Below, in pieces: positions 1 to 64,000 of a stretch of DNA of 64,000 nucleotides; within the stretch, counting starts at the first letter, position 1; every line of letters starts with the position of its first letter. The notes below the pieces were generated by a model. The model worked only from the letters and a program-made list of their open reading frames with translations. It made no database searches and was not told the origin of the DNA. The translations under genes and the position numbers were made by a program. The DNA comes from Burkholderiales bacterium (GTDB lineage Bacteria > Pseudomonadota > Gammaproteobacteria > Burkholderiales > SG8-41), in contig DATAJS010000013.1 in NCBI GenBank assembly GCA_036262035.1, positions 496,001-560,000 on the forward strand. The letters run 5' to 3'.

Positions 1-523
1 GGACCGGCAGCACCAGGCACCGCGGAAGCCGATACGCAGGCAGCGTGGCGAGGCTCTCGAACGCTTCGGCCGTCTGCGTGACGATGGCGAGGTCGGCGCC
101 GGCGGTCGCGACGATCTCGCAGCACTGCGCGGGCGTGCCTTCGCGCAGGCTCAGCTGCACGCGCGGGTACGCCGCGGAGAACTGCTGGATTACCCGGGGC
201 AGCGTGTAGCACGCGTGAGTGTGCGTGGTGGCGATCGAAAGCTGGCCGGTGTCCTTGCTGCTGTATTCGCTCGCGATCGTGCGCAGGCTCGCCGCGTCGT
301 CGAGCATGCGCCCGGCGACGCCGAGCAGCGCTACGCCCGCCTCGGTCACCGATACCAGCCGTCCCCGCTTGCGCACGAAGATGCTGACGCCGAGCTCCTG
401 CTCGAGCTCGAGAATCTGGCGGCTCACGCCGGGCTGCGAAGTGTGCAGCGCCTCCGCCGCGGCGGAGATGCGCAGGCCCTGCTTCACCACTTCCTGGAGG
501 GCGCGGAGCTGTCGTAACGTCAT
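1..523 (-). CDS. LysR-family transcriptional regulator, CysB/Cbl-like (3' part outside window)
   Basis: About 174 residues of the N-terminal part are visible; the gene runs off the left edge. The protein opens MTLRQLRALQEVV and has a winged helix-turn-helix at about residues 15-60 containing HTSQPGVSRQI, followed by the linker helix and the start of the periplasmic-binding-like effector domain (residues from about 90, with SIATTHTHACYTLPRV). The phrases TSQPGVS and TTHTxAxYxLP are characteristic of the CysB/Cbl subgroup that controls sulfur assimilation, which is why I place it there rather than among general LysR proteins. It is divergent from the FkbM-like gene with a gap of about 60 bases that must hold both promoters. 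The effector is unknown because the ligand domain is cut. Confidence 0.85.
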   Translation of the reverse strand, partial: MTLRQLRALQEVVKQGLRISAAAEALHTSQPGVSRQILELEQELGVSIFVRKRGRLVSVTEAGVALLGVAGRMLDDAASLRTIASEYSSKDTGQLSIATTHTHACYTLPRVIQQFSAAYPRVQLSLREGTPAQCCEIVATAGADLAIVTQTAEAFESLATLPAYRLPRCLVLPV

Positions 524-584
524 GGCGCTACGATACTAACCTGTCGCGAGGCGAAGTGATCCTGTCGATGCAGAGAGACGAGGC

Positions 585-1340
585 GTGATCGCGGGGCTGC
601 GCACCGCATGCGGAGTGCTGCGCTCGTTGCGCATCTACTACGGCGATCGAGCGCGCCACGCCGCCATGGACAGGCTCTACGCACGCTTCGTGCGCCCCGG
701 CGACCTCGTGTTCGACGCCGGCGCGCACGTCGGCGACCGCGTCGCCGCGTTTCGCCGGCTGGGCGCGCGCGTGGTCGCGATCGAGCCACAGCCGGCGCTG
801 GTCACGACGTTGAGGCTCATGTACGGCCGCGATTCCGCGGTGACTATCGAACCCGTGGCGCTCGGGCGCGAGCCCGGCGCGGTGACGCTCAACCTCAACC
901 TCGACAACCCGACGGTGTCGACCGCGTCGGCCGCGTTCATACGCGCCGCCGACGGCGCACCCGGCTGGCAGGGACAGGCGTGGACCCGAACCGTCGAGGT
1001 GCCGATGACCACGCTCGATGAGCTCGTCGCCCGGCACGGGGTCCCGGCGTTCGCCAAGATCGACGTCGAAGGCTTCGAAGCCGAGACGCTGCAAGGCCTG
1101 ACGCAGACGCTGCCGGCGCTGTCGTTCGAATTCACGACGATCCAGCGCGACGTCGCCGCAGAGTGCATCGCGCGGTGTCGGGCGCTCGGCGCCGGCCGCT
1201 TCAACGCCGCGCTCGGCGAGAGCCAGACGTTCGTATACCCGGGCTGGGTCGGCGCCGCGACGATCGAACGCTGGCTCGCCGGCCTGCCGATGGAAGCGAA
1301 TTCGGGGGATATCTACGCGCGGCTGGGCGAGGGCGATTGA
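585..1340 (+). CDS. FkbM-family SAM-dependent methyltransferase
   Basis: A 251-residue protein with a Rossmann SAM-binding motif at about residues 42-50 (LVFDAGAHVGD), an acidic second strand (VVAIEPQP) and the FkbM-family phrase FAKIDVEGFEAETLQG near residue 162. Family members O-methylate sugars, lipids or polyketide intermediates in the cytoplasm. The substrate cannot be told here because no glycosyltransferase or polyketide gene is near. I chose the GTG at 585 because it is preceded by a purine-rich stretch (GAGAGACGAG) and places the SAM motif at the usual distance. No signal peptide is seen. The gene stands alone between the regulator and a Tat-exported protein. Confidence 0.8.
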   Translation: MIAGLRTACGVLRSLRIYYGDRARHAAMDRLYARFVRPGDLVFDAGAHVGDRVAAFRRLGARVVAIEPQPALVTTLRLMYGRDSAVTIEPVALGREPGAVTLNLNLDNPTVSTASAAFIRAADGAPGWQGQAWTRTVEVPMTTLDELVARHGVPAFAKIDVEGFEAETLQGLTQTLPALSFEFTTIQRDVAAECIARCRALGAGRFNAALGESQTFVYPGWVGAATIERWLAGLPMEANSGDIYARLGEGD

Positions 1341-1438
1341 AGCGCGCGGCGCCTTGCCGGCCGTGCGACTCCGGCGCATTGTAGAGCCGCCCGCCCACAA
1401 TAACGTTCGCCGCCGTTCAACCCGTCAAGGAGGGAACC

Positions 1439-1903
1439 ATGAACGTCTCTCGTCGCGATTTCGCGGTTGCAAGCGCATTGGCTTTCGGCGCTTCCGGTCT
1501 CTTGTTCAAAACTCCCGCCGACGCCCAGGGCTCGGACGAAGCGGCTGTCGCCCAGAGCATCGAAGCGCTGCGGCAGGGCATCCTGCAGCAGGACAAGGCG
1601 AAGCTGGACCAGGTCGCCGCGTCACAGATCAGCTACGGCCATTCGGACGGACGCGTGGAGACCAAGGAGCAATTCATCAACGGCGTGATGAACCGCAAGC
1701 AGACGCAGAAGTCGCTCGCGTTTCCCGAGCTGAAAGTGGCCGTCGTCGGCAACGTTGCCATCGCGCGCCACATCTACCTGGGCGAATCGGAGCTCGACGG
1801 CAAGCAGTCGACCACGCGCATCGGCGCCCTGCAGCTCTGGCAAAAGCAGGACGCCGGATGGAAGCTGGTCGCGCGGCAGGGATTCAGGCTGCCGGCGGCG
1901 TAG
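1439..1903 (+). CDS. Tat-exported NTF2-like (DUF4440/SnoaL-type) protein
   Basis: A 154-residue protein with a strong ribosome site AGGAGGG at 1428. The N terminus carries a twin-arginine motif (SRRDFAVAS) and a hydrophobic run ending near ADAQ, which suggests export by the Tat route. The remainder looks like the cone-shaped NTF2/DUF4440 fold: a leading helix (SIEALRQGILQQD), a HSDGR turn and C-terminal strands containing WKLVARQGFR. Such proteins are small ligand-binding or lyase-like folds whose function is usually unknown. The family assignment rests on this pattern only. It is convergent with the cupin gene, with a gap of 9 bases. Confidence 0.65.
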   Translation: MNVSRRDFAVASALAFGASGLLFKTPADAQGSDEAAVAQSIEALRQGILQQDKAKLDQVAASQISYGHSDGRVETKEQFINGVMNRKQTQKSLAFPELKVAVVGNVAIARHIYLGESELDGKQSTTRIGALQLWQKQDAGWKLVARQGFRLPAA

Positions 1904-1912
1904 ACCGCGTGC

Positions 1913-2287
1913 TCAGCGCTTCGAGCTCGCGCCCGAGCTTGTCACCGTGATGTGAGAGAGCGTCGTATCGGCCTTCGCGCCGTGCCAGTGGCGCTCTCCC
2001 GCCTTGATGTGCACTACGTCGCCGACGGTGATCTCGCGCTGCTCGGTCTCGTTGGCGACGATGCCGCGGCCCGCGGTCACGACGAGGATCTGGTCCGAGT
2101 CGTGCGCGTGCCAGCCGGTCGTCGCGCCGGCGCTGAAATTCACCACGTTGCAGCGGAAGTTGTCCGACTGCGCGTCGGCGATGAGCTCCTGCCGCGTGCG
2201 CTTCACTTCGCCGCCCGTCCAGCCGTCGATCGCCGTGGCCGTGCCCATCGGTTGTTGCGGCAGATCGTCGATCTTCAGCACACGCAT
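1913..2287 (-). CDS. cupin-domain protein
   Basis: A 124-residue single cupin barrel. Cupin motif 1 is visible as GWHAHDSDQILVVTAGRG (about residues 58-75) and motif 2 as GDVVHIKAGERHWHGA (about 89-104); the histidines H60 and H62 and the H100/H102 pair are placed as metal ligands. Cytoplasmic, no signal peptide. The start at 2287 has an AAAGGAGA ribosome site. It lies 11 bases downstream of a Bug receptor on the same strand, and such pairs are common in catabolic islands where the cupin may be a dioxygenase, isomerase or sensor. The specific reaction cannot be told. Confidence 0.85.
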   Translation of the reverse strand: MRVLKIDDLPQQPMGTATAIDGWTGGEVKRTRQELIADAQSDNFRCNVVNFSAGATTGWHAHDSDQILVVTAGRGIVANETEQREITVGDVVHIKAGERHWHGAKADTTLSHITVTSSGASSKR

Positions 2288-2298
2288 GGCTTTCTCCT

Positions 2299-3267
2299 TT
2301 ATCGCGGTTTGAACCCGATATCCCGCGCGACCTTGCCCCATTTGTCGAAGTCGCGCCGGAGCACGTCGCTGAAGTACTCGGGAGACTCGGTGTGCACTTC
2401 GAGCCCGAGCGTGTCGAGCTTCTCGGCGACGTCGGGGAGCTTCATCGCGCGATTCATCTCGCGGTTGAGGAGCGCGATCTGCTCTTTCGGCATCTTCGCC
2501 GGCGCGATGAAGCCGAACCATCCGCCGTTCTCGTAGCCCGGCAGCGTCTCCGAGATCGTCGGGTAATCGGGATATTTCGGCGAGCGCGTGGCACGCCCTA
2601 TCGCAAGCAGACGCAGCCGTCCCGACGTGACGTAGGGGTACAGCGAGATGAACGACGAGATCGTGGCATCGACCTGTCCGCTGATGATGTCGGTCGCGAT
2701 CGCGGACACCGCCTTGTAGGGCACGTGCAGGTAGGTGAATCCGCCCATCGTGCGCAGCAGCTCGACCGAAAAGTGAATGAACGCGCCTTCGCCGTTGGTC
2801 GCGAACGCCACCTTTTTCGGATTGGCTTTCGCATACGCGACGAGGTCGTTCACGTTCCTGAACGGAACGCTGGGGTGCACGACCAGCGCCAGGAAGTTCG
2901 ATACGGTCAGCTGGATCGGCGCGAAATCCCTGAACGTGTCGTAGGGTACCTTCGCATAGGCGAGCGGCACGATCACCATGTTGCCGCCCTGCCCGCACCC
3001 GATGGTGTAACCGTCCGGCGGCGCCTGCGCGATGAGCTGCAGGCCGAGCATGCCGCTGGCGCCCGGACGGTTGTCCGCGGTGAACGCCTGCCCCAGGCGC
3101 TCGGCAACCTTCTGCCCGATGAGACGCGTGAGGATGTCGCAACTATCTCCGGGTGAGGCCGGAACGATCACGCGCACCGGCTTCGCCGGATACGTCTGCG
3201 CGGGCGATGCGCTGGCCAGCAAAGCCGCGGCGGCGGCGAAACCGGCCCGTAGAAGAACTCGGCTCAT
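2299..3267 (-). CDS. Bug/TctC-family tripartite tricarboxylate-type solute receptor
   Basis: A 322-residue periplasmic receptor. A Sec signal peptide (MSRVLLRAGFAAAAALL, cleavage near SPAQ) is followed by the family opening YPAKPVRVIVP, then DNRPGASG, PPDGYTIG and HVPYKA, all typical of Bug proteins. These receptors bind carboxylates, aromatic acids or amides and deliver them to TctAB permeases. I start at 3267 because GGGGAGGAG sits just upstream; an in-frame ATG 24 bases earlier lacks this. It follows the ABM monooxygenase gene by 69 bases and precedes the cupin. It has SCD where most relatives have a GGxxD segment, so the ligand-binding loop may differ. Confidence 0.9.
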   Translation of the reverse strand: MSRVLLRAGFAAAAALLASASPAQTYPAKPVRVIVPASPGDSCDILTRLIGQKVAERLGQAFTADNRPGASGMLGLQLIAQAPPDGYTIGCGQGGNMVIVPLAYAKVPYDTFRDFAPIQLTVSNFLALVVHPSVPFRNVNDLVAYAKANPKKVAFATNGEGAFIHFSVELLRTMGGFTYLHVPYKAVSAIATDIISGQVDATISSFISLYPYVTSGRLRLLAIGRATRSPKYPDYPTISETLPGYENGGWFGFIAPAKMPKEQIALLNREMNRAMKLPDVAEKLDTLGLEVHTESPEYFSDVLRRDFDKWGKVARDIGFKPR

Positions 3268-3336
3268 GTGCTCTCCTCCCCTGGGGTGCACTGCCTGCCG
3301 CTATGATGCAACGTAGCGCCGCTGCCGGCCAAGCGG

Positions 3337-3642
3337 CTACTCGTAGTCCTTCGGGAACAGCGTGGTGCAGCGGCTGGCGGTGGTCGGCTCGGCCAGGACC
3401 TCCGACGCGACGGCGCGCCAGCGCGCGTAATGCGCGCTCGCGCGATGCGCTTCCACCGCGGCCTCGTCGCGGTAGACCTCGTAGAAGAAGAACCGGTTCG
3501 GATCGCTGTTGTCCTGCAGCACGTCGAAGCGCATGCACCCCGGCTCGTCGCGCACCGAGCACGTCGAATCGTCGTGCGCGGCGGCCAGGAATTTCTCGCG
3601 CATTTCGGGTTTTACCCTGAGCGGAACCACCAAGGCATACAT
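3337..3642 (-). CDS. antibiotic-biosynthesis-monooxygenase (ABM) domain protein
   Basis: A 101-residue ferredoxin-like alpha/beta barrel domain protein. It opens MYALVVPLRVKPEMREKF and contains the ABM-family block EPGCMRFDVLQD and RFFFYEVYRDEAAVEAH. Proteins of this type are small quinol or heme-degrading monooxygenases, or dimeric folds of unknown role, and act in the cytoplasm. The start at 3642 is six bases from a GGGAGG ribosome site. An alternative ATG at 3648 overlaps the GH84 stop as ATGA but has no room for a ribosome site. Either way it is translationally coupled to the glycosidase gene upstream. Confidence 0.75.
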   Translation of the reverse strand: MYALVVPLRVKPEMREKFLAAAHDDSTCSVRDEPGCMRFDVLQDNSDPNRFFFYEVYRDEAAVEAHRASAHYARWRAVASEVLAEPTTASRCTTLFPKDYE

Positions 3643-3644
3643 CG

Positions 3645-4790
3645 TCATCCTCCCGTGAGTCGAAGCTCGGCTTCGAGTCGCGCGAGCCATGGGCGAAATT
3701 CTTCGAGCCAACGGCGACCCCGATGCCGTAACAGGTAACGATACGCGTCTTGCAGGGCGCGCAGCTTTCCCGGCGCCAAAGGCGCGGAGCGTGTGCTGCG
3801 CTTCGCGCGCATCATCCGCTCGCAGAAATCCACGATCGCGCGCCAGTGAGGCACCGCGCTCGCGCCGAACAGCCTAGCGGCCGCTTCCTCCCAACTTGCG
3901 TCGGGATCGTATGCGGCCGGGCGCGCCGCATAGTCGAAGCAGGTGGCGAGCGGCAGCAGGCTCAAGCGCTCCTGCACCAGCGGATTGTTGAGATAGCCGT
4001 AAACGACCTCGGGCAGCCTAGGGTCTCGGCCGGTCAGCGGCGCGAGGTGCATCTCGTCGCTCATCGCGCAATCGTTGACGGGGTAGTTGTCCCAGAGGAT
4101 CAGCGGATGCCGCAGCCGCCGCGCGGCCTCGCGCGCGTGAGCGAGCGAGATCGTGCGCGGCACGATGGCCGGACCGGTCCAGACACATGAGACCTCCCGA
4201 GGCAAGTGCTTGCCGAGCGTCTCCCAGAAGCACGGCTCGAAGGTTCCGAACGCGCGCGCAAGCCGCGGATCGTCGGTGTAGCGCGAGGGGCAGATCCACC
4301 ACTCCACGTTTTTCCACGATGCCGGCTGGCGCTCGAGGATCTTTGCCAGCCACAGCCCCTGCGCCCGCGCGAGGCTCCCTTTGTAATGCTTGCGATCTTC
4401 CGCGTGCACGAGACGTGAAGGGATGTCGTCGAAAAGAACCGCGAAGGTCCTGACGCCTGCGTCGTAGAAGCGCGCCGCCTTGTCGAGCAGGATCTCTACG
4501 GGCTGCGACGCGCAGAACGGCAGGCCCTTGCCCGGATGGAATCCGTAGACGAAATCGATGCGATGGTCCTGCGCGGCGCGGATGAGCTTCAGCAGCGATC
4601 GCCATTCGGCGCGCGGATACGGCTCTCTCCAGCGCTCGCGGTGATACGGATCGTCCTTGGGCGCGTAGAGATAGGTGTTCATCCCCCGCTGCGCGCCAAA
4701 CCGGAACAGCGCCCTGCGATGCCTCATGCTCCACGGCGGGCCGAAGAATCCTTCGACGATCCCTCGGCGTTGAAAGACGGGCCTGCCCAA
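3645..4790 (-). CDS. GH84-type beta-N-acetylglucosaminidase (O-GlcNAcase fold)
   Basis: About 381 residues with the signature of family GH84: RGIVEGFFGPPW at residues 9-20, YAPKDDPYHRERWREPYP at 42-59 (the lysine contacts the sugar acetamido group in this family) and the catalytic aspartate pair in FAVLFDDIPSR (D121, D122). This family removes terminal beta-linked GlcNAc by substrate-assisted catalysis. There is no signal peptide, so it should act in the cytoplasm. It lacks the extra C-terminal modules of secreted homologues. No ATG lies before the conserved start region; TTG at 4790 is the best candidate and may depend on coupling to the permease gene that ends 14 bases upstream. Context implies that imported GlcNAc-containing sugars are its substrate. 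Confidence 0.85.
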   Translation of the reverse strand: MGRPVFQRRGIVEGFFGPPWSMRHRRALFRFGAQRGMNTYLYAPKDDPYHRERWREPYPRAEWRSLLKLIRAAQDHRIDFVYGFHPGKGLPFCASQPVEILLDKAARFYDAGVRTFAVLFDDIPSRLVHAEDRKHYKGSLARAQGLWLAKILERQPASWKNVEWWICPSRYTDDPRLARAFGTFEPCFWETLGKHLPREVSCVWTGPAIVPRTISLAHAREAARRLRHPLILWDNYPVNDCAMSDEMHLAPLTGRDPRLPEVVYGYLNNPLVQERLSLLPLATCFDYAARPAAYDPDASWEEAAARLFGASAVPHWRAIVDFCERMMRAKRSTRSAPLAPGKLRALQDAYRYLLRHRGRRWLEEFRPWLARLEAELRLTGG

Positions 4791-4804
4791 CCGTGCGCTG
4801 CCCG

Positions 4805-5656
4805 TCAGCCTTTGACCGCGCCGGCGGTGAGCCCCGAGACGTAGTAGTCGAGGAAGAAGACGTAGAGGATGACGATGGGAATGGAGCCGAGCATCGCCCC
4901 CGCCATGAGCTGTCCCCAGTAGTAGATGTCGCCGCGGATCAGCTCCTGGGTCACGCCGACGCTCGCGGTGATCTCCTCCGAGGACGAGGTGAAGGTCAAC
5001 GCGTAGATGAACTCGTTCCAGGATAGCGTGAAGGCGAACAGCGCCGCACACACGAGCCCCGGCACGGCGATGGGAAGGATGATGTGCCAGAGCGCCTGGA
5101 TGCGCGTGCAGCCGTCGACGAGCGCGCACTCCTCCACTTCCTTCGGCACGGTGCGGAAGTAGCCGATGAGGAGCCAGGTGCAGAACGGCACGAGGAAAGT
5201 CGGATAGGTGACCACGAGCGCCCACTTGGAGTCGCCGAGCCCGAGCCAGTTCACCACCTGCGCAAGGGGCAGGAACAGGAGCGATGTCGGCACCAGATAG
5301 GTGACGAAAATCGCCGTCCCGAGGCCGCCCACGCCGATGAACGTGAGCCGCGCGAGCGCGTACGCAGCCACCGTCCCGATGACGAGCGACAGCGTCGTGG
5401 CCAGAAAAGTGACGAGCAGGCTGTTCTTGGCCCACGTCACGAACTCGCTTTCGGTCAGCAGCTTTTTGTAGTGATCGAAGGTGACCCCCTGCCGGATGAC
5501 GAGAGGTACCGCGGTCCGGTCGTACAGCTCGCGGTCCGACTTCAGCGACGTCGTCGCCATGTGATAGAACGGAAAGAGCGCGAACAGCAGGAACGGCACG
5601 AGCAGCAGATGGATGCCCAATTTCTTCCAGTGTCGCCGCTTCGCCACGCTCGCCAT
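4805..5656 (-). CDS. carbohydrate ABC transporter permease (MalG/UgpE-like)
   Basis: A 283-residue inner-membrane protein with about six transmembrane helices, starting with HLLLVPFLLFALFPFYHMATTSLK, and an EAA loop (ECALVDGCTRIQALWHIILP) that docks on the ATPase. It is the second permease of a CUT1-type sugar importer. The start at 5656 is chosen because the ATG overlaps the stop of the previous permease as TAATG and follows GGGAGGT; a longer frame upstream has no ribosome site. It works with the neighbouring permease, binding protein and ATPase. Confidence 0.93.
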   Translation of the reverse strand: MASVAKRRHWKKLGIHLLLVPFLLFALFPFYHMATTSLKSDRELYDRTAVPLVIRQGVTFDHYKKLLTESEFVTWAKNSLLVTFLATTLSLVIGTVAAYALARLTFIGVGGLGTAIFVTYLVPTSLLFLPLAQVVNWLGLGDSKWALVVTYPTFLVPFCTWLLIGYFRTVPKEVEECALVDGCTRIQALWHIILPIAVPGLVCAALFAFTLSWNEFIYALTFTSSSEEITASVGVTQELIRGDIYYWGQLMAGAMLGSIPIVILYVFFLDYYVSGLTAGAVKG

Positions 5657-6597
5657 TACAGGACCTCCCGCCGCACTGACCTCAACTGCGCCCACACCAC
5701 GAACATGAGCACGGGGAAGAGATAGAGCGAGATGGCCGCGCCCTCGCCGATCCGCCCCGTCTCCAGGCCCACCTGGCGCGAGAGGGTGGCGAAGAGATGG
5801 GTCGAGTTGATCGGGCCGCCGTGGGTGAGCACGTAGACGATGTTGAACTCGCTGAACGTGAAGATCGTCGAGAACAGGATCACGATGCCGAGCACGGGCT
5901 TGAGCAGCGGCAGCGTGATGTGCCAGAACCGCCTCACCGGACCGGCGCCGTCAGCCTCCGCCGCCTCGTAAAGTTCCTTGGGAATCGCCAGCAACCCCGC
6001 GAGGATCGTGATCGCGAAGAAGGGAAGCCCGCGCCAGATGTTCACGACGATCACGGCCGCCATGGCGTGGTACTTCTGTCCGAGCCAGTTCGGTCCGGGC
6101 GCATCCATGAAGTCGAGCGCGATGCCGGTCCAGTTCACCACGCTGTAGAGCGAGTTGAACATCCACCACCAGCCGAGCGTGGACAGCGCCGTGGGGATGA
6201 CCCAGGGCAGGAGCACCGCGCCCCGGATCCACCGCTTGAACCAGAGCTGCTGGCTCAGCAGCAGGGCGAGCGCGATACCCATCACGAGCTTGAAACCGAC
6301 CGAGATGCCGGTAAAGACAAAGGCGTTCTGGAAAGTCTGGCGGAAGGCATCGCTCTCCCAGAGGTTCACGAAGTTCCTGATCCCGGTGAACTCGGTGGGC
6401 CGTCCGATGAAGGCGTCGGACAACGAGAAGTAGACCGCCATGCAGAACGGATAGGCGACGAGCACGAGCAGGAGCAGCAGGGCCGGCGCCACGAACATGG
6501 GGCCGAGGACGCCCTCGCGATTGAGCCACTCCCCCACCCGCAATCCGAATCGCGGCCGGGGGGTCGCGGCGATGACGCCTGCGTGTGCGCTCGCCAT
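5656..6597 (-). CDS. carbohydrate ABC transporter permease (MalF/UgpA-like)
   Basis: A 313-residue inner-membrane protein. After a short cytoplasmic leader the first helix is MFVAPALLLLLVLVAYP, with about six helices in all, and the EAA loop is recognisable in ELYEAAEADGAGPVRRFWHI. It forms the heterodimeric channel of a CUT1-type sugar importer with the next gene, which overlaps it by one base. The gene follows the binding protein by 13 bases, so all are in one operon read leftward. Confidence 0.93.
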   Translation of the reverse strand: MASAHAGVIAATPRPRFGLRVGEWLNREGVLGPMFVAPALLLLLVLVAYPFCMAVYFSLSDAFIGRPTEFTGIRNFVNLWESDAFRQTFQNAFVFTGISVGFKLVMGIALALLLSQQLWFKRWIRGAVLLPWVIPTALSTLGWWWMFNSLYSVVNWTGIALDFMDAPGPNWLGQKYHAMAAVIVVNIWRGLPFFAITILAGLLAIPKELYEAAEADGAGPVRRFWHITLPLLKPVLGIVILFSTIFTFSEFNIVYVLTHGGPINSTHLFATLSRQVGLETGRIGEGAAISLYLFPVLMFVVWAQLRSVRREVL

Positions 6598-6610
6598 GAG
6601 GTTGCGCTCC

Positions 6611-7888
6611 TTACTTCTTCTCCAGGATCTTCTTCATTTCGTTCGCGCCCCAGGCGATGGCATCCCTGGTGGACGTGCCGGTGACCGCCTTGGCGACCAT
6701 GTTCGGCAGGATGAACGAATTGGTGATGAGCTGGACCTTGTCGCTCGCGGGCGCGGGCCAGCCGTAGCAATGGAACTGAACGCCTTCCTGCCTGAGCGCG
6801 GCGAACTTCGGATCGGTCTTGAGCACCGGATGATCGAGCAGGTTCGTGTACGCCGGAAGGTTGAACGCGTCACCCGACATGATGTACTCGTCGTAGACCT
6901 CGCGCTTGCCGAGCAGATAGCGGATCCATTCCTTGGCCGGCTCGACGTTCTTCGAGAACTTCCAGATGCCGATGTGGCGCGGCACGTCGGTCTCGTGACG
7001 CACGCCGTCGGGCCCGGCCAGGCTCCTGTGGTGATTGATGCCCTCTGCACTGGGGAGCTTGGAGTTGCGGGCGACGATGTAGGCGCTGACCGGGTTGTGG
7101 ATCCATCCCGCCTTGCCTTGCTGGAGCGACTGGTTGTTGCTGGCGTCGTCCCACGAGAGCACCTCGGGCTCCATGCAATCGCGAAACATCTTCTTGTACC
7201 ACTCGAGCATCCTGACCGTGTGCACGCCGTCGATGGCGACGGTCTTGCCGTCCTTCTCGACCTCCCTGCCCCCGAAAGACCAGAGCACGGGTCCCGCCGT
7301 GGAGATCGAGTCGTAGTTCTGGCTGATGGGGATGCCGACCGGGTGCCCCATCTTCTTCAGCTGCACGCCGACCGTGTAGAGATCGTCCCAGGTGTCGGGA
7401 ACCTTGAGCCCGGCCTTCTTGAAGAGATCCTCCCGATAGGCGGCCACGAAGAAGGTTCGATACTGCGGCACCGCGCGCCAGATCCCCTTGACCATGGCGG
7501 TCTCTTTGGCCGACGCGACCGCCGGTCCGTATTTCTTCTCCATCTCCCTCGCCACGTCGGACACGTCCACGAGCTGCGGCTCGTAGAGCCACGGGAAGTG
7601 CATGCGCATCTCGACGACGTCGTGTCCCGCCTGTGTCTGCACCTCGGACGCGTACTTCGCGGCCTGCTGCGGAGCCGCGATATGGTCGATTCGAATCCCG
7701 ATGCCGGTGTCCTTGGTGAAGCGCTGGCCGATCTGCGCCAGCTTCTTGTCCGAGGCGGGGGCGAAATTGTTCCAGCAAAGGTAGGAAATCTGGCGCTTCT
7801 GGCCGAACGCGGGCGGGATGCCCGTCGCGAGTATGCCGACGAGCCCGCCGGTCGTAGTCAGGAAGCGGCGGCGACTGATCTTGTCCAT
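6611..7888 (-). CDS. sugar ABC transporter extracellular binding protein (family 1), Tat-type signal
   Basis: A 425-residue solute-binding protein. The N terminus contains a twin-arginine signal (SRRRFLTTTGG) and a hydrophobic segment ending near PAFGQ, so export should be by Tat, already folded. The body has family-1 features: an N-terminal lobe with ISYLCWNNF, a hinge and many aromatic residues (WDDLY, WSFGG, WEWYKK-like helices) that in relatives stack on sugar rings. Substrate is not given by sequence, but a GH84 glucosaminidase in the same operon suggests GlcNAc oligomers or conjugates. It lies 21 bases after the ATPase gene. Confidence 0.92.
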   Translation of the reverse strand: MDKISRRRFLTTTGGLVGILATGIPPAFGQKRQISYLCWNNFAPASDKKLAQIGQRFTKDTGIGIRIDHIAAPQQAAKYASEVQTQAGHDVVEMRMHFPWLYEPQLVDVSDVAREMEKKYGPAVASAKETAMVKGIWRAVPQYRTFFVAAYREDLFKKAGLKVPDTWDDLYTVGVQLKKMGHPVGIPISQNYDSISTAGPVLWSFGGREVEKDGKTVAIDGVHTVRMLEWYKKMFRDCMEPEVLSWDDASNNQSLQQGKAGWIHNPVSAYIVARNSKLPSAEGINHHRSLAGPDGVRHETDVPRHIGIWKFSKNVEPAKEWIRYLLGKREVYDEYIMSGDAFNLPAYTNLLDHPVLKTDPKFAALRQEGVQFHCYGWPAPASDKVQLITNSFILPNMVAKAVTGTSTRDAIAWGANEMKKILEKK

Positions 7889-7909
7889 GCGCTCCTCCTC
7901 GGGTCGAAA

Positions 7910-9004
<1,095 letters not shown>

Positions 9005-9111
9005 GAGGACCTCGCTGTGCGACTACGTTGGTCTGCACACGCCTGGAGCATTTGCACCGCTTCGGACGGCGCGTTCAGGAATCATAGCTGTGATATTGAC
9101 CGGCTGCTCGG

Positions 9112-10362
9112 TTATTTCCTGACAGGACCGCGCGACCAGCGCTGATCTAAACCCGCCTGCACCGCAGCAATCTCCTTCAGCCTCGGCAGCACCTCGCGGG
9201 CGAAGAGCCCAAGGCTCTTTTCGGTCTCGGCGTGGGTCATGAAGCCCGAGCGGCCGATCATCACGAGGTGGCCGTAACCGCCGACGAAGTCGTAGAGATC
9301 CATGATCTGTTTGTAGACGCTGTCGGGCGTGCCCGCGAACAGGATGCCCTGCGCGATCGCTCGTTCGGCGGTCATGCCGATCAGCGCGCCCCCGACCGAC
9401 GGCTTCATGGCGCTGGCCGCCTGCTGCGCTTCGGCGTTCGTGTCGGCCTTTGGCTTGGTGCGGTAGATCATCGGCGCGGCCTGCGGCGGTGCGACGCCGG
9501 CCAGGAACTTGTTGAACTGCGGCGCCGACTTCATGCTGGTGTTGAGGAACCACAGGAGCTTGTCGCCGAGGCGCAACCCTTCGTCTTCCGTTTCGCCCAC
9601 CGCCACCAGCGCCGCGTAACTGAAGCGGTCGGTCGTCGAAGGCGGCAATCCGGCCTCCGCACGCGCGCGGCGGTTCGCCGCGAACGCCGCGCGCGTGCCT
9701 TCGGGCCCGCGCAGCACCAGCGTGTGCACCATGCCGCGGCGGCCCACGTCGGCGGACGTCGACGCGTCACCCGTGGCCGACCACATGCGCGGCAGCGGCC
9801 GCTGGTAGCACGGCGGCCAGACGTTCACGTGCCGGTGGGTGAAGTGCCTGCCTTCCCAGCTGAACGGCGCGTCGTGCGAGGTCAGCGCTTTGGAGATGAG
9901 ATCGATCGCTTCCCAATAGCGCTCGCCGTTGTCGATCATGCTCACGTTGCTCGACGCCGACTCGCTGCCGCCGGATTTCACGAAGCCGATCTCGAGGCGC
10001 CCGCGGCTGATCACATCGGCCGTGGCGTATTCCTCGGCGATGCGCACCGGGTCCGGACGCAGCGTGACCAGTGTGCCGAGGCTCAGGATGCGCGCCTTGC
10101 GCGTCTGCCGCGCGAGGATCGCCACCAGCATGGGATTCGCGGCGAGCAGCGAGTTGATGCCGGCGTGATGCTCGATCGCGACGACGTTCAGTCCCAGCTC
10201 ATCGGCCAGCAGGAACTCGTCGATGCATTCCTCGAAGAGATCCGCCGCCACGTTCGGATCGCAGTAGCGGTTGGGCAGGCTCGCGCGCACCGACGGCGCG
10301 CGATCGAGCACGTCCTGCGCAACGAAGGGATACGGTATTTCACACTGGTACCAGACGTCCAT
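9112..10362 (-). CDS. LLM-class (luciferase-like) flavin-dependent oxidoreductase
   Basis: A 416-residue TIM-barrel protein of the bacterial luciferase superfamily. Visible features are VVAIEHHAG (FMN-binding face), the strand ILSLGTLVTLRPDPVRIAEE and RLEIGFVKSGG; near the C terminus FAGTPDSVYKQIMD is the usual helix of this family. These enzymes use reduced flavin (FMNH2 or F420H2) to oxidise alkanesulfonates, nitrilotriacetate, long-chain aldehydes and similar compounds. It is the last gene of a leftward three-gene unit (CoA-transferase, hydrolase, this), nine bases after the hydrolase stop. No flavin reductase is adjacent, so reduced flavin must come from elsewhere. Confidence 0.88.
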   Translation of the reverse strand: MDVWYQCEIPYPFVAQDVLDRAPSVRASLPNRYCDPNVAADLFEECIDEFLLADELGLNVVAIEHHAGINSLLAANPMLVAILARQTRKARILSLGTLVTLRPDPVRIAEEYATADVISRGRLEIGFVKSGGSESASSNVSMIDNGERYWEAIDLISKALTSHDAPFSWEGRHFTHRHVNVWPPCYQRPLPRMWSATGDASTSADVGRRGMVHTLVLRGPEGTRAAFAANRRARAEAGLPPSTTDRFSYAALVAVGETEDEGLRLGDKLLWFLNTSMKSAPQFNKFLAGVAPPQAAPMIYRTKPKADTNAEAQQAASAMKPSVGGALIGMTAERAIAQGILFAGTPDSVYKQIMDLYDFVGGYGHLVMIGRSGFMTHAETEKSLGLFAREVLPRLKEIAAVQAGLDQRWSRGPVRK

Positions 10363-10371
10363 GGTGTCGGC

Positions 10372-11145
10372 TCAGTCGGCGAGGAAGTTGCGCACGCGCG
10401 CGGCGAGCGCTTCGGGCTGCTCGATCTCGGGATGGTGGCCGGCATTGGCGATGCGCTCGAAGCGTGCGCCGGGAATCAGCCTCGCGTAGGCCTCGCCATA
10501 CGCGGGCTTCACCACACCGTCGGATGCGCCCCACAGCACCAGCGTCTTCGCCTTGATGTTGGAGAGCCAGCGCTTGAGCTGCGGGTTGTGCATGTAGGGA
10601 TGGAAGCCGTAGCGGGCGAGCGCTTCCCAGTTGCGCGAGCGGGTGACGAGCTCATCGTCTTCCATGTCGTCGTAGCGCGGCGCGAACTCTTTCGGATCGT
10701 GCCAGCTCTTGGCGACGACGTCCTCGGGATGCGCGTTGAACACGTCGAGGATGTCGGGCGTCTCGCGGCCGCTCACCTTGATGCCGAGCGCGTCGACGAG
10801 GATCAGCTTGTCGATGCGCCGCCCGGCCTTGATCGCGATCTCCGCGGCGAGCCAGCCGCCGAACGAGAGACCCATCAGCGTGAGCGGCCCCGGCGGCAGC
10901 GTATCGATCAAACCGAGATAGAGATGAACGAGGTCGTAGACCGTGCCGAAATCCGCCGGACGCGACGAGCGCCCGAAGCCGGGATGCGACGGCGCAATGA
11001 GCTGCGCCTCACGGGCGAGCAGATCGACGATCGCCAGCCGCGGGTCGATGTGCTGGAAACCGTGGAGCAGCAACAGGGGATTGCCCGCGCCTGCGCGCAG
11101 GATTTCGAGGTCGACGCCGGCGACCTGTTCGATTCGCGGCTGCAT
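10372..11145 (-). CDS. alpha/beta hydrolase
   Basis: A 257-residue cytoplasmic alpha/beta-hydrolase. The oxyanion region LLLLHGFQHID follows the first strands, and the nucleophile elbow is GLSFGGWLAAE with the catalytic serine. A late acid is likely in GASDGVVKP and the catalytic histidine in ANAGHHPEIEQPEA. Start at 11145 is preceded by GGGGAG and lies four bases from the CoA-transferase stop, so the genes are coupled. Members of this group hydrolyse esters, C-C bonds or acyl thioesters. With the neighbours, hydrolysis of a CoA-linked or ester intermediate is plausible but is inference. Confidence 0.88.
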   Translation of the reverse strand: MQPRIEQVAGVDLEILRAGAGNPLLLLHGFQHIDPRLAIVDLLAREAQLIAPSHPGFGRSSRPADFGTVYDLVHLYLGLIDTLPPGPLTLMGLSFGGWLAAEIAIKAGRRIDKLILVDALGIKVSGRETPDILDVFNAHPEDVVAKSWHDPKEFAPRYDDMEDDELVTRSRNWEALARYGFHPYMHNPQLKRWLSNIKAKTLVLWGASDGVVKPAYGEAYARLIPGARFERIANAGHHPEIEQPEALAARVRNFLAD

Positions 11146-11149
11146 GGGT

Positions 11150-13597
11150 CTACGGCTCCCCGCCCGATGCGGCATCGGCCCACTGCACGATGCCGCGCCG
11201 CCCCAGGTCTTCGATCTGTTGCTCGTCGTAGCCCAGCTCGCGCAACAGGGGGCGCGTGTGCTGCCCGATCTGCGCGGAGGCCTTGTAGAGGCCGGGCGTC
11301 AGCGAGAATTCGACGAGTCCGCCGTAACGCAGGTGCGTGCCGACGACCGGATGATCCACCTCGACGCTCAGCGCATTGGCCTTGGCGTGCGGATGGTCCG
11401 CATAGAACTCGCCCTCCGTCGCTTCGTCGGCGCGCACGCAGGCGACGTCGGCTTTGAGCAGCAGGTCTTCCCATTCGGCAGCGTCGCGGCCGGCGAAGAT
11501 CTTTGCGATCTCTGCGATCAAAGCGTCGTCGTTCTCCTCTCGCGCTTTTCGTGTCGTGAAGCGCGCATCGGCCGGCAGCTCCGGCCGCTGCACCGTTCGA
11601 CAGAATGCCTCCCACTCCTCCTGGAAGAGGCATCCGAGGAACACCCAGCCTTCGCGGCAGCGATAGAGCCGATACAACGCATGGAGCCCGTGAATGTCCG
11701 CGTCGGGCACTGCGATCGGAGGCCGGCCGGCATAGTCGTAATACTCGTCGGCATTGGTCCACGCGTTGGCGTTGAGCATCGTGACGCTGACGGGCTCGCC
11801 CTTGCCGCTCGCGTCTCGCGCGCGCAGGCCGAGCACGATGCCGGTGGCCACCGCCGCGGACGTGTTCTGATCGGGGCCCCAGTTGGACTTCATGATCCAG
11901 CGCGTCGCCTCGGCGATCTCTTCGACGTTCATGACCGTTTCCGGCGGCGGCGGCATGCCCCGGCCCATCTGCCGCATCGCGCCGCCCATGATGGCGCCGG
12001 GTATGGGATGCGCGCCCGGCCTGCGCGCATGCCGCCCGTTCGGACCGTAGGTGCCCATCCACGCATAGACGAGGCGCGGATTGATGCGGCGGCATGTCCC
12101 GGCATCGATCTTCAGACGCTCGGCGACGCCGAGACGATAGTTGTGCGAGAGCACATCGGCGCGGGCGATCAGCTTGTGCAGGATCTCCTTGCCCTCGGGC
12201 GTCTGGAGGTCGACCTGGAGGGTTTCCTTGCCGGAGTAGGTTCGCACGTCGGTCAGCGCCTGCGCCGACCAGCGCCGTCCTTCGTCGAGGCGCTTGTCGG
12301 TGGCGTCGACCTTGATCACGCGCGCGCCGAGATCGGCCAACAGCGAAGCGGCATACGGCCCGGCCTGAACCGTGGCGAGGTCGAGGACGGTCACGCCCGA
12401 CAGCGGATGAGCCGGCGCGTCGGCAGCGGCCGCGGTTTGGGCCACGGGCCGCAGGTGTCCCGACACTTCGGCGTTGTGCTGTCCGACGTCGGGCGCGGGT
12501 CCGCTCGGCGCGCCCGGCATTCCCTTCAACTCCGCCAGCGGCGCCAACGTGCGCAGACGCCCGACGCGCGGGTCGTCGATCGTGGTCACGCTGCCGTTCT
12601 CGAGCACCGCGGAATGCTCCATCGCCTGGACGCACGTGCGATAGGGCTCCGCCGCGATCTCGCCGTCTTCGAGGTAGATCTCCATCCACTCGTCGGCGGT
12701 TTTCTCCAGCTGCGCCTCGAGGATCTCCCGGCGCAGCAGCTCGCGATTCTCCGACCTGATCGACGGGACGCGCGCGAAGCGCTCGTCTTCGAGCAGGTGC
12801 CGGAGCCCGATCGCCTTCAAATGACCCTGGATGTGGGGCACGCGCTGGTTGGCGTGCTGAAGCCATACGCCGTCCTTGGTGCGCACCGGAACGTAGCCGA
12901 TGCTGGACTCGCCGCGGCCGCGCGGGGCGCGCGCGAACTTCGGGTCGCGGCGGCGCATCTGCACGTTCACCAGCCCGCCGTCGCCGACGTTGTTGTCGTG
13001 GGGAGAAGCCAGGCACTGCACGAGGCTGGTCTGCACCCATTGGCCACGCCCGGAGAGGTCCCGCACGCGCAAGGCGGCGATGATGCCGCGCACCGCCGCC
13101 TGGCTCGCGTGCCAGCTCGCGGTGGGTACCGCGGAGAACACCGGGCCGTCGCGGTTGGGCTGTCCCTGCAGGTTGAACATGCGGCCGGCCTTGGCCGCGA
13201 CGACGCCTTCGTAACCTTTGACGCGAGCGAGCGGACCCTTCTGCCCGAAGCCCGTGATGGAGCAGTAGACGAGCCGCGGATAGCGTTGCGACAGCGTGGC
13301 GTAGTCCAATTCCCAGCCGGCCATGTCGCCGGGACGGAACGATTCGACCAGCACATCCGCCGCACCGATGAGCTCGAGGGCTTGCTCGCGGCCTGCGGTC
13401 GTGGCGAGGTCGAGCGCGACGCCTTTCTTTCCGCGATTCCACGAGATCCACGCGGGCTGGAAACGGAACGGATCGCCGCCGGGAGGTTCCACCTTGATCA
13501 CGTCGGCGCCAAAATCGGCCATGACCAGCGTGCACAAGGCGCCGGGCATTCCCCATGAGAAATCCAGCACGGTCAATCCGGTACAGGGCCCCGGCAC
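11150..13597 (-). CDS. fused double class III (CaiB/BaiF) CoA-transferase
   Basis: An 815-residue protein made of two CaiB/BaiF domains (about residues 6-345 and 400-800) joined by an alanine/proline-rich linker. Each half starts with the family strand (GLTVLDFSWGMPGA, GVTVLDLATVQAGPY) and has the ADVL..SF/NYR motif. In single-domain relatives the nucleophile is an Asp in a GDxNT segment. The second half keeps it (GPDQNT, D576), but the first half has serine in the aligned place (TASWHAS, S161). So only the second half should form the glutamyl/aspartyl-CoA type intermediate. The GTG at 13597 follows GGAGGAGG, so I prefer it to the upstream ATG. The length and half-dead architecture recall DMSP-lyase DddD, but no DddD partner genes are near. 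Confidence 0.88.
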   Translation of the reverse strand: MPGPCTGLTVLDFSWGMPGALCTLVMADFGADVIKVEPPGGDPFRFQPAWISWNRGKKGVALDLATTAGREQALELIGAADVLVESFRPGDMAGWELDYATLSQRYPRLVYCSITGFGQKGPLARVKGYEGVVAAKAGRMFNLQGQPNRDGPVFSAVPTASWHASQAAVRGIIAALRVRDLSGRGQWVQTSLVQCLASPHDNNVGDGGLVNVQMRRRDPKFARAPRGRGESSIGYVPVRTKDGVWLQHANQRVPHIQGHLKAIGLRHLLEDERFARVPSIRSENRELLRREILEAQLEKTADEWMEIYLEDGEIAAEPYRTCVQAMEHSAVLENGSVTTIDDPRVGRLRTLAPLAELKGMPGAPSGPAPDVGQHNAEVSGHLRPVAQTAAAADAPAHPLSGVTVLDLATVQAGPYAASLLADLGARVIKVDATDKRLDEGRRWSAQALTDVRTYSGKETLQVDLQTPEGKEILHKLIARADVLSHNYRLGVAERLKIDAGTCRRINPRLVYAWMGTYGPNGRHARRPGAHPIPGAIMGGAMRQMGRGMPPPPETVMNVEEIAEATRWIMKSNWGPDQNTSAAVATGIVLGLRARDASGKGEPVSVTMLNANAWTNADEYYDYAGRPPIAVPDADIHGLHALYRLYRCREGWVFLGCLFQEEWEAFCRTVQRPELPADARFTTRKAREENDDALIAEIAKIFAGRDAAEWEDLLLKADVACVRADEATEGEFYADHPHAKANALSVEVDHPVVGTHLRYGGLVEFSLTPGLYKASAQIGQHTRPLLRELGYDEQQIEDLGRRGIVQWADAASGGEP

Positions 13598-13649
13598 GGT
13601 TCGCCTCCTCCGACGATATCGACCGATTCTCGCATGCGGACAGGCATCG

Positions 13650-14747
13650 ATGACGCTGCACTCCGCGGTCGAGCAGGAGATCAGGACTCTCATCCGCCAA
13701 TACGGACGGATCACGTTCGCGCAGTTCATGCAGGCTGCGCTGTACTCGCGGCGCGGGGGCTTCTACGCTTCGGACGCCCGGATCGATGCTCACTTCGGCA
13801 CCTCGGCCATGACTCACCCGGCGTTCGGAGCGCTGATCGCGCGCCAGTTGAGCGAGATGTGGCATCTCCTCGGAGCGCCGCGAGCGTTCGATGTGATCGA
13901 GGTGGGCTCGGGCGACGGCAGCCTGGCGCGATCGATCGTAGACGCGTGCCGGCGCACGGCGCCCGATTTCGCGCAAGCGCTCTGCTACGTCGCCGCGGAC
14001 TTCGAGCCTCGCGGGCCGCGGTCGCACCCCGACATCCGGCGCGTGAAAGCCGAAGGACTTGCGGCGTTCCGCAACGTCGTCGGCTGCATCCTGACCAACG
14101 AGCTCATCGACAACTTCCCCGTCCATCGCTTCTCCGTCCGGGACGGACGCATCGAAGAAATCTTCGTGACTGTCGAGAACGGTGAGCTCGCGGAAGTCCT
14201 GGGCGAGCCGTCATCGCCGCGCATCGAAGAACGGATCGCGAGCCTGGGTCTCGACCTGCCCGAAGGGTTTCGAGGCGAGGTGAACCTGCGCCTCGAAGAC
14301 TGGACTCGCGAGCTTGCGCGTGCGCTGGACCGCGGCTTCGTCTTGACGATCGACTACGGCGGCACGGCGAGCGAGCTCTACTGCGGCGGCGATACGCTGG
14401 TGTGCTACCACCGGCACGCCGTTCGGCAAGATCCGTATCGCGACATCGGCCGGCAGGACATCACCTGCCACGTCGACTTCACGTCGCTGATGCGGCTCGG
14501 CGAGCGCCATGGGCTCACCACCGTCGGCTACACGACGCAGCGGCAGTTCCTGACGAACCTCGGCTTCCCGTCGCTGCTGGCCGCGCTCGAGACACAGGAC
14601 GTCTCCGCCGCACGCGGGGCATTGAGCCGTCTCGCGATGAACGCGCTGGTGGACCCGCAGGACTACGGCGACCTCGAGGTGCTCGCGCAGGCGAAAGGCC
14701 TCGCGCGCGACGTGCGCCTCGCGGGGTTCGCGCGGCCGGCCCCTTGA
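13650..14747 (+). CDS. MidA/NDUFAF7-type SAM-dependent methyltransferase
   Basis: A 365-residue protein resembling the MidA/NDUFAF7 (DUF185) group, which in mitochondria methylates a complex I arginine. Recognisable parts are FMQAALYSRRGGFYAS near residue 25, the SAM site VIEVGSGDGSLARSI near 90, CILTNELIDNFPVHR at about 150 (the family NELxDAxP motif) and VLTIDYGG at about 230. Soluble, no signal peptide. Start at 13650 is the only ATG that gives the usual family N terminus. It is divergent from the double CoA-transferase with 52 bases between and ends next to an inverted-repeat element. Confidence 0.8.
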   Translation: MTLHSAVEQEIRTLIRQYGRITFAQFMQAALYSRRGGFYASDARIDAHFGTSAMTHPAFGALIARQLSEMWHLLGAPRAFDVIEVGSGDGSLARSIVDACRRTAPDFAQALCYVAADFEPRGPRSHPDIRRVKAEGLAAFRNVVGCILTNELIDNFPVHRFSVRDGRIEEIFVTVENGELAEVLGEPSSPRIEERIASLGLDLPEGFRGEVNLRLEDWTRELARALDRGFVLTIDYGGTASELYCGGDTLVCYHRHAVRQDPYRDIGRQDITCHVDFTSLMRLGERHGLTTVGYTTQRQFLTNLGFPSLLAALETQDVSAARGALSRLAMNALVDPQDYGDLEVLAQAKGLARDVRLAGFARPAP

Positions 14748-14757
14748 TCCTACTTGG

Positions 14758-14862
14758 TCATTGCGAGGAGCCGCGCTCGCGGCGACGAAGCAATCCCGAG
14801 GCGCTCGGCTTCCGGCGTGCGCCACGAGATCGCCACGGCTCGCTGTGCGAGCCTCGCGATGA
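14758..14862. repeat. short inverted-repeat element, copy A1
   Basis: A 105-base non-coding palindromic element between two convergent genes. The ends TCATTGCGAGG and CCTCGCGATGA are inverted repeats with one mismatch. The interior shares long identical runs with the copy at 56443-56565 (for example GGCGACGAAGCAATCCCGAG and CGAGATCGCCACGG). The outer CTACTGTG arms of that copy are not conserved here. Confidence 0.85.
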
Positions 14863-14870
14863 CGGTACGG

Positions 14871-16163
14871 TTAGTTCGGAGAGACGCTGAACGTCATGAA
14901 GCCGCAGCTGTCGGGCGTGTTGCAGCCCGCGAGCGCGGTCTCGGCGCGTGCCGTCACCTGCCGCGCACCCGCCGTGCCTCGCAGCTGTTCGAGGCTGTCC
15001 GAGAAGAGGCACGAGCGCGTGCGCCCCGTCCCGTTGTTGCCGCCACTCGACAGGAACGGGTGCGGGCCTTCCACCCGGATGTCTTCCGCATAGAAGTCGT
15101 GCGCCTCGCCCCACTTCACGCCGTGCCACTGGAACCCTTCGAGGAACTGCTGCGTGAAGGTGAGATAACCGTCGTACGGATTGAAGATGTCGATGTCCCG
15201 GATGTTCAATCCCGATCCTTCTTCCATCTTCCTCGCCATGCTCGCGCACGCGGCCTGATGCTCGTCCAGCGTCGCCATGGTGCTGCGGCCCTTACCGGCG
15301 TTCTGCGCATGGTTGAGCACGTAGACCGGCTTCTGCCTCAGGTGCTTCGCGCGCTCGGCGGTCGTGAAGATGAACGCCGCGCACGTGTTCACGGGCCGAT
15401 CGCAGTCGTGAACCACCAGCGGCTCTTCGATCACGCGCGCATTCAGGTATTCCTCGCGCGTGAGCTGATGCGGCTCGTGCAACGCGTAGTAGCTCCACGG
15501 CGTTCTCAGGCCGTTCCTGCGCAGGTTCAGGCACAGCGGCGCGAGCCCGTCGTGCGACTTGCCGTACTTCTTGCAATACTGGAGGAAGACGACGAGATTG
15601 TTGAACATCGCGCCGTTCTGATAACCCCACGGGAACGCGAAGGCATTGTTCCCCGAGACTTCCTTCCTGCTGTTCTCGGGATTGTTGTGTCCGTAGCGGC
15701 CCGAGAGATTCACCATCGGGTACCACACCAGCACGGTCTTGCATAAACCGTCGCCGACCGCCTGGGCGGCCAGTCCCATCATCGGCCCGATGTACGGCGC
15801 CTTGGACTCGCGGTACTTGACGTTCTTCAATCCCAGCTGCTTCTCGATCCACCCCGCCGAAGCCTTGGTGAGCCCGTCCTCGGTGTCGTACGGCGGATCG
15901 AAGTACGGCCGCGGCGCCCAGGTCTGCTCGGCTCGGGTTTCTTCACTGGTGATCAACCCGTCGATGTCGTCCAGCGAGAGGCCGGCATCGGCGATCGCTT
16001 TCAGGCAGGCTTCCTTGCTCAGCCCGCCGCAACTCCGGTCGAGCGTCACGCCGTCCCAGCGCCGGTCGATGTGGGATTGGCCCCAGCCGACGACCGCGAC
16101 CTTGCCGCGGTGCTCCCAGAGCCCCATGCCTTCGCGGCTTCTCATCCAGTTGGTTTCAGCCAT
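14871..16163 (-). CDS. thiolase-like protein (SCP-x/Ltp2 type), no catalytic cysteine at the usual site
   Basis: A 430-residue thiolase-fold protein. The N-terminal part has VAVVGWGQSHIDRRW and the ADAGLSLDDIDGLIT helix common to lipid-transfer thiolases; the C-terminal part has NPYDGYLTFTQQFLEG and LSSGGNNGTGR. In true thiolases a cysteine precedes the G..A.QA..G helix; here the aligned stretch reads KAPYIGPMMGLAAQAVGDG and has none. Proteins of this kind that pair with a DUF35 partner (Ltp2 with a ChsH2-type domain) act as acyl-CoA retro-aldolases. The partner is the overlapping gene upstream. A role in C-C cleavage of a hydroxyacyl-CoA is therefore likely but is inferred. Confidence 0.82.
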   Translation of the reverse strand: MAETNWMRSREGMGLWEHRGKVAVVGWGQSHIDRRWDGVTLDRSCGGLSKEACLKAIADAGLSLDDIDGLITSEETRAEQTWAPRPYFDPPYDTEDGLTKASAGWIEKQLGLKNVKYRESKAPYIGPMMGLAAQAVGDGLCKTVLVWYPMVNLSGRYGHNNPENSRKEVSGNNAFAFPWGYQNGAMFNNLVVFLQYCKKYGKSHDGLAPLCLNLRRNGLRTPWSYYALHEPHQLTREEYLNARVIEEPLVVHDCDRPVNTCAAFIFTTAERAKHLRQKPVYVLNHAQNAGKGRSTMATLDEHQAACASMARKMEEGSGLNIRDIDIFNPYDGYLTFTQQFLEGFQWHGVKWGEAHDFYAEDIRVEGPHPFLSSGGNNGTGRTRSCLFSDSLEQLRGTAGARQVTARAETALAGCNTPDSCGFMTFSVSPN

Positions 16164-16587
16164 GGGCCACCACCTTCCACTCCGGAATCAACTGACCGTT
16201 GCTCGTCTCCTCGAAAATCAGCTCGACGGGCGCGCCCTGCGGCACGTCGCCGGGCGCCCTGTCCGGAAGGTTGGAGAGGAAGTTGATGCCCGGATCCTCG
16301 TCCAGCGTGATCACCGCGAAGTTGACCGGTTGCGCCGACTGGAATCCCTTGATGCGCGAATCGCGTATGACGAAGTAGACGTCGATGTGACCCCTGCCGC
16401 GCACCTCTTTCCACTCGAGCTTGTCGGCGGAGCCGCACTTCGAGCATTTCTGCGTGGGCGGATAGTGCAGCCGCGAGCACGCGGTGCAGTTCTGAAGAAC
16501 CAGTCGCCGTTCGTTGCACGCAGCCCAGAACGGTTGGGTCAGCTCGTTGGGAACAGGGGCAGGTCTTTGCAAACCTTCGATCGACAT
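16156..16587 (-). CDS. DUF35 zinc-ribbon/OB-fold protein
   Basis: A 143-residue cytoplasmic protein. A rubredoxin-like zinc ribbon is seen as CTAC (C34, C37) and CSKC (C48, C51), followed by an OB-fold with VYFVIRDSRIKGFQ and ending in PEWKVVAHG. DUF35 proteins bind acyl-CoA ends and partner thiolase-like enzymes. The gene overlaps the thiolase-like gene by eight bases, so the two products are very likely made together and form one complex. The gene starts 72 bases from the divergent TPR gene. Confidence 0.9.
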   Translation of the reverse strand: MSIEGLQRPAPVPNELTQPFWAACNERRLVLQNCTACSRLHYPPTQKCSKCGSADKLEWKEVRGRGHIDVYFVIRDSRIKGFQSAQPVNFAVITLDEDPGINFLSNLPDRAPGDVPQGAPVELIFEETSNGQLIPEWKVVAHG

Positions 16588-16659
16588 GGCGCTCCCTCAC
16601 ATCACCCTTGGGGCCTCAATCGTATAATTTTCCAAACTCGGGGGGGTGGAGGAGTCCGA

Positions 16660-17964
16660 ATGCTGAGAGACCGCTACGATTTGCCGCTGTCCACCGCCTC
16701 TGCCGCCGCGCGCGATGCCTACGTCGAAGGCTGCGAGCTCGCGCTCACCGTATACCCCGGCGCAATCGAAGCTTTCGACCGCGCCCTCGCCGCCGACCCC
16801 GGCCTCGCGCTCGCGCACGCCGGCAAAGCCCAGATCCAGATGCGTGAAGGCAGGGCCGCGGACGCGCGCGCGGCGCTGACGGCGGCCCAGCACGTGGCCG
16901 CCGGCGTCTCCGCACGCGAGGCCGGCCATATCCGTTTCTTCGACCTCGCGTTCTCGGGGCGGACCGATGCGGCCATCGAGGCGCTCTACGAGCACCTGGC
17001 GGCCTTCCCGCGCGATGCGCTCGTCGTCGCGAGCGCCACGAACCCGAACGGCCTCATCGGCATCTCGGGCCGGATCGGCCAGAAGCGGCAGAACGCAGAG
17101 TTGCTCGACCGGCTCGCCCCGCACTATGGAGACGACCCGGTGTTCCTCTCCTATCACGCGATCGGGCTCGGCGAGGACGGCCGCGTCGCGGAGGCGCGGG
17201 AAAAGATCGAACGATCCGTCGCGCTCAACCGCAACAACGCGAACTGTGCGCACGCTTACACGCACGTCCACTACGAGAGCGGCGATACCGATGGCGGCCG
17301 CGACTTCCTCGCGTCCTGGCTCGCCGACTATCCCCGCAACGCCGCGTTCCACGGGCATCTCTCGTGGCATCTCGCGCTGCTCGAGCTGGCCGCGGGCAAC
17401 TGGAGCGCGGCGCAGCAGCGCTACTGCGAATCCATCGCGCCCGATCGCCATCCCGGCGGACCGCAGCAGAAGGTGTGGGACGGCGTCGCATTTCTCTGGC
17501 GCTCCGAGCTCGCCGGCTATGCGCGCGATACCGCCGCATGGCGCGCGCTCTACGACTACGCCGCCGACGCGCTGCCCCGTCCCGGCGCCGGGCTCGCCGA
17601 TCTGCACGTCATGCTCGCTCACGTCGTGATGAAGGACGACGCGGCGCTCGACGCCCGCGTTCGGCAGATCGAGGGGATCGCGCGCGAAGAGCGCTACCCG
17701 TCGGGCTCGTACGTGCCGGAGCTTGCGCGCGGGCTCGAAGCGTTCGAGCGCGGCGACTATCCCGCGGCGATCGCCGCGCTCGCCCCGCTGGCGCGGCAAA
17801 GCGAGCGCATCGGCGGCAGCCGCGCGCAGCACGACTTGATCGAGCTCACTCTGCTCAAGGCTTATCTCGACGCGGACCGGCTCGAAGAAGCCCGCCGGTT
17901 ACTGCTGACGCGCAGGCGCGGCGCAAAGGCCGTTCCGGTCGCGGGCGTCGCGGCGCTTACTTAG
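16660..17964 (+). CDS. tetratricopeptide-repeat protein
   Basis: A 434-residue helical protein with TPR-like repeats, for instance AIEAFDRALAADPGLALAHAG (about residues 34-54) and later VAEAREKIERSVALNRNNA. The start has a strong site, GGAGGAG at 16648. No signal peptide is obvious, so it is probably cytoplasmic. It resembles the conserved TPR_38-like family found as orphan genes next to catabolic genes in Burkholderiales, but the exact role is unknown. Its last eight bases overlap the end of the convergent amidotransferase-type gene. Confidence 0.8.
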   Translation: MLRDRYDLPLSTASAAARDAYVEGCELALTVYPGAIEAFDRALAADPGLALAHAGKAQIQMREGRAADARAALTAAQHVAAGVSAREAGHIRFFDLAFSGRTDAAIEALYEHLAAFPRDALVVASATNPNGLIGISGRIGQKRQNAELLDRLAPHYGDDPVFLSYHAIGLGEDGRVAEAREKIERSVALNRNNANCAHAYTHVHYESGDTDGGRDFLASWLADYPRNAAFHGHLSWHLALLELAAGNWSAAQQRYCESIAPDRHPGGPQQKVWDGVAFLWRSELAGYARDTAAWRALYDYAADALPRPGAGLADLHVMLAHVVMKDDAALDARVRQIEGIAREERYPSGSYVPELARGLEAFERGDYPAAIAALAPLARQSERIGGSRAQHDLIELTLLKAYLDADRLEEARRLLLTRRRGAKAVPVAGVAALT

Positions 17965-18736
17965 CCGCGCGCCGCGCCGCACGCGCGCGCGCAGCGTCTC
18001 CGAACACCTTGTACAGCGCCGCCGACAGCGCATGCTTCTCGGGCTGCCATTCGGCGTGCCACTGCACGCCGACGACGAACCGCTCGGCATCGTCGTAGCG
18101 CACGCCTTCGACCACACCGTCCGGCGACGTCGCCTCCACGACCAGCCCGTTGCCCAGGCGATCGACACCCTGGCCGTGCAGCGAGTTGACCATCATCTCG
18201 TCGCAGCCGGTCAGGGACTGGAACAGGCCGCCCGGCGTGAATCGGACCAGGTGATTGGGCCGGTGCACCTCTTCGGGCGTGACATCGTCGCGCTGCGGTC
18301 TGCGGTGATCGTTCTTTCCCGGCAGATGATGGATGCGGTAATGCAGCGAGCCGCCCAGCGCGACGTTGATCTCCTGGATGCCGCGGCAGATGCCGAACAC
18401 CGGGACGTGCTCGGCGATGCACGCGCGCACCAGCGGCAGCACCAGGCCGTCGCGTAAAGGATCGATGATCTCGTCGTCGGGAAACGGCGGACCTTCGTAA
18501 TGGTGCGGCTCGACGTTCGAGCGCCCGCCGGTGAGCACGACGCCGTCTACCCGCGACACCAGGTCCGCGATGTCGATCGCCGCGCCCACTGGCGGCAGCA
18601 GCAGCGGAATGCAGTCGACCATCCTCAACAGCGAATGGACGTTGCGCTCGCCGGTGCCGTGCATCCGGCTGCGGCGGTGCGCGGCTTCCAGCGCATTGGC
18701 GGCGACACAGATCAACGGCCGCGGGGCGGTCGTCAT
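17957..18736 (-). CDS. gamma-glutamyl-gamma-aminobutyrate hydrolase family (class I amidotransferase-like)
   Basis: A 259-residue PuuD-type protein. The catalytic triad is complete: cysteine C117 in GICRGIQEIN, and H227 with E229 in VQWHAEW. GVVLTGG (about residues 65-71) is the usual oxyanion strand. Members hydrolyse gamma-glutamyl-GABA in putrescine breakdown, or related amides. No other putrescine gene (PuuA, PuuB, PuuC) lies in the window, so the substrate is unsure. I start at the ATG at 18736; an upstream ATG adds an unlikely leader. Divergent from the racemase remnant. Confidence 0.85.
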   Translation of the reverse strand: MTTAPRPLICVAANALEAAHRRSRMHGTGERNVHSLLRMVDCIPLLLPPVGAAIDIADLVSRVDGVVLTGGRSNVEPHHYEGPPFPDDEIIDPLRDGLVLPLVRACIAEHVPVFGICRGIQEINVALGGSLHYRIHHLPGKNDHRRPQRDDVTPEEVHRPNHLVRFTPGGLFQSLTGCDEMMVNSLHGQGVDRLGNGLVVEATSPDGVVEGVRYDDAERFVVGVQWHAEWQPEKHALSAALYKVFGDAARARAARRAAK

Positions 18737-18776
18737 TTCCGACGGACGGGTATGCGGGTGCAACGGAGATCGCAAG

Positions 18777-18964
18777 GTGACGGTATCGCAGTCCCGGAGT
18801 ATCGCACGCGGCGCGAAAACGCTCTACCGGGCGCCGCTCGGCATACTCATGCTCGAGGCGCGTTTTCCGCGCATCCCCGGCGATATGGGCAACGCCGCCA
18901 CCTGGCGTTTCCGGTGCTCTATCAGCGCGCCGGTCGCGACCCAGTACGGCCTCCAGGGCGAATA
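18777..18964 (+). pseudogene. remnant of an Asp/Glu racemase-family gene
   Basis: A GTG at 18777 with a GGAG site opens a frame reading KTLYRAPLGILMLEARFPR then IPGDMGNAATW, which matches the N terminus I know from aspartate/glutamate racemase family proteins. Directly after the tryptophan codon, at about 18904, one base appears to be missing: the expected FPVLY continues in the next frame. Both frames stop within 75 bases, and no C-terminal part follows before the peptide transport gene. So this is a truncated and frameshifted fragment, not a working gene. Confidence 0.65.
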
Positions 18965-18995
18965 GACCTGTAATATGCTGTGAGCACAGCAGGTC
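18965..18995. promoter_or_regulatory. nested palindrome upstream of the peptide ABC operon
   Basis: TGCTGTG-AG-CACAGCA (18976-18991) is a perfect 7-base inverted repeat. GACCTG at 18965 and CAGGTC at 18990 form a second, partly overlapping pair. It sits about 40 bases before the start codon at 19033, a usual place for an operator. No T-run follows, so it does not look like a terminator. Confidence 0.35.
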
Positions 18996-19032
18996 CGGTT
19001 CCAGCAGGACAACAAAGCGAGGAGAGCACACC

Positions 19033-20607
19033 ATGGCTACGTCTCGAATTGTGTTGCACCGGCTTGGCACGACTGCGATGTCGGTGGCGGCGCTCCTGAC
19101 CGTGGCGCTGATCGCGCCCTCTACCGCGTTCGCGCAGCGAACCATCACCATCGTCATCCCGGAGGAGCCGGACAGCCTCGACAACTGCAACAGCGCGCGG
19201 TCGGCCGTCGGGCGGGTGATCCGCGAGAACGTCAACGAGACGCTGATCGAGCTCGACCCGAACGACAGCTCGCTCAAGCCGCGGCTGGCGACGTCGTGGA
19301 AGCAGATGAACGACACCACCTGGCGCTTCAACCTGCGCAAGGGCATCAAGTACAGCGACGGCACGCCGCTGACGCCCGAGGCCATCGCCAGCTCGTTCGA
19401 CAAGGCGCTGAACCCGAAGCTCGACTGCAACGCGCGCACCAAGATGTTCTCGGGCTTCCCGATCAAGGTGGTGAAGGTCGACGATGCGACGATCGATATC
19501 GTCACCCCGAAGCCCGATCCGATCCTGCCGGTGCGCATGACCACGCTCACCGTCGGCGCTCCCAACGAGCCCATCAGGATCCTGAACACTTCCGTCGGCA
19601 CGGGCCCGTACATGATCGACCACTACACGCCCAACGTCGAAGTGGTGCTCAAGCGCAATCCGCATTACTGGGGCAAGAAGCCGCAGCTCGACGGCGCGCG
19701 CTACGTGTGGCGCAAGGAATCGGCGGTGGCCGCCGCGATGGTGAAAGTCGGCGAAGCCCACCTGGCGACCAACATCTCGCACCAGGACGCCACCGACGCG
19801 AAGACCGACTTCGCTTATCCCAACTCGGAGACCAACTACCTGCGCATCGAATCGCAGGTTCCGCCGCTGAACGACAAGCGGGTGCGGCTCGCGCTCAACT
19901 ATGCGGTCGACCGCGAGGGCCTGCACGGCGCGATCATCCCCAGGCAGGCGATGATCGCCACGCAGATGGTGATCCCGCGCATCGCCGGACACAATCACGC
20001 GCTCGACAAGAAGCGCTTCGAATACAGTCAGGCGCGGGCCAGGAAGCTGCTGGCCGAGGCCAAGGCCGCGGGCGTGAAAGTCGACACGCCGATCTCGCTC
20101 ATCTGCCGCATCAACCAGTGGGAGAACACCACCGAGACCTGCGAGTCGATCCTGGCGATGTATACGGCGGTCGGGCTCAACGTCAAGCTGCAGATGATCG
20201 AAGTGAGCCTGTGGAACAACTACAACGCCCACCCGAACAAGGGATCGTTCACGCCCGATGCCGACGCCAAGCTGAAGGAGCGCGGCCCGGTCCTGCTCGG
20301 TCACATGCATGACAACAACGTGGGCGACCCGGTCTTCAGCATGAATCCCAAGTACGGCTGCAAGGCGCAGACGTCGTCGCACTGCATCCCCGAGCTCGAC
20401 AAGAAGATCGAGGCGGCGACGCAGACGCCCGCCGGCCCGCAGCGCACCAAGCTCTGGGAGGAGACCATGGCCATGGTCAACGACAACGTCCTGGACGTCT
20501 TCCTGTTCCACATGGTCGGCTTCGCGCGCGTCAGTCCGAAGATCAATTTCAAGCCGACAGCGGCGACGAACAGCGAAATCCTGCTCGAGCAGATCACCTT
20601 CAAGTAA
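19033..20607 (+). CDS. peptide/nickel-type ABC transporter binding protein (SBP family 5, DppA-like)
   Basis: A 524-residue solute-binding protein with a Sec signal peptide (hydrophobic run SVAALLTVALIAPS, cleavage near AFAQ). Family-5 landmarks are TWRFNLRKGIKYSDGTPLT (about residues 97-115), GTGPYMIDHY and NPHYWGKKPQLDGARY. It binds di- or oligopeptides, opines or similar compounds in the periplasm and delivers them to the permeases encoded next. The ribosome site GCGAGGAGAG lies just upstream. It heads an operon with two permeases and two ATPases. Confidence 0.93.
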   Translation: MATSRIVLHRLGTTAMSVAALLTVALIAPSTAFAQRTITIVIPEEPDSLDNCNSARSAVGRVIRENVNETLIELDPNDSSLKPRLATSWKQMNDTTWRFNLRKGIKYSDGTPLTPEAIASSFDKALNPKLDCNARTKMFSGFPIKVVKVDDATIDIVTPKPDPILPVRMTTLTVGAPNEPIRILNTSVGTGPYMIDHYTPNVEVVLKRNPHYWGKKPQLDGARYVWRKESAVAAAMVKVGEAHLATNISHQDATDAKTDFAYPNSETNYLRIESQVPPLNDKRVRLALNYAVDREGLHGAIIPRQAMIATQMVIPRIAGHNHALDKKRFEYSQARARKLLAEAKAAGVKVDTPISLICRINQWENTTETCESILAMYTAVGLNVKLQMIEVSLWNNYNAHPNKGSFTPDADAKLKERGPVLLGHMHDNNVGDPVFSMNPKYGCKAQTSSHCIPELDKKIEAATQTPAGPQRTKLWEETMAMVNDNVLDVFLFHMVGFARVSPKINFKPTAATNSEILLEQITFK

Positions 20608-20612
20608 ATCCC

Positions 20613-21530
20613 CTGGTCCCGTACCTCACCCGGCGGGCGGCCCACAGCGCTGTTGCGCTGCTCGGGCTGCTCATCGCCGTGTTCTTCCTCGCCAGGCTCA
20701 CCGGCGATCCGACCGATTTGTTCCTGCCGGTCGACGCTTCACGCGAGGATCGCCTCGAGTTCGCGCACAAGCACGGCTACGATCTCCCCGCCACCGAGCA
20801 ATTCCTGCGGTTCGCCGGCGAGGTCATGGAAGGCAACCTGGGCTTCTCGCTGCGCAAGCAGCGACCGGCCATCGACGTGGTGCTCGAGGCTTACCCCACG
20901 ACGCTCAAGCTGGCCGGTGTCACCCTGCTCATCGCCATCTCGCTCGCGATCGTCGTCGGTGCGCTGGCCGCGTACCGTCCGGGCGGCCTGTTCGACCGCA
21001 TGGGCAGCACGTTCGGGCTGGTCGGCGCCAGTGCGCCGGACTTCTGGGTCGCGATCACCGCGATCCTGTTCTTCTCGGTGACCTTGCGCTGGCTGCCCAC
21101 CTCCGGCACCGGCGGCTTGCTGTTCTGGATCATGCCGGTGACGGTGCTCGCGCTGCGCCCGTTCGGATTGCTGGTGCAGGTCACGCGCGGGGCCATGCTC
21201 GACGCGCTCGCTTCGGCCTACGTCAAGACCGCGCGCGCCAAAGGCGTCAGCGAGCGCTCCGTCATCTTCGTCCATGCGCTGCGCAACGCCTGCCTCGCGG
21301 TCGTCACCGTCGCCGGCAATCTCGCGGTCGGGCTGATCAACGGCGCCGTCATCGTGGAGACGGTGTTCGGCTGGCCCGGTGTGGGAAAGCTCATGATCGA
21401 TGCGGTGGTCCAGCGCGATTTTCCGGTCGTGCAGGCGTCCATCATGGTGACCGCGATCGCGATCTTCCTGATGAACGTCCTCATCGATCTGCTGTACGTC
21501 GCGCTCGACCCGAGGATCCGCCACCAGTGA
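20613..21530 (+). CDS. peptide ABC transporter permease (DppB-like), start codon uncertain
   Basis: An inner-membrane permease of about 305 residues. The family N terminus (one helix followed by ARLTGDPTDLF) requires translation to begin near 20613, where only a CTG codon is available, five bases after the stop of the binding-protein gene. The next usual start, GTG at 20679, would cut the first helix. The body has KLAGVTLLIAISLAIVVGAL and the EAA loop in YVKTARAKGVSERSVIFVHALRNA. Translation may depend on coupling to the upstream gene, or a sequence error may hide the true start. Confidence 0.85.
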   Translation: MVPYLTRRAAHSAVALLGLLIAVFFLARLTGDPTDLFLPVDASREDRLEFAHKHGYDLPATEQFLRFAGEVMEGNLGFSLRKQRPAIDVVLEAYPTTLKLAGVTLLIAISLAIVVGALAAYRPGGLFDRMGSTFGLVGASAPDFWVAITAILFFSVTLRWLPTSGTGGLLFWIMPVTVLALRPFGLLVQVTRGAMLDALASAYVKTARAKGVSERSVIFVHALRNACLAVVTVAGNLAVGLINGAVIVETVFGWPGVGKLMIDAVVQRDFPVVQASIMVTAIAIFLMNVLIDLLYVALDPRIRHQ

Positions 21531-22480
21531 GCGATTCCGCGAACACGGCGGTGATGACCGATACGCGACCGATCGAAGCGCAGGCGGAGATGGTGACTGT
21601 GCGCGTCGGCCTGCCGTGGTGGCGATTGCTCGCGCGAGACCGGCTGGCGCTGCTCTCGGCGGTCTGGCTGGTGTTCATGCTCGTGTGCATGCTCGTCGGG
21701 CCGGAACTGCTCGGCAAAGCCGCTACCGATATCAGCCTGCGCACGCGCAACCTTCCGCCCGGCGCGACGGAACACGGCTGGTTGATGGCCCTCGGCAGCG
21801 ACGCGCTCGGGCGCAGCATGCTCGCGCGCCTGGTGGTGGCCTCGCGCAACACGCTGGTCGTGGCGATCACCTCGGTGGTGCTGGCGCTGATCGTCGGCGG
21901 CGTGCTGGGGCTCATCGCGGGCTACGTCGGGCGCGGCGTCGGCAATCTCATCATGCGCCTGTCGGACGTGGTGCAGAGCTTCCCGTCGCTGCTCCTGGCG
22001 GTGGTCGTGCTGTACATGCTGGAACCCAGGGTTGCGAACCTCGTCATCGTTCTGGCGGTGACCCGCATTCCGTCGTACCTGCGCGTCGCGAGGGCCGAGG
22101 TGCTCGAGATCCGCGAGCGCGGTTTCGTCGATGCGGCGCGCGCCATGGGCGCAGGCCGCACGCATATCCTGCGGCGCCACGTGGTCCCCATCGTCGCGCC
22201 GACCTTGCTGACCATCATGACCGTGGATTTCGCCATCGTGATGCTGTCCGAGTCCGGCTTGAGCTTTCTCGGCATCGGCATCCAGCCGCCCGAGATCACC
22301 TGGGGGCTGATGGTGGCGCAAGGCCGCAACTATCTCGCGCAAGCCTGGTGGCTCTCGTTTTTCCCGGGCCTGGCGATCATGGCCACGACGCTGTCCGCGA
22401 ACCTTTTTTCCAACTGGGTGCGGCTGGTCACGGACCCCGTGCAGCGCTGGCGCCTCGAAGCTCCGAAGACCGATGCCTGA
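21527..22480 (+). CDS. peptide ABC transporter permease (DppC-like)
   Basis: A 317-residue membrane protein with a first helix (LALLSAVWLVFMLVCMLV), then the DppC-type segment HGWLMALGSDALGRSMLAR and the EAA loop DAARAMGAGRTHILRRHVVP. The GTG start overlaps the previous stop as GTGA. It forms the channel with the DppB-like protein. The final SLSANLFSNWVRLVTDP is normal for the family. Confidence 0.93.
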   Translation: MSDSANTAVMTDTRPIEAQAEMVTVRVGLPWWRLLARDRLALLSAVWLVFMLVCMLVGPELLGKAATDISLRTRNLPPGATEHGWLMALGSDALGRSMLARLVVASRNTLVVAITSVVLALIVGGVLGLIAGYVGRGVGNLIMRLSDVVQSFPSLLLAVVVLYMLEPRVANLVIVLAVTRIPSYLRVARAEVLEIRERGFVDAARAMGAGRTHILRRHVVPIVAPTLLTIMTVDFAIVMLSESGLSFLGIGIQPPEITWGLMVAQGRNYLAQAWWLSFFPGLAIMATTLSANLFSNWVRLVTDPVQRWRLEAPKTDA

Positions 22481-23468
22481 AGCCGAACCTGCCCTGCTCG
22501 AAGTGAACGACCTGCGCGTCGAATTCCGCAGCGGCCGCGAGATCGTCCGCGCGGTCAACGGGGCGAGCTTCTCGGTGCGGCGCGGCGAGACGCTGGCGGT
22601 GCTCGGCGAGAGCGGATCGGGCAAGAGCGTGACGGCCGCCGCGATCATGCGTTTGCTCGCGTCACCGCCCGCGCACATCACGGGCGGCAGCATCCGTTTC
22701 AACGGCGCCGATGTGCTCGGCGCATCGATGCCCGAATGGCGCAAGCGCTGCGGGCTCGATATCGGCATGGTGTTCCAGGATGCGCTGGCCTCGCTCAACC
22801 CGGTGTTCAGCGTGGGCTGGCAGGTCGCGGAACCGTTCAGGGCGCACGGGATTGTGGATGCAAAGGCCGCGCTGGACCGCGCCGAGGCGCTGCTCGGGCG
22901 AGTCGGCATTCCCGAGCCTCACCTGCGGGCGCGTGATTACCCGCATCAATTCTCCGGAGGCATGCGCCAGCGCGTGATGATCGCGATGGCGATCGCGCTC
23001 GATCCGAAGCTGCTCATCGCCGACGAGCCGACCACCGCATTGGACGTCACGGTGCAGGCACAGATCATGGAGCTGCTGCTCGACCTGCAGCGCGAGCGTC
23101 ACATGGCGATGGTGCTCATCACGCACGACCTGGGCGTCGTCGCGGAAGTGGCCGATCAGGTCGCGGTCATGTACGGCGGCCGCGTGGTCGAAAGCGGTCC
23201 GGTGCGCGAGGTGCTGTCGCGGCCCGCCCATCCGTATACCCAGGCGCTGCTCGAATCGGTTCCGCGAGCGAGCACGCACAAGCAGACGCTGAGCCCGATC
23301 GTCGGATCGCCGCCCGATATGGCGCGCCTGCCCCTCGGCTGCAGCTTCCATCCCCGCTGCCGCAGGGCGACCGACGCGTGCCGCGCAGCCCTCCCGACCC
23401 GAGTCGAAACCGAGCCGGGTCACCATGCCGAGTGCTTCGTCGCGCAGGAGGTGTTCGATGGCCGCTGA
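22473..23468 (+). CDS. peptide ABC transporter ATPase (DppD-like)
   Basis: A 331-residue ATPase with Walker A GESGSGKS (about 46-53), signature FSGGMRQRV, Walker [12 protein letters not shown] and switch ITHDLG. The C-terminal oligopeptide-transporter motif with [16 protein letters not shown] marks the DppD/OppD group; its cysteines can hold an iron-sulfur cluster in some relatives. The gene overlaps the DppC-like gene by eight bases. Confidence 0.94.
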
Positions 23469-24492
23469 CGTGACGGCTTCGGCGCCGATCTTCGACGTCC
23501 GCGGGCTTGTCAAGCATTACTCCGCCGGCGGCGGCTTGCGGCTGCGCCGAAGCGCCGGCTCCATCCAGGCCGTCGACGGCGTCGATTTCGGGATCCACCA
23601 AGGCGAGACGCTGGGGCTGGTCGGCGAGAGCGGTTGCGGCAAGACGACCGTGGCGCGCACGTTGATGCGCCTCGAGGAGCCGAGCGCCGGCGAGGCGCTG
23701 TTTCACGGCGAAGATATCTTTCGCGCGAACGCGGCCGATCTGAAGCATATCCGCCGGCGCATACAGATGATCTTCCAGGATCCGTACGCGTCGTTGAACC
23801 CGCGCATGCGGGTGGGAGAGATCATCGCCGAGCCGTGGACCATCCACGCAGACGTGCTGCCGCGCAAGCGATGGACGACGCGCGTCGGCGAGCTGCTGGA
23901 GAGCGTGGGCTTGCTGCCCGAGCACGCGCGGCGCTATCCGCATGAATTTTCCGGCGGCCAGCGCCAGCGCATCGGCATCGCCCGCGCGCTCGCCTTGAAT
24001 CCGGAGATCCTGGTGTGCGACGAGCCGGTGTCGGCGCTCGACGTGTCGGTGCAGGCGCAGGTCGTCAACCTGCTGGAGAAGATTCAGTCGACTTTCCAGA
24101 TCGCGTGCCTGTTCATCGCGCACGACCTGGCCGTCGTGCGTCACATGTCACACCGCATCGCGGTCATGTACCTCGGGCGCATCGTCGAGATCGGCACGGT
24201 CGAGACGGTGTACGAAATGCCTCGCCACCCGTACACCAAAGCGCTGCTGTCCGCACAGCCGCGCATCGACTTTGCGAACGCAGGCGGCGTCGAGCGGATC
24301 CTGCTCAAGGGCGAGGTGCCGAGTCCGGCGAGCCCCCCGTCGGGGTGCCGTTTCCGGACACGCTGCTGGAAGGCGCAAGCGCTTTGCGCGGAGCAATCAC
24401 CACCCCTGCTCGACGACGGTCCGGGCCATCGGGTAGCGTGTCACTTTCCCGTCGAGCCGACCGACACACTGCCGGATAGATCGGCGAGTTGA
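23458..24492 (+). CDS. peptide ABC transporter ATPase (DppF-like)
   Basis: A 344-residue ATPase with Walker A GESGCGKTT, signature FSGGQRQRIG, Walker B VCDEPVSALDV and switch IAHDLAV, ending in the CRFRTRCW...C cysteine motif. I start at ATG 23458, which has AGGAGGTG before it and overlaps the DppD-like stop by 11 bases. An earlier in-frame ATG gives an unlikely leader. It completes the five-gene peptide importer. Confidence 0.94.
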   Translation: MAADVTASAPIFDVRGLVKHYSAGGGLRLRRSAGSIQAVDGVDFGIHQGETLGLVGESGCGKTTVARTLMRLEEPSAGEALFHGEDIFRANAADLKHIRRRIQMIFQDPYASLNPRMRVGEIIAEPWTIHADVLPRKRWTTRVGELLESVGLLPEHARRYPHEFSGGQRQRIGIARALALNPEILVCDEPVSALDVSVQAQVVNLLEKIQSTFQIACLFIAHDLAVVRHMSHRIAVMYLGRIVEIGTVETVYEMPRHPYTKALLSAQPRIDFANAGGVERILLKGEVPSPASPPSGCRFRTRCWKAQALCAEQSPPLLDDGPGHRVACHFPVEPTDTLPDRSAS

Positions 24493-24520
24493 GCCGTGCT
24501 CCATTTTTGAGGCGTTTTAC

Positions 24521-25489
24521 ATGAAGCTCACGACAGCCGTCGCCGGCGCGCTGACCCTGATCAGTGCCGGCGGCGTCGCGCACGCGCAGAAGTTTCCGCT
24601 CAAACCGGTCCGTATCGTCGTGCCCTATCCGCCCGGCGGGCCGATCGACATGCTGACGCGGCCCCTCGCGCAAAAGATGAACGAGCACATGAACAACCCG
24701 GTCATCGTGGACAACCGTGCCGGCGCCAACGGCATCGTCGGCATCGAGCACGTCGCCCGGTCTGCTCCGGACGGTTATACCGTCGTCGTGGGCTCCGCCG
24801 GCTCGTTCGCCATCAACCCGAACGTCTACGCCAGGCTGCCGTTCGACGTGGTGAAAGACTTTGCCCCGGTGAGCCTGTTCGCCACCGTGCCGGAGCTGCT
24901 GACCGTGCATCCTTCATTGCCGGTGAAGTCGGTGAAGGAGCTGGTGGCCCTGGCCAAGGCGCGGCCGAAGCAGTTGAACTACGGCTCATCGGGCACCGGC
25001 GGCACGCCGCATCTCGCGATGGAGCTGCTCAAGCAGGCGGCGGGGATGGATATCGTGCACGTGCCCTACAAAGGCATGGGTCCGGCGACGATGGACTTGA
25101 TTGCCGGCCAGGTGCAGGTCGCGTTCGCCGACCTGCCGGTTCTGCTCCAGCAGGTGAAGAGCGGGAAGCTCCATGCGCTGGCGGTGAGCACGCCGAAGCG
25201 CTCGCCCAACCTGCCGGACGTGCCGACGATCGCCGAGTCGGGCTATCCGAAGATCAACATCATGAACTGGTATGCGCTCTTCGCGCCGGCCGCGACGCCC
25301 AGGGACGTCGTCTCGACGCTCAATGCCGAAACCGCCAGGGCGGCGGCCAGGAGCGACATCAAGAGCTTCGTGCAGGAACAGGGCGGAGCGTCCGTGAGCA
25401 ACACCCCGGCGGAGCTGGGCAACCTGCTGCGCGCCGAGCTCGATATGTGGGGCAAGGTGGTGAAGACCGCGGGAATCAAGCTCGACTGA
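24521..25489 (+). CDS. Bug/TctC-family solute receptor
   Basis: A 322-residue periplasmic receptor with a signal peptide (TTAVAGALTLISAGGVAHAQ), then FPLKPVRIVVPYPPGGPID, DNRAGANG, APDGYTVV and HVPYKGMGP, the standard Bug series. It starts 28 bases after the peptide ATPase gene, so it may be read from the same transcript though it is unrelated to that importer. No TctA or TctB permease gene is nearby. Ligand unknown, probably a small carboxylate. Confidence 0.92.
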   Translation: MKLTTAVAGALTLISAGGVAHAQKFPLKPVRIVVPYPPGGPIDMLTRPLAQKMNEHMNNPVIVDNRAGANGIVGIEHVARSAPDGYTVVVGSAGSFAINPNVYARLPFDVVKDFAPVSLFATVPELLTVHPSLPVKSVKELVALAKARPKQLNYGSSGTGGTPHLAMELLKQAAGMDIVHVPYKGMGPATMDLIAGQVQVAFADLPVLLQQVKSGKLHALAVSTPKRSPNLPDVPTIAESGYPKINIMNWYALFAPAATPRDVVSTLNAETARAAARSDIKSFVQEQGGASVSNTPAELGNLLRAELDMWGKVVKTAGIKLD

Positions 25490-25547
25490 GCACACGGGCG
25501 ATTAGAATCAGCCGACGCGAGAGGACGCGTTCAATCGGAATCGGACG

Positions 25548-26731
25548 ATGAGCGTACGAGCGGGGCGTGAATTCCTGGCCATACCGGGACCGACGACGGT
25601 GCCCGACGAGGTGCTGCGAGCGATGCACCGGCCGGCGGTGGACATCTATTCCGGGCCGCTGCTCGCGCTCACCGACGGGCTGCTGCGCGACATCGGACGC
25701 GTGTTCAACACCACGGGCCGCACCTACATCTACATCGCCAACGGCCACGGCACCTGGGAAGCCGCGTTCACCAACGTGCTGTCCAAAGGCGACGGCATCC
25801 TGGTGCTGGAGAGCGGACGTTTCGCCGTCATCTGGGGCGAGAGCGCGCGCCGCCTGGGCGTCGAGGTCGAGGTCCTGAAAGGCGACCTGCGCCGTGCGGT
25901 GCGGCCGGCCGAGGTCGAGGCACGGCTGAAGGCGGACAAGGGCGGCAAGATCAAGGCGGTGATGGTGGCGCAGATCGACACCGCGACCGGCGTGGTCAAC
26001 GACATCCCCGCGATCGCCGAGGCGATACGTTCGGCCAGGCACGATGCGCTGCTCATGGTCGACGCGTCGCTTCGCTGGGCTGCGTGCCGTTCGACATGGA
26101 CGCCTGGGGCGTCGACGTCGCCATGTCGGGCTCGCAGAAAGGCCTGATGACGCCGCCGGGCCTGGGCTTCGTCGCCGCCAACGCGCGCGCACGCGACATC
26201 CACAAGACCGCAGGACTGCGCACGCCGTATTGGGACTGGACCGACCGCGAGGGCGACGTGCATTACCAGAAGTATTGCGGCACGCCGCCCGAGCATCTGC
26301 TGTTCGGCCTGCGCCAGGCGCTCGACATGCTGTTCACCGAAGGCCTTCCGAACGTGTTCCGCCGTCACGCGTTGCTGGCCGAGGCGGTGCGGCGTGCGGT
26401 CGACGTGTGGTCGCAGCGCGAAGCGATCGGCTTCAACATCATCGAGCCGGGCGAGCGCTCCGACACCGTGACCGCAGTGCTCGTGAACAGCCACGACCCG
26501 CAGCGGCTGCGCGCCTATTGCGACGAGAACTGCGGCGTGATCCTCGGACACGGCATCGGTGATCTCACCGGCAAGGCTTTCCGCATCGCGCACATGGGCC
26601 ATGTCAACGCGCCGACGATCCTCGGCACGCTCGGCGTCGTCGAAATGGCGCTGGGCGCGCTCGGCATCCCGCACGGCAAGGGCGGCGCGCAGGCGGCCGT
26701 CGAGTGGCTGAGCGATCAGGTGACGGCGTAG
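25548..26731 (+). pseudogene. serine-glyoxylate/alanine-glyoxylate-type aminotransferase, frameshifted
   Basis: Two frames together give a full class V PLP aminotransferase of about 395 residues. The first frame covers REFLAIPGPTTVPDEVLRAMHRP to LLMVDA; the second resumes with SLGCVPFDMDAWGVDVAMSG and continues through the PLP-lysine motif GSQKGLM to the natural end. One base is missing between 26065 and 26066: inserting any base there restores VDAxASLGC-like reading. The rest is intact and well conserved, so this is either a very recent mutation or a sequence error. Such enzymes transaminate glyoxylate with serine or alanine. Confidence 0.8.
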
Positions 26732-26764
26732 ATCCCGGGGCTTAGCTAACCGTGCACTTCGCGG

Positions 26765-26790
26765 AAGCGCTCGGCCGAGCCCGAGCGCTT
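26765..26790. terminator. hairpin at convergent gene ends
   Basis: AAGCGCTCGG and CCGAGCGCTT form a perfect 10-base stem with a 6-base loop. It lies between the aminotransferase end at 26731 and the toxin end at 26789, so it could stop transcripts from both sides. There is no T-run, so strength is uncertain. Confidence 0.5.
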
Positions 26791-27154
26791 AAACGCGATA
26801 CGGAACCAGCACCCACGCGTGGCGCCGGTTGAAGTCCTTTTCGTTGCGCGTGACGAGCTTCAGCGAATGATGTTGCGCCAGCGCTGCCTGAAATGCGTCC
26901 GGAAGTTTCCATCCATGCTTCCTTCGCAAGGACGCTGCGAGGTCGGCAATCGGCTCGTCGATCTGAAGCGTCACGAACGTGTCGAGGAGCTGTATTGCCT
27001 TCTTAAGATCTGCTTCCGCAAAACCCGCGAGTACCTCGGCTCTCGTGATGACCGAAATGGCCGCGTCGCCATAATTGGCCGCCAAATAGGTCGTCGCGGC
27101 CTCCACGCCGTTGAAATGGTCGATGAGAATGACCGAATCCAGCAACAGGTTCAC
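26789..27154 (-). CDS. PIN-domain toxin, VapC-like
   Basis: A 121-residue PIN-domain ribonuclease. The acidic residues expected for the metal site are present: D6 in LLLDSVILID, E40 in ITRAEVLAG, D86 in LPDAFQAA and D107 in RNEKDF. Toxins of this family cut tRNA or rRNA when the antitoxin is lost. The GTG start overlaps the antitoxin stop as GTGA, the usual antitoxin-first arrangement. Base composition is less GC-rich than its neighbours. Confidence 0.9.
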   Translation of the reverse strand: MNLLLDSVILIDHFNGVEAATTYLAANYGDAAISVITRAEVLAGFAEADLKKAIQLLDTFVTLQIDEPIADLAASLRRKHGWKLPDAFQAALAQHHSLKLVTRNEKDFNRRHAWVLVPYRV

Positions 27155-27393
27155 TTCTGCTTATCCCACTCCGCCCTCATCTTTCGCTGATAGGTGAGGC
27201 CATCTCCCAGCCTCGTGATTCCTGCGGTCTCCCTCAGAAGTCGATCGAAGCCGGCGGGATGAATCTCGGCGCGTTTGCGCATGTCAGAAATTGCGTGCTG
27301 GACGACACGCGTCATCGACACACCTCGCCGCTTCGCCTCGCGATCCAGCCACGCCTTATCGTCCGGATCGATGCTGATGACAGTGCGGATCAT
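27151..27393 (-). CDS. ribbon-helix-helix antitoxin (VapB-type)
   Basis: An 80-residue protein opening MIRTVISIDPDDKAWLDREAK, a strand followed by two helices typical of CopG/RHH DNA-binding dimers. The C-terminal half (about residues 40-80) would wrap the toxin. It lies directly upstream of the toxin with a 4-base overlap. RHH antitoxins usually repress their own promoter; a pair of GATATC half-sites lies just upstream. Confidence 0.85.
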   Translation of the reverse strand: MIRTVISIDPDDKAWLDREAKRRGVSMTRVVQHAISDMRKRAEIHPAGFDRLLRETAGITRLGDGLTYQRKMRAEWDKQK

Positions 27394-27408
27394 GCGGGTG
27401 CGCCCTTA

Positions 27409-27433
27409 GATATCAAATTTTAAGAATGATATC
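27409..27433. promoter_or_regulatory. AT-rich promoter/operator region of the toxin-antitoxin pair
   Basis: Two GATATC copies (27409-27414 and 27428-27433) flank an AT-rich stretch in otherwise GC-rich DNA, 16-40 bases upstream of the antitoxin start. This spacing suits a dimeric RHH repressor. The exact promoter hexamers are not clear. Confidence 0.4.
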
Positions 27434-27437
27434 ATCG

Positions 27438-27466
27438 CTGACGCTTGACGTCACGCGAAGCGTCAG
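27438..27466. terminator. hairpin after the Bug receptor gene
   Basis: CTGACGCTT and AAGCGTCAG form a perfect 9-base stem with an 11-base loop. It lies 14 bases beyond the stop of the leftward Bug receptor gene and before the toxin-antitoxin promoter, so it could separate the two units. No clear T-run. Confidence 0.4.
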
Positions 27467-27479
27467 TAAGGTCTAGCGG

Positions 27480-28463
27480 CTACTTGATCAGGCCGAGCGC
27501 CTTCGCCACTTTGGTGAAGACCTCGACCTGGCGGCGGACCTCGCGATCGTATTCCTCCGGCGTCGTGGGCGATGCATCGAACGACATCGCGAGCAGGCGC
27601 TCTTTCACGTCGGGCATCTCCAGCACGCGCGCGACGTCGCGCGCGATCTGCCGCACGACCGGCGTCGGTGTCTGTGCCGGCGCCATCAGAGCGTGCGCCG
27701 CGTCCCGTTCGAAGCCCGGCACGACCTCGAACAGCGACGGCACGTCCGGCAGGTGCGCGGAGCGCCGCGGCGTATTGACCGCGAGCGGCACCAGCCGGCC
27801 GTCCTTGATGAACGGCATCCCGGCGCCCAGGCTCACGATGGCGAAATTCACGCGGCCGGTCACGACCTCGACGATCATCTCGGGCTGCCCTTTGAATGCG
27901 ACGTGCACCGGCTTGATGCCCGCCGCCATGTTGAAGCGCTCGGTGCCCAAGTGCGTGCCGCTGCCTGCGCCGGTCGAGGCGTAGATCACCTTCTTTTCCT
28001 TCGCGAGCGCGATCAGCTCTTTCACCGACTTCACGCCGAGCGCAGGCGCGACGACGAGGGTTCCGGTCGGCGTGCCGATCAGGGTCACGGCGCGAAAGTC
28101 CTTCAGCGCGTCGTAAGGCAGGCTCTTGCCCTGCAGCACGTAGCTGATCGCGAACGCGGTGGACACGATCGTGATCGTGTGTCCGTCCGGCGGCGCTTTC
28201 GCGGCCGCGGCCCAGGCGATCGTGCCGCCCGCGCCGGAGCGGTTATCGATCACGACGGGCTGTCCCCACAGGTCCGAGAGCTTCGGGCCGATCAGGCGCG
28301 CGGTGATGTCGGTGGCGCTGCCGGCGGTGAATCCCACGAGGATGTGCACCGGCTTGGTCGGGAAGGCGTCGGGAGGTTTTTGCGCGACTGCGGGATCGAC
28401 CGCGGGGAGCGCGGCGAAGACGGCGACCAACAGCCTGCAAGCGCCTTGGGAACGGTTCGACAT
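27480..28463 (-). CDS. Bug/TctC-family solute receptor
   Basis: A 327-residue periplasmic receptor: signal peptide (LLVAVFAALPAVDPAVAQ), FPTKPVHILVGFTAGSATD, DNRSGAGG, PPDGHTI and HVAFKGQPE in place of the usual HVPYKG. The C-terminal third (YDREVRRQVEVFTKV) matches the family end. No permease genes are adjacent. It is transcribed away from the GMC oxidoreductase gene, with about 130 bases between, so the two may share a control region. Confidence 0.92.
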   Translation of the reverse strand: MSNRSQGACRLLVAVFAALPAVDPAVAQKPPDAFPTKPVHILVGFTAGSATDITARLIGPKLSDLWGQPVVIDNRSGAGGTIAWAAAAKAPPDGHTITIVSTAFAISYVLQGKSLPYDALKDFRAVTLIGTPTGTLVVAPALGVKSVKELIALAKEKKVIYASTGAGSGTHLGTERFNMAAGIKPVHVAFKGQPEMIVEVVTGRVNFAIVSLGAGMPFIKDGRLVPLAVNTPRRSAHLPDVPSLFEVVPGFERDAAHALMAPAQTPTPVVRQIARDVARVLEMPDVKERLLAMSFDASPTTPEEYDREVRRQVEVFTKVAKALGLIK

Positions 28464-28597
28464 GGCGTCCCTCCCAACGACTAGCCACGATCGCAGGATA
28501 CTCTTTTGCGGTTGGAAGGAAACGTGGCGAGCGGCGTCCCGATCGGATAAGTTTGCGGAACCCCTGCGGCGACAGCCCGGGCAACGGGAGGAGCACC

Positions 28598-30202
28598 GTG
28601 AACGACAGCTACGACTACATCATCGTCGGCGCCGGCTCGGCGGGCTGCGTGCTCGCCAATCGCCTGACCGAATCGGGAGAGCACACCGTGCTCGTGCTCG
28701 AGTCGGGCGGCCGCGACACGAACCGCTGGATCCACATCCCGATCGGCTTCGGCCGGGTGATGTTCGACGCGCAAGTGAACTGGATGTTCGAGACCGAGCC
28801 CGAGCCGCGCATGAACGGGCGCAACATCAAGGTGCCGCGCGGGCGCGTGCTCGGCGGGTCGAGCTCGATCAACGGCCTGCTTTACGTGCGCGGCCAGCGC
28901 GAAGACTTCGACGACTGGCGCGATCTCGGCAATCCGGGCTGGGGTTTCGAAGACTGCCTGCCGTACTTCAAGAAATCGGAAAACCAGGCGCGCGGCGCGG
29001 ACGACTGGCACGGCGTCGGCGGGCCGTTGTGCGTGTCCGACGTGAAGGACCGCCATCCGCTCGCCGACTCGTTCGTCGAAGCCGGCGAGGCGGTCGGCAT
29101 CCCGCGCAATCGCGATTTCAACGGCGCGACCCAGGAAGGCGTCGGCTACTTCCAGGGCACGGCGCGCAATGGCATGCGCTGCAGCGCCGCGGTTGCCTAT
29201 CTGCGTCCGGCCATGCGGCGGCCCAATCTCGAAGTGATCACGCACGCGCACGCCAGCCGCGTGCTCACCACCGGATTGCGCGCGCACGGCGTGGAGTTCG
29301 TCGTCGACGGCGTCAAGCGACAGGCGTTCGCCACGCGCGAGGTCATCGTCGCGGCGGGTGCGATCCAGTCGCCGCAGCTCCTGCAGCTCTCGGGCATCGG
29401 CCCCGGGGATCTGTTGCAGCGCCATGGCATCGACGTCGTGCATCCGCTCGAAGGCGTCGGCCGCAATCTGCACGATCACCTGCAATCGCGCGTGATCTGG
29501 GAGTGCACGCAGCCGATCACCGTCAACGACGATCTCATGAGCCCGTGGCGCAGGATGATGCTCGGCATGAAGTTCGCGCTCAATCGCAGCGGACCGCTGT
29601 CGTGGTACGCCGGGCTCGCCGGCGGATTCGCGCGCACGCAGCCGGGGCTCACGCGGCCCGACGTGCAGTTCCACTTCTTTCCCTACAGCACCGACCGCAC
29701 CGATCCGAGCCTGCACAAATACTCCGGATTCACCATGTCGGTGTGCAAGCTGCGGCCCGAATCGCGCGGCACCGTGGAAATCAAATCGGCCGATCCGAAT
29801 GCCGCACCGGCCATCCAGCCGAACTTCCTCGAGCGCGAGGCGGACGTCGCGAGCATGCTCGACGGCGTGAAGCTCATCCGCAAGCTCGCAGCGACGCCGG
29901 CGTTGGCGCGCTGGATCAAGTGCGAGAAAGATCCCGGCGATGCCTGCGCGAGCGACGACCACATCATCGACTTCGTGCGCAACAAGGGTTTCACCGTCTA
30001 CCACCCGGTGGGTACCTGCAGGATGGGAAGCGACGCGGCGGCGGTCGTCGACCAAAGCTTGCGCGTGCGCGGCATGCAGGGCTTACGCGTGATCGACGCG
30101 TCGGTCATGCCGACGGTCACGTCCGGCAACACCAACGCGCCGGTCATCATGATCGCGGAAAAGGCCGCCGATTCAATTCTGAGAGGGGACGACCGTGGCT
30201 GA
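28598..30202 (+). CDS. GMC-family FAD oxidoreductase (choline/alcohol dehydrogenase-like)
   Basis: A 534-residue flavoprotein. The FAD-binding N terminus is YDYIIVGAGSAGCVLANRL (about residues 5-23), the GMC signature PRGRVLGGSSSINGLLYVRG follows near 80, and the second signature GAIQSPQLLQLSGIGP is near 255. The active-site histidine is in FTVYHPVGTCRMG and the C-terminal NAPVIMIAEKA is normal. Enzymes of this type oxidise alcohols to aldehydes and pass electrons to quinones or oxygen. The GTG at 28598 has GGGAGGAG before it, so I prefer it to an upstream ATG. It overlaps the next gene by eight bases. Confidence 0.92.
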   Translation: MNDSYDYIIVGAGSAGCVLANRLTESGEHTVLVLESGGRDTNRWIHIPIGFGRVMFDAQVNWMFETEPEPRMNGRNIKVPRGRVLGGSSSINGLLYVRGQREDFDDWRDLGNPGWGFEDCLPYFKKSENQARGADDWHGVGGPLCVSDVKDRHPLADSFVEAGEAVGIPRNRDFNGATQEGVGYFQGTARNGMRCSAAVAYLRPAMRRPNLEVITHAHASRVLTTGLRAHGVEFVVDGVKRQAFATREVIVAAGAIQSPQLLQLSGIGPGDLLQRHGIDVVHPLEGVGRNLHDHLQSRVIWECTQPITVNDDLMSPWRRMMLGMKFALNRSGPLSWYAGLAGGFARTQPGLTRPDVQFHFFPYSTDRTDPSLHKYSGFTMSVCKLRPESRGTVEIKSADPNAAPAIQPNFLEREADVASMLDGVKLIRKLAATPALARWIKCEKDPGDACASDDHIIDFVRNKGFTVYHPVGTCRMGSDAAAVVDQSLRVRGMQGLRVIDASVMPTVTSGNTNAPVIMIAEKAADSILRGDDRG

Positions 30203-30755
30203 GACTCCAACGTTCGGACGCTATGCCGAGATCCCGTACGACCGGATGACGCCCGAGCAGCAGGAAGGGTATCGCTCGATGATCGAGGCGCGCGGCCGCC
30301 TGCCGGGCCCGGCCAAGATCTGGGTGCACAACCCCAGGCTCTCGAAAGCGATCGCGCCGTTCGGCGCGCATTTCCGCAAGGGCTATTCGCTCTCCGAGCG
30401 CGAGCGCGAGATCGCGGTGTGCATCGTCAACAGCAAGTGGCATTCGATCTATCCGACGAACGCGCACGAGCGGGCCGCGAAGGCTTCCGGGCTGCCGAGC
30501 GAGAAAGTCGATGCGATCCTCTCCGGGCTGCCGACCTCGTTCGACGACCAGCGCGAGCAGGTGGTCTACGAGATGGCGATCTGCCTCACGAGCTCGCGCT
30601 GGGTTTCGAAAGGACTGTACGACCGCGCGGTCGAAGCGCTCGGCCACGTCGGCGTCACCGACGTGATCACGCTGATGGGCTTCTACACCGCCGTGTCGAT
30701 GACGCTCGCCTTCTACGACGTGCCGGCCGGCGCGGCCGGCATCGACCGGGGATAG
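30195..30755 (+). CDS. carboxymuconolactone-decarboxylase (AhpD-like) family protein
   Basis: A 186-residue all-helical protein. SLSEREREIAVCIVNSKWHS (about residues 64-83) matches the CMD/AhpD core, but the CxxC pair of peroxidase-type AhpD proteins is missing: only one cysteine lies there. So a disulfide peroxidase role is unlikely, and a lyase/hydrolase or unknown role is more probable. The GTG start overlaps the GMC gene by eight bases, so the two act together. Its end overlaps the convergent MFS gene by 43 bases. Confidence 0.82.
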   Translation: MAETPTFGRYAEIPYDRMTPEQQEGYRSMIEARGRLPGPAKIWVHNPRLSKAIAPFGAHFRKGYSLSEREREIAVCIVNSKWHSIYPTNAHERAAKASGLPSEKVDAILSGLPTSFDDQREQVVYEMAICLTSSRWVSKGLYDRAVEALGHVGVTDVITLMGFYTAVSMTLAFYDVPAGAAGIDRG

Positions 30756-32014
30756 CGCCTGCTCGCGCTCCACAGCGCGAGACAGGCGACCACGACCCCT
30801 GCCGCGACTCCGACGATGACGCCGGTGTAACTGACGTAGCGATCGAACATCCATCCGGCCCACCACGGGCCCGCCGCCGAGCCCAGGCCGAAGCCCAGGT
30901 CGAGCAGCCCGAGGATCGTGCCGAGGTTCCGGCCGGAGAAGCGATCGGAGACCGCCGACGCATAGACCGGGGACATGCCGTTGAAGCCCAGGCCGAACAT
31001 CAGCAGGTAGCCCGCCAGCAAGGCGATGCGCAGGCCGGCGGATTCGGGCGGCACGAAAGACGCCAGCCACAACAACGCCAGCCCGACGAGGCTGATGCCG
31101 CAGATGACGGCCACGCAGGCCGAGCGGCCGATGCGGTCCGATAGCGCCCCCCATATCAGGCCGCCGAAGGCGCGCAGCGCGCCGAGCACACCGAAGATGA
31201 GCGACGCCAGCGTGAGACCGTAGCCCATGTCGACCAGCATGCGCGTCTGGTGCACGACGATGGTCATGGTTGCCGTGCCCATCGCGGTGACGGCGAGCGC
31301 CAGCTGCCAGAAGTGCCGGCTGCGAAGCGCATCATGGAGGGTGGTGCCCGTGGCGGGCGCGGCGCGCGCGGCGGCCCGCGCGGACGCGCCGTCGCGCACC
31401 AGCCCGACGCGCTCGGCGGAATGCCGGTGAAAAACGACGGTGACCGGAATCAGCACCACCATCGCGACGATGCCGAACCACCACATCGCCTCCCGCCACC
31501 CGACGTGCACGATCAATTCCGCGCTCAGGCTCGCGATGACGAGGGAGCCGAGTCCGTTGCCGGCGAGGGATAACGCCGAGGCGAGCCCACGGCGCCGGTC
31601 GAACCAGCGCGGCACGATCGCCATGTGCGGGATGAATCCGAGCGCCGCGTAGCTGAAGCCGAGCAGGATGCCGTAGGTCGCGGTCAGGCCCGCCAGCGAC
31701 GTCGCCGTCGAGCAGAGCATCAGGCCCGCCCCCATGCAGAGCGCGCCGATCGGAAACAGCACCCGTGCGCCGACGCGGTCGAAGAGATACCCGCTCAGCG
31801 CCGCCGTGCAGGCGTAGACGATCATGGCGGCGGAAACGATGCCCGCCGTTTCCGCGCGGCCCCAGCCGGTCTCGTCGACGATGGCCGAATAGTAGACGCC
31901 GAAAGCGAAGCGAAAGCCGGTGGCGATGAACAGGGTGAGGAACGTGACGGCGACGATGACCCAGCCGTAATAGATGCCGCGCCTGCCGAACCACTGAATC
32001 GGATCGGTTAACAT
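30713..32014 (-). CDS. MFS transporter
   Basis: A 433-residue membrane protein with about 12 helices in two halves. Between helices 2 and 3 is SGYLFDRVGARVLFPIG and in the second half GALSDRIGRSACV, both versions of the MFS motif G-x-L-x-D-R-x-G-R. The first helix is WVIVAVTFLTLFIATGF. It resembles the monocarboxylate/oxalate-formate antiporter branch (family opening YYGWVIVAVTF). It probably imports an organic acid used by the neighbouring oxidases; the substrate is not shown. Divergent from the TauD-type gene. Confidence 0.9.
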   Translation of the reverse strand: MLTDPIQWFGRRGIYYGWVIVAVTFLTLFIATGFRFAFGVYYSAIVDETGWGRAETAGIVSAAMIVYACTAALSGYLFDRVGARVLFPIGALCMGAGLMLCSTATSLAGLTATYGILLGFSYAALGFIPHMAIVPRWFDRRRGLASALSLAGNGLGSLVIASLSAELIVHVGWREAMWWFGIVAMVVLIPVTVVFHRHSAERVGLVRDGASARAAARAAPATGTTLHDALRSRHFWQLALAVTAMGTATMTIVVHQTRMLVDMGYGLTLASLIFGVLGALRAFGGLIWGALSDRIGRSACVAVICGISLVGLALLWLASFVPPESAGLRIALLAGYLLMFGLGFNGMSPVYASAVSDRFSGRNLGTILGLLDLGFGLGSAAGPWWAGWMFDRYVSYTGVIVGVAAGVVVACLALWSASRRYPRSMPAAPAGTS

Positions 32015-32050
32015 TTGGACGGAGAGAGTAACCCAGGAGGCTCGCGAACC

Positions 32051-32914
32051 ATGGACGTGATTCCGACCGGCCGCGCGCTGGGCGCCGAGATTAGCGGCAT
32101 CGATCTGTCGCAGGACGTGTCCGCCGCGCAGCGCGAATTCATCGTCGACGCCTGGACGAAAAACCTCGTGCTGCTGTTTCGCGGGCAGCGCCTCTCCTTC
32201 GACGATCTCTTACGGTTGAGCGAATTGTTCGGTCCGCCCGGCCAGGCGGCGAATCAACTGCTCGGTCTCGGGCGCAAGGCGTACTTGCCCGACAGCCTGC
32301 CGGACAATGTCGCCATCATCTCGAACATCGTCGACGACCAGGGCAAGCCGATCGGTGCGCTGGGCGACGGCGAGGCGTACTGGCACACCGACAGCTCGTT
32401 CACCGAAAAGCCGATCTCGGCGAGCCTGTTGCACGCGATCGAAGTCACGGAGCACGGCGGCGAAACCGCGTTCCTGAACATGTACAAGGCGTACGAGGAG
32501 TTGCCCGCCGGACTGGCCGCCAGGATCGACGGCAAATACGCCAACCATTCGAAAGTGCACAACTCCGCCGGCGTGAAACGTCCCGAGTTCGCCGACGTGA
32601 CCGACCCGTCGAAGGCGCCCGGGGTCAAACACCCGATCGTGCGCACCCATCCGGTGACCGGACGCAAATGCCTGTATCTCGGCCGCCGGCTCAACTCGTA
32701 CGTCTTCGGTTTGTCGCTGGCCGAAAGCGAAGCGCTGCTCGACGCGCTGTGGGCGCACGCGTGCCAGGACAAATACGTGTGGGAGCACAAGTGGCGAGTC
32801 GGCGACCTGCTGGTGTGGGACAACCGCTGCACCATGCATCACCGCAACGCGTTCGCGCCCAACGCGCGCAGGCTCATGCACAAATCGACGAGCGCCGGCG
32901 AGGCGGTCGTTTAA
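32051..32914 (+). CDS. TauD/TfdA-family 2-oxoglutarate-dependent dioxygenase
   Basis: A 287-residue non-heme iron enzyme. The iron-binding facial triad is clear: H112 and D114 in YWHTDSSF and H263 in VWDNRCTMHH; the 2-oxoglutarate-binding arginine is likely in NARRLMHKS. Such enzymes hydroxylate sulfonates, phenoxyacetates or other small acids. The start at 32051 has AGGAGG before it. Three genes follow without gaps (ModA-like binding protein, amidohydrolase, SDR), so the dioxygenase likely performs the first step of a short pathway. Confidence 0.9.
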   Translation: MDVIPTGRALGAEISGIDLSQDVSAAQREFIVDAWTKNLVLLFRGQRLSFDDLLRLSELFGPPGQAANQLLGLGRKAYLPDSLPDNVAIISNIVDDQGKPIGALGDGEAYWHTDSSFTEKPISASLLHAIEVTEHGGETAFLNMYKAYEELPAGLAARIDGKYANHSKVHNSAGVKRPEFADVTDPSKAPGVKHPIVRTHPVTGRKCLYLGRRLNSYVFGLSLAESEALLDALWAHACQDKYVWEHKWRVGDLLVWDNRCTMHHRNAFAPNARRLMHKSTSAGEAVV

Positions 32915-33595
32915 ATGCTCATCGTCCGGGCATCGATGGGCGCGGTCTCGGGATTGAACGCGATCGCGCCCGCGTTCACCCGACTCACGGGCCACGAGTT
33001 GAGCGTGCGCCAGGAAAGCCGCGACGAGCTGGAACAGCGGCTGATCTCCGATACGGCTGCCGACCTGATCGTGCAGACCACGCCGGTGATGGAGAGCGTC
33101 ATCGCGCGCGGCAAGGTGGTCGAAGGATCCAGTGTTGTTTTCGCGCGCGCGGCCGTCGGCCTCTCGGTCAGGTCGGGCGCGCCGCGGCCCGACATCGGCA
33201 CGCCGCAAGCCTTCAGGCGCACGCTGCTCGGCGCGCGGTCGATCTGCTATTCGCTCGGCGGAAGCGGGATCGTCGCGGCGCAAGCGATCGAGAAGCTCGG
33301 CATCGCCGAAGCGATGAGGTCCAGGACTGTCCATTCGGACGGCCGTCCCGCGGCCGGCTACGTCGCGCGCGGCGAGGTGGAGATGGCGATCCAGCAGCGC
33401 AACGTGAGCATCCCGGTGGCCGGCACCGACTACGTGGGTGACTTGCCGGGCGGCCTCCACGACTACGTGGTGTTCGCCATCGCGATCATGGGAAACTCGA
33501 AAGAACAGGAAGCGGCCAGGGCGTTGATCGATTTCGTGATCACGCCCGAGGCCGGACCGCTATTGCACGAAGGAATGATGGAGGCTGCGAGATGA
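32915..33595 (+). CDS. ModA-like substrate-binding domain protein without signal peptide
   Basis: A 226-residue protein with the fold pattern of molybdate-type binding proteins: GLNAIAPAFTRLTGHELSVR at the N terminus, GSSVVFARAAVGLSVRSG in the middle and a C-terminal ALIDFVITPEAGPLL helix. It begins directly (ATGCTC) after the dioxygenase stop and has no export signal, so it is expected to remain in the cytoplasm. No ABC permease is near. It may be a cytosolic ligand-binding protein or sensor for the pathway; this is inference. Confidence 0.75.
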   Translation: MLIVRASMGAVSGLNAIAPAFTRLTGHELSVRQESRDELEQRLISDTAADLIVQTTPVMESVIARGKVVEGSSVVFARAAVGLSVRSGAPRPDIGTPQAFRRTLLGARSICYSLGGSGIVAAQAIEKLGIAEAMRSRTVHSDGRPAAGYVARGEVEMAIQQRNVSIPVAGTDYVGDLPGGLHDYVVFAIAIMGNSKEQEAARALIDFVITPEAGPLLHEGMMEAAR

Positions 33596-34608
33596 ACGTG
33601 ACGATCGGCGGACCCGACTGGCTTCAGCTCACGCCCGAAAGCGCGCTCGAGCCGGCGCTTCCCATCTGCGATCCGCATCATCACATCTGGGCGGAGCGCC
33701 ACGAGCCGCCGGCCTATCGGCGTTACCTGCTGCCCGATCTCGCCGCGGACATTCGAGACAGCGGACACAATGTGCGCTCGACCGTGTTCATCGAGGTGAA
33801 AGCGTTCTATCGCAGCGACGGGCCGCAGGAAATGCGCCCCGTGGGCGAGGTCGCTCACGTCGACGGTGTGGCTGACGAAGCTGCCAGGCACGGTCCGACG
33901 AAAATCGCCGCCGCCATCGTCGGTCACGCCGATCTGAAGCTCGGTGAAAAGGTCGCGCCGGTGCTGGAGGCGATGCGGGCGGCGAGTCCGCGCTTTCGCG
34001 GCATACGCCACTCCGCCGGTTGGGACGCAAGCCCCGAGCTCGCGCAGCGCGATATCCCGGGCGTGATGGCGACGGAGCAATACCGTGCCGGTGCGCGGGT
34101 GCTCGCGAAGATGGGCTTGACGCTGGACAACTCGCTCTATCACCCGCAACTCGACGAGCTCGCCGCTTTCGCCCGCACCGTGCCGGAGCTCACCATCGTG
34201 TTGAACCACATCGGCGGGCTGGTACGCGTGGGACCTTACGCCAACCGCGACGATCAAGTGCTCGCCGAGTGGCGACGCGGCATCGCGACCGTGGCGGCAT
34301 GCCCCAACGTCGTGATCAAGCTCGGCGGTGTCGGGCAGAAGCGTTTCGGCTTCGACTGGGCCAGGCGCGAGAAGCCCATCGGCTCGGAAGAGCTGGCGCA
34401 GACGCTGGCGCCGTTGATGCACCACTGCATCGACGAGTTCGGACCGGATCGCTGCATGTTCGAGAGCAATTTCCCGGTGGACAAGCCGTCGTACGCGTAT
34501 GGCGTCGTCTGGAACGCTTTCAAGCGATTGTCGAAGGACTATTCGAGCAGCGAGCGCGCGGCGCTGTTTCACGACACGGCGGCACGCGTGTATCGGCTCG
34601 CGGCGTAG
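33592..34608 (+). CDS. amidohydrolase-family (PF04909-type) metal-dependent hydrolase
   Basis: A 338-residue TIM-barrel hydrolase. The metal-binding opening is CDPHHHIW (about residues 26-33), and later barrel histidines are in RHSAGWD and VLNHIGG; the C-terminal FESNFPVDKPSYAY carries the final acidic residue. This subgroup includes lactonases and decarboxylases. The start overlaps the previous stop as ATGA. It likely opens a lactone or decarboxylates an intermediate made by the dioxygenase. Confidence 0.88.
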   Translation: MNVTIGGPDWLQLTPESALEPALPICDPHHHIWAERHEPPAYRRYLLPDLAADIRDSGHNVRSTVFIEVKAFYRSDGPQEMRPVGEVAHVDGVADEAARHGPTKIAAAIVGHADLKLGEKVAPVLEAMRAASPRFRGIRHSAGWDASPELAQRDIPGVMATEQYRAGARVLAKMGLTLDNSLYHPQLDELAAFARTVPELTIVLNHIGGLVRVGPYANRDDQVLAEWRRGIATVAACPNVVIKLGGVGQKRFGFDWARREKPIGSEELAQTLAPLMHHCIDEFGPDRCMFESNFPVDKPSYAYGVVWNAFKRLSKDYSSSERAALFHDTAARVYRLAA

Positions 34609-34611
34609 GTG

Positions 34612-35337
34612 ATGCAGATCCGCTTCGACGATCGCACGATCATCGTCACCGGCGCGGCGCGCGGCATCGGCGGCGCGATCGTGCGAGCCTTCGCCGGATG
34701 CGGCGGACGAGTGATTGCGCTCGACGTTCTGCCGGTCGCAATCGACGGCGCCGAGGCGCATCGGATCGATCTCGCGGATCGTTCTGCGGTCGGCGCACTG
34801 CTGGCGGGGATCGAAGCGGATGTCGTCGTCCATGCGGCGGGCGGCGTGCGCGGCCAGGCACCCAGGGACTTCGAGGATGTAGAGCCCGCCGAATGGGACG
34901 CGATCTACGACGCCAACGTCACTTCGGCGATCAACGTGCTGCAAGCGGCCATCCCCGCGATGAAGCGGCGCCGCCAAGGGCGTATCGTCACCATCACGTC
35001 GGGCGCGGCCCTGAGGCCCAGCCTGAACGGCATCCAGTCCTATTGCTCGGCCAAGCACGCGCTGCTCGGGCTCACGCGCCAGCTCGCGCACGATCTCGGA
35101 CCCTACGGCATCACCGCGAATTCGGTCGCGCCCGGATTCCTGCGCACCAGTCCCGATTACGAGCGGCAGTGGGCGTCGTATGGCGAGGCCGGCCAGCAAG
35201 CGCTGCTCGAGCGCATCGCCCTGCGGCGCCTCGGCGGGCCCGAGGACATCGCGCACGCGGTGCTGTTCTTCGCCTCGGACTATGCGGGATGGATCACCGG
35301 ACAGGTGCTGCCGGTGACCGGAACGCCGTTTCCCTAG
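34612..35337 (+). CDS. short-chain dehydrogenase/reductase (SDR)
   Basis: A 241-residue Rossmann oxidoreductase. Cofactor motif VTGAARGIGGAI (about residues 12-23), structural HAAGG near 79, active-site YCSAKHA (Y144, K148) and VAPGFLRT are all present; the acidic residue ALDVLP after strand 2 points to NAD rather than NADP. GTG at 34609 is an equally possible start. It follows the amidohydrolase directly and is the last gene of the four-gene unit. Confidence 0.9.
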   Translation: MQIRFDDRTIIVTGAARGIGGAIVRAFAGCGGRVIALDVLPVAIDGAEAHRIDLADRSAVGALLAGIEADVVVHAAGGVRGQAPRDFEDVEPAEWDAIYDANVTSAINVLQAAIPAMKRRRQGRIVTITSGAALRPSLNGIQSYCSAKHALLGLTRQLAHDLGPYGITANSVAPGFLRTSPDYERQWASYGEAGQQALLERIALRRLGGPEDIAHAVLFFASDYAGWITGQVLPVTGTPFP

Positions 35338-35426
35338 AGATTGAAAACGCCCGACTCCTCTGGATCGATCAGACTGCGGCGATCTCCTTCGGCAAGAACA
35401 TGACCGTGTACGAGGAGTACCTGGAC

Positions 35427-36263
35427 CTACGCCACGCCGCGCAGGAAGCTCAGGAACACTTCGGCCAACTGACCTTCGCGCCGCTCCCACTCGGCGAACG
35501 GAATCTCGTCGAGGTCGGGGCCGGGCGGCATGATGTCGTGCACCTGCGCGGCCGGCATGAGCCGGCCGACGTTCTCGCCGGCGCGGCGCGCGTGGACGAA
35601 GTCGTTGCCGGGCACGATGCAGGCCGGAACCTCGATCGAGCGCAGCTCTTCTTCCGACGCGCCGATCACCGGCTGGTCCGCGCCGGCGATGAAGTATTCG
35701 CGCCAGTGCGACATGACCGAGACGAAGCGCGCCGTATCCATCGCCATCAGCCGTGCACGGTTCTCGGGGCGCTCTTTGATGCGCTCGCGGAAGAACTCCG
35801 AATCGCACACCGCCGCCATGCCGCCGCGCTCGGCGAGCTCGATGAAGTCGGTGTAGTACTGGCGCGCGAGATGCTCGGCCGCGGCGCGTCCTCCGGTGAC
35901 GCGCCACAAGAGGAGCGAGCGCACCGCTTCGGGGTGGCGCAGCGCGAAGAGGATCGACATGCGGCAGCCCGACGATGAGCCGCCGATGTGGGCGGGCAGC
36001 GCATCGAGCCCGGTCATCAGCGCGTGCAGATCGTCGGCCCAGAGGTCGTATTCGGATTCGTCGCCGTCGATGATGACGTCGGACGCGCCGCAGTTGCGCC
36101 GGTCGTGCAGCAGCACGCGGTATCCCGCCGCGGCGATGCGCTCGCCGAGCGAGCGTACCGCGGCCAGCTCGCGGCGGCCGCCGGGGGACAACGACACCCA
36201 TGGTCCCTGGTCCCCGAGGACGAGGTAGTTGATCGCCGCACCGCGTAGGGTGGCTAGTGGCAT
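35427..36263 (-). CDS. alpha/beta hydrolase
   Basis: A 278-residue hydrolase. The early strand WVSLSPGGRRELAAV carries the oxyanion-hole region, LLHDRRNCGASDV is the usual loop, and the nucleophile elbow is GGSSSGCRMS with a central serine. The acid is likely in IVPGNDFVH and the histidine near PPGPDLDEIPF is not obvious, so the triad is not fully assigned. Divergent from the PQQ dehydrogenase gene; the 78 bases between hold both promoters. About 90 bases between this gene's end and the SDR gene show no feature. Confidence 0.8.
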   Translation of the reverse strand: MPLATLRGAAINYLVLGDQGPWVSLSPGGRRELAAVRSLGERIAAAGYRVLLHDRRNCGASDVIIDGDESEYDLWADDLHALMTGLDALPAHIGGSSSGCRMSILFALRHPEAVRSLLLWRVTGGRAAAEHLARQYYTDFIELAERGGMAAVCDSEFFRERIKERPENRARLMAMDTARFVSVMSHWREYFIAGADQPVIGASEEELRSIEVPACIVPGNDFVHARRAGENVGRLMPAAQVHDIMPPGPDLDEIPFAEWERREGQLAEVFLSFLRGVA

Positions 36264-36341
36264 GGTCGCATCCTCCTTGTCACGATCTTGCCACCGCCAG
36301 CCCGATCGGCGCTACAGTGGCGATAACAAAGGGAGGGGACT

Positions 36342-38063
36342 ATGAAACGCTGGATCGTGCAGGCAGCCGTGATCGTGGCCGCGGGTTGCGCGGCCACGCC
36401 GACACAGCAATCCCTGGATTACGTGACGCGCTCCAGGACCGGCGAAGGTCCGACCGCCGAGGAGCTCGTCAACGATCACCGTTCGCCCGATGACGTGCTC
36501 ACCTACGGCATGGGCTATTACCAGCAGCGTTACAGCCCGCTCGCACAGATCAACAAGTCGAACGTCAAGCGTCTCGTGCCGGTGTGGACGCTCGGGCTGC
36601 AGAACGAGTTCGGCGAGCAGGCGCAGCCGATGATCTACGACGGCGTGATGTACGTCGCCAACGCGAAATGGACGGTGGCGGTCGATGCCGCGACCGGCAA
36701 CACGCTCTGGCGCACGCCGACCGACTTCGTGCCCGACACACCCCGCGTGGTCTGCTGCGGTGTGTCCAACAAGGGCGTCGCGCTCTACCGCGGCAAGGTG
36801 TTCCGCACCACGCTCGACGCGTTCGTCGTGGCGATGGATCAGAAGACCGGCAAGGTCCTCTGGAAGCAGAAGGCCGCGGAATGGAAGGAAGGTTATTCGC
36901 AGACGGTGGCTCCGCAGATCGCCAACGGCGTGGTCATCACCGGCATCTCGGGCGCCGAGTTCGGCATCCGCGGTTTCCTCGACGGTTGGGATCCCGATAC
37001 CGGCAAGCATCTGTGGCGCCGCTACACGACCGCCGGACCGGGCGAAAAGGGCTATGACACGTGGGAGCCGCGTGACTCCTACAAGACGGGCGGCGCCAGC
37101 ACCTGGATCACCGGCTCGTACGATCCCGAGCTCGACCTGGTGTACTGGGGCACGGGCAACGCCGGCGCGTGGAACCCGGTCAACCGCAAAGGAGACAATC
37201 TGTACGCGGCATCGGTCATCGCGATACGTCCGAAGACCGGGGAGATCGTCTGGCACTACCAGTTCGTGCCGAACGACGTCTATGACTGGGATTCGCTGTG
37301 GGAGCTGATCCTCGCCGACATCCCCGTCGACGGCCAAACGAGAAAAGTCGTCATGCAGATGAACCGCAACGGCTTCCTCTACGTGCTCGATCGCACCAAC
37401 GGCAAGCTCCTGTCCGCGAAGCCTTTCGGCAAGGTCAACTGGGCGACCCATGTGGACATGGCGACCGGCCGTCCGGTGGAGTCCGAGGTGTCGCGGAGGC
37501 TCCGCGCCGGCGAAGAGATCGAGATGTGGCCGAGCGTTCGCGGTGCGAAGAACTGGCCGCATGCGGCCTTCAATCCGAACACCGGATTGCTCTACGCCAA
37601 CACCAACGATATCGCCTCGTTCTACAAGTTCACCGAGCTGGCGCCCTACAAACCGGGCGCGCGTTATCAGGGCATGGCGAACCGCTATGCGACACTCAAG
37701 CCCGGCGATGTGGTCGGCCATACCGAAGCGATCGATCCCCTGACCGCCAGGCCGAAATGGCGCGTGCCGTTGAAGGACGTACAGATCTGGTCGGCCGTGC
37801 TCGCGACCGGCGGCGGATTGGTCTTCAACGGCAAGCACAGCGGCGAGTTCTTCGCGATGGACGCGGACACCGGCGAGACGCTGTGGGAATTCAGGACGAG
37901 CTCGGGCGTGAACGCGCAGCCGGTCACCTGGACGCGCAACGGCAAGCAGTACGTCGCGGTGCTCTCGGGGATCGGCGGCCTGTACGGCAGCACCACCGCG
38001 CGGCAGACGCTGCCGAACGTGCCGCTCGGAGGATCGATCTGGGTGTTCGCGCTTCCGGATTGA
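36342..38063 (+). CDS. PQQ-dependent alcohol dehydrogenase, lanthanide-type metal site, lipoprotein signal
   Basis: A 573-residue eight-bladed propeller quinoprotein. Metal ligands of methanol-dehydrogenase relatives are recognisable: E206 in SGAEFGIRG, N273 in GTGNAGAWNP and the catalytic D315 in NDVYDWDS. The extra aspartate two residues on (D317) marks lanthanide-dependent enzymes, where calcium enzymes have a small residue. The vicinal disulfide (C138-C139 in RVVCCGVSNKG) is present. The N terminus ends in VAAGC with C16, a lipobox, so it is probably anchored to a membrane facing the periplasm. There is no C-terminal heme c domain. No PQQ synthesis or cytochrome gene is near. Confidence 0.88.
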   Translation: MKRWIVQAAVIVAAGCAATPTQQSLDYVTRSRTGEGPTAEELVNDHRSPDDVLTYGMGYYQQRYSPLAQINKSNVKRLVPVWTLGLQNEFGEQAQPMIYDGVMYVANAKWTVAVDAATGNTLWRTPTDFVPDTPRVVCCGVSNKGVALYRGKVFRTTLDAFVVAMDQKTGKVLWKQKAAEWKEGYSQTVAPQIANGVVITGISGAEFGIRGFLDGWDPDTGKHLWRRYTTAGPGEKGYDTWEPRDSYKTGGASTWITGSYDPELDLVYWGTGNAGAWNPVNRKGDNLYAASVIAIRPKTGEIVWHYQFVPNDVYDWDSLWELILADIPVDGQTRKVVMQMNRNGFLYVLDRTNGKLLSAKPFGKVNWATHVDMATGRPVESEVSRRLRAGEEIEMWPSVRGAKNWPHAAFNPNTGLLYANTNDIASFYKFTELAPYKPGARYQGMANRYATLKPGDVVGHTEAIDPLTARPKWRVPLKDVQIWSAVLATGGGLVFNGKHSGEFFAMDADTGETLWEFRTSSGVNAQPVTWTRNGKQYVAVLSGIGGLYGSTTARQTLPNVPLGGSIWVFALPD

Positions 38064-38311
38064 GGCGCTATCGCGCCGGCAGCAAGCCTTCTTCGCTCGC
38101 CTTGATCTGCAGCGCGAGGTATTTCGAATAGATGCGGCATTGACCGAGGCCGCCGGCGAGGAACCACAGGCCCGCGGATATGAGGCGTGAGAGACCAGGT
38201 GCACGCCAGCAGGTCGCTACACGGTCAACCTGTCAACACACCCCGAATCGCTTCCTTCATTTAGCCGACGTCGTGCTTTACGATGCGCCTTTGTCCAACG
38301 GCTCTGACCGC

Positions 38312-39166
38312 ATGGTGAACAAACTCCGGCAAGCAGCCTCGAGATCGCTGGCGTGCGCGCTCGCGCTCGTGTGCGGTCACGCGGCCGCACAGGCGCTTCC
38401 CGACGTCACGGCGCTCGAAGCGTCAGCCAAACGCGGCGACGTGCCGGCCTTGATGACCCTGGCCGTCCTGTACGAGCGCGGCGAAAACGTCGAGCGCGAT
38501 CTCCCCAAATCGAACGAGCTCTGGTGCAGGGCGGCGGCGCGCGGCAATGCCGACGCGGTCTTCAGGCTCGGACAGATCTACGGCTCGGGGCGGGAAATGC
38601 TGCCCAACGAGGGCGTCGCGGCACTGCTGATCAACAAGGCGGCCGAGCTCGGCAGCGAGCGCGCGAAAGAGCTCCTGCCTTACGTCTCCCGCGGCACCGG
38701 CAGCGTGCTGCCCGCCTGCATGAACGAACCGGTTGCGAGCGCCGCCGCATCCCCGGCCCTGCCGCAGGTACGAGGCGACGTCGCGCGGCTGGTGGAGCGC
38801 TGGGCGCCGGAATATGCCATCGACCCGGCGCTCGTGATGGCGTTGATCCACGTCGAATCGAATTTCCAGCCGGCCGCCGTGTCGCCCAAGAACGCTCAAG
38901 GCCTCATGCAGCTCATTCCCGCGACCGCCACGCGCTTCGGCGTGAAGAACGCTTTCAACACGCTCGACAATCTCAAGGGCGGGCTCGCGTACCTGCAATG
39001 GCTCATGTCGTATTTCAAAGGCGACGTCGCGCTGGTGTTGGCCGCGTATAACGCGGGCGAGAAAGCGGTCGAGCGCTACAACGGCATTCCGCCGTATCGC
39101 GAGACGCGCGAGTACGTGAAGCAGATCACCGCCCTCTACAAGAAACCGACCCACCCCTACCGTTGA
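38312..39166 (+). CDS. lytic transglycosylase (SLT domain) with Sel1-like repeats
   Basis: A 284-residue secreted protein: signal peptide to about AAAQ, two Sel1-like helical repeats (ALMTLAVLYERGENVERDL and AVFRLGQIYGSGREMLPNE) and an SLT domain from about residue 150. The catalytic glutamate is E182 in HVESNFQP, and the family motifs GLMQLIPATATRFGV and AAYNAGEKAVERY follow. It cleaves the glycan strands of murein in the periplasm. I start at 38312; a longer frame upstream lacks a signal peptide. Its stop overlaps the TTG start of the flavoprotein gene. Confidence 0.9.
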   Translation: MVNKLRQAASRSLACALALVCGHAAAQALPDVTALEASAKRGDVPALMTLAVLYERGENVERDLPKSNELWCRAAARGNADAVFRLGQIYGSGREMLPNEGVAALLINKAAELGSERAKELLPYVSRGTGSVLPACMNEPVASAAASPALPQVRGDVARLVERWAPEYAIDPALVMALIHVESNFQPAAVSPKNAQGLMQLIPATATRFGVKNAFNTLDNLKGGLAYLQWLMSYFKGDVALVLAAYNAGEKAVERYNGIPPYRETREYVKQITALYKKPTHPYR

Positions 39167-40638
39167 ACATCGATTGGGACAAGGCAGCCGACGTCGTCAT
39201 CGTGGGATTCGGCGGTGCCGGCGCCGCGGCCGCGGTGACGGCGCACGATCTCGGCGCGAAGGTCGTACTGCTGGAAAAGGCGCCCGAAGGCGAAGAAGGC
39301 GGCAACACGCGCGTCGCGGGCCAGGGTTATCTCCAGATCTACGACGTCGACAAGGCGATCACCTATCTCAACGCGCTGTGCGGATCGTTCCCCGTGCCGC
39401 AAGCGATGGTGCGCGCGTGGGCCGGGGAAGTGAGCCGCAACAACGATTGGGTCTCGAGCATCGGCGGCGAACCCCGGGAACACCAGCACCAGCCCGAGGG
39501 CATCGAGTTCCCCGAGCTGCCGGGCGCCGACTGCGCGCACAAGTTCCATCACGGCGACGTCGTTGGCTACTCGAACACGTGGAAAGCGTTCGAATCGGCG
39601 GTGAAGCGCCGGCCGATCGAGATTCTGTACGAGACGCCGGGATGCGAGCTGATCCAGAACGGTGCGACGCGCGAGATCCTCGGCGTCCGCGCCGGGCACC
39701 GCGGCCGATCGCTGCGCGTGAAAGCACGCAAGGCGGTGGTGCTGACCTGCGGCGGCTTCGAGAACAACCAGGAGATGATCCGCAACTACCTGCCGGGTCT
39801 CGCGTCCTGCTACACCACCGGCAGCCCGTACAACAACGGAGACGGGATCAGCATGGCGCAGGCGGTCGGCGCCGATCTCTGGCACATGAACAACTACGCC
39901 GGGCCTTCGATGGCGCTCAAGGTGCCCGACTACCACTCGCCGTTTTCGATGACCCCGCTCCATCATTCGCACGAGCAGCCCGGCGGGATGATCGTCGTCG
40001 GGCCCGACGCGAACCGCTTCTGCGACGAGAAGCTGCACACGCGCCACGGCAAGGTGAAGCGCCACGGCCAGTGGGCGCCGATGCCGGTGCCGTGTCCGAT
40101 GTTCATGGTGTTCGATCACGGCGTGTTCGGCGCGGGTCCGCTGTACGACGCGAAAGGACCGAGCGGGTGGGGACGCATCATCGAGCGTTACCCGTGGAGC
40201 CGCGACAACGCGGTGGAGCTGGAGCGCGGCTGGATCAGGCGAGCCGCAACGATGGCCGAGCTTGCGTCAACGATCGGCCTCGATGCGGCCGCGCTCGAAG
40301 CGACGGTGCTGCGATGGAATCACCTGTGCGAGGCCGGCAAGGACGCCGACTTCGGCCGCACCAAGATGCTGCGGCGTTTCGGGGATCCGCCGTACTACGC
40401 GATCGAGCTCTCCCCTTCGATGCTCAACACCCAGGGCGGGCCGCGTCGCAACGAGCGCGGACAGGTCCTGCGTCCCGACGGCTCGCCGATCCCGCGCCTC
40501 TACAGCGCCGGCGAGCTGGGCTCGATCTACAGCTACCTCTACCAGGGCACGGGCAACATCGGCGAATGCCTCGCGTTCGGGCGCATCAGCGCGCGCAACG
40601 CGGTGGCCGAATCACCCTGGGATCGCGAGCCGGCTTAG
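39163..40638 (+). CDS. FAD-dependent oxidoreductase (fumarate-reductase/ketosteroid-dehydrogenase-like)
   Basis: A 491-residue flavoprotein of the FRD/SDH superfamily. FAD motif VVIVGFGGAGAAAAVTAHDLG (about residues 11-31) continues with LLEKAPEGEEGGNTRVAGQG, and the C-terminal SAGELGSIYSYLYQGTGNIGECLAFG is typical. It probably reduces or dehydrogenates an activated C=C or C-C bond. The TTG start gives the expected short leader and overlaps the transglycosylase stop as TTGA. A functional tie to the murein enzyme is not evident; coupling may be accidental. Confidence 0.87.
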   Translation: MNIDWDKAADVVIVGFGGAGAAAAVTAHDLGAKVVLLEKAPEGEEGGNTRVAGQGYLQIYDVDKAITYLNALCGSFPVPQAMVRAWAGEVSRNNDWVSSIGGEPREHQHQPEGIEFPELPGADCAHKFHHGDVVGYSNTWKAFESAVKRRPIEILYETPGCELIQNGATREILGVRAGHRGRSLRVKARKAVVLTCGGFENNQEMIRNYLPGLASCYTTGSPYNNGDGISMAQAVGADLWHMNNYAGPSMALKVPDYHSPFSMTPLHHSHEQPGGMIVVGPDANRFCDEKLHTRHGKVKRHGQWAPMPVPCPMFMVFDHGVFGAGPLYDAKGPSGWGRIIERYPWSRDNAVELERGWIRRAATMAELASTIGLDAAALEATVLRWNHLCEAGKDADFGRTKMLRRFGDPPYYAIELSPSMLNTQGGPRRNERGQVLRPDGSPIPRLYSAGELGSIYSYLYQGTGNIGECLAFGRISARNAVAESPWDREPA

Positions 40639-40645
40639 CCGCGGT

Positions 40646-41851
40646 TCATGCGTATTTCTTCGCGGCGATCGGGACCACGGACATCACGGGGCTCTGGTGC
40701 GCGAAGATGTGCGGGCCGATCTCCGCAACGCTGCGCGCGCCCACGTAGCCGAACGACCGCTCCATTTCATCCCTGAGGATCTGGATCGCCCTCGCGGCGC
40801 CCGCCTGCCCTCCGCACGCGGTGCCGTACAGCGTCGCCCTGCCGACCAGGACCATCTTCGCGCCGAGCGCGAGCGCCTTGACGATGTCGCTGCCGCGGCG
40901 CACGCCGCTGTCGAGGATCACGGTGCAGCGATCGCCGACCGCCGCCACGACTTCGGGCAGCATGTCGATGGTCGCCACCGCGCTGTCGAACGCGCGTCCG
41001 CCGTGATTCGACACGACCACTCCGTCGGCGCCCGCGTCGACCGCAGCCCTCGCCTGGTCGCCGGAGAGCACGCTCTTCACGATGAGCTTGCGCGGCCAGA
41101 AGTCGCGGAACTTGCGGATGTGCTCCCACGTCATGCCCTGGAACGACTTCGGGCGCGCGCGCGTCTTGCCGTCGAGGATCGTGTGGCGATAGCGATCGGG
41201 GAAGTTGGCGTTGGTGGGCATGCCTTCGTTCATGAGGTATTTGCGCATCACGCGCCACACCCAGCCCGGATGCCTCGCCATGTCGATCGCCGCCGTCATG
41301 TTGGGCTTGAACGGGAACGAGTAGCCGTTGCGCTCGTTGTGCTCGCGCCCGCGGCCCGGCGCCTGGTCGATCGTGACGACGAGCGCTTCCCAGCCGAGGT
41401 CGCGCGCACGCGTGACCATCTCGTAGGAGCCTTCCTGGTCCTCCCACGGATAGAGCTGGAACCACTTGCGGGCATCGGGCACTTTCTCGCTGACCTCTTC
41501 CATCGACGTCAGCGCGCCTGTCGCCAGCGTGAAAGGAATGCCCGCCGCGGCAGCCGCCTTCGCGAGCTCCACCTCGCCCTGGTACCACATCAGCCCCGCG
41601 CTGCCCGTCGGCGCGATGCCGAACGGCAGCTCGATGCGCTTGCCGAAGATCTCGGTGCCGAGATCGCGCCTGGACCAGTCGTTGAGAAAGCGCGTGCGCA
41701 GCTTGATGCGCTGGAACGCGGCGCGGTTCTCTTCGAGCGAGATCCCGTCTTCGGTGCCTTTGTCGACGTACTCGAAGACGCCTTTGGGGAGGCGGCGCTG
41801 CGCGAGCTCGCGCAGGTCGAAGATGTTGTAGCAGCGGTCGAGGTTGGTCAT
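40646..41851 (-). CDS. FMN-dependent alpha-hydroxyacid oxidase/dehydrogenase (LldD-like)
   Basis: A 401-residue TIM-barrel enzyme of the L-lactate dehydrogenase/glycolate oxidase family. The active-site histidine is H283 in SNHGGRAFDS; FQLYPWED holds an active-site tyrosine, and the FMN-phosphate loop is DSGVRRGSDIVKAL. The start has GAGGAGG just upstream. It oxidises a 2-hydroxyacid such as lactate or mandelate to the 2-oxo acid. Convergent with the flavoprotein gene, seven bases apart. Confidence 0.92.
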   Translation of the reverse strand: MTNLDRCYNIFDLRELAQRRLPKGVFEYVDKGTEDGISLEENRAAFQRIKLRTRFLNDWSRRDLGTEIFGKRIELPFGIAPTGSAGLMWYQGEVELAKAAAAAGIPFTLATGALTSMEEVSEKVPDARKWFQLYPWEDQEGSYEMVTRARDLGWEALVVTIDQAPGRGREHNERNGYSFPFKPNMTAAIDMARHPGWVWRVMRKYLMNEGMPTNANFPDRYRHTILDGKTRARPKSFQGMTWEHIRKFRDFWPRKLIVKSVLSGDQARAAVDAGADGVVVSNHGGRAFDSAVATIDMLPEVVAAVGDRCTVILDSGVRRGSDIVKALALGAKMVLVGRATLYGTACGGQAGAARAIQILRDEMERSFGYVGARSVAEIGPHIFAHQSPVMSVVPIAAKKYA

Positions 41852-41901
41852 CGCCTCCTCCTGGTTATTCGATGCTGTCGTCCGTGCGTGGCGTTTCGAC
41901 T

Positions 41902-42780
41902 CTAGCGTCGGGATACGATGGGGTCAATCGCACGCCGCGCGACGGCCGCGATGGCGCTCTCACGCTGCTCGAGGGGCGCCGCGGACTCCGCGATATACAC
42001 CGCGACGACGATGGGCTCGCCTGCGGGTGTCCAGAACACGCCGACACTGTTGGTGCTGCCGTGCTCTCCCGTGCCGGTCTTGCTCGCGACACGCCAGCCG
42101 CCGGGCAGGCCGGACCGCAGCCGTCGGCCGTCCGTGACGGTCGCTTCCATCCACGCCGTGAGCTGGCGGCGGCCGGCTTCCGATAACGCATCGCCCAACA
42201 GGTTCCGGCGCAGCAACTGCGCCATCGCGCGCGGGCTGGTCGTGTCTCTCGGATCGCCGGGTACTGACTGGTTGAGCTCCGGCTCCCAGCGATCGAGACG
42301 CGTCACCGTGTCGCCGAGGCTGCGCGCATACCCGGTGAGCGCTTTCGGTCCACCGAAGCTCGCCAGCAGCAGGTTTCCGGCCGCGTTGTCGCTGACCGCG
42401 ACGGCGGCGTGGCAAAGCTCCGCGACGGTCATGCTGCCGCCCGCGTGCTTTTCGGTGACCGGCGAGTACGGCAACAGCACCTCGCTTCCGACGTGCACGC
42501 GGCGTTGCAGGTCCTCCGATCCGGCATCGACCCGCCGCAATACGCAGGCTGCGGCGAGCCATTTGAAGGTGCTGCACATCGGAAAACGCTCGTCCAGGCG
42601 GTTACCGTGGAGCGCCCCCTTGCGAAACACCGCCACCCCGAGGCGGCCGCCGCAGGCAGCCTCGATGTCGCTCCAGCGCTCGTGGAGCGCTGCCGGCGCA
42701 GCATGCGCACGCGCCCCCAGGGTCGATACGAGAATCGAGCCGCCCAGGCTCGAGATGAACTTACGTCGGTCTATGGTCAT
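41902..42780 (-). CDS. class A beta-lactamase with Tat-type signal
   Basis: A 292-residue serine beta-lactamase. All class A motifs are present, with my residue count matching standard numbering: S70-T-F-K73, S130-D-N132, E166-P-E-L-N170 and K234-T-G. The N terminus has DRRKFISSLGG and a hydrophobic run to ARAHAAP, suggesting Tat export. A cysteine precedes S70, but no matching cysteine follows KTG, so the carbapenemase-type disulfide is not formed. Probably a chromosomal enzyme; substrate range cannot be predicted. Divergent from the MBL-fold gene. Confidence 0.93.
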   Translation of the reverse strand: MTIDRRKFISSLGGSILVSTLGARAHAAPAALHERWSDIEAACGGRLGVAVFRKGALHGNRLDERFPMCSTFKWLAAACVLRRVDAGSEDLQRRVHVGSEVLLPYSPVTEKHAGGSMTVAELCHAAVAVSDNAAGNLLLASFGGPKALTGYARSLGDTVTRLDRWEPELNQSVPGDPRDTTSPRAMAQLLRRNLLGDALSEAGRRQLTAWMEATVTDGRRLRSGLPGGWRVASKTGTGEHGSTNSVGVFWTPAGEPIVVAVYIAESAAPLEQRESAIAAVARRAIDPIVSRR

Positions 42781-42896
42781 GATGATCGGGAGGAAACCGA
42801 CCCTTCTACCACATGCGGGGGCATGATTACGCGCACTTGGTGTACGCCGATACGTCGGATAAAGTGATTGCCCGCTCACTCCGGAGGACGTGTCGA

Positions 42897-43706
42897 ATGA
42901 AAAAAATCCTATCCTCGCTGGCGGCGACGGTATGCATGCTCGCCGGTCTGTCGGTAAACGCGGCAGACATGTCCCTCACCCGCCTCGACTGCGGCACGCC
43001 GCAGGCGCCCACCCAGGTCAACCAGCGCTTCTCCGACACCTTCGCCTACGGCGACCTGAAACTGCAGTTCGTGTTCAGCTGCTATCTCGTCAAGCACGGC
43101 GACGAATACATGTTGTGGGACACCGGGCATTCGATGAGCGCGCCGAACGTGGCGCCGAAGGTGAGCGTGGTGGATCAACTCGCCAAGCTCAACGTGAAGC
43201 CGGAGCAGATCAAGTACGTCGGCATCAGCCACTATCACGCGGACCACACCGGCCAGGTCGCGTCGTTCCCCGGCGCGCTGCTGCTGATCGGCAAGTACGA
43301 ATGGGATGCGATCAGCGCGCCGACGCCGACCCAGGGCGTGAATCACGCGCCGTTCGAGAGCTGGAAGAAAGGCGCGAGCAAGGTCGAGCCGCTCACCAAC
43401 GACAAGGACGTGTGGGGTGACGGCAGCGTCGTCGTGCTGGCCACGCCCGGCCACACGCCGGGGCATCGCAGCCTGATGGTGAAGCTGGCGCAGAGCGGCA
43501 CGGTCATCCTGAGCGGCGATGCGGTGCACTTCCGCGAGAATTACGAGACCAACGGCGTGCCGTGGTTCAACTACGACCGCGCCCAGACGCTCGCATCGAT
43601 CGACCGCATCAGGAAGCTGCTCGCGAACGCGAAGGGCACGCTCGTCATCCAGCACGACGCGCGCGACATCCAGAAGCTGCCCGCGTTCCCGGCCGCGGCG
43701 CGGTGA
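42897..43706 (+). CDS. exported metallo-beta-lactamase-fold hydrolase (N-acyl homoserine lactonase-like)
   Basis: A 269-residue protein: signal peptide (ILSSLAATVCMLAGLSVNAAD), then the MBL fold. The zinc site is S-H112-Y-H114-A-D116-H117, with further ligands in ATPGHTPGH and SGDAVHF and a final histidine in IQHDARD. The short loops and WDTGHS opening resemble AHL-lactonase-like (AttM/AiiA-type) members more than true beta-lactamases. The start at 42897 has CCGGAGG upstream. Reaction is likely ester or lactone cleavage in the periplasm. Confidence 0.88.
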   Translation: MKKILSSLAATVCMLAGLSVNAADMSLTRLDCGTPQAPTQVNQRFSDTFAYGDLKLQFVFSCYLVKHGDEYMLWDTGHSMSAPNVAPKVSVVDQLAKLNVKPEQIKYVGISHYHADHTGQVASFPGALLLIGKYEWDAISAPTPTQGVNHAPFESWKKGASKVEPLTNDKDVWGDGSVVVLATPGHTPGHRSLMVKLAQSGTVILSGDAVHFRENYETNGVPWFNYDRAQTLASIDRIRKLLANAKGTLVIQHDARDIQKLPAFPAAAR

Positions 43707-43715
43707 GCGCGAGGG

Positions 43716-44702
43716 CTACTGAACCTTGATGCCCGCGTCGCGCACGACCGCGCCGAAACGCTGACGCGCCTGTTTCTGGTGTGCCGCGAACGCCTGCGGC
43801 GTCATCGGTGCCACGGCTTCCGCGGCCATGTTCGTCAGCGTCGCGCGCGTCTCGGGCATCTGCATGATGCGCCCGATCTCGCGGTTGAGGCGCGTCACGA
43901 TCTCATTCGGCGTTCCGGCCGGCGCGTAGACGCCCGACATCCACGTGATGTCCACGTTGGCGCCCGCTTCGGCCATCGTCGGCGCCTCCGGGAAGATCGG
44001 CGAGCGCGTCGGCCCGGGCACCGCGAGCAGCCGCACTTTCTCGCTCTTGATGTGGCCGATCGCAGCGCCGAGATCGAACGTGAAGTCGATCGCCCCGCCG
44101 AGAAGGTCGACCAGCGCCTGCTGCGAGCCTTTGTAAGGCACGTGCGTCACCTTGATGTTCGCAACGCGCATCAACATCTCCGCAGCGATGTGCTGGAGGG
44201 TGCCGTTACCGGCCGAGCCGTAGTTGAGCTTGCCGGGATTGGCGCGCGCATAGGCGATCAGTTCGGCGAGGTTTCTGACCGGAAGGCCGGGCCGGACGAT
44301 GAAGAAGATCGCGGCTTTGGCGGTCGGCGCGACCGGGTCGAGCTCGCGCTCCACATCGACCGCCATCCTGTAGAGAAACGGATTGACCAGGATGGTGCCG
44401 TCCGACGAATGCAGCAGCGTGTAGCCGTCGGCGGACGCTTTCGCGGCGGCTTCGAGGCCCACATTGCCGCCGACGCCGACCCGGTTGTCGACCACGATGG
44501 CCTGGCCGAGCGACTCCGAAAGACGCGTCGCCATCGCGCGCGCGATGACGTCGGTCGAGCCCCCGGCTGCGAAATTCACGATCAGGCGTACCGGTTTGTT
44601 GGGCCAGGCCGGCTGCCCCATGACCGGATACGCCACCGCGAGCGCGACGACGGCAGCACAGCGGCCGATGAACAGCGCGAGGTGACTCTCGAACGTTCTC
44701 AT
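43716..44702 (-). CDS. Bug/TctC-family solute receptor
   Basis: A 328-residue periplasmic receptor: signal peptide (CAAVVALAVAYPVMGQ), WPNKPVRLIVNFAAGGSTD, DNRVGVGG, ADGYTLL and HVPYKGSQQ. The start at 44702 has GTGAGGAGAG upstream; an in-frame start nine codons earlier does not. It is convergent with the lactonase-like gene (nine bases) and divergent from the DJ-1/PfpI-like gene. No permease genes adjoin it. Confidence 0.93.
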   Translation of the reverse strand: MRTFESHLALFIGRCAAVVALAVAYPVMGQPAWPNKPVRLIVNFAAGGSTDVIARAMATRLSESLGQAIVVDNRVGVGGNVGLEAAAKASADGYTLLHSSDGTILVNPFLYRMAVDVERELDPVAPTAKAAIFFIVRPGLPVRNLAELIAYARANPGKLNYGSAGNGTLQHIAAEMLMRVANIKVTHVPYKGSQQALVDLLGGAIDFTFDLGAAIGHIKSEKVRLLAVPGPTRSPIFPEAPTMAEAGANVDITWMSGVYAPAGTPNEIVTRLNREIGRIMQMPETRATLTNMAAEAVAPMTPQAFAAHQKQARQRFGAVVRDAGIKVQ

Positions 44703-44803
44703 GGTCGCTCTCCTCACGCGGCTGGTCACGCTGTGGCTTGCGGTGCATTATGCGAGTACCGGCAGCGCCGCGATAGCCTCTCGGAGACGACCAGGAGATC
44801 CAG

Positions 44804-45424
44804 ATGAACATCGCCATACTGACGTTCGAAGGCTTCAACGAGATCGACTCGTTCGTGAGCCACCACATCCTGACCCGGGTGGACCTCGCGGACTGGAACG
44901 TCGCGATCGCGTGCCCGAGCGAGACGGTGACGTCGACGGGCGGCATCCGTGTCACCGCGCAGCAGCCGCTCGAGTATGCGAACGACGCCGATGCGGTGCT
45001 GTTCGGCGGCAGCCCGCGCAGCCGCCAGATCGTCGAGGCCCCCTCGATCATGTCGCGGCTGAAGCTCGATCCGAAGCGCCAGCTCATCGGCTCGCAATGC
45101 GCGGGCGCGTGGTTCCTGGCGAAGCTCGGTCTGCTTGCAAACCTGCCGGTGTGCACGAGCATGAAGTCGCGCGCCGGGCTGGAAGCGCTGGGCATCCGCG
45201 TGCTCGACCAGCCGTTCGTCGCGACCGGCAACATCGCGAGCGCCGGCGGGTGTCTCGCGTCGCCCTATCTCGCCGGATGGGTCATCTCGCGCCTGCTCGG
45301 CCGCGACACCGCCGAGAAGGCGCTGCGCATCGTGGCGCCGGTCGGTGAGAAGGCCGAGTACGTCGCCAAGGTTCTCGATGTCGTGGCGCCGGTCGAGACG
45401 GCCGAGGTCGAGCGCATCGAATGA
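44804..45424 (+). CDS. DJ-1/PfpI-family protein
   Basis: A 206-residue protein with the flavodoxin-like DJ-1/PfpI fold. It opens MNIAILTFEGFNEIDSF; the nucleophile elbow is IGSQCAGAWFLA with a cysteine, and the family acidic residue is in FEGFNEID. A partner histidine after the cysteine is not seen. Members include isonitrile hydratase, glyoxalase III and chaperone-like proteins; I cannot choose among them. Soluble, single gene. Confidence 0.85.
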   Translation: MNIAILTFEGFNEIDSFVSHHILTRVDLADWNVAIACPSETVTSTGGIRVTAQQPLEYANDADAVLFGGSPRSRQIVEAPSIMSRLKLDPKRQLIGSQCAGAWFLAKLGLLANLPVCTSMKSRAGLEALGIRVLDQPFVATGNIASAGGCLASPYLAGWVISRLLGRDTAEKALRIVAPVGEKAEYVAKVLDVVAPVETAEVERIE

Positions 45425-45492
45425 GCGCGTAGTTACGCCCCTGGCAGTATCGACCGCCGTACGCATCATGCAGTCCTCTCGGGGAGGTGCTC

Positions 45493-46470
45493 ATGAACCG
45501 CGTAAACCGGACCGTTGCAAGCTGGCTCACGCTCGCCGGGATTTGCGCGGCGGCGAGCGCGCAGGACAAACCACCCGATTATCCGACCCGGCCGATCCGG
45601 CTGGTCGTCGCAGCGTCCGCCGGCGCGGGCGGCGACATGATGGCGCGAGCCGTCGCTCAGATGCTGGTGGACGCGTGGGGACAGAACACCATCGTCGACA
45701 ACCGCCCCGGCGCCAGCGGCACCATCGCCGTCGAGCTGGTCGCGAGATCGGCGCCGGACGGTTACACGCTGCTGAGCCTCGGCGACACGCTCATCATCCT
45801 CGGTGCGACGAAGCGGGTGTCCATCGACGTGCTCAAGTCCTTCGAGCCCGTCACGCCCACGTCGGTCCAGCCGTACATCATCCTCGCCCATGCGAGCCTG
45901 CCCGCGAAGTCGATCAAGGAGCTGGTCGCGCACTCGGCCGCGCGCGGCGTGACGTACTCCGGCTCGACGGGCGTCGGCGCGGCGGTGCACCTGGGCATGG
46001 AACGCTTCGCACAGCTATCCGGCGCGAAGCTGCAGTTCGTGCCCTACAAAGGCACCGCGCCCGCGATCGTCGCGGCGATGGGCGGCGAGATCCAGATGGC
46101 GGTCGCAAGCACGCTCTCCGCGACGCCCGCGATGCGAAGCGGCAAGCTGCGCGGACTGGCCGCGCTGAGCTTGACGCGCGTGCCGTCGATGCCGGATCTG
46201 CCGACGGTGGCCGAGCAGGGATATCCCGATTTCAAGATCATCAACCGCTACGGCCTGCAGGCCCCGGCGGGGACGCCGCGCAGGATCGTCGATGCACTGA
46301 ATCGCGTGGTGAGCGACGGCTTTTATTCGCCGCAGATGATGCAGCGGCTCGTGGCCGACGGTAGCCAGCCCGCCGAGCGCATGACGCCGGCGCAGTTCAA
46401 AGCCGCGCTCGCGCGCGACTATACGGAGGTCGAGCAGCAGGTGAAGCGGCTGAACATCAAGCTCGAATAG
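45493..46470 (+). CDS. Bug/TctC-family solute receptor
   Basis: A 325-residue periplasmic receptor: signal peptide (SWLTLAGICAAASAQ), YPTRPIRLVVAASAGAGGDM, DNRPGASG, APDGYTLL and FVPYKGTAP. The start at 45493 follows GGGGAGGT. Its last 14 bases overlap the end of the convergent phytanoyl-CoA dioxygenase-like gene. As with the other receptors in the window, no TctAB pair is near. Confidence 0.93.
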   Translation: MNRVNRTVASWLTLAGICAAASAQDKPPDYPTRPIRLVVAASAGAGGDMMARAVAQMLVDAWGQNTIVDNRPGASGTIAVELVARSAPDGYTLLSLGDTLIILGATKRVSIDVLKSFEPVTPTSVQPYIILAHASLPAKSIKELVAHSAARGVTYSGSTGVGAAVHLGMERFAQLSGAKLQFVPYKGTAPAIVAAMGGEIQMAVASTLSATPAMRSGKLRGLAALSLTRVPSMPDLPTVAEQGYPDFKIINRYGLQAPAGTPRRIVDALNRVVSDGFYSPQMMQRLVADGSQPAERMTPAQFKAALARDYTEVEQQVKRLNIKLE

Positions 46471-47332
46471 ACGCCCGGCTCGATCGGCCCGCAAGCTTCG
46501 CGTGCTTCGACTCTTCCTCCAGGTACGCATCCCGGTAGAGGCTCATCGCCCGCTCGTGCGCGGCCACTTCGGTCTCTCCCAGCTCTTCTTTCGGCCAGGC
46601 GGCCTCCTCGAAGTGCCCGTAGCGATCGACGCCGCGCACGAGCAGCGCTGCATGGCGGATCGATCCCGACGGCTTGACGCTCGTGGGGATGTAATTGAGC
46701 CCCAGTCCGATGCGCCGGTGATTCGAGGTGTTGGGCCCCGACCGGTGCGGGCACAGCCCATGGTGCATCGAGAACCATCCGGCCTCGAGCGGCATCGCCA
46801 CCGGCGCGCTCTCGTCGAGCGGCTCGGTGATGACCTGGCCTGCGCGATTGACGCTGTCCCTTACGGCGTGCGAGACGTGGCTCAGTTGGCGCGGCCTGCC
46901 TCGAAACGACAGCGCGTCCATGCAACCGGCGGCCTCGCTCGCCTCGGTCAAGGCGATCCAGATCGTGACCTCTTCTTTCGGGTCCAGTCCATAGTAGGTC
47001 GAATCCTGGTGCCACGCGGCGATCGTCGGCGAGCGCGGCTCCTTGATGAAGAACGTGCTGGTGAAAATCAGGATGTCAGGTCCGAGCAGATCCTCGACCT
47101 TGTCGAGAATGCGCGGGTGTCGCGCCAGTTTCGCCGCCCAGGGCATGAGCAGATAGACCATCGACCGCCATTTCATGGCCTCGTCCGCGTTGATCGGGGA
47201 ACCCAGCCACTGCTCGTAACGCGCCACACCCTGACGGCAGGCTCGCAGCTCTTGTTCATCGAGCAGCGGGAACGGGGACAGGAATCCGTCGTACTTCCAT
47301 TGCGCGACCTGATCCGCCGACAACGCGTTCAT
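46457..47332 (-). CDS. phytanoyl-CoA dioxygenase (PhyH) family protein
   Basis: A 291-residue iron/2-oxoglutarate oxygenase. The facial triad is H108 and D110 in AWHQDSTYYG and H196 in HGLCPHRSGPN; R206/R207 in NHRRIGLGL would bind 2-oxoglutarate. The fold start QVAQWKYDGFLSPFPLL is typical of PhyH proteins. It lies 16 bases after the CoA-transferase gene on the same strand. An acyl-CoA made by that transferase is an attractive substrate, but free acids are also used in this family. Confidence 0.9.
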   Translation of the reverse strand: MNALSADQVAQWKYDGFLSPFPLLDEQELRACRQGVARYEQWLGSPINADEAMKWRSMVYLLMPWAAKLARHPRILDKVEDLLGPDILIFTSTFFIKEPRSPTIAAWHQDSTYYGLDPKEEVTIWIALTEASEAAGCMDALSFRGRPRQLSHVSHAVRDSVNRAGQVITEPLDESAPVAMPLEAGWFSMHHGLCPHRSGPNTSNHRRIGLGLNYIPTSVKPSGSIRHAALLVRGVDRYGHFEEAAWPKEELGETEVAAHERAMSLYRDAYLEEESKHAKLAGRSSRASIRA

Positions 47333-47348
47333 CGAGCGTCTCCTCCGA

Positions 47349-48566
47349 TCACGCCGACGCGACCGTGTCGTAGTGGTCCTCTTTCGAGATGACGCCCGCA
47401 GCGTACAGCTTCGCGATGTCGCCGTCGGAATAGCCGAGCAGCCCGCCCAGCACCTCCTCGTTGTGCTCGCCGACTTTCGGTGTGGAGCCCACGGTCACCG
47501 GCGTGCGGCCGAAGTGCCAGAAATCGCCGGACACCGCGATCGTGCCGGCGAGGAAATCCGGCACTTCGACGAGCGCGCGCCGCTCCCATGGATGCGGATC
47601 GCGCGACGCCTGGGGAATGGTGTTCACCGGCGCCGCGGTGACGTCGTGGCGCGTGAAGTGCCCGATCGCGTCTTTCATGCTCATCGTGGACAACATCGCC
47701 GTGACCGCTTCGTTGATCGCCGCGGCGTTCTTCGCACGGTCGCGGCGCTGCGCGAAGCGCGCATCGTCCTGCCATTCGGGCTTGCCGAGCGCCCTGCACA
47801 CGCGCGGCCACATGTGGTCGTCGCCGGCGGAAATGAGGATCCATCCGTCGGCGCACGGATACATCCCGCTGGGCGCCGATTCGGAACGGCCGCGCTTCGG
47901 CTCCACGCCGGCGCCGTGATACGCGGTGATGGGAATCTCGGTTAGGCTGTAGCCGGAATCGGCGAGGCACACGTCGATCGTCTGCCCTACTCCGGACACG
48001 GTCCTCTCCATGAGCGCCGCGAGCGTGCCGATCGCCGAATGCAGCGCCGTCGTGCGATCGATGATCGGCACACCGGCGCGGATCGGCGGCATCCCTTCCG
48101 CGCCGGTGACCATCGCGATGCCCGACATCGTCTGACCGATCGGGTCGTAACCGATCTGGTCGCGATACGGACCGAATTGCCCGTACGCCGAGATGTTGAC
48201 CATGACGATGCGCGGGTTCAGCGCCTTGAGCGTTTCGTAGCCGAAACCCATCTCGTCGATCGTCCCGGGCCGGAAGTTCTGCACCAGCACGTCGGCCACC
48301 TTGACCAGCTTGCGCAGCGCCGCTTTGCCGTCTTCGGTGCGCAAATCCATGCTCACGCTCTTCTTGCCGCTGTTGTATTGAACCCAGTAGGCGCTCTGCC
48401 TGCGCACCCACGGCGCGTGGTAGCGCGTTTCTTCGCCGCCGATGCGCTCGATCTTGATGACTTCGGCGCCGAGGCGGGCGAGCACCTGCGCACAGCGGGG
48501 TCCGGCCTGATGGCGGCCCAGGTCGATCACGCGGATGCCATGCAGAGGACCAAAGGCCTGTGTCAT
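47349..48566 (-). CDS. class III (CaiB/BaiF) CoA-transferase
   Basis: A 405-residue single-domain CoA-transferase. It opens LHGIRVIDLGRHQAGP; ADVLVQNFRPGTIDEMG and YGQFGPYRDQIGYDP follow. The nucleophile is D170 in GVPIIDRTTALHS, matching the catalytic aspartate of formyl-CoA transferase. The start at 48566 has AAGGAGAG upstream. It moves CoA between carboxylic acids and is co-transcribed with the PhyH-type oxygenase. Confidence 0.93.
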   Translation of the reverse strand: MTQAFGPLHGIRVIDLGRHQAGPRCAQVLARLGAEVIKIERIGGEETRYHAPWVRRQSAYWVQYNSGKKSVSMDLRTEDGKAALRKLVKVADVLVQNFRPGTIDEMGFGYETLKALNPRIVMVNISAYGQFGPYRDQIGYDPIGQTMSGIAMVTGAEGMPPIRAGVPIIDRTTALHSAIGTLAALMERTVSGVGQTIDVCLADSGYSLTEIPITAYHGAGVEPKRGRSESAPSGMYPCADGWILISAGDDHMWPRVCRALGKPEWQDDARFAQRRDRAKNAAAINEAVTAMLSTMSMKDAIGHFTRHDVTAAPVNTIPQASRDPHPWERRALVEVPDFLAGTIAVSGDFWHFGRTPVTVGSTPKVGEHNEEVLGGLLGYSDGDIAKLYAAGVISKEDHYDTVASA

Positions 48567-48821
48567 CGCTCTCTCCTTGTGTGCGTGCGTCGCGTCCAGT
48601 ATCGTCAGTGCGGCCTCAGGACGCAAACATGATCGAGATGAAATCGATTGAGTACATCCTCACCGGGTGTCTGTGCTTAGGGAACGCCGGCGCCGATCGT
48701 CGCGCGCTACGGTAAGCTGCTGAAAGCGATGGGGGTGACGAGCCTGGGAAGGGAAGTCATATGGCGACCACCGCGAAGATCACCAGAGCGCTCGGCATAC
48801 GCGTCGAGCGCTAGGCGTGCG

Positions 48822-49388
48822 TCAGGGCCTGCCGAAAGGCAGCATGCGGTGCAGCAACCCATCGCGGTCGAAGATGTGGCGCTTCAGACCCAGGCCCACG
48901 TGAGAGCCCGCGATGATCACGATCGCGTAGGACGTGACGAGGTGAACGACGCGGGCGGTGGTCGCGAGCCATTCCTGCTTGCCGATGGGATTGGGCAGGT
49001 CCCATCGTCCGAACAGCCGGACGCCGTAATCGCCCGCCATGACGAAGAGGTAGCCGCTCACCGGCATCAGGAACATGCAGGTGTAGAGGAGCGTCTCGTT
49101 CCAGCCGGAGAGGGAGCGCTCGGCCGGCGTGAGGCCGGGCGCCCAATCGGGCAGTGAAGTGAGCTTGCGCCACGCCAAGCGCAATATCACGAGGGCGAGC
49201 AGCACCAGCCCGATCGACTTGTGCCAGTTGTAATACACGTCCTGACCGAACCCGAGCACCGTTTTGTTCGGCTCTATCCGGGTCATGATGTTGGCGACCA
49301 CGTACTGGTACGCGAAGAGCAGGAATACCGCCCAATGGAAGAACCGGGTAACCGACCCATAGTGCGTGGCGGAGTTGCGCAGTGGCAT
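48822..49388 (-). CDS. cytochrome b561-type membrane protein
   Basis: A 188-residue protein with four transmembrane helices and the histidines expected for two b-type hemes: H18 in RFFHWAVF, H56 in YNWHKSIG, and later ones in VVHLVTSYA and GSHVGL. It belongs to the bacterial cytochrome b561 (YodB/YceJ) group, which passes electrons from quinol, sometimes to a periplasmic partner. Start at 49388 has AGGGGAG upstream. The 255 bases between this and the CoA-transferase gene show no convincing gene; one 17-codon frame at about 48761 has a good ribosome site but nothing recognisable. Confidence 0.88.
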   Translation of the reverse strand: MPLRNSATHYGSVTRFFHWAVFLLFAYQYVVANIMTRIEPNKTVLGFGQDVYYNWHKSIGLVLLALVILRLAWRKLTSLPDWAPGLTPAERSLSGWNETLLYTCMFLMPVSGYLFVMAGDYGVRLFGRWDLPNPIGKQEWLATTARVVHLVTSYAIVIIAGSHVGLGLKRHIFDRDGLLHRMLPFGRP

Positions 49389-49442
49389 ACGAATCTCCCC
49401 TGATACGCCGTGGCGAACCCGCACATCATACCGATAAGGCGC

Positions 49443-50861
49443 TCAACGCCGGCGCTTGGTCCCCTTGCCCGCGCGCGCCGAACGCTGCGATTCGGCCACC
49501 GCCTCGCTGCTCTTGCCCGCGAGCTTCGGCGTGAGGTTGTCGGTGATCCACTTCTGGTCCCACCACTCCACCGGCAGGACGGCGACGCCGTTCAGATAGA
49601 CCCCGTAGTGCAGGTGATCGCCGGCGGCGAGCCCGGTCTCGCCGGTCTTGCCGAGGATCTGCCGCTGCTTCACCGTATCGCCGACCTTCACGTCGAACGA
49701 GCTCAGGTGGCCGTAGAGCGTGAAGAGGCCGAGGCCGTGATCGAGGATGACGCAGTTGCCGTAGATGCCCAGGGGCTCGGCGTAAACGACGGTGCCGCTG
49801 TTGGCGGCTTCGATCGGATAGTGTTTCGTGACCGACAGGTCGTAGCCGAGGTGATAGGCGGTGTCGACCGGCTCGCCGTTATAGACGTAGGTCCGCTGAT
49901 CGGCGAAGTTGGCTTCCACCTTGGAGTTGCTGAGCTGGGCGAAGGCGCCGCTCCAGAGCATCGTCGGCGTCCCTTTGCTGGTGACCTCCATGATCTTCTT
50001 CTCGTTGTCGGCCCTGAGCTTCTTGTTGACCGCGACGAAGATGTCCTTCGGCGAGCCCTGCCGCGCGGCGACGTCCGTCAGCAGCGGCACGACCTTGTTC
50101 TGGAGAAAGTTGTCCGAAAGCGCGATCGTGCTCTTCTTGTAATTCACGTTCTTGAGCTCGTAGACGACCGGGATCTGCCTGGAGTTTCCCGCCTTGTCGG
50201 TCGCGACGAGCTGCGCCTTGGCGTCCGCCGGCACGTTGTAGGCGTGCGCGAAAAGCGCGATGTAGGCGTCGGGCTGATCCTTGATCTGGCCTTTGTAACC
50301 CGGAAAGAAATAATTGCCGAGCTTCACGCCGCTCGTCGCGGTGTCGGCCGAAGCCTTGTAGACGATCACGCCGACGCCGCCGAAGTTGACGTAGCGGTCA
50401 TCGGCGATGAGCTCGACCGTCGGCGGCGTGACGTCGATCGTGAGGTTCTTCTGGATGACGGTCTCGTTGCCGCGGAACCAGTTCCACAGCGATGCGTCCC
50501 GCGCGGTGACGCGCAATACCGCAGGACCTTCCTTGAGGCCGGACAGCTTGGACGTCGCGAGGCTGAATTTCTTCCCGCTCGCCGGCTGGGCGAACTGCTC
50601 GGAGAGCAGCGGGTAGTCCGTGCCGCCCGCGGAAAGGGTCGCAGAAACCGATTTCAATCCGGCGCCCGCGTCGTGCACAGCGATGTCCATGGACGACAGT
50701 CCAAGCACGTCGGAGTCCGGAAGCTTCACTTGCGGCGCGCTGCGTTCGAAGCGCGGCGCGAGGTAATACCCGCCGCCCGCGAGAACGATGACAACGATCA
50801 GGAAAAGGACACCGATGATCGGGAATTTTCTTTGGGCTCGGTCGGATTCGAATGCGCTCAT
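49443..50861 (-). CDS. M23-family metallopeptidase, membrane-anchored
   Basis: A 472-residue protein with one N-terminal membrane helix (IGVLFLIVVIVLAGGGYYLA), a long middle part with Ig-like beta segments (DVTPPTVELIADD, AKAQLVATDKAGNSR) and a C-terminal LytM/M23 domain. The zinc site is H..D in AYHLGYDLS and the H-x-H in GDHLHYGV, with LYGHLSSF between. So it should be an active murein endopeptidase facing the periplasm. The start at 50861 is the first ATG before the helix; its ribosome site is weak. The frame is open far upstream without sense. Confidence 0.88.
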   Translation of the reverse strand: MSAFESDRAQRKFPIIGVLFLIVVIVLAGGGYYLAPRFERSAPQVKLPDSDVLGLSSMDIAVHDAGAGLKSVSATLSAGGTDYPLLSEQFAQPASGKKFSLATSKLSGLKEGPAVLRVTARDASLWNWFRGNETVIQKNLTIDVTPPTVELIADDRYVNFGGVGVIVYKASADTATSGVKLGNYFFPGYKGQIKDQPDAYIALFAHAYNVPADAKAQLVATDKAGNSRQIPVVYELKNVNYKKSTIALSDNFLQNKVVPLLTDVAARQGSPKDIFVAVNKKLRADNEKKIMEVTSKGTPTMLWSGAFAQLSNSKVEANFADQRTYVYNGEPVDTAYHLGYDLSVTKHYPIEAANSGTVVYAEPLGIYGNCVILDHGLGLFTLYGHLSSFDVKVGDTVKQRQILGKTGETGLAAGDHLHYGVYLNGVAVLPVEWWDQKWITDNLTPKLAGKSSEAVAESQRSARAGKGTKRRR

Positions 50862-50980
50862 GTAGTCGAATGAAAGGATAGGTGAACGGAAGCCAGTCCC
50901 GAGGGTATCGCACGAAAGCCGTGCAATCCATCTACTTCCGCTTATTTGAATCGGAGCCTGCGAGAAAATTCCATGATGTT

Positions 50981-51024
50981 TCATCGCGAGAGATCGTCGC
51001 CGGCTGCGCGGCCCCTCGCAATGA
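50981..51024. repeat. short inverted-repeat element, deleted copy A3
   Basis: TCATCGCGAG and CTCGCAATGA at the two ends are inverted repeats with one mismatch and match the ends of copies at 14758 and 56443. Only 44 bases remain; the middle of the longer copies is gone. It lies between the end of the isocitrate-lyase-like gene and the peptidase gene. Confidence 0.6.
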
Positions 51025-51034
51025 CACGCAGGAA

Positions 51035-51970
51035 CTAACGGCGATACTTCTCCAGCATCGCGCCGGAGAGATACCGCTCCTCGAGCTCGCGCTGCCTGTC
51101 GAGGCCCTCGCCTTCCGGGCCGACCTCGGGGACCGGATACGGATCGTCCTTGCGGCTCGCCGTGAAATCGTTCCAGGCGCCGACGTCGCGCTCCCGGAAC
51201 TCGCGCATGAAATCCCACAGCGCCGCCCACGTGACGTGGTGGGTGAAGCTCGGATACCACGCGATGCTCACGCCGAGCGCCAAGTGCTCGTCGAAGCCGA
51301 GGAAGCGCCCGAGCTTGCCTTTCATGAACGAGAACGGGCCGTCGACGGCGGCGCGCGCCTGCCTGATCTCGTCGGTGGAATGCGGCGATTCGAGCTGCAC
51401 CCAGTCGACGCCGGCCTGCTCGCGATACGCCTTCAGCCGCTCGAGCGTATCCTCGAAGCTGCTGTTGGCCGCATCGCGCGCGTAGCACTGCGCCATCACG
51501 ACGAAGTCCGGATCGAGCTCGTTCTTCATGTCGACCGCGGCGCGATAGCGCGCGACCGCCTGCTCGAGCGGCACGACCTCGACGCCCGCGCTCTGGGTCT
51601 TGCGCTTGCCTTCGATCGGCTGGTCGTCGATGCGGATGCCCGCGATGCCGGCGCGTATGCACTCGCGGATCATGCGGCGCACCGCCATCACGCCGCCGTG
51701 ACCGGTATCGCCGTCCATCATCACCGGGAAATTCACCGCCTGCGCGATCCAGCCGGCGATCTGCACGCACTCGGTCATGGTCAGCGTGCCGACGTCGGCG
51801 AGCCCGGTGTAGGCGCCGACCACGCCGCCGGTGCCGACGAAACCCGCCTCGCAACCCGCCTTCTCCATGATGCGCGCGTGCGCGGCGGTCGGCGGGTGCA
51901 GCACCGCGAGCACCTTGTCCTTGCGGTGGATGAGCTGCTTCAGACGCGTGGATTTTTCGTTGATGGCCAT
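51035..51970 (-). CDS. isocitrate lyase/PEP-mutase superfamily enzyme
   Basis: A 311-residue TIM-barrel enzyme. FPVMMDGDTGHGGVMAVRR (about residues 81-99) holds the metal-binding aspartates, IRIDDQPIEGKR follows, and FVVMAQCYARDA is the usual strand. The isocitrate-lyase KKCGH loop is absent; here the aligned stretch is DDQPIEGKRK, as in oxaloacetate decarboxylase/2,3-dimethylmalate lyase-type members. So C-C or C-P cleavage of a small dicarboxylate is likely. It is the last gene of a leftward five-gene operon, eight bases after the Bug receptor. Confidence 0.88.
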   Translation of the reverse strand: MAINEKSTRLKQLIHRKDKVLAVLHPPTAAHARIMEKAGCEAGFVGTGGVVGAYTGLADVGTLTMTECVQIAGWIAQAVNFPVMMDGDTGHGGVMAVRRMIRECIRAGIAGIRIDDQPIEGKRKTQSAGVEVVPLEQAVARYRAAVDMKNELDPDFVVMAQCYARDAANSSFEDTLERLKAYREQAGVDWVQLESPHSTDEIRQARAAVDGPFSFMKGKLGRFLGFDEHLALGVSIAWYPSFTHHVTWAALWDFMREFRERDVGAWNDFTASRKDDPYPVPEVGPEGEGLDRQRELEERYLSGAMLEKYRR

Positions 51971-51978
51971 GCCGTCTC

Positions 51979-52950
51979 CTAGTCAAGCCTGATGCCGGCG
52001 TCCTTCACCACCTTGCGCCAGCGGGCGATATCGCTCGCCACGAACTGCCGCAGCTGCTCGGGCGAGCTGCCGACCGGTTCGCCGCCGTCGGGCGCAAGGC
52101 GCGATACGACGTCGGGCGCCTTGGCGCTCTTCGCGAGCTCCCCGCTGAGCTTCGCGACGATCGCCTGCGGTGTGCCCGCGGGCGCGAACCACGCGTGCCA
52201 GGTGCTCGATTCGTAACCGGCGACGCCGCTTTCGCTGAGCGTCGGCAGGTCAGGCGCCGCGGGCGAGCGCTTCGCGGTGGTGACGCCGAGCGCGCGCAGC
52301 TTGCCCGATTTGGCGAAGTGCAGGCTCGACAGCACGTTGCCGATGAGGGTGTGCACCTGTCCCGACATCGCATCGACGAGCGCGGGGCCGGTGCCTTTGT
52401 AAGGAACGTGGGTGAGCTCGATGCGCGCGAGCGTCGTGAACAGCGCGTAAGCGAGATGCGTGGACGAGCCGTGTCCCGAAGATGCGTAAGTGAGCGCGCC
52501 GGGCCGCGCCCTGGCGAGCGCCACGAGGTCTTTCACGCTTCTCACCGGCAGCGACGGATGCGCCATCAGCAGAAACGGCGCCTGCACCAGGAGCGAGATC
52601 GGCGCGAAATCCTTCGACGGGTCGTAACCGAGGCTCGCATGCACCGCCGGCGCGATGGTGAAACCGCCCGTCGCGCCGAGCAGCGTGTAGCCGTCCGGCG
52701 CCGCCAATGCGACGGTCCTGTACGCGAGCACGCTGCCCGAGCCGGTGCGGTTCTCCACCACGAACGCGCGGCCGAAAGCATCGGTGAGCTTCTGCGCGAA
52801 GATCCGCGTCTGGATATCGTTGCCGCCGCCCGGCGCCTGGCCGACGATGACGCGGACAGGCTTGGCGGGATAGTCCGGGACCGTTTGAGCGACGGCGCGC
52901 GGCGCCAGCGCCGCGGCGCTCACGAGCAACAGCGCCTTCAGCCGGTCCAT
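51979..52950 (-). CDS. Bug/TctC-family solute receptor
   Basis: A 323-residue periplasmic receptor: signal peptide (LLLVSAAALAPRAVAQ), YPAKPVRVIVGQAPGGGND, ENRTGSGS, APDGYTLL and HVPYKGTGP. Unlike the other five in this window it sits inside an evident catabolic operon: it overlaps the nitroreductase stop by 13 bases and precedes the lyase by eight. This makes the operon substrate its likely ligand. The long frame upstream of 52950 is not coding. Confidence 0.92.
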   Translation of the reverse strand: MDRLKALLLVSAAALAPRAVAQTVPDYPAKPVRVIVGQAPGGGNDIQTRIFAQKLTDAFGRAFVVENRTGSGSVLAYRTVALAAPDGYTLLGATGGFTIAPAVHASLGYDPSKDFAPISLLVQAPFLLMAHPSLPVRSVKDLVALARARPGALTYASSGHGSSTHLAYALFTTLARIELTHVPYKGTGPALVDAMSGQVHTLIGNVLSSLHFAKSGKLRALGVTTAKRSPAAPDLPTLSESGVAGYESSTWHAWFAPAGTPQAIVAKLSGELAKSAKAPDVVSRLAPDGGEPVGSSPEQLRQFVASDIARWRKVVKDAGIRLD

Positions 52951-53495
52951 TCGGTCACGAAATGCTCCGGCACCGGACGCTGGGCCGGCGGAGGATCGCC
53001 GGCAGGCGTGCCGAGATAGATCAGGCCGACGATCGAGTCCGCCGGCTCGAGCCCGAGCGCCGTCTTCACGCTCGCGTCGTAGGCGACGTCGCCGGTTCGC
53101 CACATCGCGCCGAAACCGAGCGCGTGCGCCGCGAGCATGATGTTCTGCGCCGCCGCGCCGACGGCCAGGACCTGCTCGATCTCCGGAATCTTGCCGGCCT
53201 GCGTGTGCGCCGCGACGACGACGATCAGCGGCGCACGCATCGGCTTCGCGCGCTCGCGCTCCAGCATCTCCGGACTGGTGTCGGGACGCCGCTCCTTGAG
53301 GGTTTTCGCCATGACCTCGCCGAAGCGCTCGCGCGCTTCGTCGCGGATGACGACGAAACGCCAGGGCCGCAGGCGGCCGTGGTCGGGGGCGGTGACCGCG
53401 CTCCGGAAAATCTCGGCGAGCTCCATGTCGTCCGGAGGCGGGTCCTGAAGCTTGCCTGCCGACTGGCGGGTGTGCAGCAGCTCTAATGCGTCCAT
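52938..53495 (-). CDS. nitroreductase-family flavoprotein
   Basis: A 185-residue FMN protein of the YdjA-like group: LLHTRQSAGKLQDPPP at the N terminus, APDHGRLRPWRFVVIRDE in the middle and AAQNIMLAAHALGFGAMWRTG, which is the dimer/FMN helix. These enzymes reduce nitro groups, enones or quinones with NAD(P)H. It is the third gene of the five-gene operon (after the TPP enzyme and amidohydrolase). Confidence 0.9.
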   Translation of the reverse strand: MDALELLHTRQSAGKLQDPPPDDMELAEIFRSAVTAPDHGRLRPWRFVVIRDEARERFGEVMAKTLKERRPDTSPEMLERERAKPMRAPLIVVVAAHTQAGKIPEIEQVLAVGAAAQNIMLAAHALGFGAMWRTGDVAYDASVKTALGLEPADSIVGLIYLGTPAGDPPPAQRPVPEHFVTEWTG

Positions 53496-53516
53496 CGGGT
53501 CATCTCCCTGAAGTCC

Positions 53517-54668
53517 TTACTGAAGCCCGGCACGTGCATAGAGACGCACCGCGTTGTCCCACATGAGCTTGCGCCGGCGCTCCTGGCCCATCTCCCAGCC
53601 GAGCGCGATGTTCACGGTCTCGGGGAAGTGGCTCTCGCCGTGAGGATAGTCCGACGCATACATGAGCACCTCGTCGCCGACGAGATCGGCGACCGCGTTG
53701 GTCATTCCGGCGCCTTCGGGCACTTCGATGCTCTGGAAGTAGCGGCCGCTCGTCACGTACTCGCTCGGCTTCATCTTGAGCGCGGGCAGCGCGGCGCGAA
53801 TGGTCTCGGCGTGCTCGTCCAGGCGCTTCATCCAGAACGGCAGCCAGCCGTGGCCCGCTTCGAGCGTGCCGATGCGTAAACCAGGATAGCGGTCCATCAC
53901 GCCGCTGCCGATCAGCGCGGCCATGTTGCGCATGCCGCACCACGGATGGGCCGCCGAGCGCTGCACGAACAGGTTCTCCCAGGTGTCGAGGCCGCCCGGG
54001 GCGTACGGCGGCATGACGGTGAACGTGTGCAGGCAGACCGCGAGATCGTGCGCGGCCGCCTCCGCCCAGATCGGCTCGAGGTCGGGATGGTCGAGCGGCA
54101 TGCCGTACGGCGTGTACGCCATGACGCCCCATGCCCAGCGCGACCTGCCCCAGCGGCGGATCTCCGCGACGCTGCCTTCGACGTCTCGCGCGCACGCGAG
54201 CACGAGACCGCCGAGGCGCGTCGGGTAATCGCTGCAATAGTCCTGCATCCAGCGGTGATACGCGCGATACATGCCGGCCTCGAGCGCGACGTCGTCGCCG
54301 GCGGTCCACGTCCCGAACCAGCCCGAAGGCAGCGTGAGGTTCACGTCGACGCCTTCGTAATCCATGTCCTTGATGCGCTCGGACGGATCGGCGTCGAGAG
54401 TCGGCGAAGGATCACGCTCGCGCGCAACGCCGGTGTAGCCCGCCATGTAACCGGCAGGCGCCTGATCCGCTTCGGCGTCGCCGAGCCTGCGCCGGTAAAT
54501 GCGCTGACCCTTCGTGTACGTGACGTGGCCGCCCTTGTTGACGCTCTTGTAGTCCTCCCACGCCTGGAGGCGCGTCCGTTCCGAGTCGGTGAGGTACTTG
54601 TCCAGGACCTCCATGTACGGACCGACGTGCGTATCCGAATCGAAGATCCTGTAGCCGTTTCTGGCCAT
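53517..54668 (-). CDS. amidohydrolase-family (PF04909-type) hydrolase/decarboxylase
   Basis: A 383-residue TIM-barrel protein. The opening metal motif is FDSDTHVGPYMEVL rather than DxHxH: a single histidine follows the aspartate, as in ACMSD-like decarboxylases with a modified site. Further candidates are the histidines in VCLHTFTV and AAHPWCGM and the aspartate in YASDYPHGESHFPE. It probably decarboxylates or hydrolyses an aromatic or cyclic acid. It lies 11 bases after the TPP enzyme gene. Confidence 0.87.
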   Translation of the reverse strand: MARNGYRIFDSDTHVGPYMEVLDKYLTDSERTRLQAWEDYKSVNKGGHVTYTKGQRIYRRRLGDAEADQAPAGYMAGYTGVARERDPSPTLDADPSERIKDMDYEGVDVNLTLPSGWFGTWTAGDDVALEAGMYRAYHRWMQDYCSDYPTRLGGLVLACARDVEGSVAEIRRWGRSRWAWGVMAYTPYGMPLDHPDLEPIWAEAAAHDLAVCLHTFTVMPPYAPGGLDTWENLFVQRSAAHPWCGMRNMAALIGSGVMDRYPGLRIGTLEAGHGWLPFWMKRLDEHAETIRAALPALKMKPSEYVTSGRYFQSIEVPEGAGMTNAVADLVGDEVLMYASDYPHGESHFPETVNIALGWEMGQERRRKLMWDNAVRLYARAGLQ

Positions 54669-54679
54669 GCAATTCCCCT

Positions 54680-56329
54680 TTACTCGCGTCCCACCCACCC
54701 GCCGTGCACCGGATAGTGCGAGCAGATGAACTCGAGAAAAGCCGGGCGGCCTTTCGCGTTTTCTGCGAACGCGCGTTCGAGCGCCGGGATGATCTCCGCG
54801 GGCTCGGTCACGTCTTCGGCATGGTAGCCGACGGCCCGCGCCATCGACGCCATGCACGCCGATCCGTGCTCCGACACTTTCCAGGTGTAAGGATCGTGGC
54901 CCTTGCCCCAGAATCCCGGACCGTATCCCGAGTAACCGCCGTTGTTGATGTGCAGCGTGGTGAGGCCCACGCCGTAGCGCGCCGCGGCTTCGAAGCTGCC
55001 CATCATGTAGCACACCCCCGCATCGCCGGTGATGTTCACGCACTGCCGGTCCGGATACGCGAGCTTGGCCGCGAACGCGCCCGCGAAGCTGAAGCCCAGG
55101 GTCGACACGTTGCCCCAGCCGAGGTGGCCGCGCGGGATCTGCGCCTGGTACACCGTGCTCGTCTGGTCGCGCGTATTGCCCGAATCCGCCGTCACGAAGG
55201 ACTTCTTCGGATCGAGCACTTTCATCAGGTCGCCGATGACGCGGTACGGATTCATCGGCGTGTCGTTCGACTCCATGACCGGCTGGAACTTCGCCATGAA
55301 CTCCTTGCGGCCCGCGCTGATGTCGTCGAGCAGGTTCGGATTCTTTTTCGGCCCCTGCTTCGCAAGCTCGGCTGCGAGCGCCTGCAGCGTGAGCTTCGCA
55401 TCGCCGATCACCGCGTGCCTGGTCTCGTAGCTGCGGTGGATGTCGATGAGATCGACGTTGCACTGGACGATCGTCTTCTTGTGCGGCTCGGGCACCGCGT
55501 GGCTGAAGCGGTTCGGGAACAGGCTCGAGCCGATCGCGAACAGGAGATCGCACTTCTCGAGGTAGTGCGCGGCGAGCGAGCCGCGCACGCCGAGCGACAG
55601 CGGATGGTTCTCGGGGAACGTGCCCTTGCCCTTGAGCGTGGTGAGGACCGGCACGTGGGCGAGCTCGGCGAATTGCAGCAGCTCTTGCGTCGCGTCGGCG
55701 TAATACACGCCTTCGCCGACGTAGAGCAGCGGATCTTTCGCCGCGCGTAACGCCTGGATCGCGGCCTTGACGTCGTCCGGATCGGGGCCGCTGCGCCAGC
55801 CTTTCACCGGCGTGTAGGGAACCTGGTCCTCGTCGTACTCGCCGAGGTCGCGCGGCACGACGAGCAGCACCGGACCGGGCCGGCCCGAGCGCAGATGCGT
55901 GAACGCGCGGCGCATGTAATCGGGAACGAGGTCGGCGCGATCGATCTCGCCGACCCACTTGGTCACGGGCTTGAACGCCTGCGCGATATCGAAATGGGTG
56001 TGCCGGCTCGCGCCCCGGGCGAGGCCTTCGACCATGATCAGCACCGGGGAGGAATCCTCCCACGCCTGCGCGATCGCGCCGTACGCCATCTGGATGCCCG
56101 CGGCGTTGAGGCCGGCCATCGCCGTGCACACGCCGATCTGCCGGCCGCACGTCACGCGCGAGAACGCGTCCGCGACTGCGATGCCGAAACGCTCCTCGCC
56201 CATCATGTAGATGGGCACTCCTTCCTCGCCCAGCGCGTTGTTGATGGGGCTGGTGGGATAGCAGCTGATCCACTTGACGCCTTCGGCCTTGAGTATCCGT
56301 GCAACGCCATTCATCGCCTTGATGTTCAT
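54680..56329 (-). CDS. thiamine-pyrophosphate-dependent enzyme (acetolactate-synthase-like)
   Basis: A 549-residue three-domain TPP enzyme. The N-terminal domain has MMGEERFGIAVADAFSR with the cofactor-activating glutamate, the middle domain runs from about 190 to 325, and the C-terminal TPP site is ITGDAGVCYMMGSFE followed by INNGGYSGYG (GDG...NN type motif, here GDA). It belongs to the benzoylformate decarboxylase/acetolactate synthase/oxalyl-CoA decarboxylase group; with no regulatory subunit nearby a catabolic 2-oxo-acid decarboxylase or lyase is more likely. First gene of the five-gene operon. Confidence 0.9.
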   Translation of the reverse strand: MNIKAMNGVARILKAEGVKWISCYPTSPINNALGEEGVPIYMMGEERFGIAVADAFSRVTCGRQIGVCTAMAGLNAAGIQMAYGAIAQAWEDSSPVLIMVEGLARGASRHTHFDIAQAFKPVTKWVGEIDRADLVPDYMRRAFTHLRSGRPGPVLLVVPRDLGEYDEDQVPYTPVKGWRSGPDPDDVKAAIQALRAAKDPLLYVGEGVYYADATQELLQFAELAHVPVLTTLKGKGTFPENHPLSLGVRGSLAAHYLEKCDLLFAIGSSLFPNRFSHAVPEPHKKTIVQCNVDLIDIHRSYETRHAVIGDAKLTLQALAAELAKQGPKKNPNLLDDISAGRKEFMAKFQPVMESNDTPMNPYRVIGDLMKVLDPKKSFVTADSGNTRDQTSTVYQAQIPRGHLGWGNVSTLGFSFAGAFAAKLAYPDRQCVNITGDAGVCYMMGSFEAAARYGVGLTTLHINNGGYSGYGPGFWGKGHDPYTWKVSEHGSACMASMARAVGYHAEDVTEPAEIIPALERAFAENAKGRPAFLEFICSHYPVHGGWVGRE

Positions 56330-56442
56330 GACGGCTCCTCCCGAGGAAGCGAAACGGTCGCAAGTCGGGACAGGCTACTCCGGCGCAGGTGCGTACATCA
56401 ACCCGGCATCTCGCGGTGCGTTACGCCGCTGTCGCGCCTCAT

Positions 56443-56565
56443 CCTACTGTGTCATTGCGAGGAGCCGCGCGCGCGGCGACGAAGCAATCCCGAGGCGCTC
56501 GGGACGGCTCGTGCGCCACGAGATCGCCACGGCTCGCTGTGCGAGCCTCGCAATGACACAGTAGG
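56443..56565. repeat. short inverted-repeat element, full copy A2
   Basis: A 123-base element with perfect 20-base terminal inverted repeats: CCTACTGTGTCATTGCGAGG at the left and its exact complement at the right end. The interior has further palindromes and no coding frame. It shares the interior of copy A1 almost completely. It lies in the 337-base space between the TPP enzyme gene and the exporter permease gene. Confidence 0.9.
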
Positions 56566-56603
56566 ACTAACGCACCCTGCGCGGCTTTGAAGGAAAGGAG
56601 GTT

Positions 56604-56633
56604 CAAGGAGGGAAACCTTGGTTTTCCTCCTTG
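56604..56633. terminator. near-perfect hairpin after the ABC-2 exporter operon
   Basis: Two 14-base arms (CAAGGAGGGAAACC and GGTTTTCCTCCTTG) pair fully if one G-U pair is allowed, with a 2-base centre. It lies about 33 bases beyond the stop of the leftward permease gene. In that direction a pyrimidine-rich stretch follows, not a pure T-run. Confidence 0.6.
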
Positions 56634-56666
56634 GCGTTCACCGGCGAGCGCGCGCGCGTAGTGCGC

Positions 56667-57424
56667 TCAGCGCTTGAGGCGATACCCGGTCTTGAACATC
56701 CACGCCACGACGGCGGTGGAGGCCGCGAGGAAGGCGACCGTCATCCCGAGGCTCACCCCGATGTGGACGTCGGCGAGGCCGTAGAAGCTCCAGCGAAATC
56801 CGCTGACGAGATACACCACGGGGTTGAAGAGCGAGACGGTCTGCCACAGGGGCGGCAGCATCTGGATCGAGTAGAAGCTGCCGCCGAGGAACGTGAGCGG
56901 CGTGATGACGAGCAGCGGGATGAGCTGGAGCTGCTCGAAGCCGTCGGCCCAGATCCCGATGATGAAGCCGAAGAGGCTGAAGGTCACGCACGTGAGCACG
57001 AGGAAACCGATCATCCAGACCGGGTGCTGCACCTCGAGCGGCACGAACAGCGCCGCGGTCGCCATGGTGATCACCCCGAGGATGAACGACTTGGTCGCCG
57101 CGGCGCCGACGTAGCTCACCGCCAGCTCGAAGTACGACACCGGAGCGGACAGGAGCTCGTAGATCGTGCCGCTGAACTTCGGGAAATAGATGCCGAACGA
57201 CGCGTTCGAGATGCTCTGGGTGAGCACCGACAGCATGACGAGCCCCGGCACGAGGAAGGCGCCGTAGCTGATGCCCTCCACGTGCGGGATGCGCGAGCCG
57301 ATCGCCGCGCCGAAGACGACGAAATAGAGCGAGGTCGACAGCACCGGCGAGATGACGCTCTGCATCAGCGTGCGCGCCCATCGCGCCATCTCGAACATGT
57401 AGATCGCGCGCATCGCGTGGAGGT

Positions 57425-57428
<4 letters not shown>
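56667..57428 (-). CDS. ABC-2 type exporter permease
   Basis: A 253-residue membrane protein with about six helices (for example [18 protein letters not shown] and [21 protein letters not shown]) and the ABC-2 family segment near the last loop ([17 protein letters not shown]). The NodJ/DrrB-like group exports lipids, sugars or drugs. The ATG overlaps the ATPase stop as ATGA, so the two are made together. Confidence 0.92.
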
Positions 57429-58360
<932 letters not shown>

Positions 58361-58378
58361 GTGAGTTAGGATCGGGCC

Positions 58379-58783
58379 ATGCGAAACCCCGCATGGTACA
58401 TGCTCGCGTGCACGCTCGCGCTCCCGTGTGCGCACGCCGAGGCGCGCGTCGTCGGCGCGGGCGAAGTGAACGGCACGTGGATCGCCGATTCGGGCGAGAT
58501 CAAGGTGTGGGCGCTCGGCAGGCAGAGGCTGAAAGTCGAGTACAGCGGAACGTACGAATCCGGCGGCATCGCCAACACCGGCGAAGCGCGCGGCATCGCG
58601 TACATCGCGGAGGACACGGCAATCTTCGAGCCGCCCGGCACGCGTGATTGCCGGATCACGATGCGCTTCGCGCGCACGCGGCTCGACGTCACGCAGGCCG
58701 GCGAATGCGGCTTCGGCCTCAACGTGACGGCCGAAGGCACGTACCGCAAGAAAAGTCGCAGCAAGCCCCGTTTCACTGATTGA
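58379..58783 (+). CDS. small exported hypothetical protein
   Basis: A 134-residue protein with a likely signal peptide ([15 protein letters not shown]) and a beta-rich mature part containing [17 protein letters not shown] and two cysteines ([13 protein letters not shown]) that could pair in the periplasm. I do not recognise the family. It starts 18 bases from the divergent ATPase start. No clear ribosome site. Confidence 0.6.
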
Positions 58784-58837
58784 CGCGTTCGACGGGCGCC
58801 CCTATCGTGGATCGAACGCCGCCAGAGGAGCTCCGCC

Positions 58838-59692
58838 ATGCCTTACACCGTGAAGTCGGGGGATACGCTGTCGAAGATCGCGAAGAAAAACGGCGTCACG
58901 CTCGCCAGGCTCCTCGACGCGAACCCGAAGCTCAAGCCGAATCCGGACAAGCTGCGTGTAGGGGACGTCCTTACGCTGCCGGGCGAGAAAGTCACGACCA
59001 GGCCCAAGCCGCAGCCGACGCTCACCCCCAAACCGCTCCCGCTGCCACAGCCGCCGGCGCTGCACGAGCTCGGCGCGCTGTCGCTGCAGTACGAGACCGG
59101 CGGCCTCGGCGCCGGCGTGGTGTCGACCGGCAAAGGCGACCAGGGCGGCTCGTCCTACGGCTCGTACCAGATGACGTCGAAGCCCAACGGCGGCACGGTG
59201 AAGCGCTTCGTGTCGCAGCCGGATTTCGAGTTCGCCGACCGCTTCGCGGGGCTCACGCCCGGCTCGGCGCAGTTCACCGCGGCGTGGAAAGCGCTCGCGA
59301 CCTCCGATCCCGCCGCGTTCCAGGCGGCGCAGCACGAATTCATCAAGCGCACGCACTTCGACCTGCTCGTGCGCAAGCTCGTCGACGAAGACGGGCTCGA
59401 CGTGCTCACGCGGTCGCATGCGCTGCAGGATGTCATCTGGTCGACGGCCGTCCAGCACGGCGGCGCCTCGACGATACCGTCGAAAGCGCTCGCCAACGTC
59501 GATGTCTCGCCGGACGATGCCGATTTCGACAAGGCGTTCATCACCGCGATCTACGAGGAGCGTGGGCGCACGCGGCCCGACGGCGCGCTCGTCTACTTTT
59601 CGAAGAATTCGCAGGCCGTGCAGAAGGGCGTGGCGAAGCGGTTCACGAACGAGCTTCGCGACGCGCTGGCGATGCTGGCAGCGGAAGGCTGA
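58838..59692 (+). CDS. LysM protein with phage endolysin/VgrG-related C-terminal domain
   Basis: A 284-residue protein. Residues 1-48 are a LysM murein-binding domain (YTVKSGDTLSKIAKKNGVT to VGDVLTLPG), a proline/lysine-rich linker follows to about 75, and the rest begins LSLQYETGGLGAGVVSTG, continuing GDQGGSSYGSYQM. That segment is familiar from phage endolysin-like and VgrG-related proteins, where it covers a murein- or chitin-cleaving domain; the glutamate in YETGG may be catalytic. No signal peptide precedes the LysM domain. This points to a domesticated phage or tail-type lysin. Ribosome site GAGGAG at 58824 region supports the start. Confidence 0.75.
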   Translation: MPYTVKSGDTLSKIAKKNGVTLARLLDANPKLKPNPDKLRVGDVLTLPGEKVTTRPKPQPTLTPKPLPLPQPPALHELGALSLQYETGGLGAGVVSTGKGDQGGSSYGSYQMTSKPNGGTVKRFVSQPDFEFADRFAGLTPGSAQFTAAWKALATSDPAAFQAAQHEFIKRTHFDLLVRKLVDEDGLDVLTRSHALQDVIWSTAVQHGGASTIPSKALANVDVSPDDADFDKAFITAIYEERGRTRPDGALVYFSKNSQAVQKGVAKRFTNELRDALAMLAAEG

Positions 59693-59734
59693 GTCCGGCG
59701 CGCTGCGTCACGCCGCTCTCGCGGCTGACGCACC

Positions 59735-61012
59735 CTACGGTTGCGAAGCAGCCGGCGGCGTACCGGCTGCCGCGGGAGCAGCGGGGTCTGACCCCGGCTC
59801 CATGGGGGTCTGACCCGGGTTTTCCGCAGGCGCCGGCGCGGCCGCCTGCGCCTTCAACGCGTTGAGCACTTTCATCCCCGCACGTCCGTTCGGCTCGAGT
59901 CCCGCCATTGTCTGGAACGACTGGATCGCCCCGCGCGTGCGCGGCCCGATCGCGCCGTCGGCCGCGCCGATGTCGTAGCCGCGGTCGAGCAGGAGCTGCT
60001 GCAATTCCTTGCGCTGCGCGCGCGAGATGCCCGGATCGTCGGTCGGCCACGCCGTCGTGAACGGGCCGCCGCCGCGCAGGCGGTCGGACAGGTGCGCGAT
60101 CGCGAGCGCGTACGATTCGGCGGCGTTGTACGAGTAGATCGCATCGAAGTTGCGGAAGACCAGGAATGCCGGTCCGGTCGCGCCTGCAGGCAATAGCAGG
60201 CCTGCAGGACCGCCGCCGGTCAACGGCGTACCGTCGATGCGCGTGATGCCCAGCGCGTTCCACTTCGCGAGCGGCTGTTTGTTGCGGCGGCCCGACGGTC
60301 CGCTGTAGCCCGCGGGCAACTTCACTTCGTAGCCCCAGGGGTCGCCGGTTTGCCACCCCGCGCGCGCGAGGAAGTTCGCGGTCGAGCCGAGCGCGTCGGG
60401 CACCGAAGCGACGATGTCGCGCCGGCCGTCGCCGTCGAAGTCGACCGCGAGGCGCTGGTACGTCGAGGGCATGAACTGCGTCTGGCCGAAAGCGCCGGCC
60501 CACGAGCCTTTGAGCGCTTCGGCGGGCATATCCCCGGACTGGAGGATGCGCAGCGTCGCGATCAGCTCGCCTCGGAAAAAGCGCTGGCGATGACCGAAGC
60601 ACGACACCGTCGCGAGCGAGCGCACCAGCGGTCTGCCGCCGAGATTGCGGCCGAAGTTCGATTCGACGCCCCACACCGCCGCGATGACGTGGCGGTCGAT
60701 GCCGTAACGCTGCTCGGCGTCGGCGAACACGCTGCCCCATTGAGTGAGCATCGCGCGGCCGTCGGCGATGCGCTCGTCGTCGACGAGCGCGGCGAGGTAA
60801 TCCCAGATCGGGGTGACGAACTCGGGCTGCGCGCCCAGCGCGTCGATCACGGTCTGGTCGGGCTCCACGCCCGCGAGCGCGGTGTCGAAGACTTTCCCGT
60901 CGATCCCTTTACCGACCGCTTCCTTGCGCAGCTTGGCGACGCAGGCGTCGAACTCCGCCGCGGCCACGGGCGCGGCGAGGAAACAGGCGATGAGCGCGCA
61001 GACGACCTTCAT
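59735..61012 (-). CDS. lytic murein transglycosylase (MltB-like) with peptidoglycan-binding domain
   Basis: A 425-residue exported protein: signal peptide (VVCALIACFLAAPVAAAE), MltB-type catalytic domain with E117 in AAVWGVESNFGRN and GAFGQTQFMPSTY, and a C-terminal PG_binding_1 domain (about 335-395, ELQQLLLDRGYDIGAADGAIGPRTRGAI). The last 35 residues are low-complexity (PAENPGQTPMEPGSDPAAP) and are encoded by two copies of a palindromic repeat. It cleaves glycan strands of murein in the periplasm. Its start overlaps the MFS stop as ATGA. Confidence 0.92.
   Translation of the reverse strand: MKVVCALIACFLAAPVAAAEFDACVAKLRKEAVGKGIDGKVFDTALAGVEPDQTVIDALGAQPEFVTPIWDYLAALVDDERIADGRAMLTQWGSVFADAEQRYGIDRHVIAAVWGVESNFGRNLGGRPLVRSLATVSCFGHRQRFFRGELIATLRILQSGDMPAEALKGSWAGAFGQTQFMPSTYQRLAVDFDGDGRRDIVASVPDALGSTANFLARAGWQTGDPWGYEVKLPAGYSGPSGRRNKQPLAKWNALGITRIDGTPLTGGGPAGLLLPAGATGPAFLVFRNFDAIYSYNAAESYALAIAHLSDRLRGGGPFTTAWPTDDPGISRAQRKELQQLLLDRGYDIGAADGAIGPRTRGAIQSFQTMAGLEPNGRAGMKVLNALKAQAAAPAPAENPGQTPMEPGSDPAAPAAAGTPPAASQP
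59783..59816. repeat. paired GGGGTCTGACCCC palindromes inside a coding end
   Basis: GGGGTC-T-GACCCC at 59783-59795 and a second copy at 59805-59816 (last base changed) lie 9 bases apart within the 3' end of the MltB-like gene. This palindrome is known to me as a frequent extragenic motif in Proteobacteria. Confidence 0.75.
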
Positions 61013-62145
61013 GAGGCGTGGTTGCGCCAGCTCATGTAGCCGCCGAAGACGAGGAAGCCCGCGTTCGCGAAGAATACCGAAGGCAGTCCGACGGTGCTGC
61101 CGATCGCGCCGAAGAGGAGCGGGATGGTCATGTGAGTGAGCTGGTTTACCGTGATGCGCATGCCGGTCGCTTCGCCCGCGCGGCCCTTGGGCGAGGCGTT
61201 GAACACGAGGGTCATCGAAAGCGGCTGGCCGCAGCCGCAGCCTATGCCAAGCAAGAACGAAACCGCGGCGAGCGCGAACGGGTTCGTGAAGAACGGAAAC
61301 AGCGCGAAGGCGAAGCACGCGACGAACATCGCGTAGGTGAGGAGCCGCGCTTCGCTGCTCCGGCGCACCGCCCACGGTAGCACCACGCGCAGCAGGATGA
61401 TCGAGATCGCGAAAGCGCTCATGATCGTGCCGATGACGGTCGCGCTCAAGCCCACGAAGCGCCCGTAGATCGGCATGAAGAACTGGTAGACGTCCCACGC
61501 CGAAGACACGATGCCGCTGGCGATCAGCGTATTTCTCAGGTCGCGTATCTTGAGCAGGTCGAAAAAGCCGCCGCTGATCGGCTCGGACTTCTTGTGCGCG
61601 GTGGACGGGATCCAGCGCTTCGCCAGCGACGAGATGACGATCGCGGGAACGAGCGGCAGCGCGATCGACGCGAAGGTGTAGGGGTAGCCGATGCGGTCGA
61701 TCAGGAAACCGGTGAGGAGCGGGCCGGTGAGGTTAGCGGTCGCGAAGCCGATCGACAGCCAGCTGAAGTTGCGCGCGCGCTCGTCGGGTGCGGCGATCGC
61801 GCCCGCCAGCGTCTGCGTCGCGAGTTGCAGCGCCATGAAGCCCACCCCGAGCAGGCACGCGGTGAAATACAGCACCGCCATCGACGGCCACAGGAACGGG
61901 AACAGGAGCGCCGCGCAGACCGTGCTCGTGCCGAACACCAGCGGCGTCTTGTAGCCGAGACGATCGATCATACGGCCCGCGGGCACCGCGAGCATCGCCG
62001 GCAGCGCCGCATAGAGCGCGACGACGGTCCCGACGATGAACGGCGAAGCGCCCTGGTCCACCGCATACAGCGGCACCGCCAGCCGGCTGCCCGCGAAACC
62101 GACGTGCGTCAGGAACGCGAGCGCAACGATGATGTAGATGGTCAC
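61009..62145 (-). CDS. MFS transporter
   Basis: A 378-residue membrane protein with about 12 helices. VGTVVALYAALPAMLAVPAGRMIDRLGYKTPLV holds the motif after helix 2, in a shortened form. The loop SLAKRWIPSTAHKKSEPISG divides the halves. Resembles sugar/drug efflux MFS members; no substrate can be named. Four-base overlap with the MltB-like gene downstream. Confidence 0.88.
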   Translation of the reverse strand: MTIYIIVALAFLTHVGFAGSRLAVPLYAVDQGASPFIVGTVVALYAALPAMLAVPAGRMIDRLGYKTPLVFGTSTVCAALLFPFLWPSMAVLYFTACLLGVGFMALQLATQTLAGAIAAPDERARNFSWLSIGFATANLTGPLLTGFLIDRIGYPYTFASIALPLVPAIVISSLAKRWIPSTAHKKSEPISGGFFDLLKIRDLRNTLIASGIVSSAWDVYQFFMPIYGRFVGLSATVIGTIMSAFAISIILLRVVLPWAVRRSSEARLLTYAMFVACFAFALFPFFTNPFALAAVSFLLGIGCGCGQPLSMTLVFNASPKGRAGEATGMRITVNQLTHMTIPLLFGAIGSTVGLPSVFFANAGFLVFGGYMSWRNHAS

Positions 62146-62199
62146 GGATTGGACTGCGGATGTTCACTGCGTGTGGCGCTTATTATAGAGACGCCCGCA

Positions 62200-62289
62200 C
62201 CGTCATTCCCGACCGCGCGCCAGCGCGACGTGATCGGGAATCCATCTTGAATTCCATAGAATGGATCCCCGCCTGCGCGGGGATGACGG
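62200..62289. repeat. inverted-repeat element of a second family (B)
   Basis: CCGTCATTCCC at the left end and GGGGATGACGG at the right end are inverted repeats with one mismatch. Inside are a GATCGGGAATCCAT part and ATGGATCCCCGCCTGCGCGG, a pattern widespread in Proteobacterial intergenic regions. It lies between two leftward genes. No coding frame. Confidence 0.8.
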
Positions 62290-62297
62290 TCACATCG

Positions 62298-63266
62298 CTA
62301 CTTGCGGAGCTCGGGCACCACCCACAGCGGCGCTTCTCCGCGCGCGACGCGCTGCACGTTGGCGTAGCTGTTGCCGAAGCGCTTGGGCCAGCTCTCCCAC
62401 GTGGGTCCCGCGGCGTGCGGCGTGAGCACGACGTTGGGCAGCGTGAACAGAGGATTGTCGGGCTTGGGCGGCTCGGGGTCGTAGGTGTCGAGACCGGCGG
62501 CCCAGATCTTCCCGCCTTTCAGCGCGCTGTAGAGCGCCGCTTCGTCGACGAGTTCGCCGCGCGCACAGTTGATGAGGATCGCGTCCTTCTTCATGAGACC
62601 GAGCGTGCGCTCGTTCACCATGTGGTGCGTGGTCGCGTCGAACGGGGCGTGCAGCGTGACGATGTCCGACTCGCGGAAGAGCGTGTCGTGGTCGACGTGG
62701 CGCACGTTGAGCTTCGCTTCGTCTTCGGGCGTCGGACGGACGGGGTCCGCGTAGAGCAGCTTCACTTCGAAGCCGGCGAGCCTGCGCGCAAGCGTCTTGC
62801 CGATGAATCCCAGGCCGATGATGCCGATCGTCTTGCCGGCGATCTCGTGCTCTTCCTCCTCGCCGAAGCGGTTCGACTTCCACTTGCCGCTCTTCACGAG
62901 ACGGTCGAGGTCGGGAAGCTGCCGCGAAACAGCGAGCATGAGCAGGATCGCGTGCTCGGCGACCGCGTACGAGTTCGCGCCGCCGTTGTTGGCCAGCGAG
63001 ATGCCGAGCTCGCGCAGCGTGTCGAGCTGCACGCCGTCGTAACCCGCGGACAGGAACTGCATGAGCTTGAGCTTGCCCATGCGCTCGTAGTCCGCTTCCA
63101 TCAACCCGCCGCGAAAGCCCATGTAGAACTCCGCGTCTTTCCACTGCTCCGCGCGCTTCTTCTCGTCCTTCGACAGGATCTCGATCGAGAAGCCTTCCGG
63201 CAGCAGCGATTCGCCGATGGCCCACGCCGCCGGCGCAATGACCGGCCCAAAAACAATTTTTCTCAT
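62298..63266 (-). CDS. D-isomer-specific 2-hydroxyacid dehydrogenase
   Basis: A 322-residue NAD(P)-dependent enzyme. The cofactor motif is IGIIGLGFIGKTLARRL (about residues 146-162). The catalytic residues are the arginine in INCARGELVDE, the glutamate in TYDPEPPKPDN and the histidine in LTPHAAGPTW, where most relatives have H-x-A/S-G. It interconverts 2-oxo and D-2-hydroxy acids. It lies 67 bases after the Gfo/Idh-type gene and its leader holds short tandem repeats. Confidence 0.93.
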   Translation of the reverse strand: MRKIVFGPVIAPAAWAIGESLLPEGFSIEILSKDEKKRAEQWKDAEFYMGFRGGLMEADYERMGKLKLMQFLSAGYDGVQLDTLRELGISLANNGGANSYAVAEHAILLMLAVSRQLPDLDRLVKSGKWKSNRFGEEEEHEIAGKTIGIIGLGFIGKTLARRLAGFEVKLLYADPVRPTPEDEAKLNVRHVDHDTLFRESDIVTLHAPFDATTHHMVNERTLGLMKKDAILINCARGELVDEAALYSALKGGKIWAAGLDTYDPEPPKPDNPLFTLPNVVLTPHAAGPTWESWPKRFGNSYANVQRVARGEAPLWVVPELRK

Positions 63267-63277
63267 GAGTTCCCCGC

Positions 63278-63334
63278 CACCGTTTCACGTCACCGATTTT
63301 TCGTCACCGCTTCACCCGTCACCGCCTCATCCGT
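63278..63334. repeat. four imperfect 13-15-base tandem repeats
   Basis: Units beginning CACCG and ending CGT start at 63278, 63291, 63305 and 63320. On the minus strand each unit reads with GGTGACG, so they cover most of the leader between the oxidoreductase stop and the dehydrogenase start. Confidence 0.65.
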
Positions 63335-64000
63335 CACTTCAGCTTCACCTGCTTTCCATTCCACGCCGACTCCGCCATCGCCACCGTGAGCTCGACGCTC
63401 TTCAACCCGTCGTAGCCGGTAGCGCCGGGATCGCGGCCTTCCAATATCGCCTTGCTGAAGTCGATCACGCACGCTTCGTGGGCGTTGATCGCGGGATATT
63501 CCTGCACGCGCGTCTTGCCGTCGGCGGCAGTGATGTGCATCTGCCCGCCGGCGCGGCTTCGCGTCATGCCGCGGCCGATGATGCGCCCTTTGCCGGCATA
63601 GATCACGAAATCGTTGTGCGGGAACGGCGTGGTCTCGTGGATGCTCACCTGCGCCAGGACACCGTTGGCGAAACGGAACGTGGAGAGGTTGGTCGTCTCC
63701 ATGACGTTGCGAGGCGTATCGAAGAACGACGAGACGGTCTCGATCTCGGAGGACAGCAGGTAGCGCAGGATGTCGAAGATGTGCACCCCGATGCTCATCG
63801 TCGTCCCGAGTCCTGCGAGGTCCGCATCGGTGCGCCAGGTGTTGGCGCGGCTGCCGCCCTTGGCGCCGGGGCTCGCCTCGATCTGCACCATCTGCACTTC
63901 GCCGATCTCCCCGCTGTCGATGATGCGTTTGGCGTCGACGAAACCCGGCATGAAGCGGTTGTGAAAGTTGATCCCGAGCTTGACCTCCGCGGACGAGCAC
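63334..64000 (-). CDS. Gfo/Idh/MocA-family oxidoreductase (N-terminal part outside window)
   Basis: The last 222 residues are visible; the NAD-binding N terminus is beyond the right edge. The visible part starts with AEVKLGINFHNRFMPGF, the catalytic-domain strand that follows the cofactor fold, then has GLGTTMSIGVHIFDILRYLL, whose H-x3-D is the usual active-site helix, and the beta-sheet domain with TTNLSTFRFANGVLAQVSIHE. The end AILEGRDPGATGYDGLKSVELTVAM is typical. It probably oxidises a sugar or polyol. Confidence 0.88.
   Translation of the reverse strand, partial: CSSAEVKLGINFHNRFMPGFVDAKRIIDSGEIGEVQMVQIEASPGAKGGSRANTWRTDADLAGLGTTMSIGVHIFDILRYLLSSEIETVSSFFDTPRNVMETTNLSTFRFANGVLAQVSIHETTPFPHNDFVIYAGKGRIIGRGMTRSRAGGQMHITAADGKTRVQEYPAINAHEACVIDFSKAILEGRDPGATGYDGLKSVELTVAMAESAWNGKQVKLK

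Follow-up and report, generated by a model that had tools for sequence, protein, structure and literature searches.

Does a CoA-transferase built of two fused CaiB/BaiF domains, only one of which retains a catalytic aspartate, cleave DMSP in the manner of DddD, or does it serve some other pathway? The question is raised by a gene at 11150..13597 on the minus strand of the window, which is the complete 64,000-nucleotide stretch of DNA analysed here, from a soil-type betaproteobacterium. The gene starts with a GTG at 13597, has an AGGAGG at 13609-13604 with a spacing of 6 nt, ends with a stop codon at 11152-11150, and encodes an 815-residue product. Two PF02515 domains are found in this product, as originally predicted (Pfam E 3.9e-160; 533 bits vs a curated cut-off of 23.3), and by domain score together with the position of its predicted Asp nucleophile it is a tandem class III (CaiB/BaiF, PF02515) CoA-transferase. 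Half one (residues 1-385; 12443..13597, minus strand) lacks the nucleophile, and half two (residues 393-815; 11150..12421, minus strand) is predicted to be catalytically equipped.

The residues named in the original prediction lie exactly where it placed them. Ser161 (codon 13115..13117, minus strand) occupies the class III nucleophile position of half one in our alignments, and Asp576 (codon 11870..11872, minus strand) is the predicted nucleophile of half two. An HMMER alignment places Asp576 on the 'GDSNTG' Asp segment of the Acetobacter formyl-CoA:oxalate CoA-transferase (3UBM), and an alignment of tandem halves with single-domain CaiB proteins places it in the same column as D178 in chain B of BbsEF, the succinyl-CoA:(R)-benzylsuccinate CoA-transferase. 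Counted from the printed alignment, the chain B Asp in 9FN0 is residue 178, and the title of 9FOL reads 'D178-CoA adduct', so that D178 is the CoA-bearing residue in a solved relative. Like the window protein, BbsEF combines two different class III units, although these are separate subunits rather than fused halves. Ser161 and Asp576 are both invariant in 17 orthologues. Among 48 aligned tandem CaiB proteins, Asp occupies the position in half two in every case and in half one in none, where the residue is mostly Ser but may be Thr, Cys, Ala, Gly or Tyr; single-domain CaiB proteins have Asp there in 31 of 33 cases. Together with the invariance among orthologues, this consistency takes the dead first half beyond chance.

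The formyl-CoA:oxalate CoA-transferases (FRC, YfdW) share the fold, the Asp nucleophile and a Gln17-type VQAGP motif with half two. FRC forms a homodimer whose two sites are identical, whereas the window protein corresponds to a fused dimer with one predicted site. The counterpart of Gln17 is Gln411 (codon 12365..12367, minus strand; window-family alignment), and all ten window-family proteins have a Gln of this type, whereas the 38 other tandem proteins lack it, with Ile in DddD. Gln411 is therefore a candidate specificity feature. An AlphaFold2 model of the full 815-residue protein has a pLDDT of 47 and was set aside. Half two modelled separately has a pLDDT of 67, and its Foldseek matches are all class III CoA-transferases, with a TM of about 0.5 and an rmsd of about 20 A that make the site geometry unusable.

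Half one is not drifting. Its dN/dS is 0.07-0.11, compared with 0.07-0.14 for half two (window gene vs its 86% homologue, and SAR202 homologues pairwise), and the SWHASQAA segment around Ser161 is invariant in 17 sequences. Purifying selection on half one is thus as strong as on half two, which marks the dead half as a kept partner and not debris; constraint of this kind is expected of a partner needed for structure or binding. A decaying pseudogene half is ruled out by the dN/dS values.

Five DddD proteins were available for comparison. Sinorhizobium fredii NGR234 and Rhizobium leguminosarum WSM2304 are reported to carry dddD (PMC3338564); the NGR234 reference was found by homology on pNGR234b, where it is flanked by genes for LysR regulators, a GMC oxidoreductase and a glycine-betaine-type ABC transporter. 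The other references were taken from loci that encode BCCT transporters, methylmalonate-semialdehyde dehydrogenase or iron alcohol dehydrogenase, and from WSM2304 and Paraburkholderia. In each of the five, half one carries Ser and half two Asp, which bears out the original statement that DddD keeps its aspartate only in the second half. The window protein has the same tandem PF02515 layout, belongs to the same length class and descends from the same old fusion, so the proposed DddD-like architecture holds as a description. It does not single out DddD, since an Asp confined to half two in 48 of 48 tandem proteins is a mark of the whole group.

When the 48 tandem proteins are placed in a maximum-likelihood tree, the window protein and its Chloroflexota homologues form a 100/100 clade nested among a wider set of SAR202/Dehalococcoidia tandem proteins, next to which lie tandem proteins of Sphingomonas, Rhodococcus and Mycobacterium. 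A second 100/100 clade, apart from this one, holds DddD and its nearest relatives, and its sister group consists of betaproteobacterial tandem proteins of ~750 residues. The window protein and DddD thus lie in two distinct, well-supported clades. When the halves are separated, 26 of 27 N-halves group together and 26 of 27 C-halves do likewise (SH-aLRT support only), which indicates a single old fusion that joined a dead domain to a live one, and from which DddD and the window protein would both descend. The exception is a 925-residue ORF with two CaiB domains elsewhere in the window's genome (contig C11, 57289-59763; locus L071, 7281-9566), which has Tyr in half one and the nucleophile in half two. 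It groups with both subunit types of an unfused CaiB pair and appears to be a second, independent fusion of the same polarity.

A DddD-type CoA-transferase/lyase with DMSP or a closely analogous betaine as its substrate would account for the length class, the old fusion and the dead half one, but we regard it as very improbable. The window protein is 25.6% identical to NGR234 DddD, belongs to another clade with other tandem families in between, and has SNWGPD in place of the HAH(V/L)GT(I/L)D signature common to the five DddD proteins. A DddD query against the window's own genome finds its best match in a different tandem gene, on contig C10. No BCCT or betaine (OpuAC-type) transporter and no ddd-type gene set is found beside the window gene, whereas such genes adjoin the DddD references, and the sole BCCT gene of the genome is ~400 kb from the CoA-transferase. 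A DMSP/DddD assignment is rejected on the tree, the signature, the reciprocal search and the gene context. The original suggestion of a new activity on the DddD scaffold survives. Two plasmid loci of Ruegeria and Dinoroseobacter encode proteins that are sister to DddD at 45-47% identity but have no ddd-type neighbours; transferring the DddD name to them automatically would be doubtful.

The dark ocean holds abundant SAR202 bacteria, whose most expanded protein families include the CaiB proteins. A 2017 study of SAR202 described this expansion, reported Marinomonas DddD as the top Swiss-Prot match for a subset of the CaiB proteins and suggested unknown lyase functions (PMC5395668); the CaiB functions proposed there rest on annotation (PMC5395668). 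Such a match could be read in favour of DMSP cleavage in the window family, but with so few tandem proteins characterised, a top match to one of them carries little weight. A dead first half combined with DddD as top match is accordingly no evidence for DMSP cleavage, and annotation on this basis is unsafe because every tandem CaiB protein examined has a dead first half.

To which organisms, then, does this family belong? A scan of 84,980 species genomes with exact short peptides, which detects close relatives only, gave 16 relatives. One, at 86% identity, belongs to the same betaproteobacterial genus, and the other 15 are 74-79% identical over the full length. Of these 15, 14 carry a Chloroflexota, Dehalococcoidia or SAR202 label, and one (L040) is labelled only Proteobacteria. 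Among 294 SAR202-class genomes, 52 have a tandem protein at E 1e-130, while no orthologue was found at E 1e-100 in 369 sampled genomes of the window's class, its own genome excepted, and a scan of viral contigs yielded no relatives. Full-length identity of 74-79% and membership of one clade identify the window protein as orthologous to the SAR202 tandem CoA-transferase genes, and its nested position within a Chloroflexota clade suggests horizontal transfer from SAR202-like bacteria to the betaproteobacterium. An assembly or binning artefact is unlikely, because the cassette lies within a 667-kb contig and an 86% copy is present in a second genome of the genus.

The genes immediately downstream encode an alpha/beta hydrolase (10372..11145, minus strand; Pfam and codon-usage gene call), 4 bp behind the CoA-transferase stop, and an LLM flavin monooxygenase (9112..10362, minus strand; Pfam E 7.5e-33), 9 bp behind the hydrolase. 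With this operon-like spacing both are probably cotranscribed with the CoA-transferase. Orthologues of the two were not found beside the CoA-transferase homologues, which places them outside the conserved cassette. Upstream and divergent from the CoA-transferase is a PF02636 SAM-dependent methyltransferase of about 365 residues (13650..14747, plus strand, start approximate; Pfam E 1.3e-51), followed by a thiolase-fold protein of 430 residues (14871..16163, minus strand) and a DUF35/OB-fold zinc-ribbon partner protein of 143 residues (16156..16587, minus strand). The DUF35 and thiolase-fold genes overlap by 8 bp.

These upstream genes are kept with the CoA-transferase in the relatives. Fourteen of the 15 loci at 74-79% identity are informative, the fifteenth contig ending just after the CoA-transferase. 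A thiolase-fold gene lies near the CoA-transferase in all 14 (81-85% identity) and a DUF35 gene in 13 (76-81%), with the DUF35 end falling at the contig edge in L038; the PF02636 methyltransferase is present in 11 of the more distant loci (58-64%). Loci L038 and L039 have the order and orientation of the window, with DUF35, thiolase-fold, methyltransferase in reverse, and CoA-transferase. DUF35 genes are sparse, numbering 9 in 7.1 Mb and 11 in 4.4 Mb, and we estimate the chance of DUF35 adjacency at ~1-2% per gene, with the qualification that orthologous loci are not independent. The original prediction contrasted the neighbours with ddd loci, and the lack of a ddd set is correct; the relevant neighbours, however, are those upstream and not the unconserved hydrolase and LLM genes on which that contrast was drawn. 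The conserved linkage also suggests that the DUF35, thiolase-fold and methyltransferase genes moved with the CoA-transferase, the SAR202-like bacteria being the putative source.

If the protein were an ordinary CoA-transferase that acts on a small or medium acid, with neighbours placed beside it by genome history only, this would fit the variation of the hydrolase and LLM genes between relatives and the abundance of CaiB genes, of which the window's genome has 58 matches. Conservation of the block across two phyla, with the gene order of the window repeated in L038 and L039, argues against this reading, and we consider it distinctly improbable. The partnership does have limits within the wider family. 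In the sister genome G003 the 86% CoA-transferase adjoins a lactonase, an amidohydrolase and a TauD dioxygenase, and no close thiolase-fold gene is found in that genome, so the partnership is not obligatory there. Many SAR202 tandem genes that are more distantly related also lack the DUF35/thiolase pair in the flanks examined.

In the PDB, the thiolase-fold protein and the DUF35 protein both match the ChsH2/Ltp2 steroid aldolase (6OK1), the DUF35 protein matching ChsH2 in chain B, and the benzoylsuccinyl-CoA thiolase subunit in 7PXP is matched more weakly; the thiolase-fold protein is a relative of the Ltp2/Sal aldolases and of BbsB. The window pair is related to the Ltp2-ChsH2(DUF35) aldolase with only distant sequence similarity (E 7.5e-16). 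In an HMMER alignment the conserved Tyr of a PYDGY motif in the window protein falls on Ltp2 Tyr294, but the position of Ltp2 Tyr344, which is His in true thiolases, is Arg. No Cys is present in the usual thiolase nucleophile segment of the window protein, and the alignment shows the usual His to be absent too. A retained Tyr294 counterpart, Arg at Tyr344 and no thiolase Cys together favour C-C cleavage of a retro-aldol rather than a thiolytic type, as we infer from the alignments.

The BbsEF pathway likewise includes a DUF35-type/thiolase pair, BbsAB, and a BbsEF-like linkage of CoA-transferase to such a pair is present in the window and in all informative SAR202-type loci. No benzylsuccinate or arylsuccinate beta-oxidation genes were found among the window genes scanned. 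An unfused CaiB pair, one Glu-type and one Asp-type, is present in the window's genome on contig C13 (390.0-394.5 kb; L086, 10003-14523). It adjoins thiolase-fold and DUF35 genes whose products are 53% and 54% identical to the window proteins, and its Asp-type member has as best PDB match the BbsEF subunit with D178. CaiB and DUF35/thiolase genes also lie together beside 44% SAR202 tandem paralogues and in Mycobacterium branderi, so that tandem or paired CaiB proteins with a DUF35/thiolase pair are a recurring arrangement.

We think it probable that the window gene encodes a single-site fused CoA-transferase feeding a CoA-dependent, C-C-cleaving DUF35/thiolase-fold pair, and that this block was acquired from the SAR202/Dehalococcoidia clade. 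In the CoA-transferase, two class III domains would be joined covalently into a pseudo-heterodimer with a single working site, half one serving as a structural, and possibly CoA- or substrate-binding, partner in an interlocked dimer. Asp576 would take the acyl group from a donor acyl-CoA, form an aspartyl-CoA thioester and pass the CoA to an acceptor carboxylic acid. The new CoA thioester would most likely go to the DUF35/thiolase-fold pair for C-C cleavage, a division of labour like that between BbsEF and BbsAB.

Alternatively, the protein could be a CoA-transferase/lyase that works in the DddD manner on a substrate other than DMSP, with transfer at Asp576 followed by elimination, so that the thiolase-fold pair would not be needed. 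DddD and the window protein do share the tandem scaffold, G003 keeps the gene without a thiolase-fold partner, and the SAR202 authors also proposed unknown lyase functions (PMC5395668). This is nonetheless unlikely given that the cassette is kept in all informative SAR202-type loci, and no residue-level sign of a lyase was found.

Judged by its clade and gene context, the window protein is not a DddD and is a member of an uncharacterised SAR202-type tandem class III clade with a conserved gene block, of which a limited literature search found no description. The single-site CoA-transferase feeding the DUF35/thiolase-fold pair may, more tentatively, belong to an undescribed SAR202 catabolic module of four genes that activates and cleaves a recalcitrant carboxylic acid and moved as a block into a betaproteobacterium. 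Such a module would comprise the fused single-site CoA-transferase, a thiolase-fold C-C lyase without Cys/His, the DUF35 protein and the SAM methyltransferase. The four-gene block, present also in a betaproteobacterium, narrows the role of one SAR202 CaiB protein and offers a clear gene set for expression.

Several other features were observed in these loci. The window lacks a family of short ORFs that lies behind the CoA-transferase at L037 10603-10962 and in 10 further SAR202 loci. The SAR202 locus L039 also encodes a single-domain CaiB protein (357-1550) whose nucleophile position holds Trp and which is probably the dead subunit of a different pair. Elsewhere in the window, a PF07555 (GH84-type) beta-N-acetylglucosaminidase ORF (3645-5435, minus strand) adjoins a sugar-type ABC transporter at 4805-9004.
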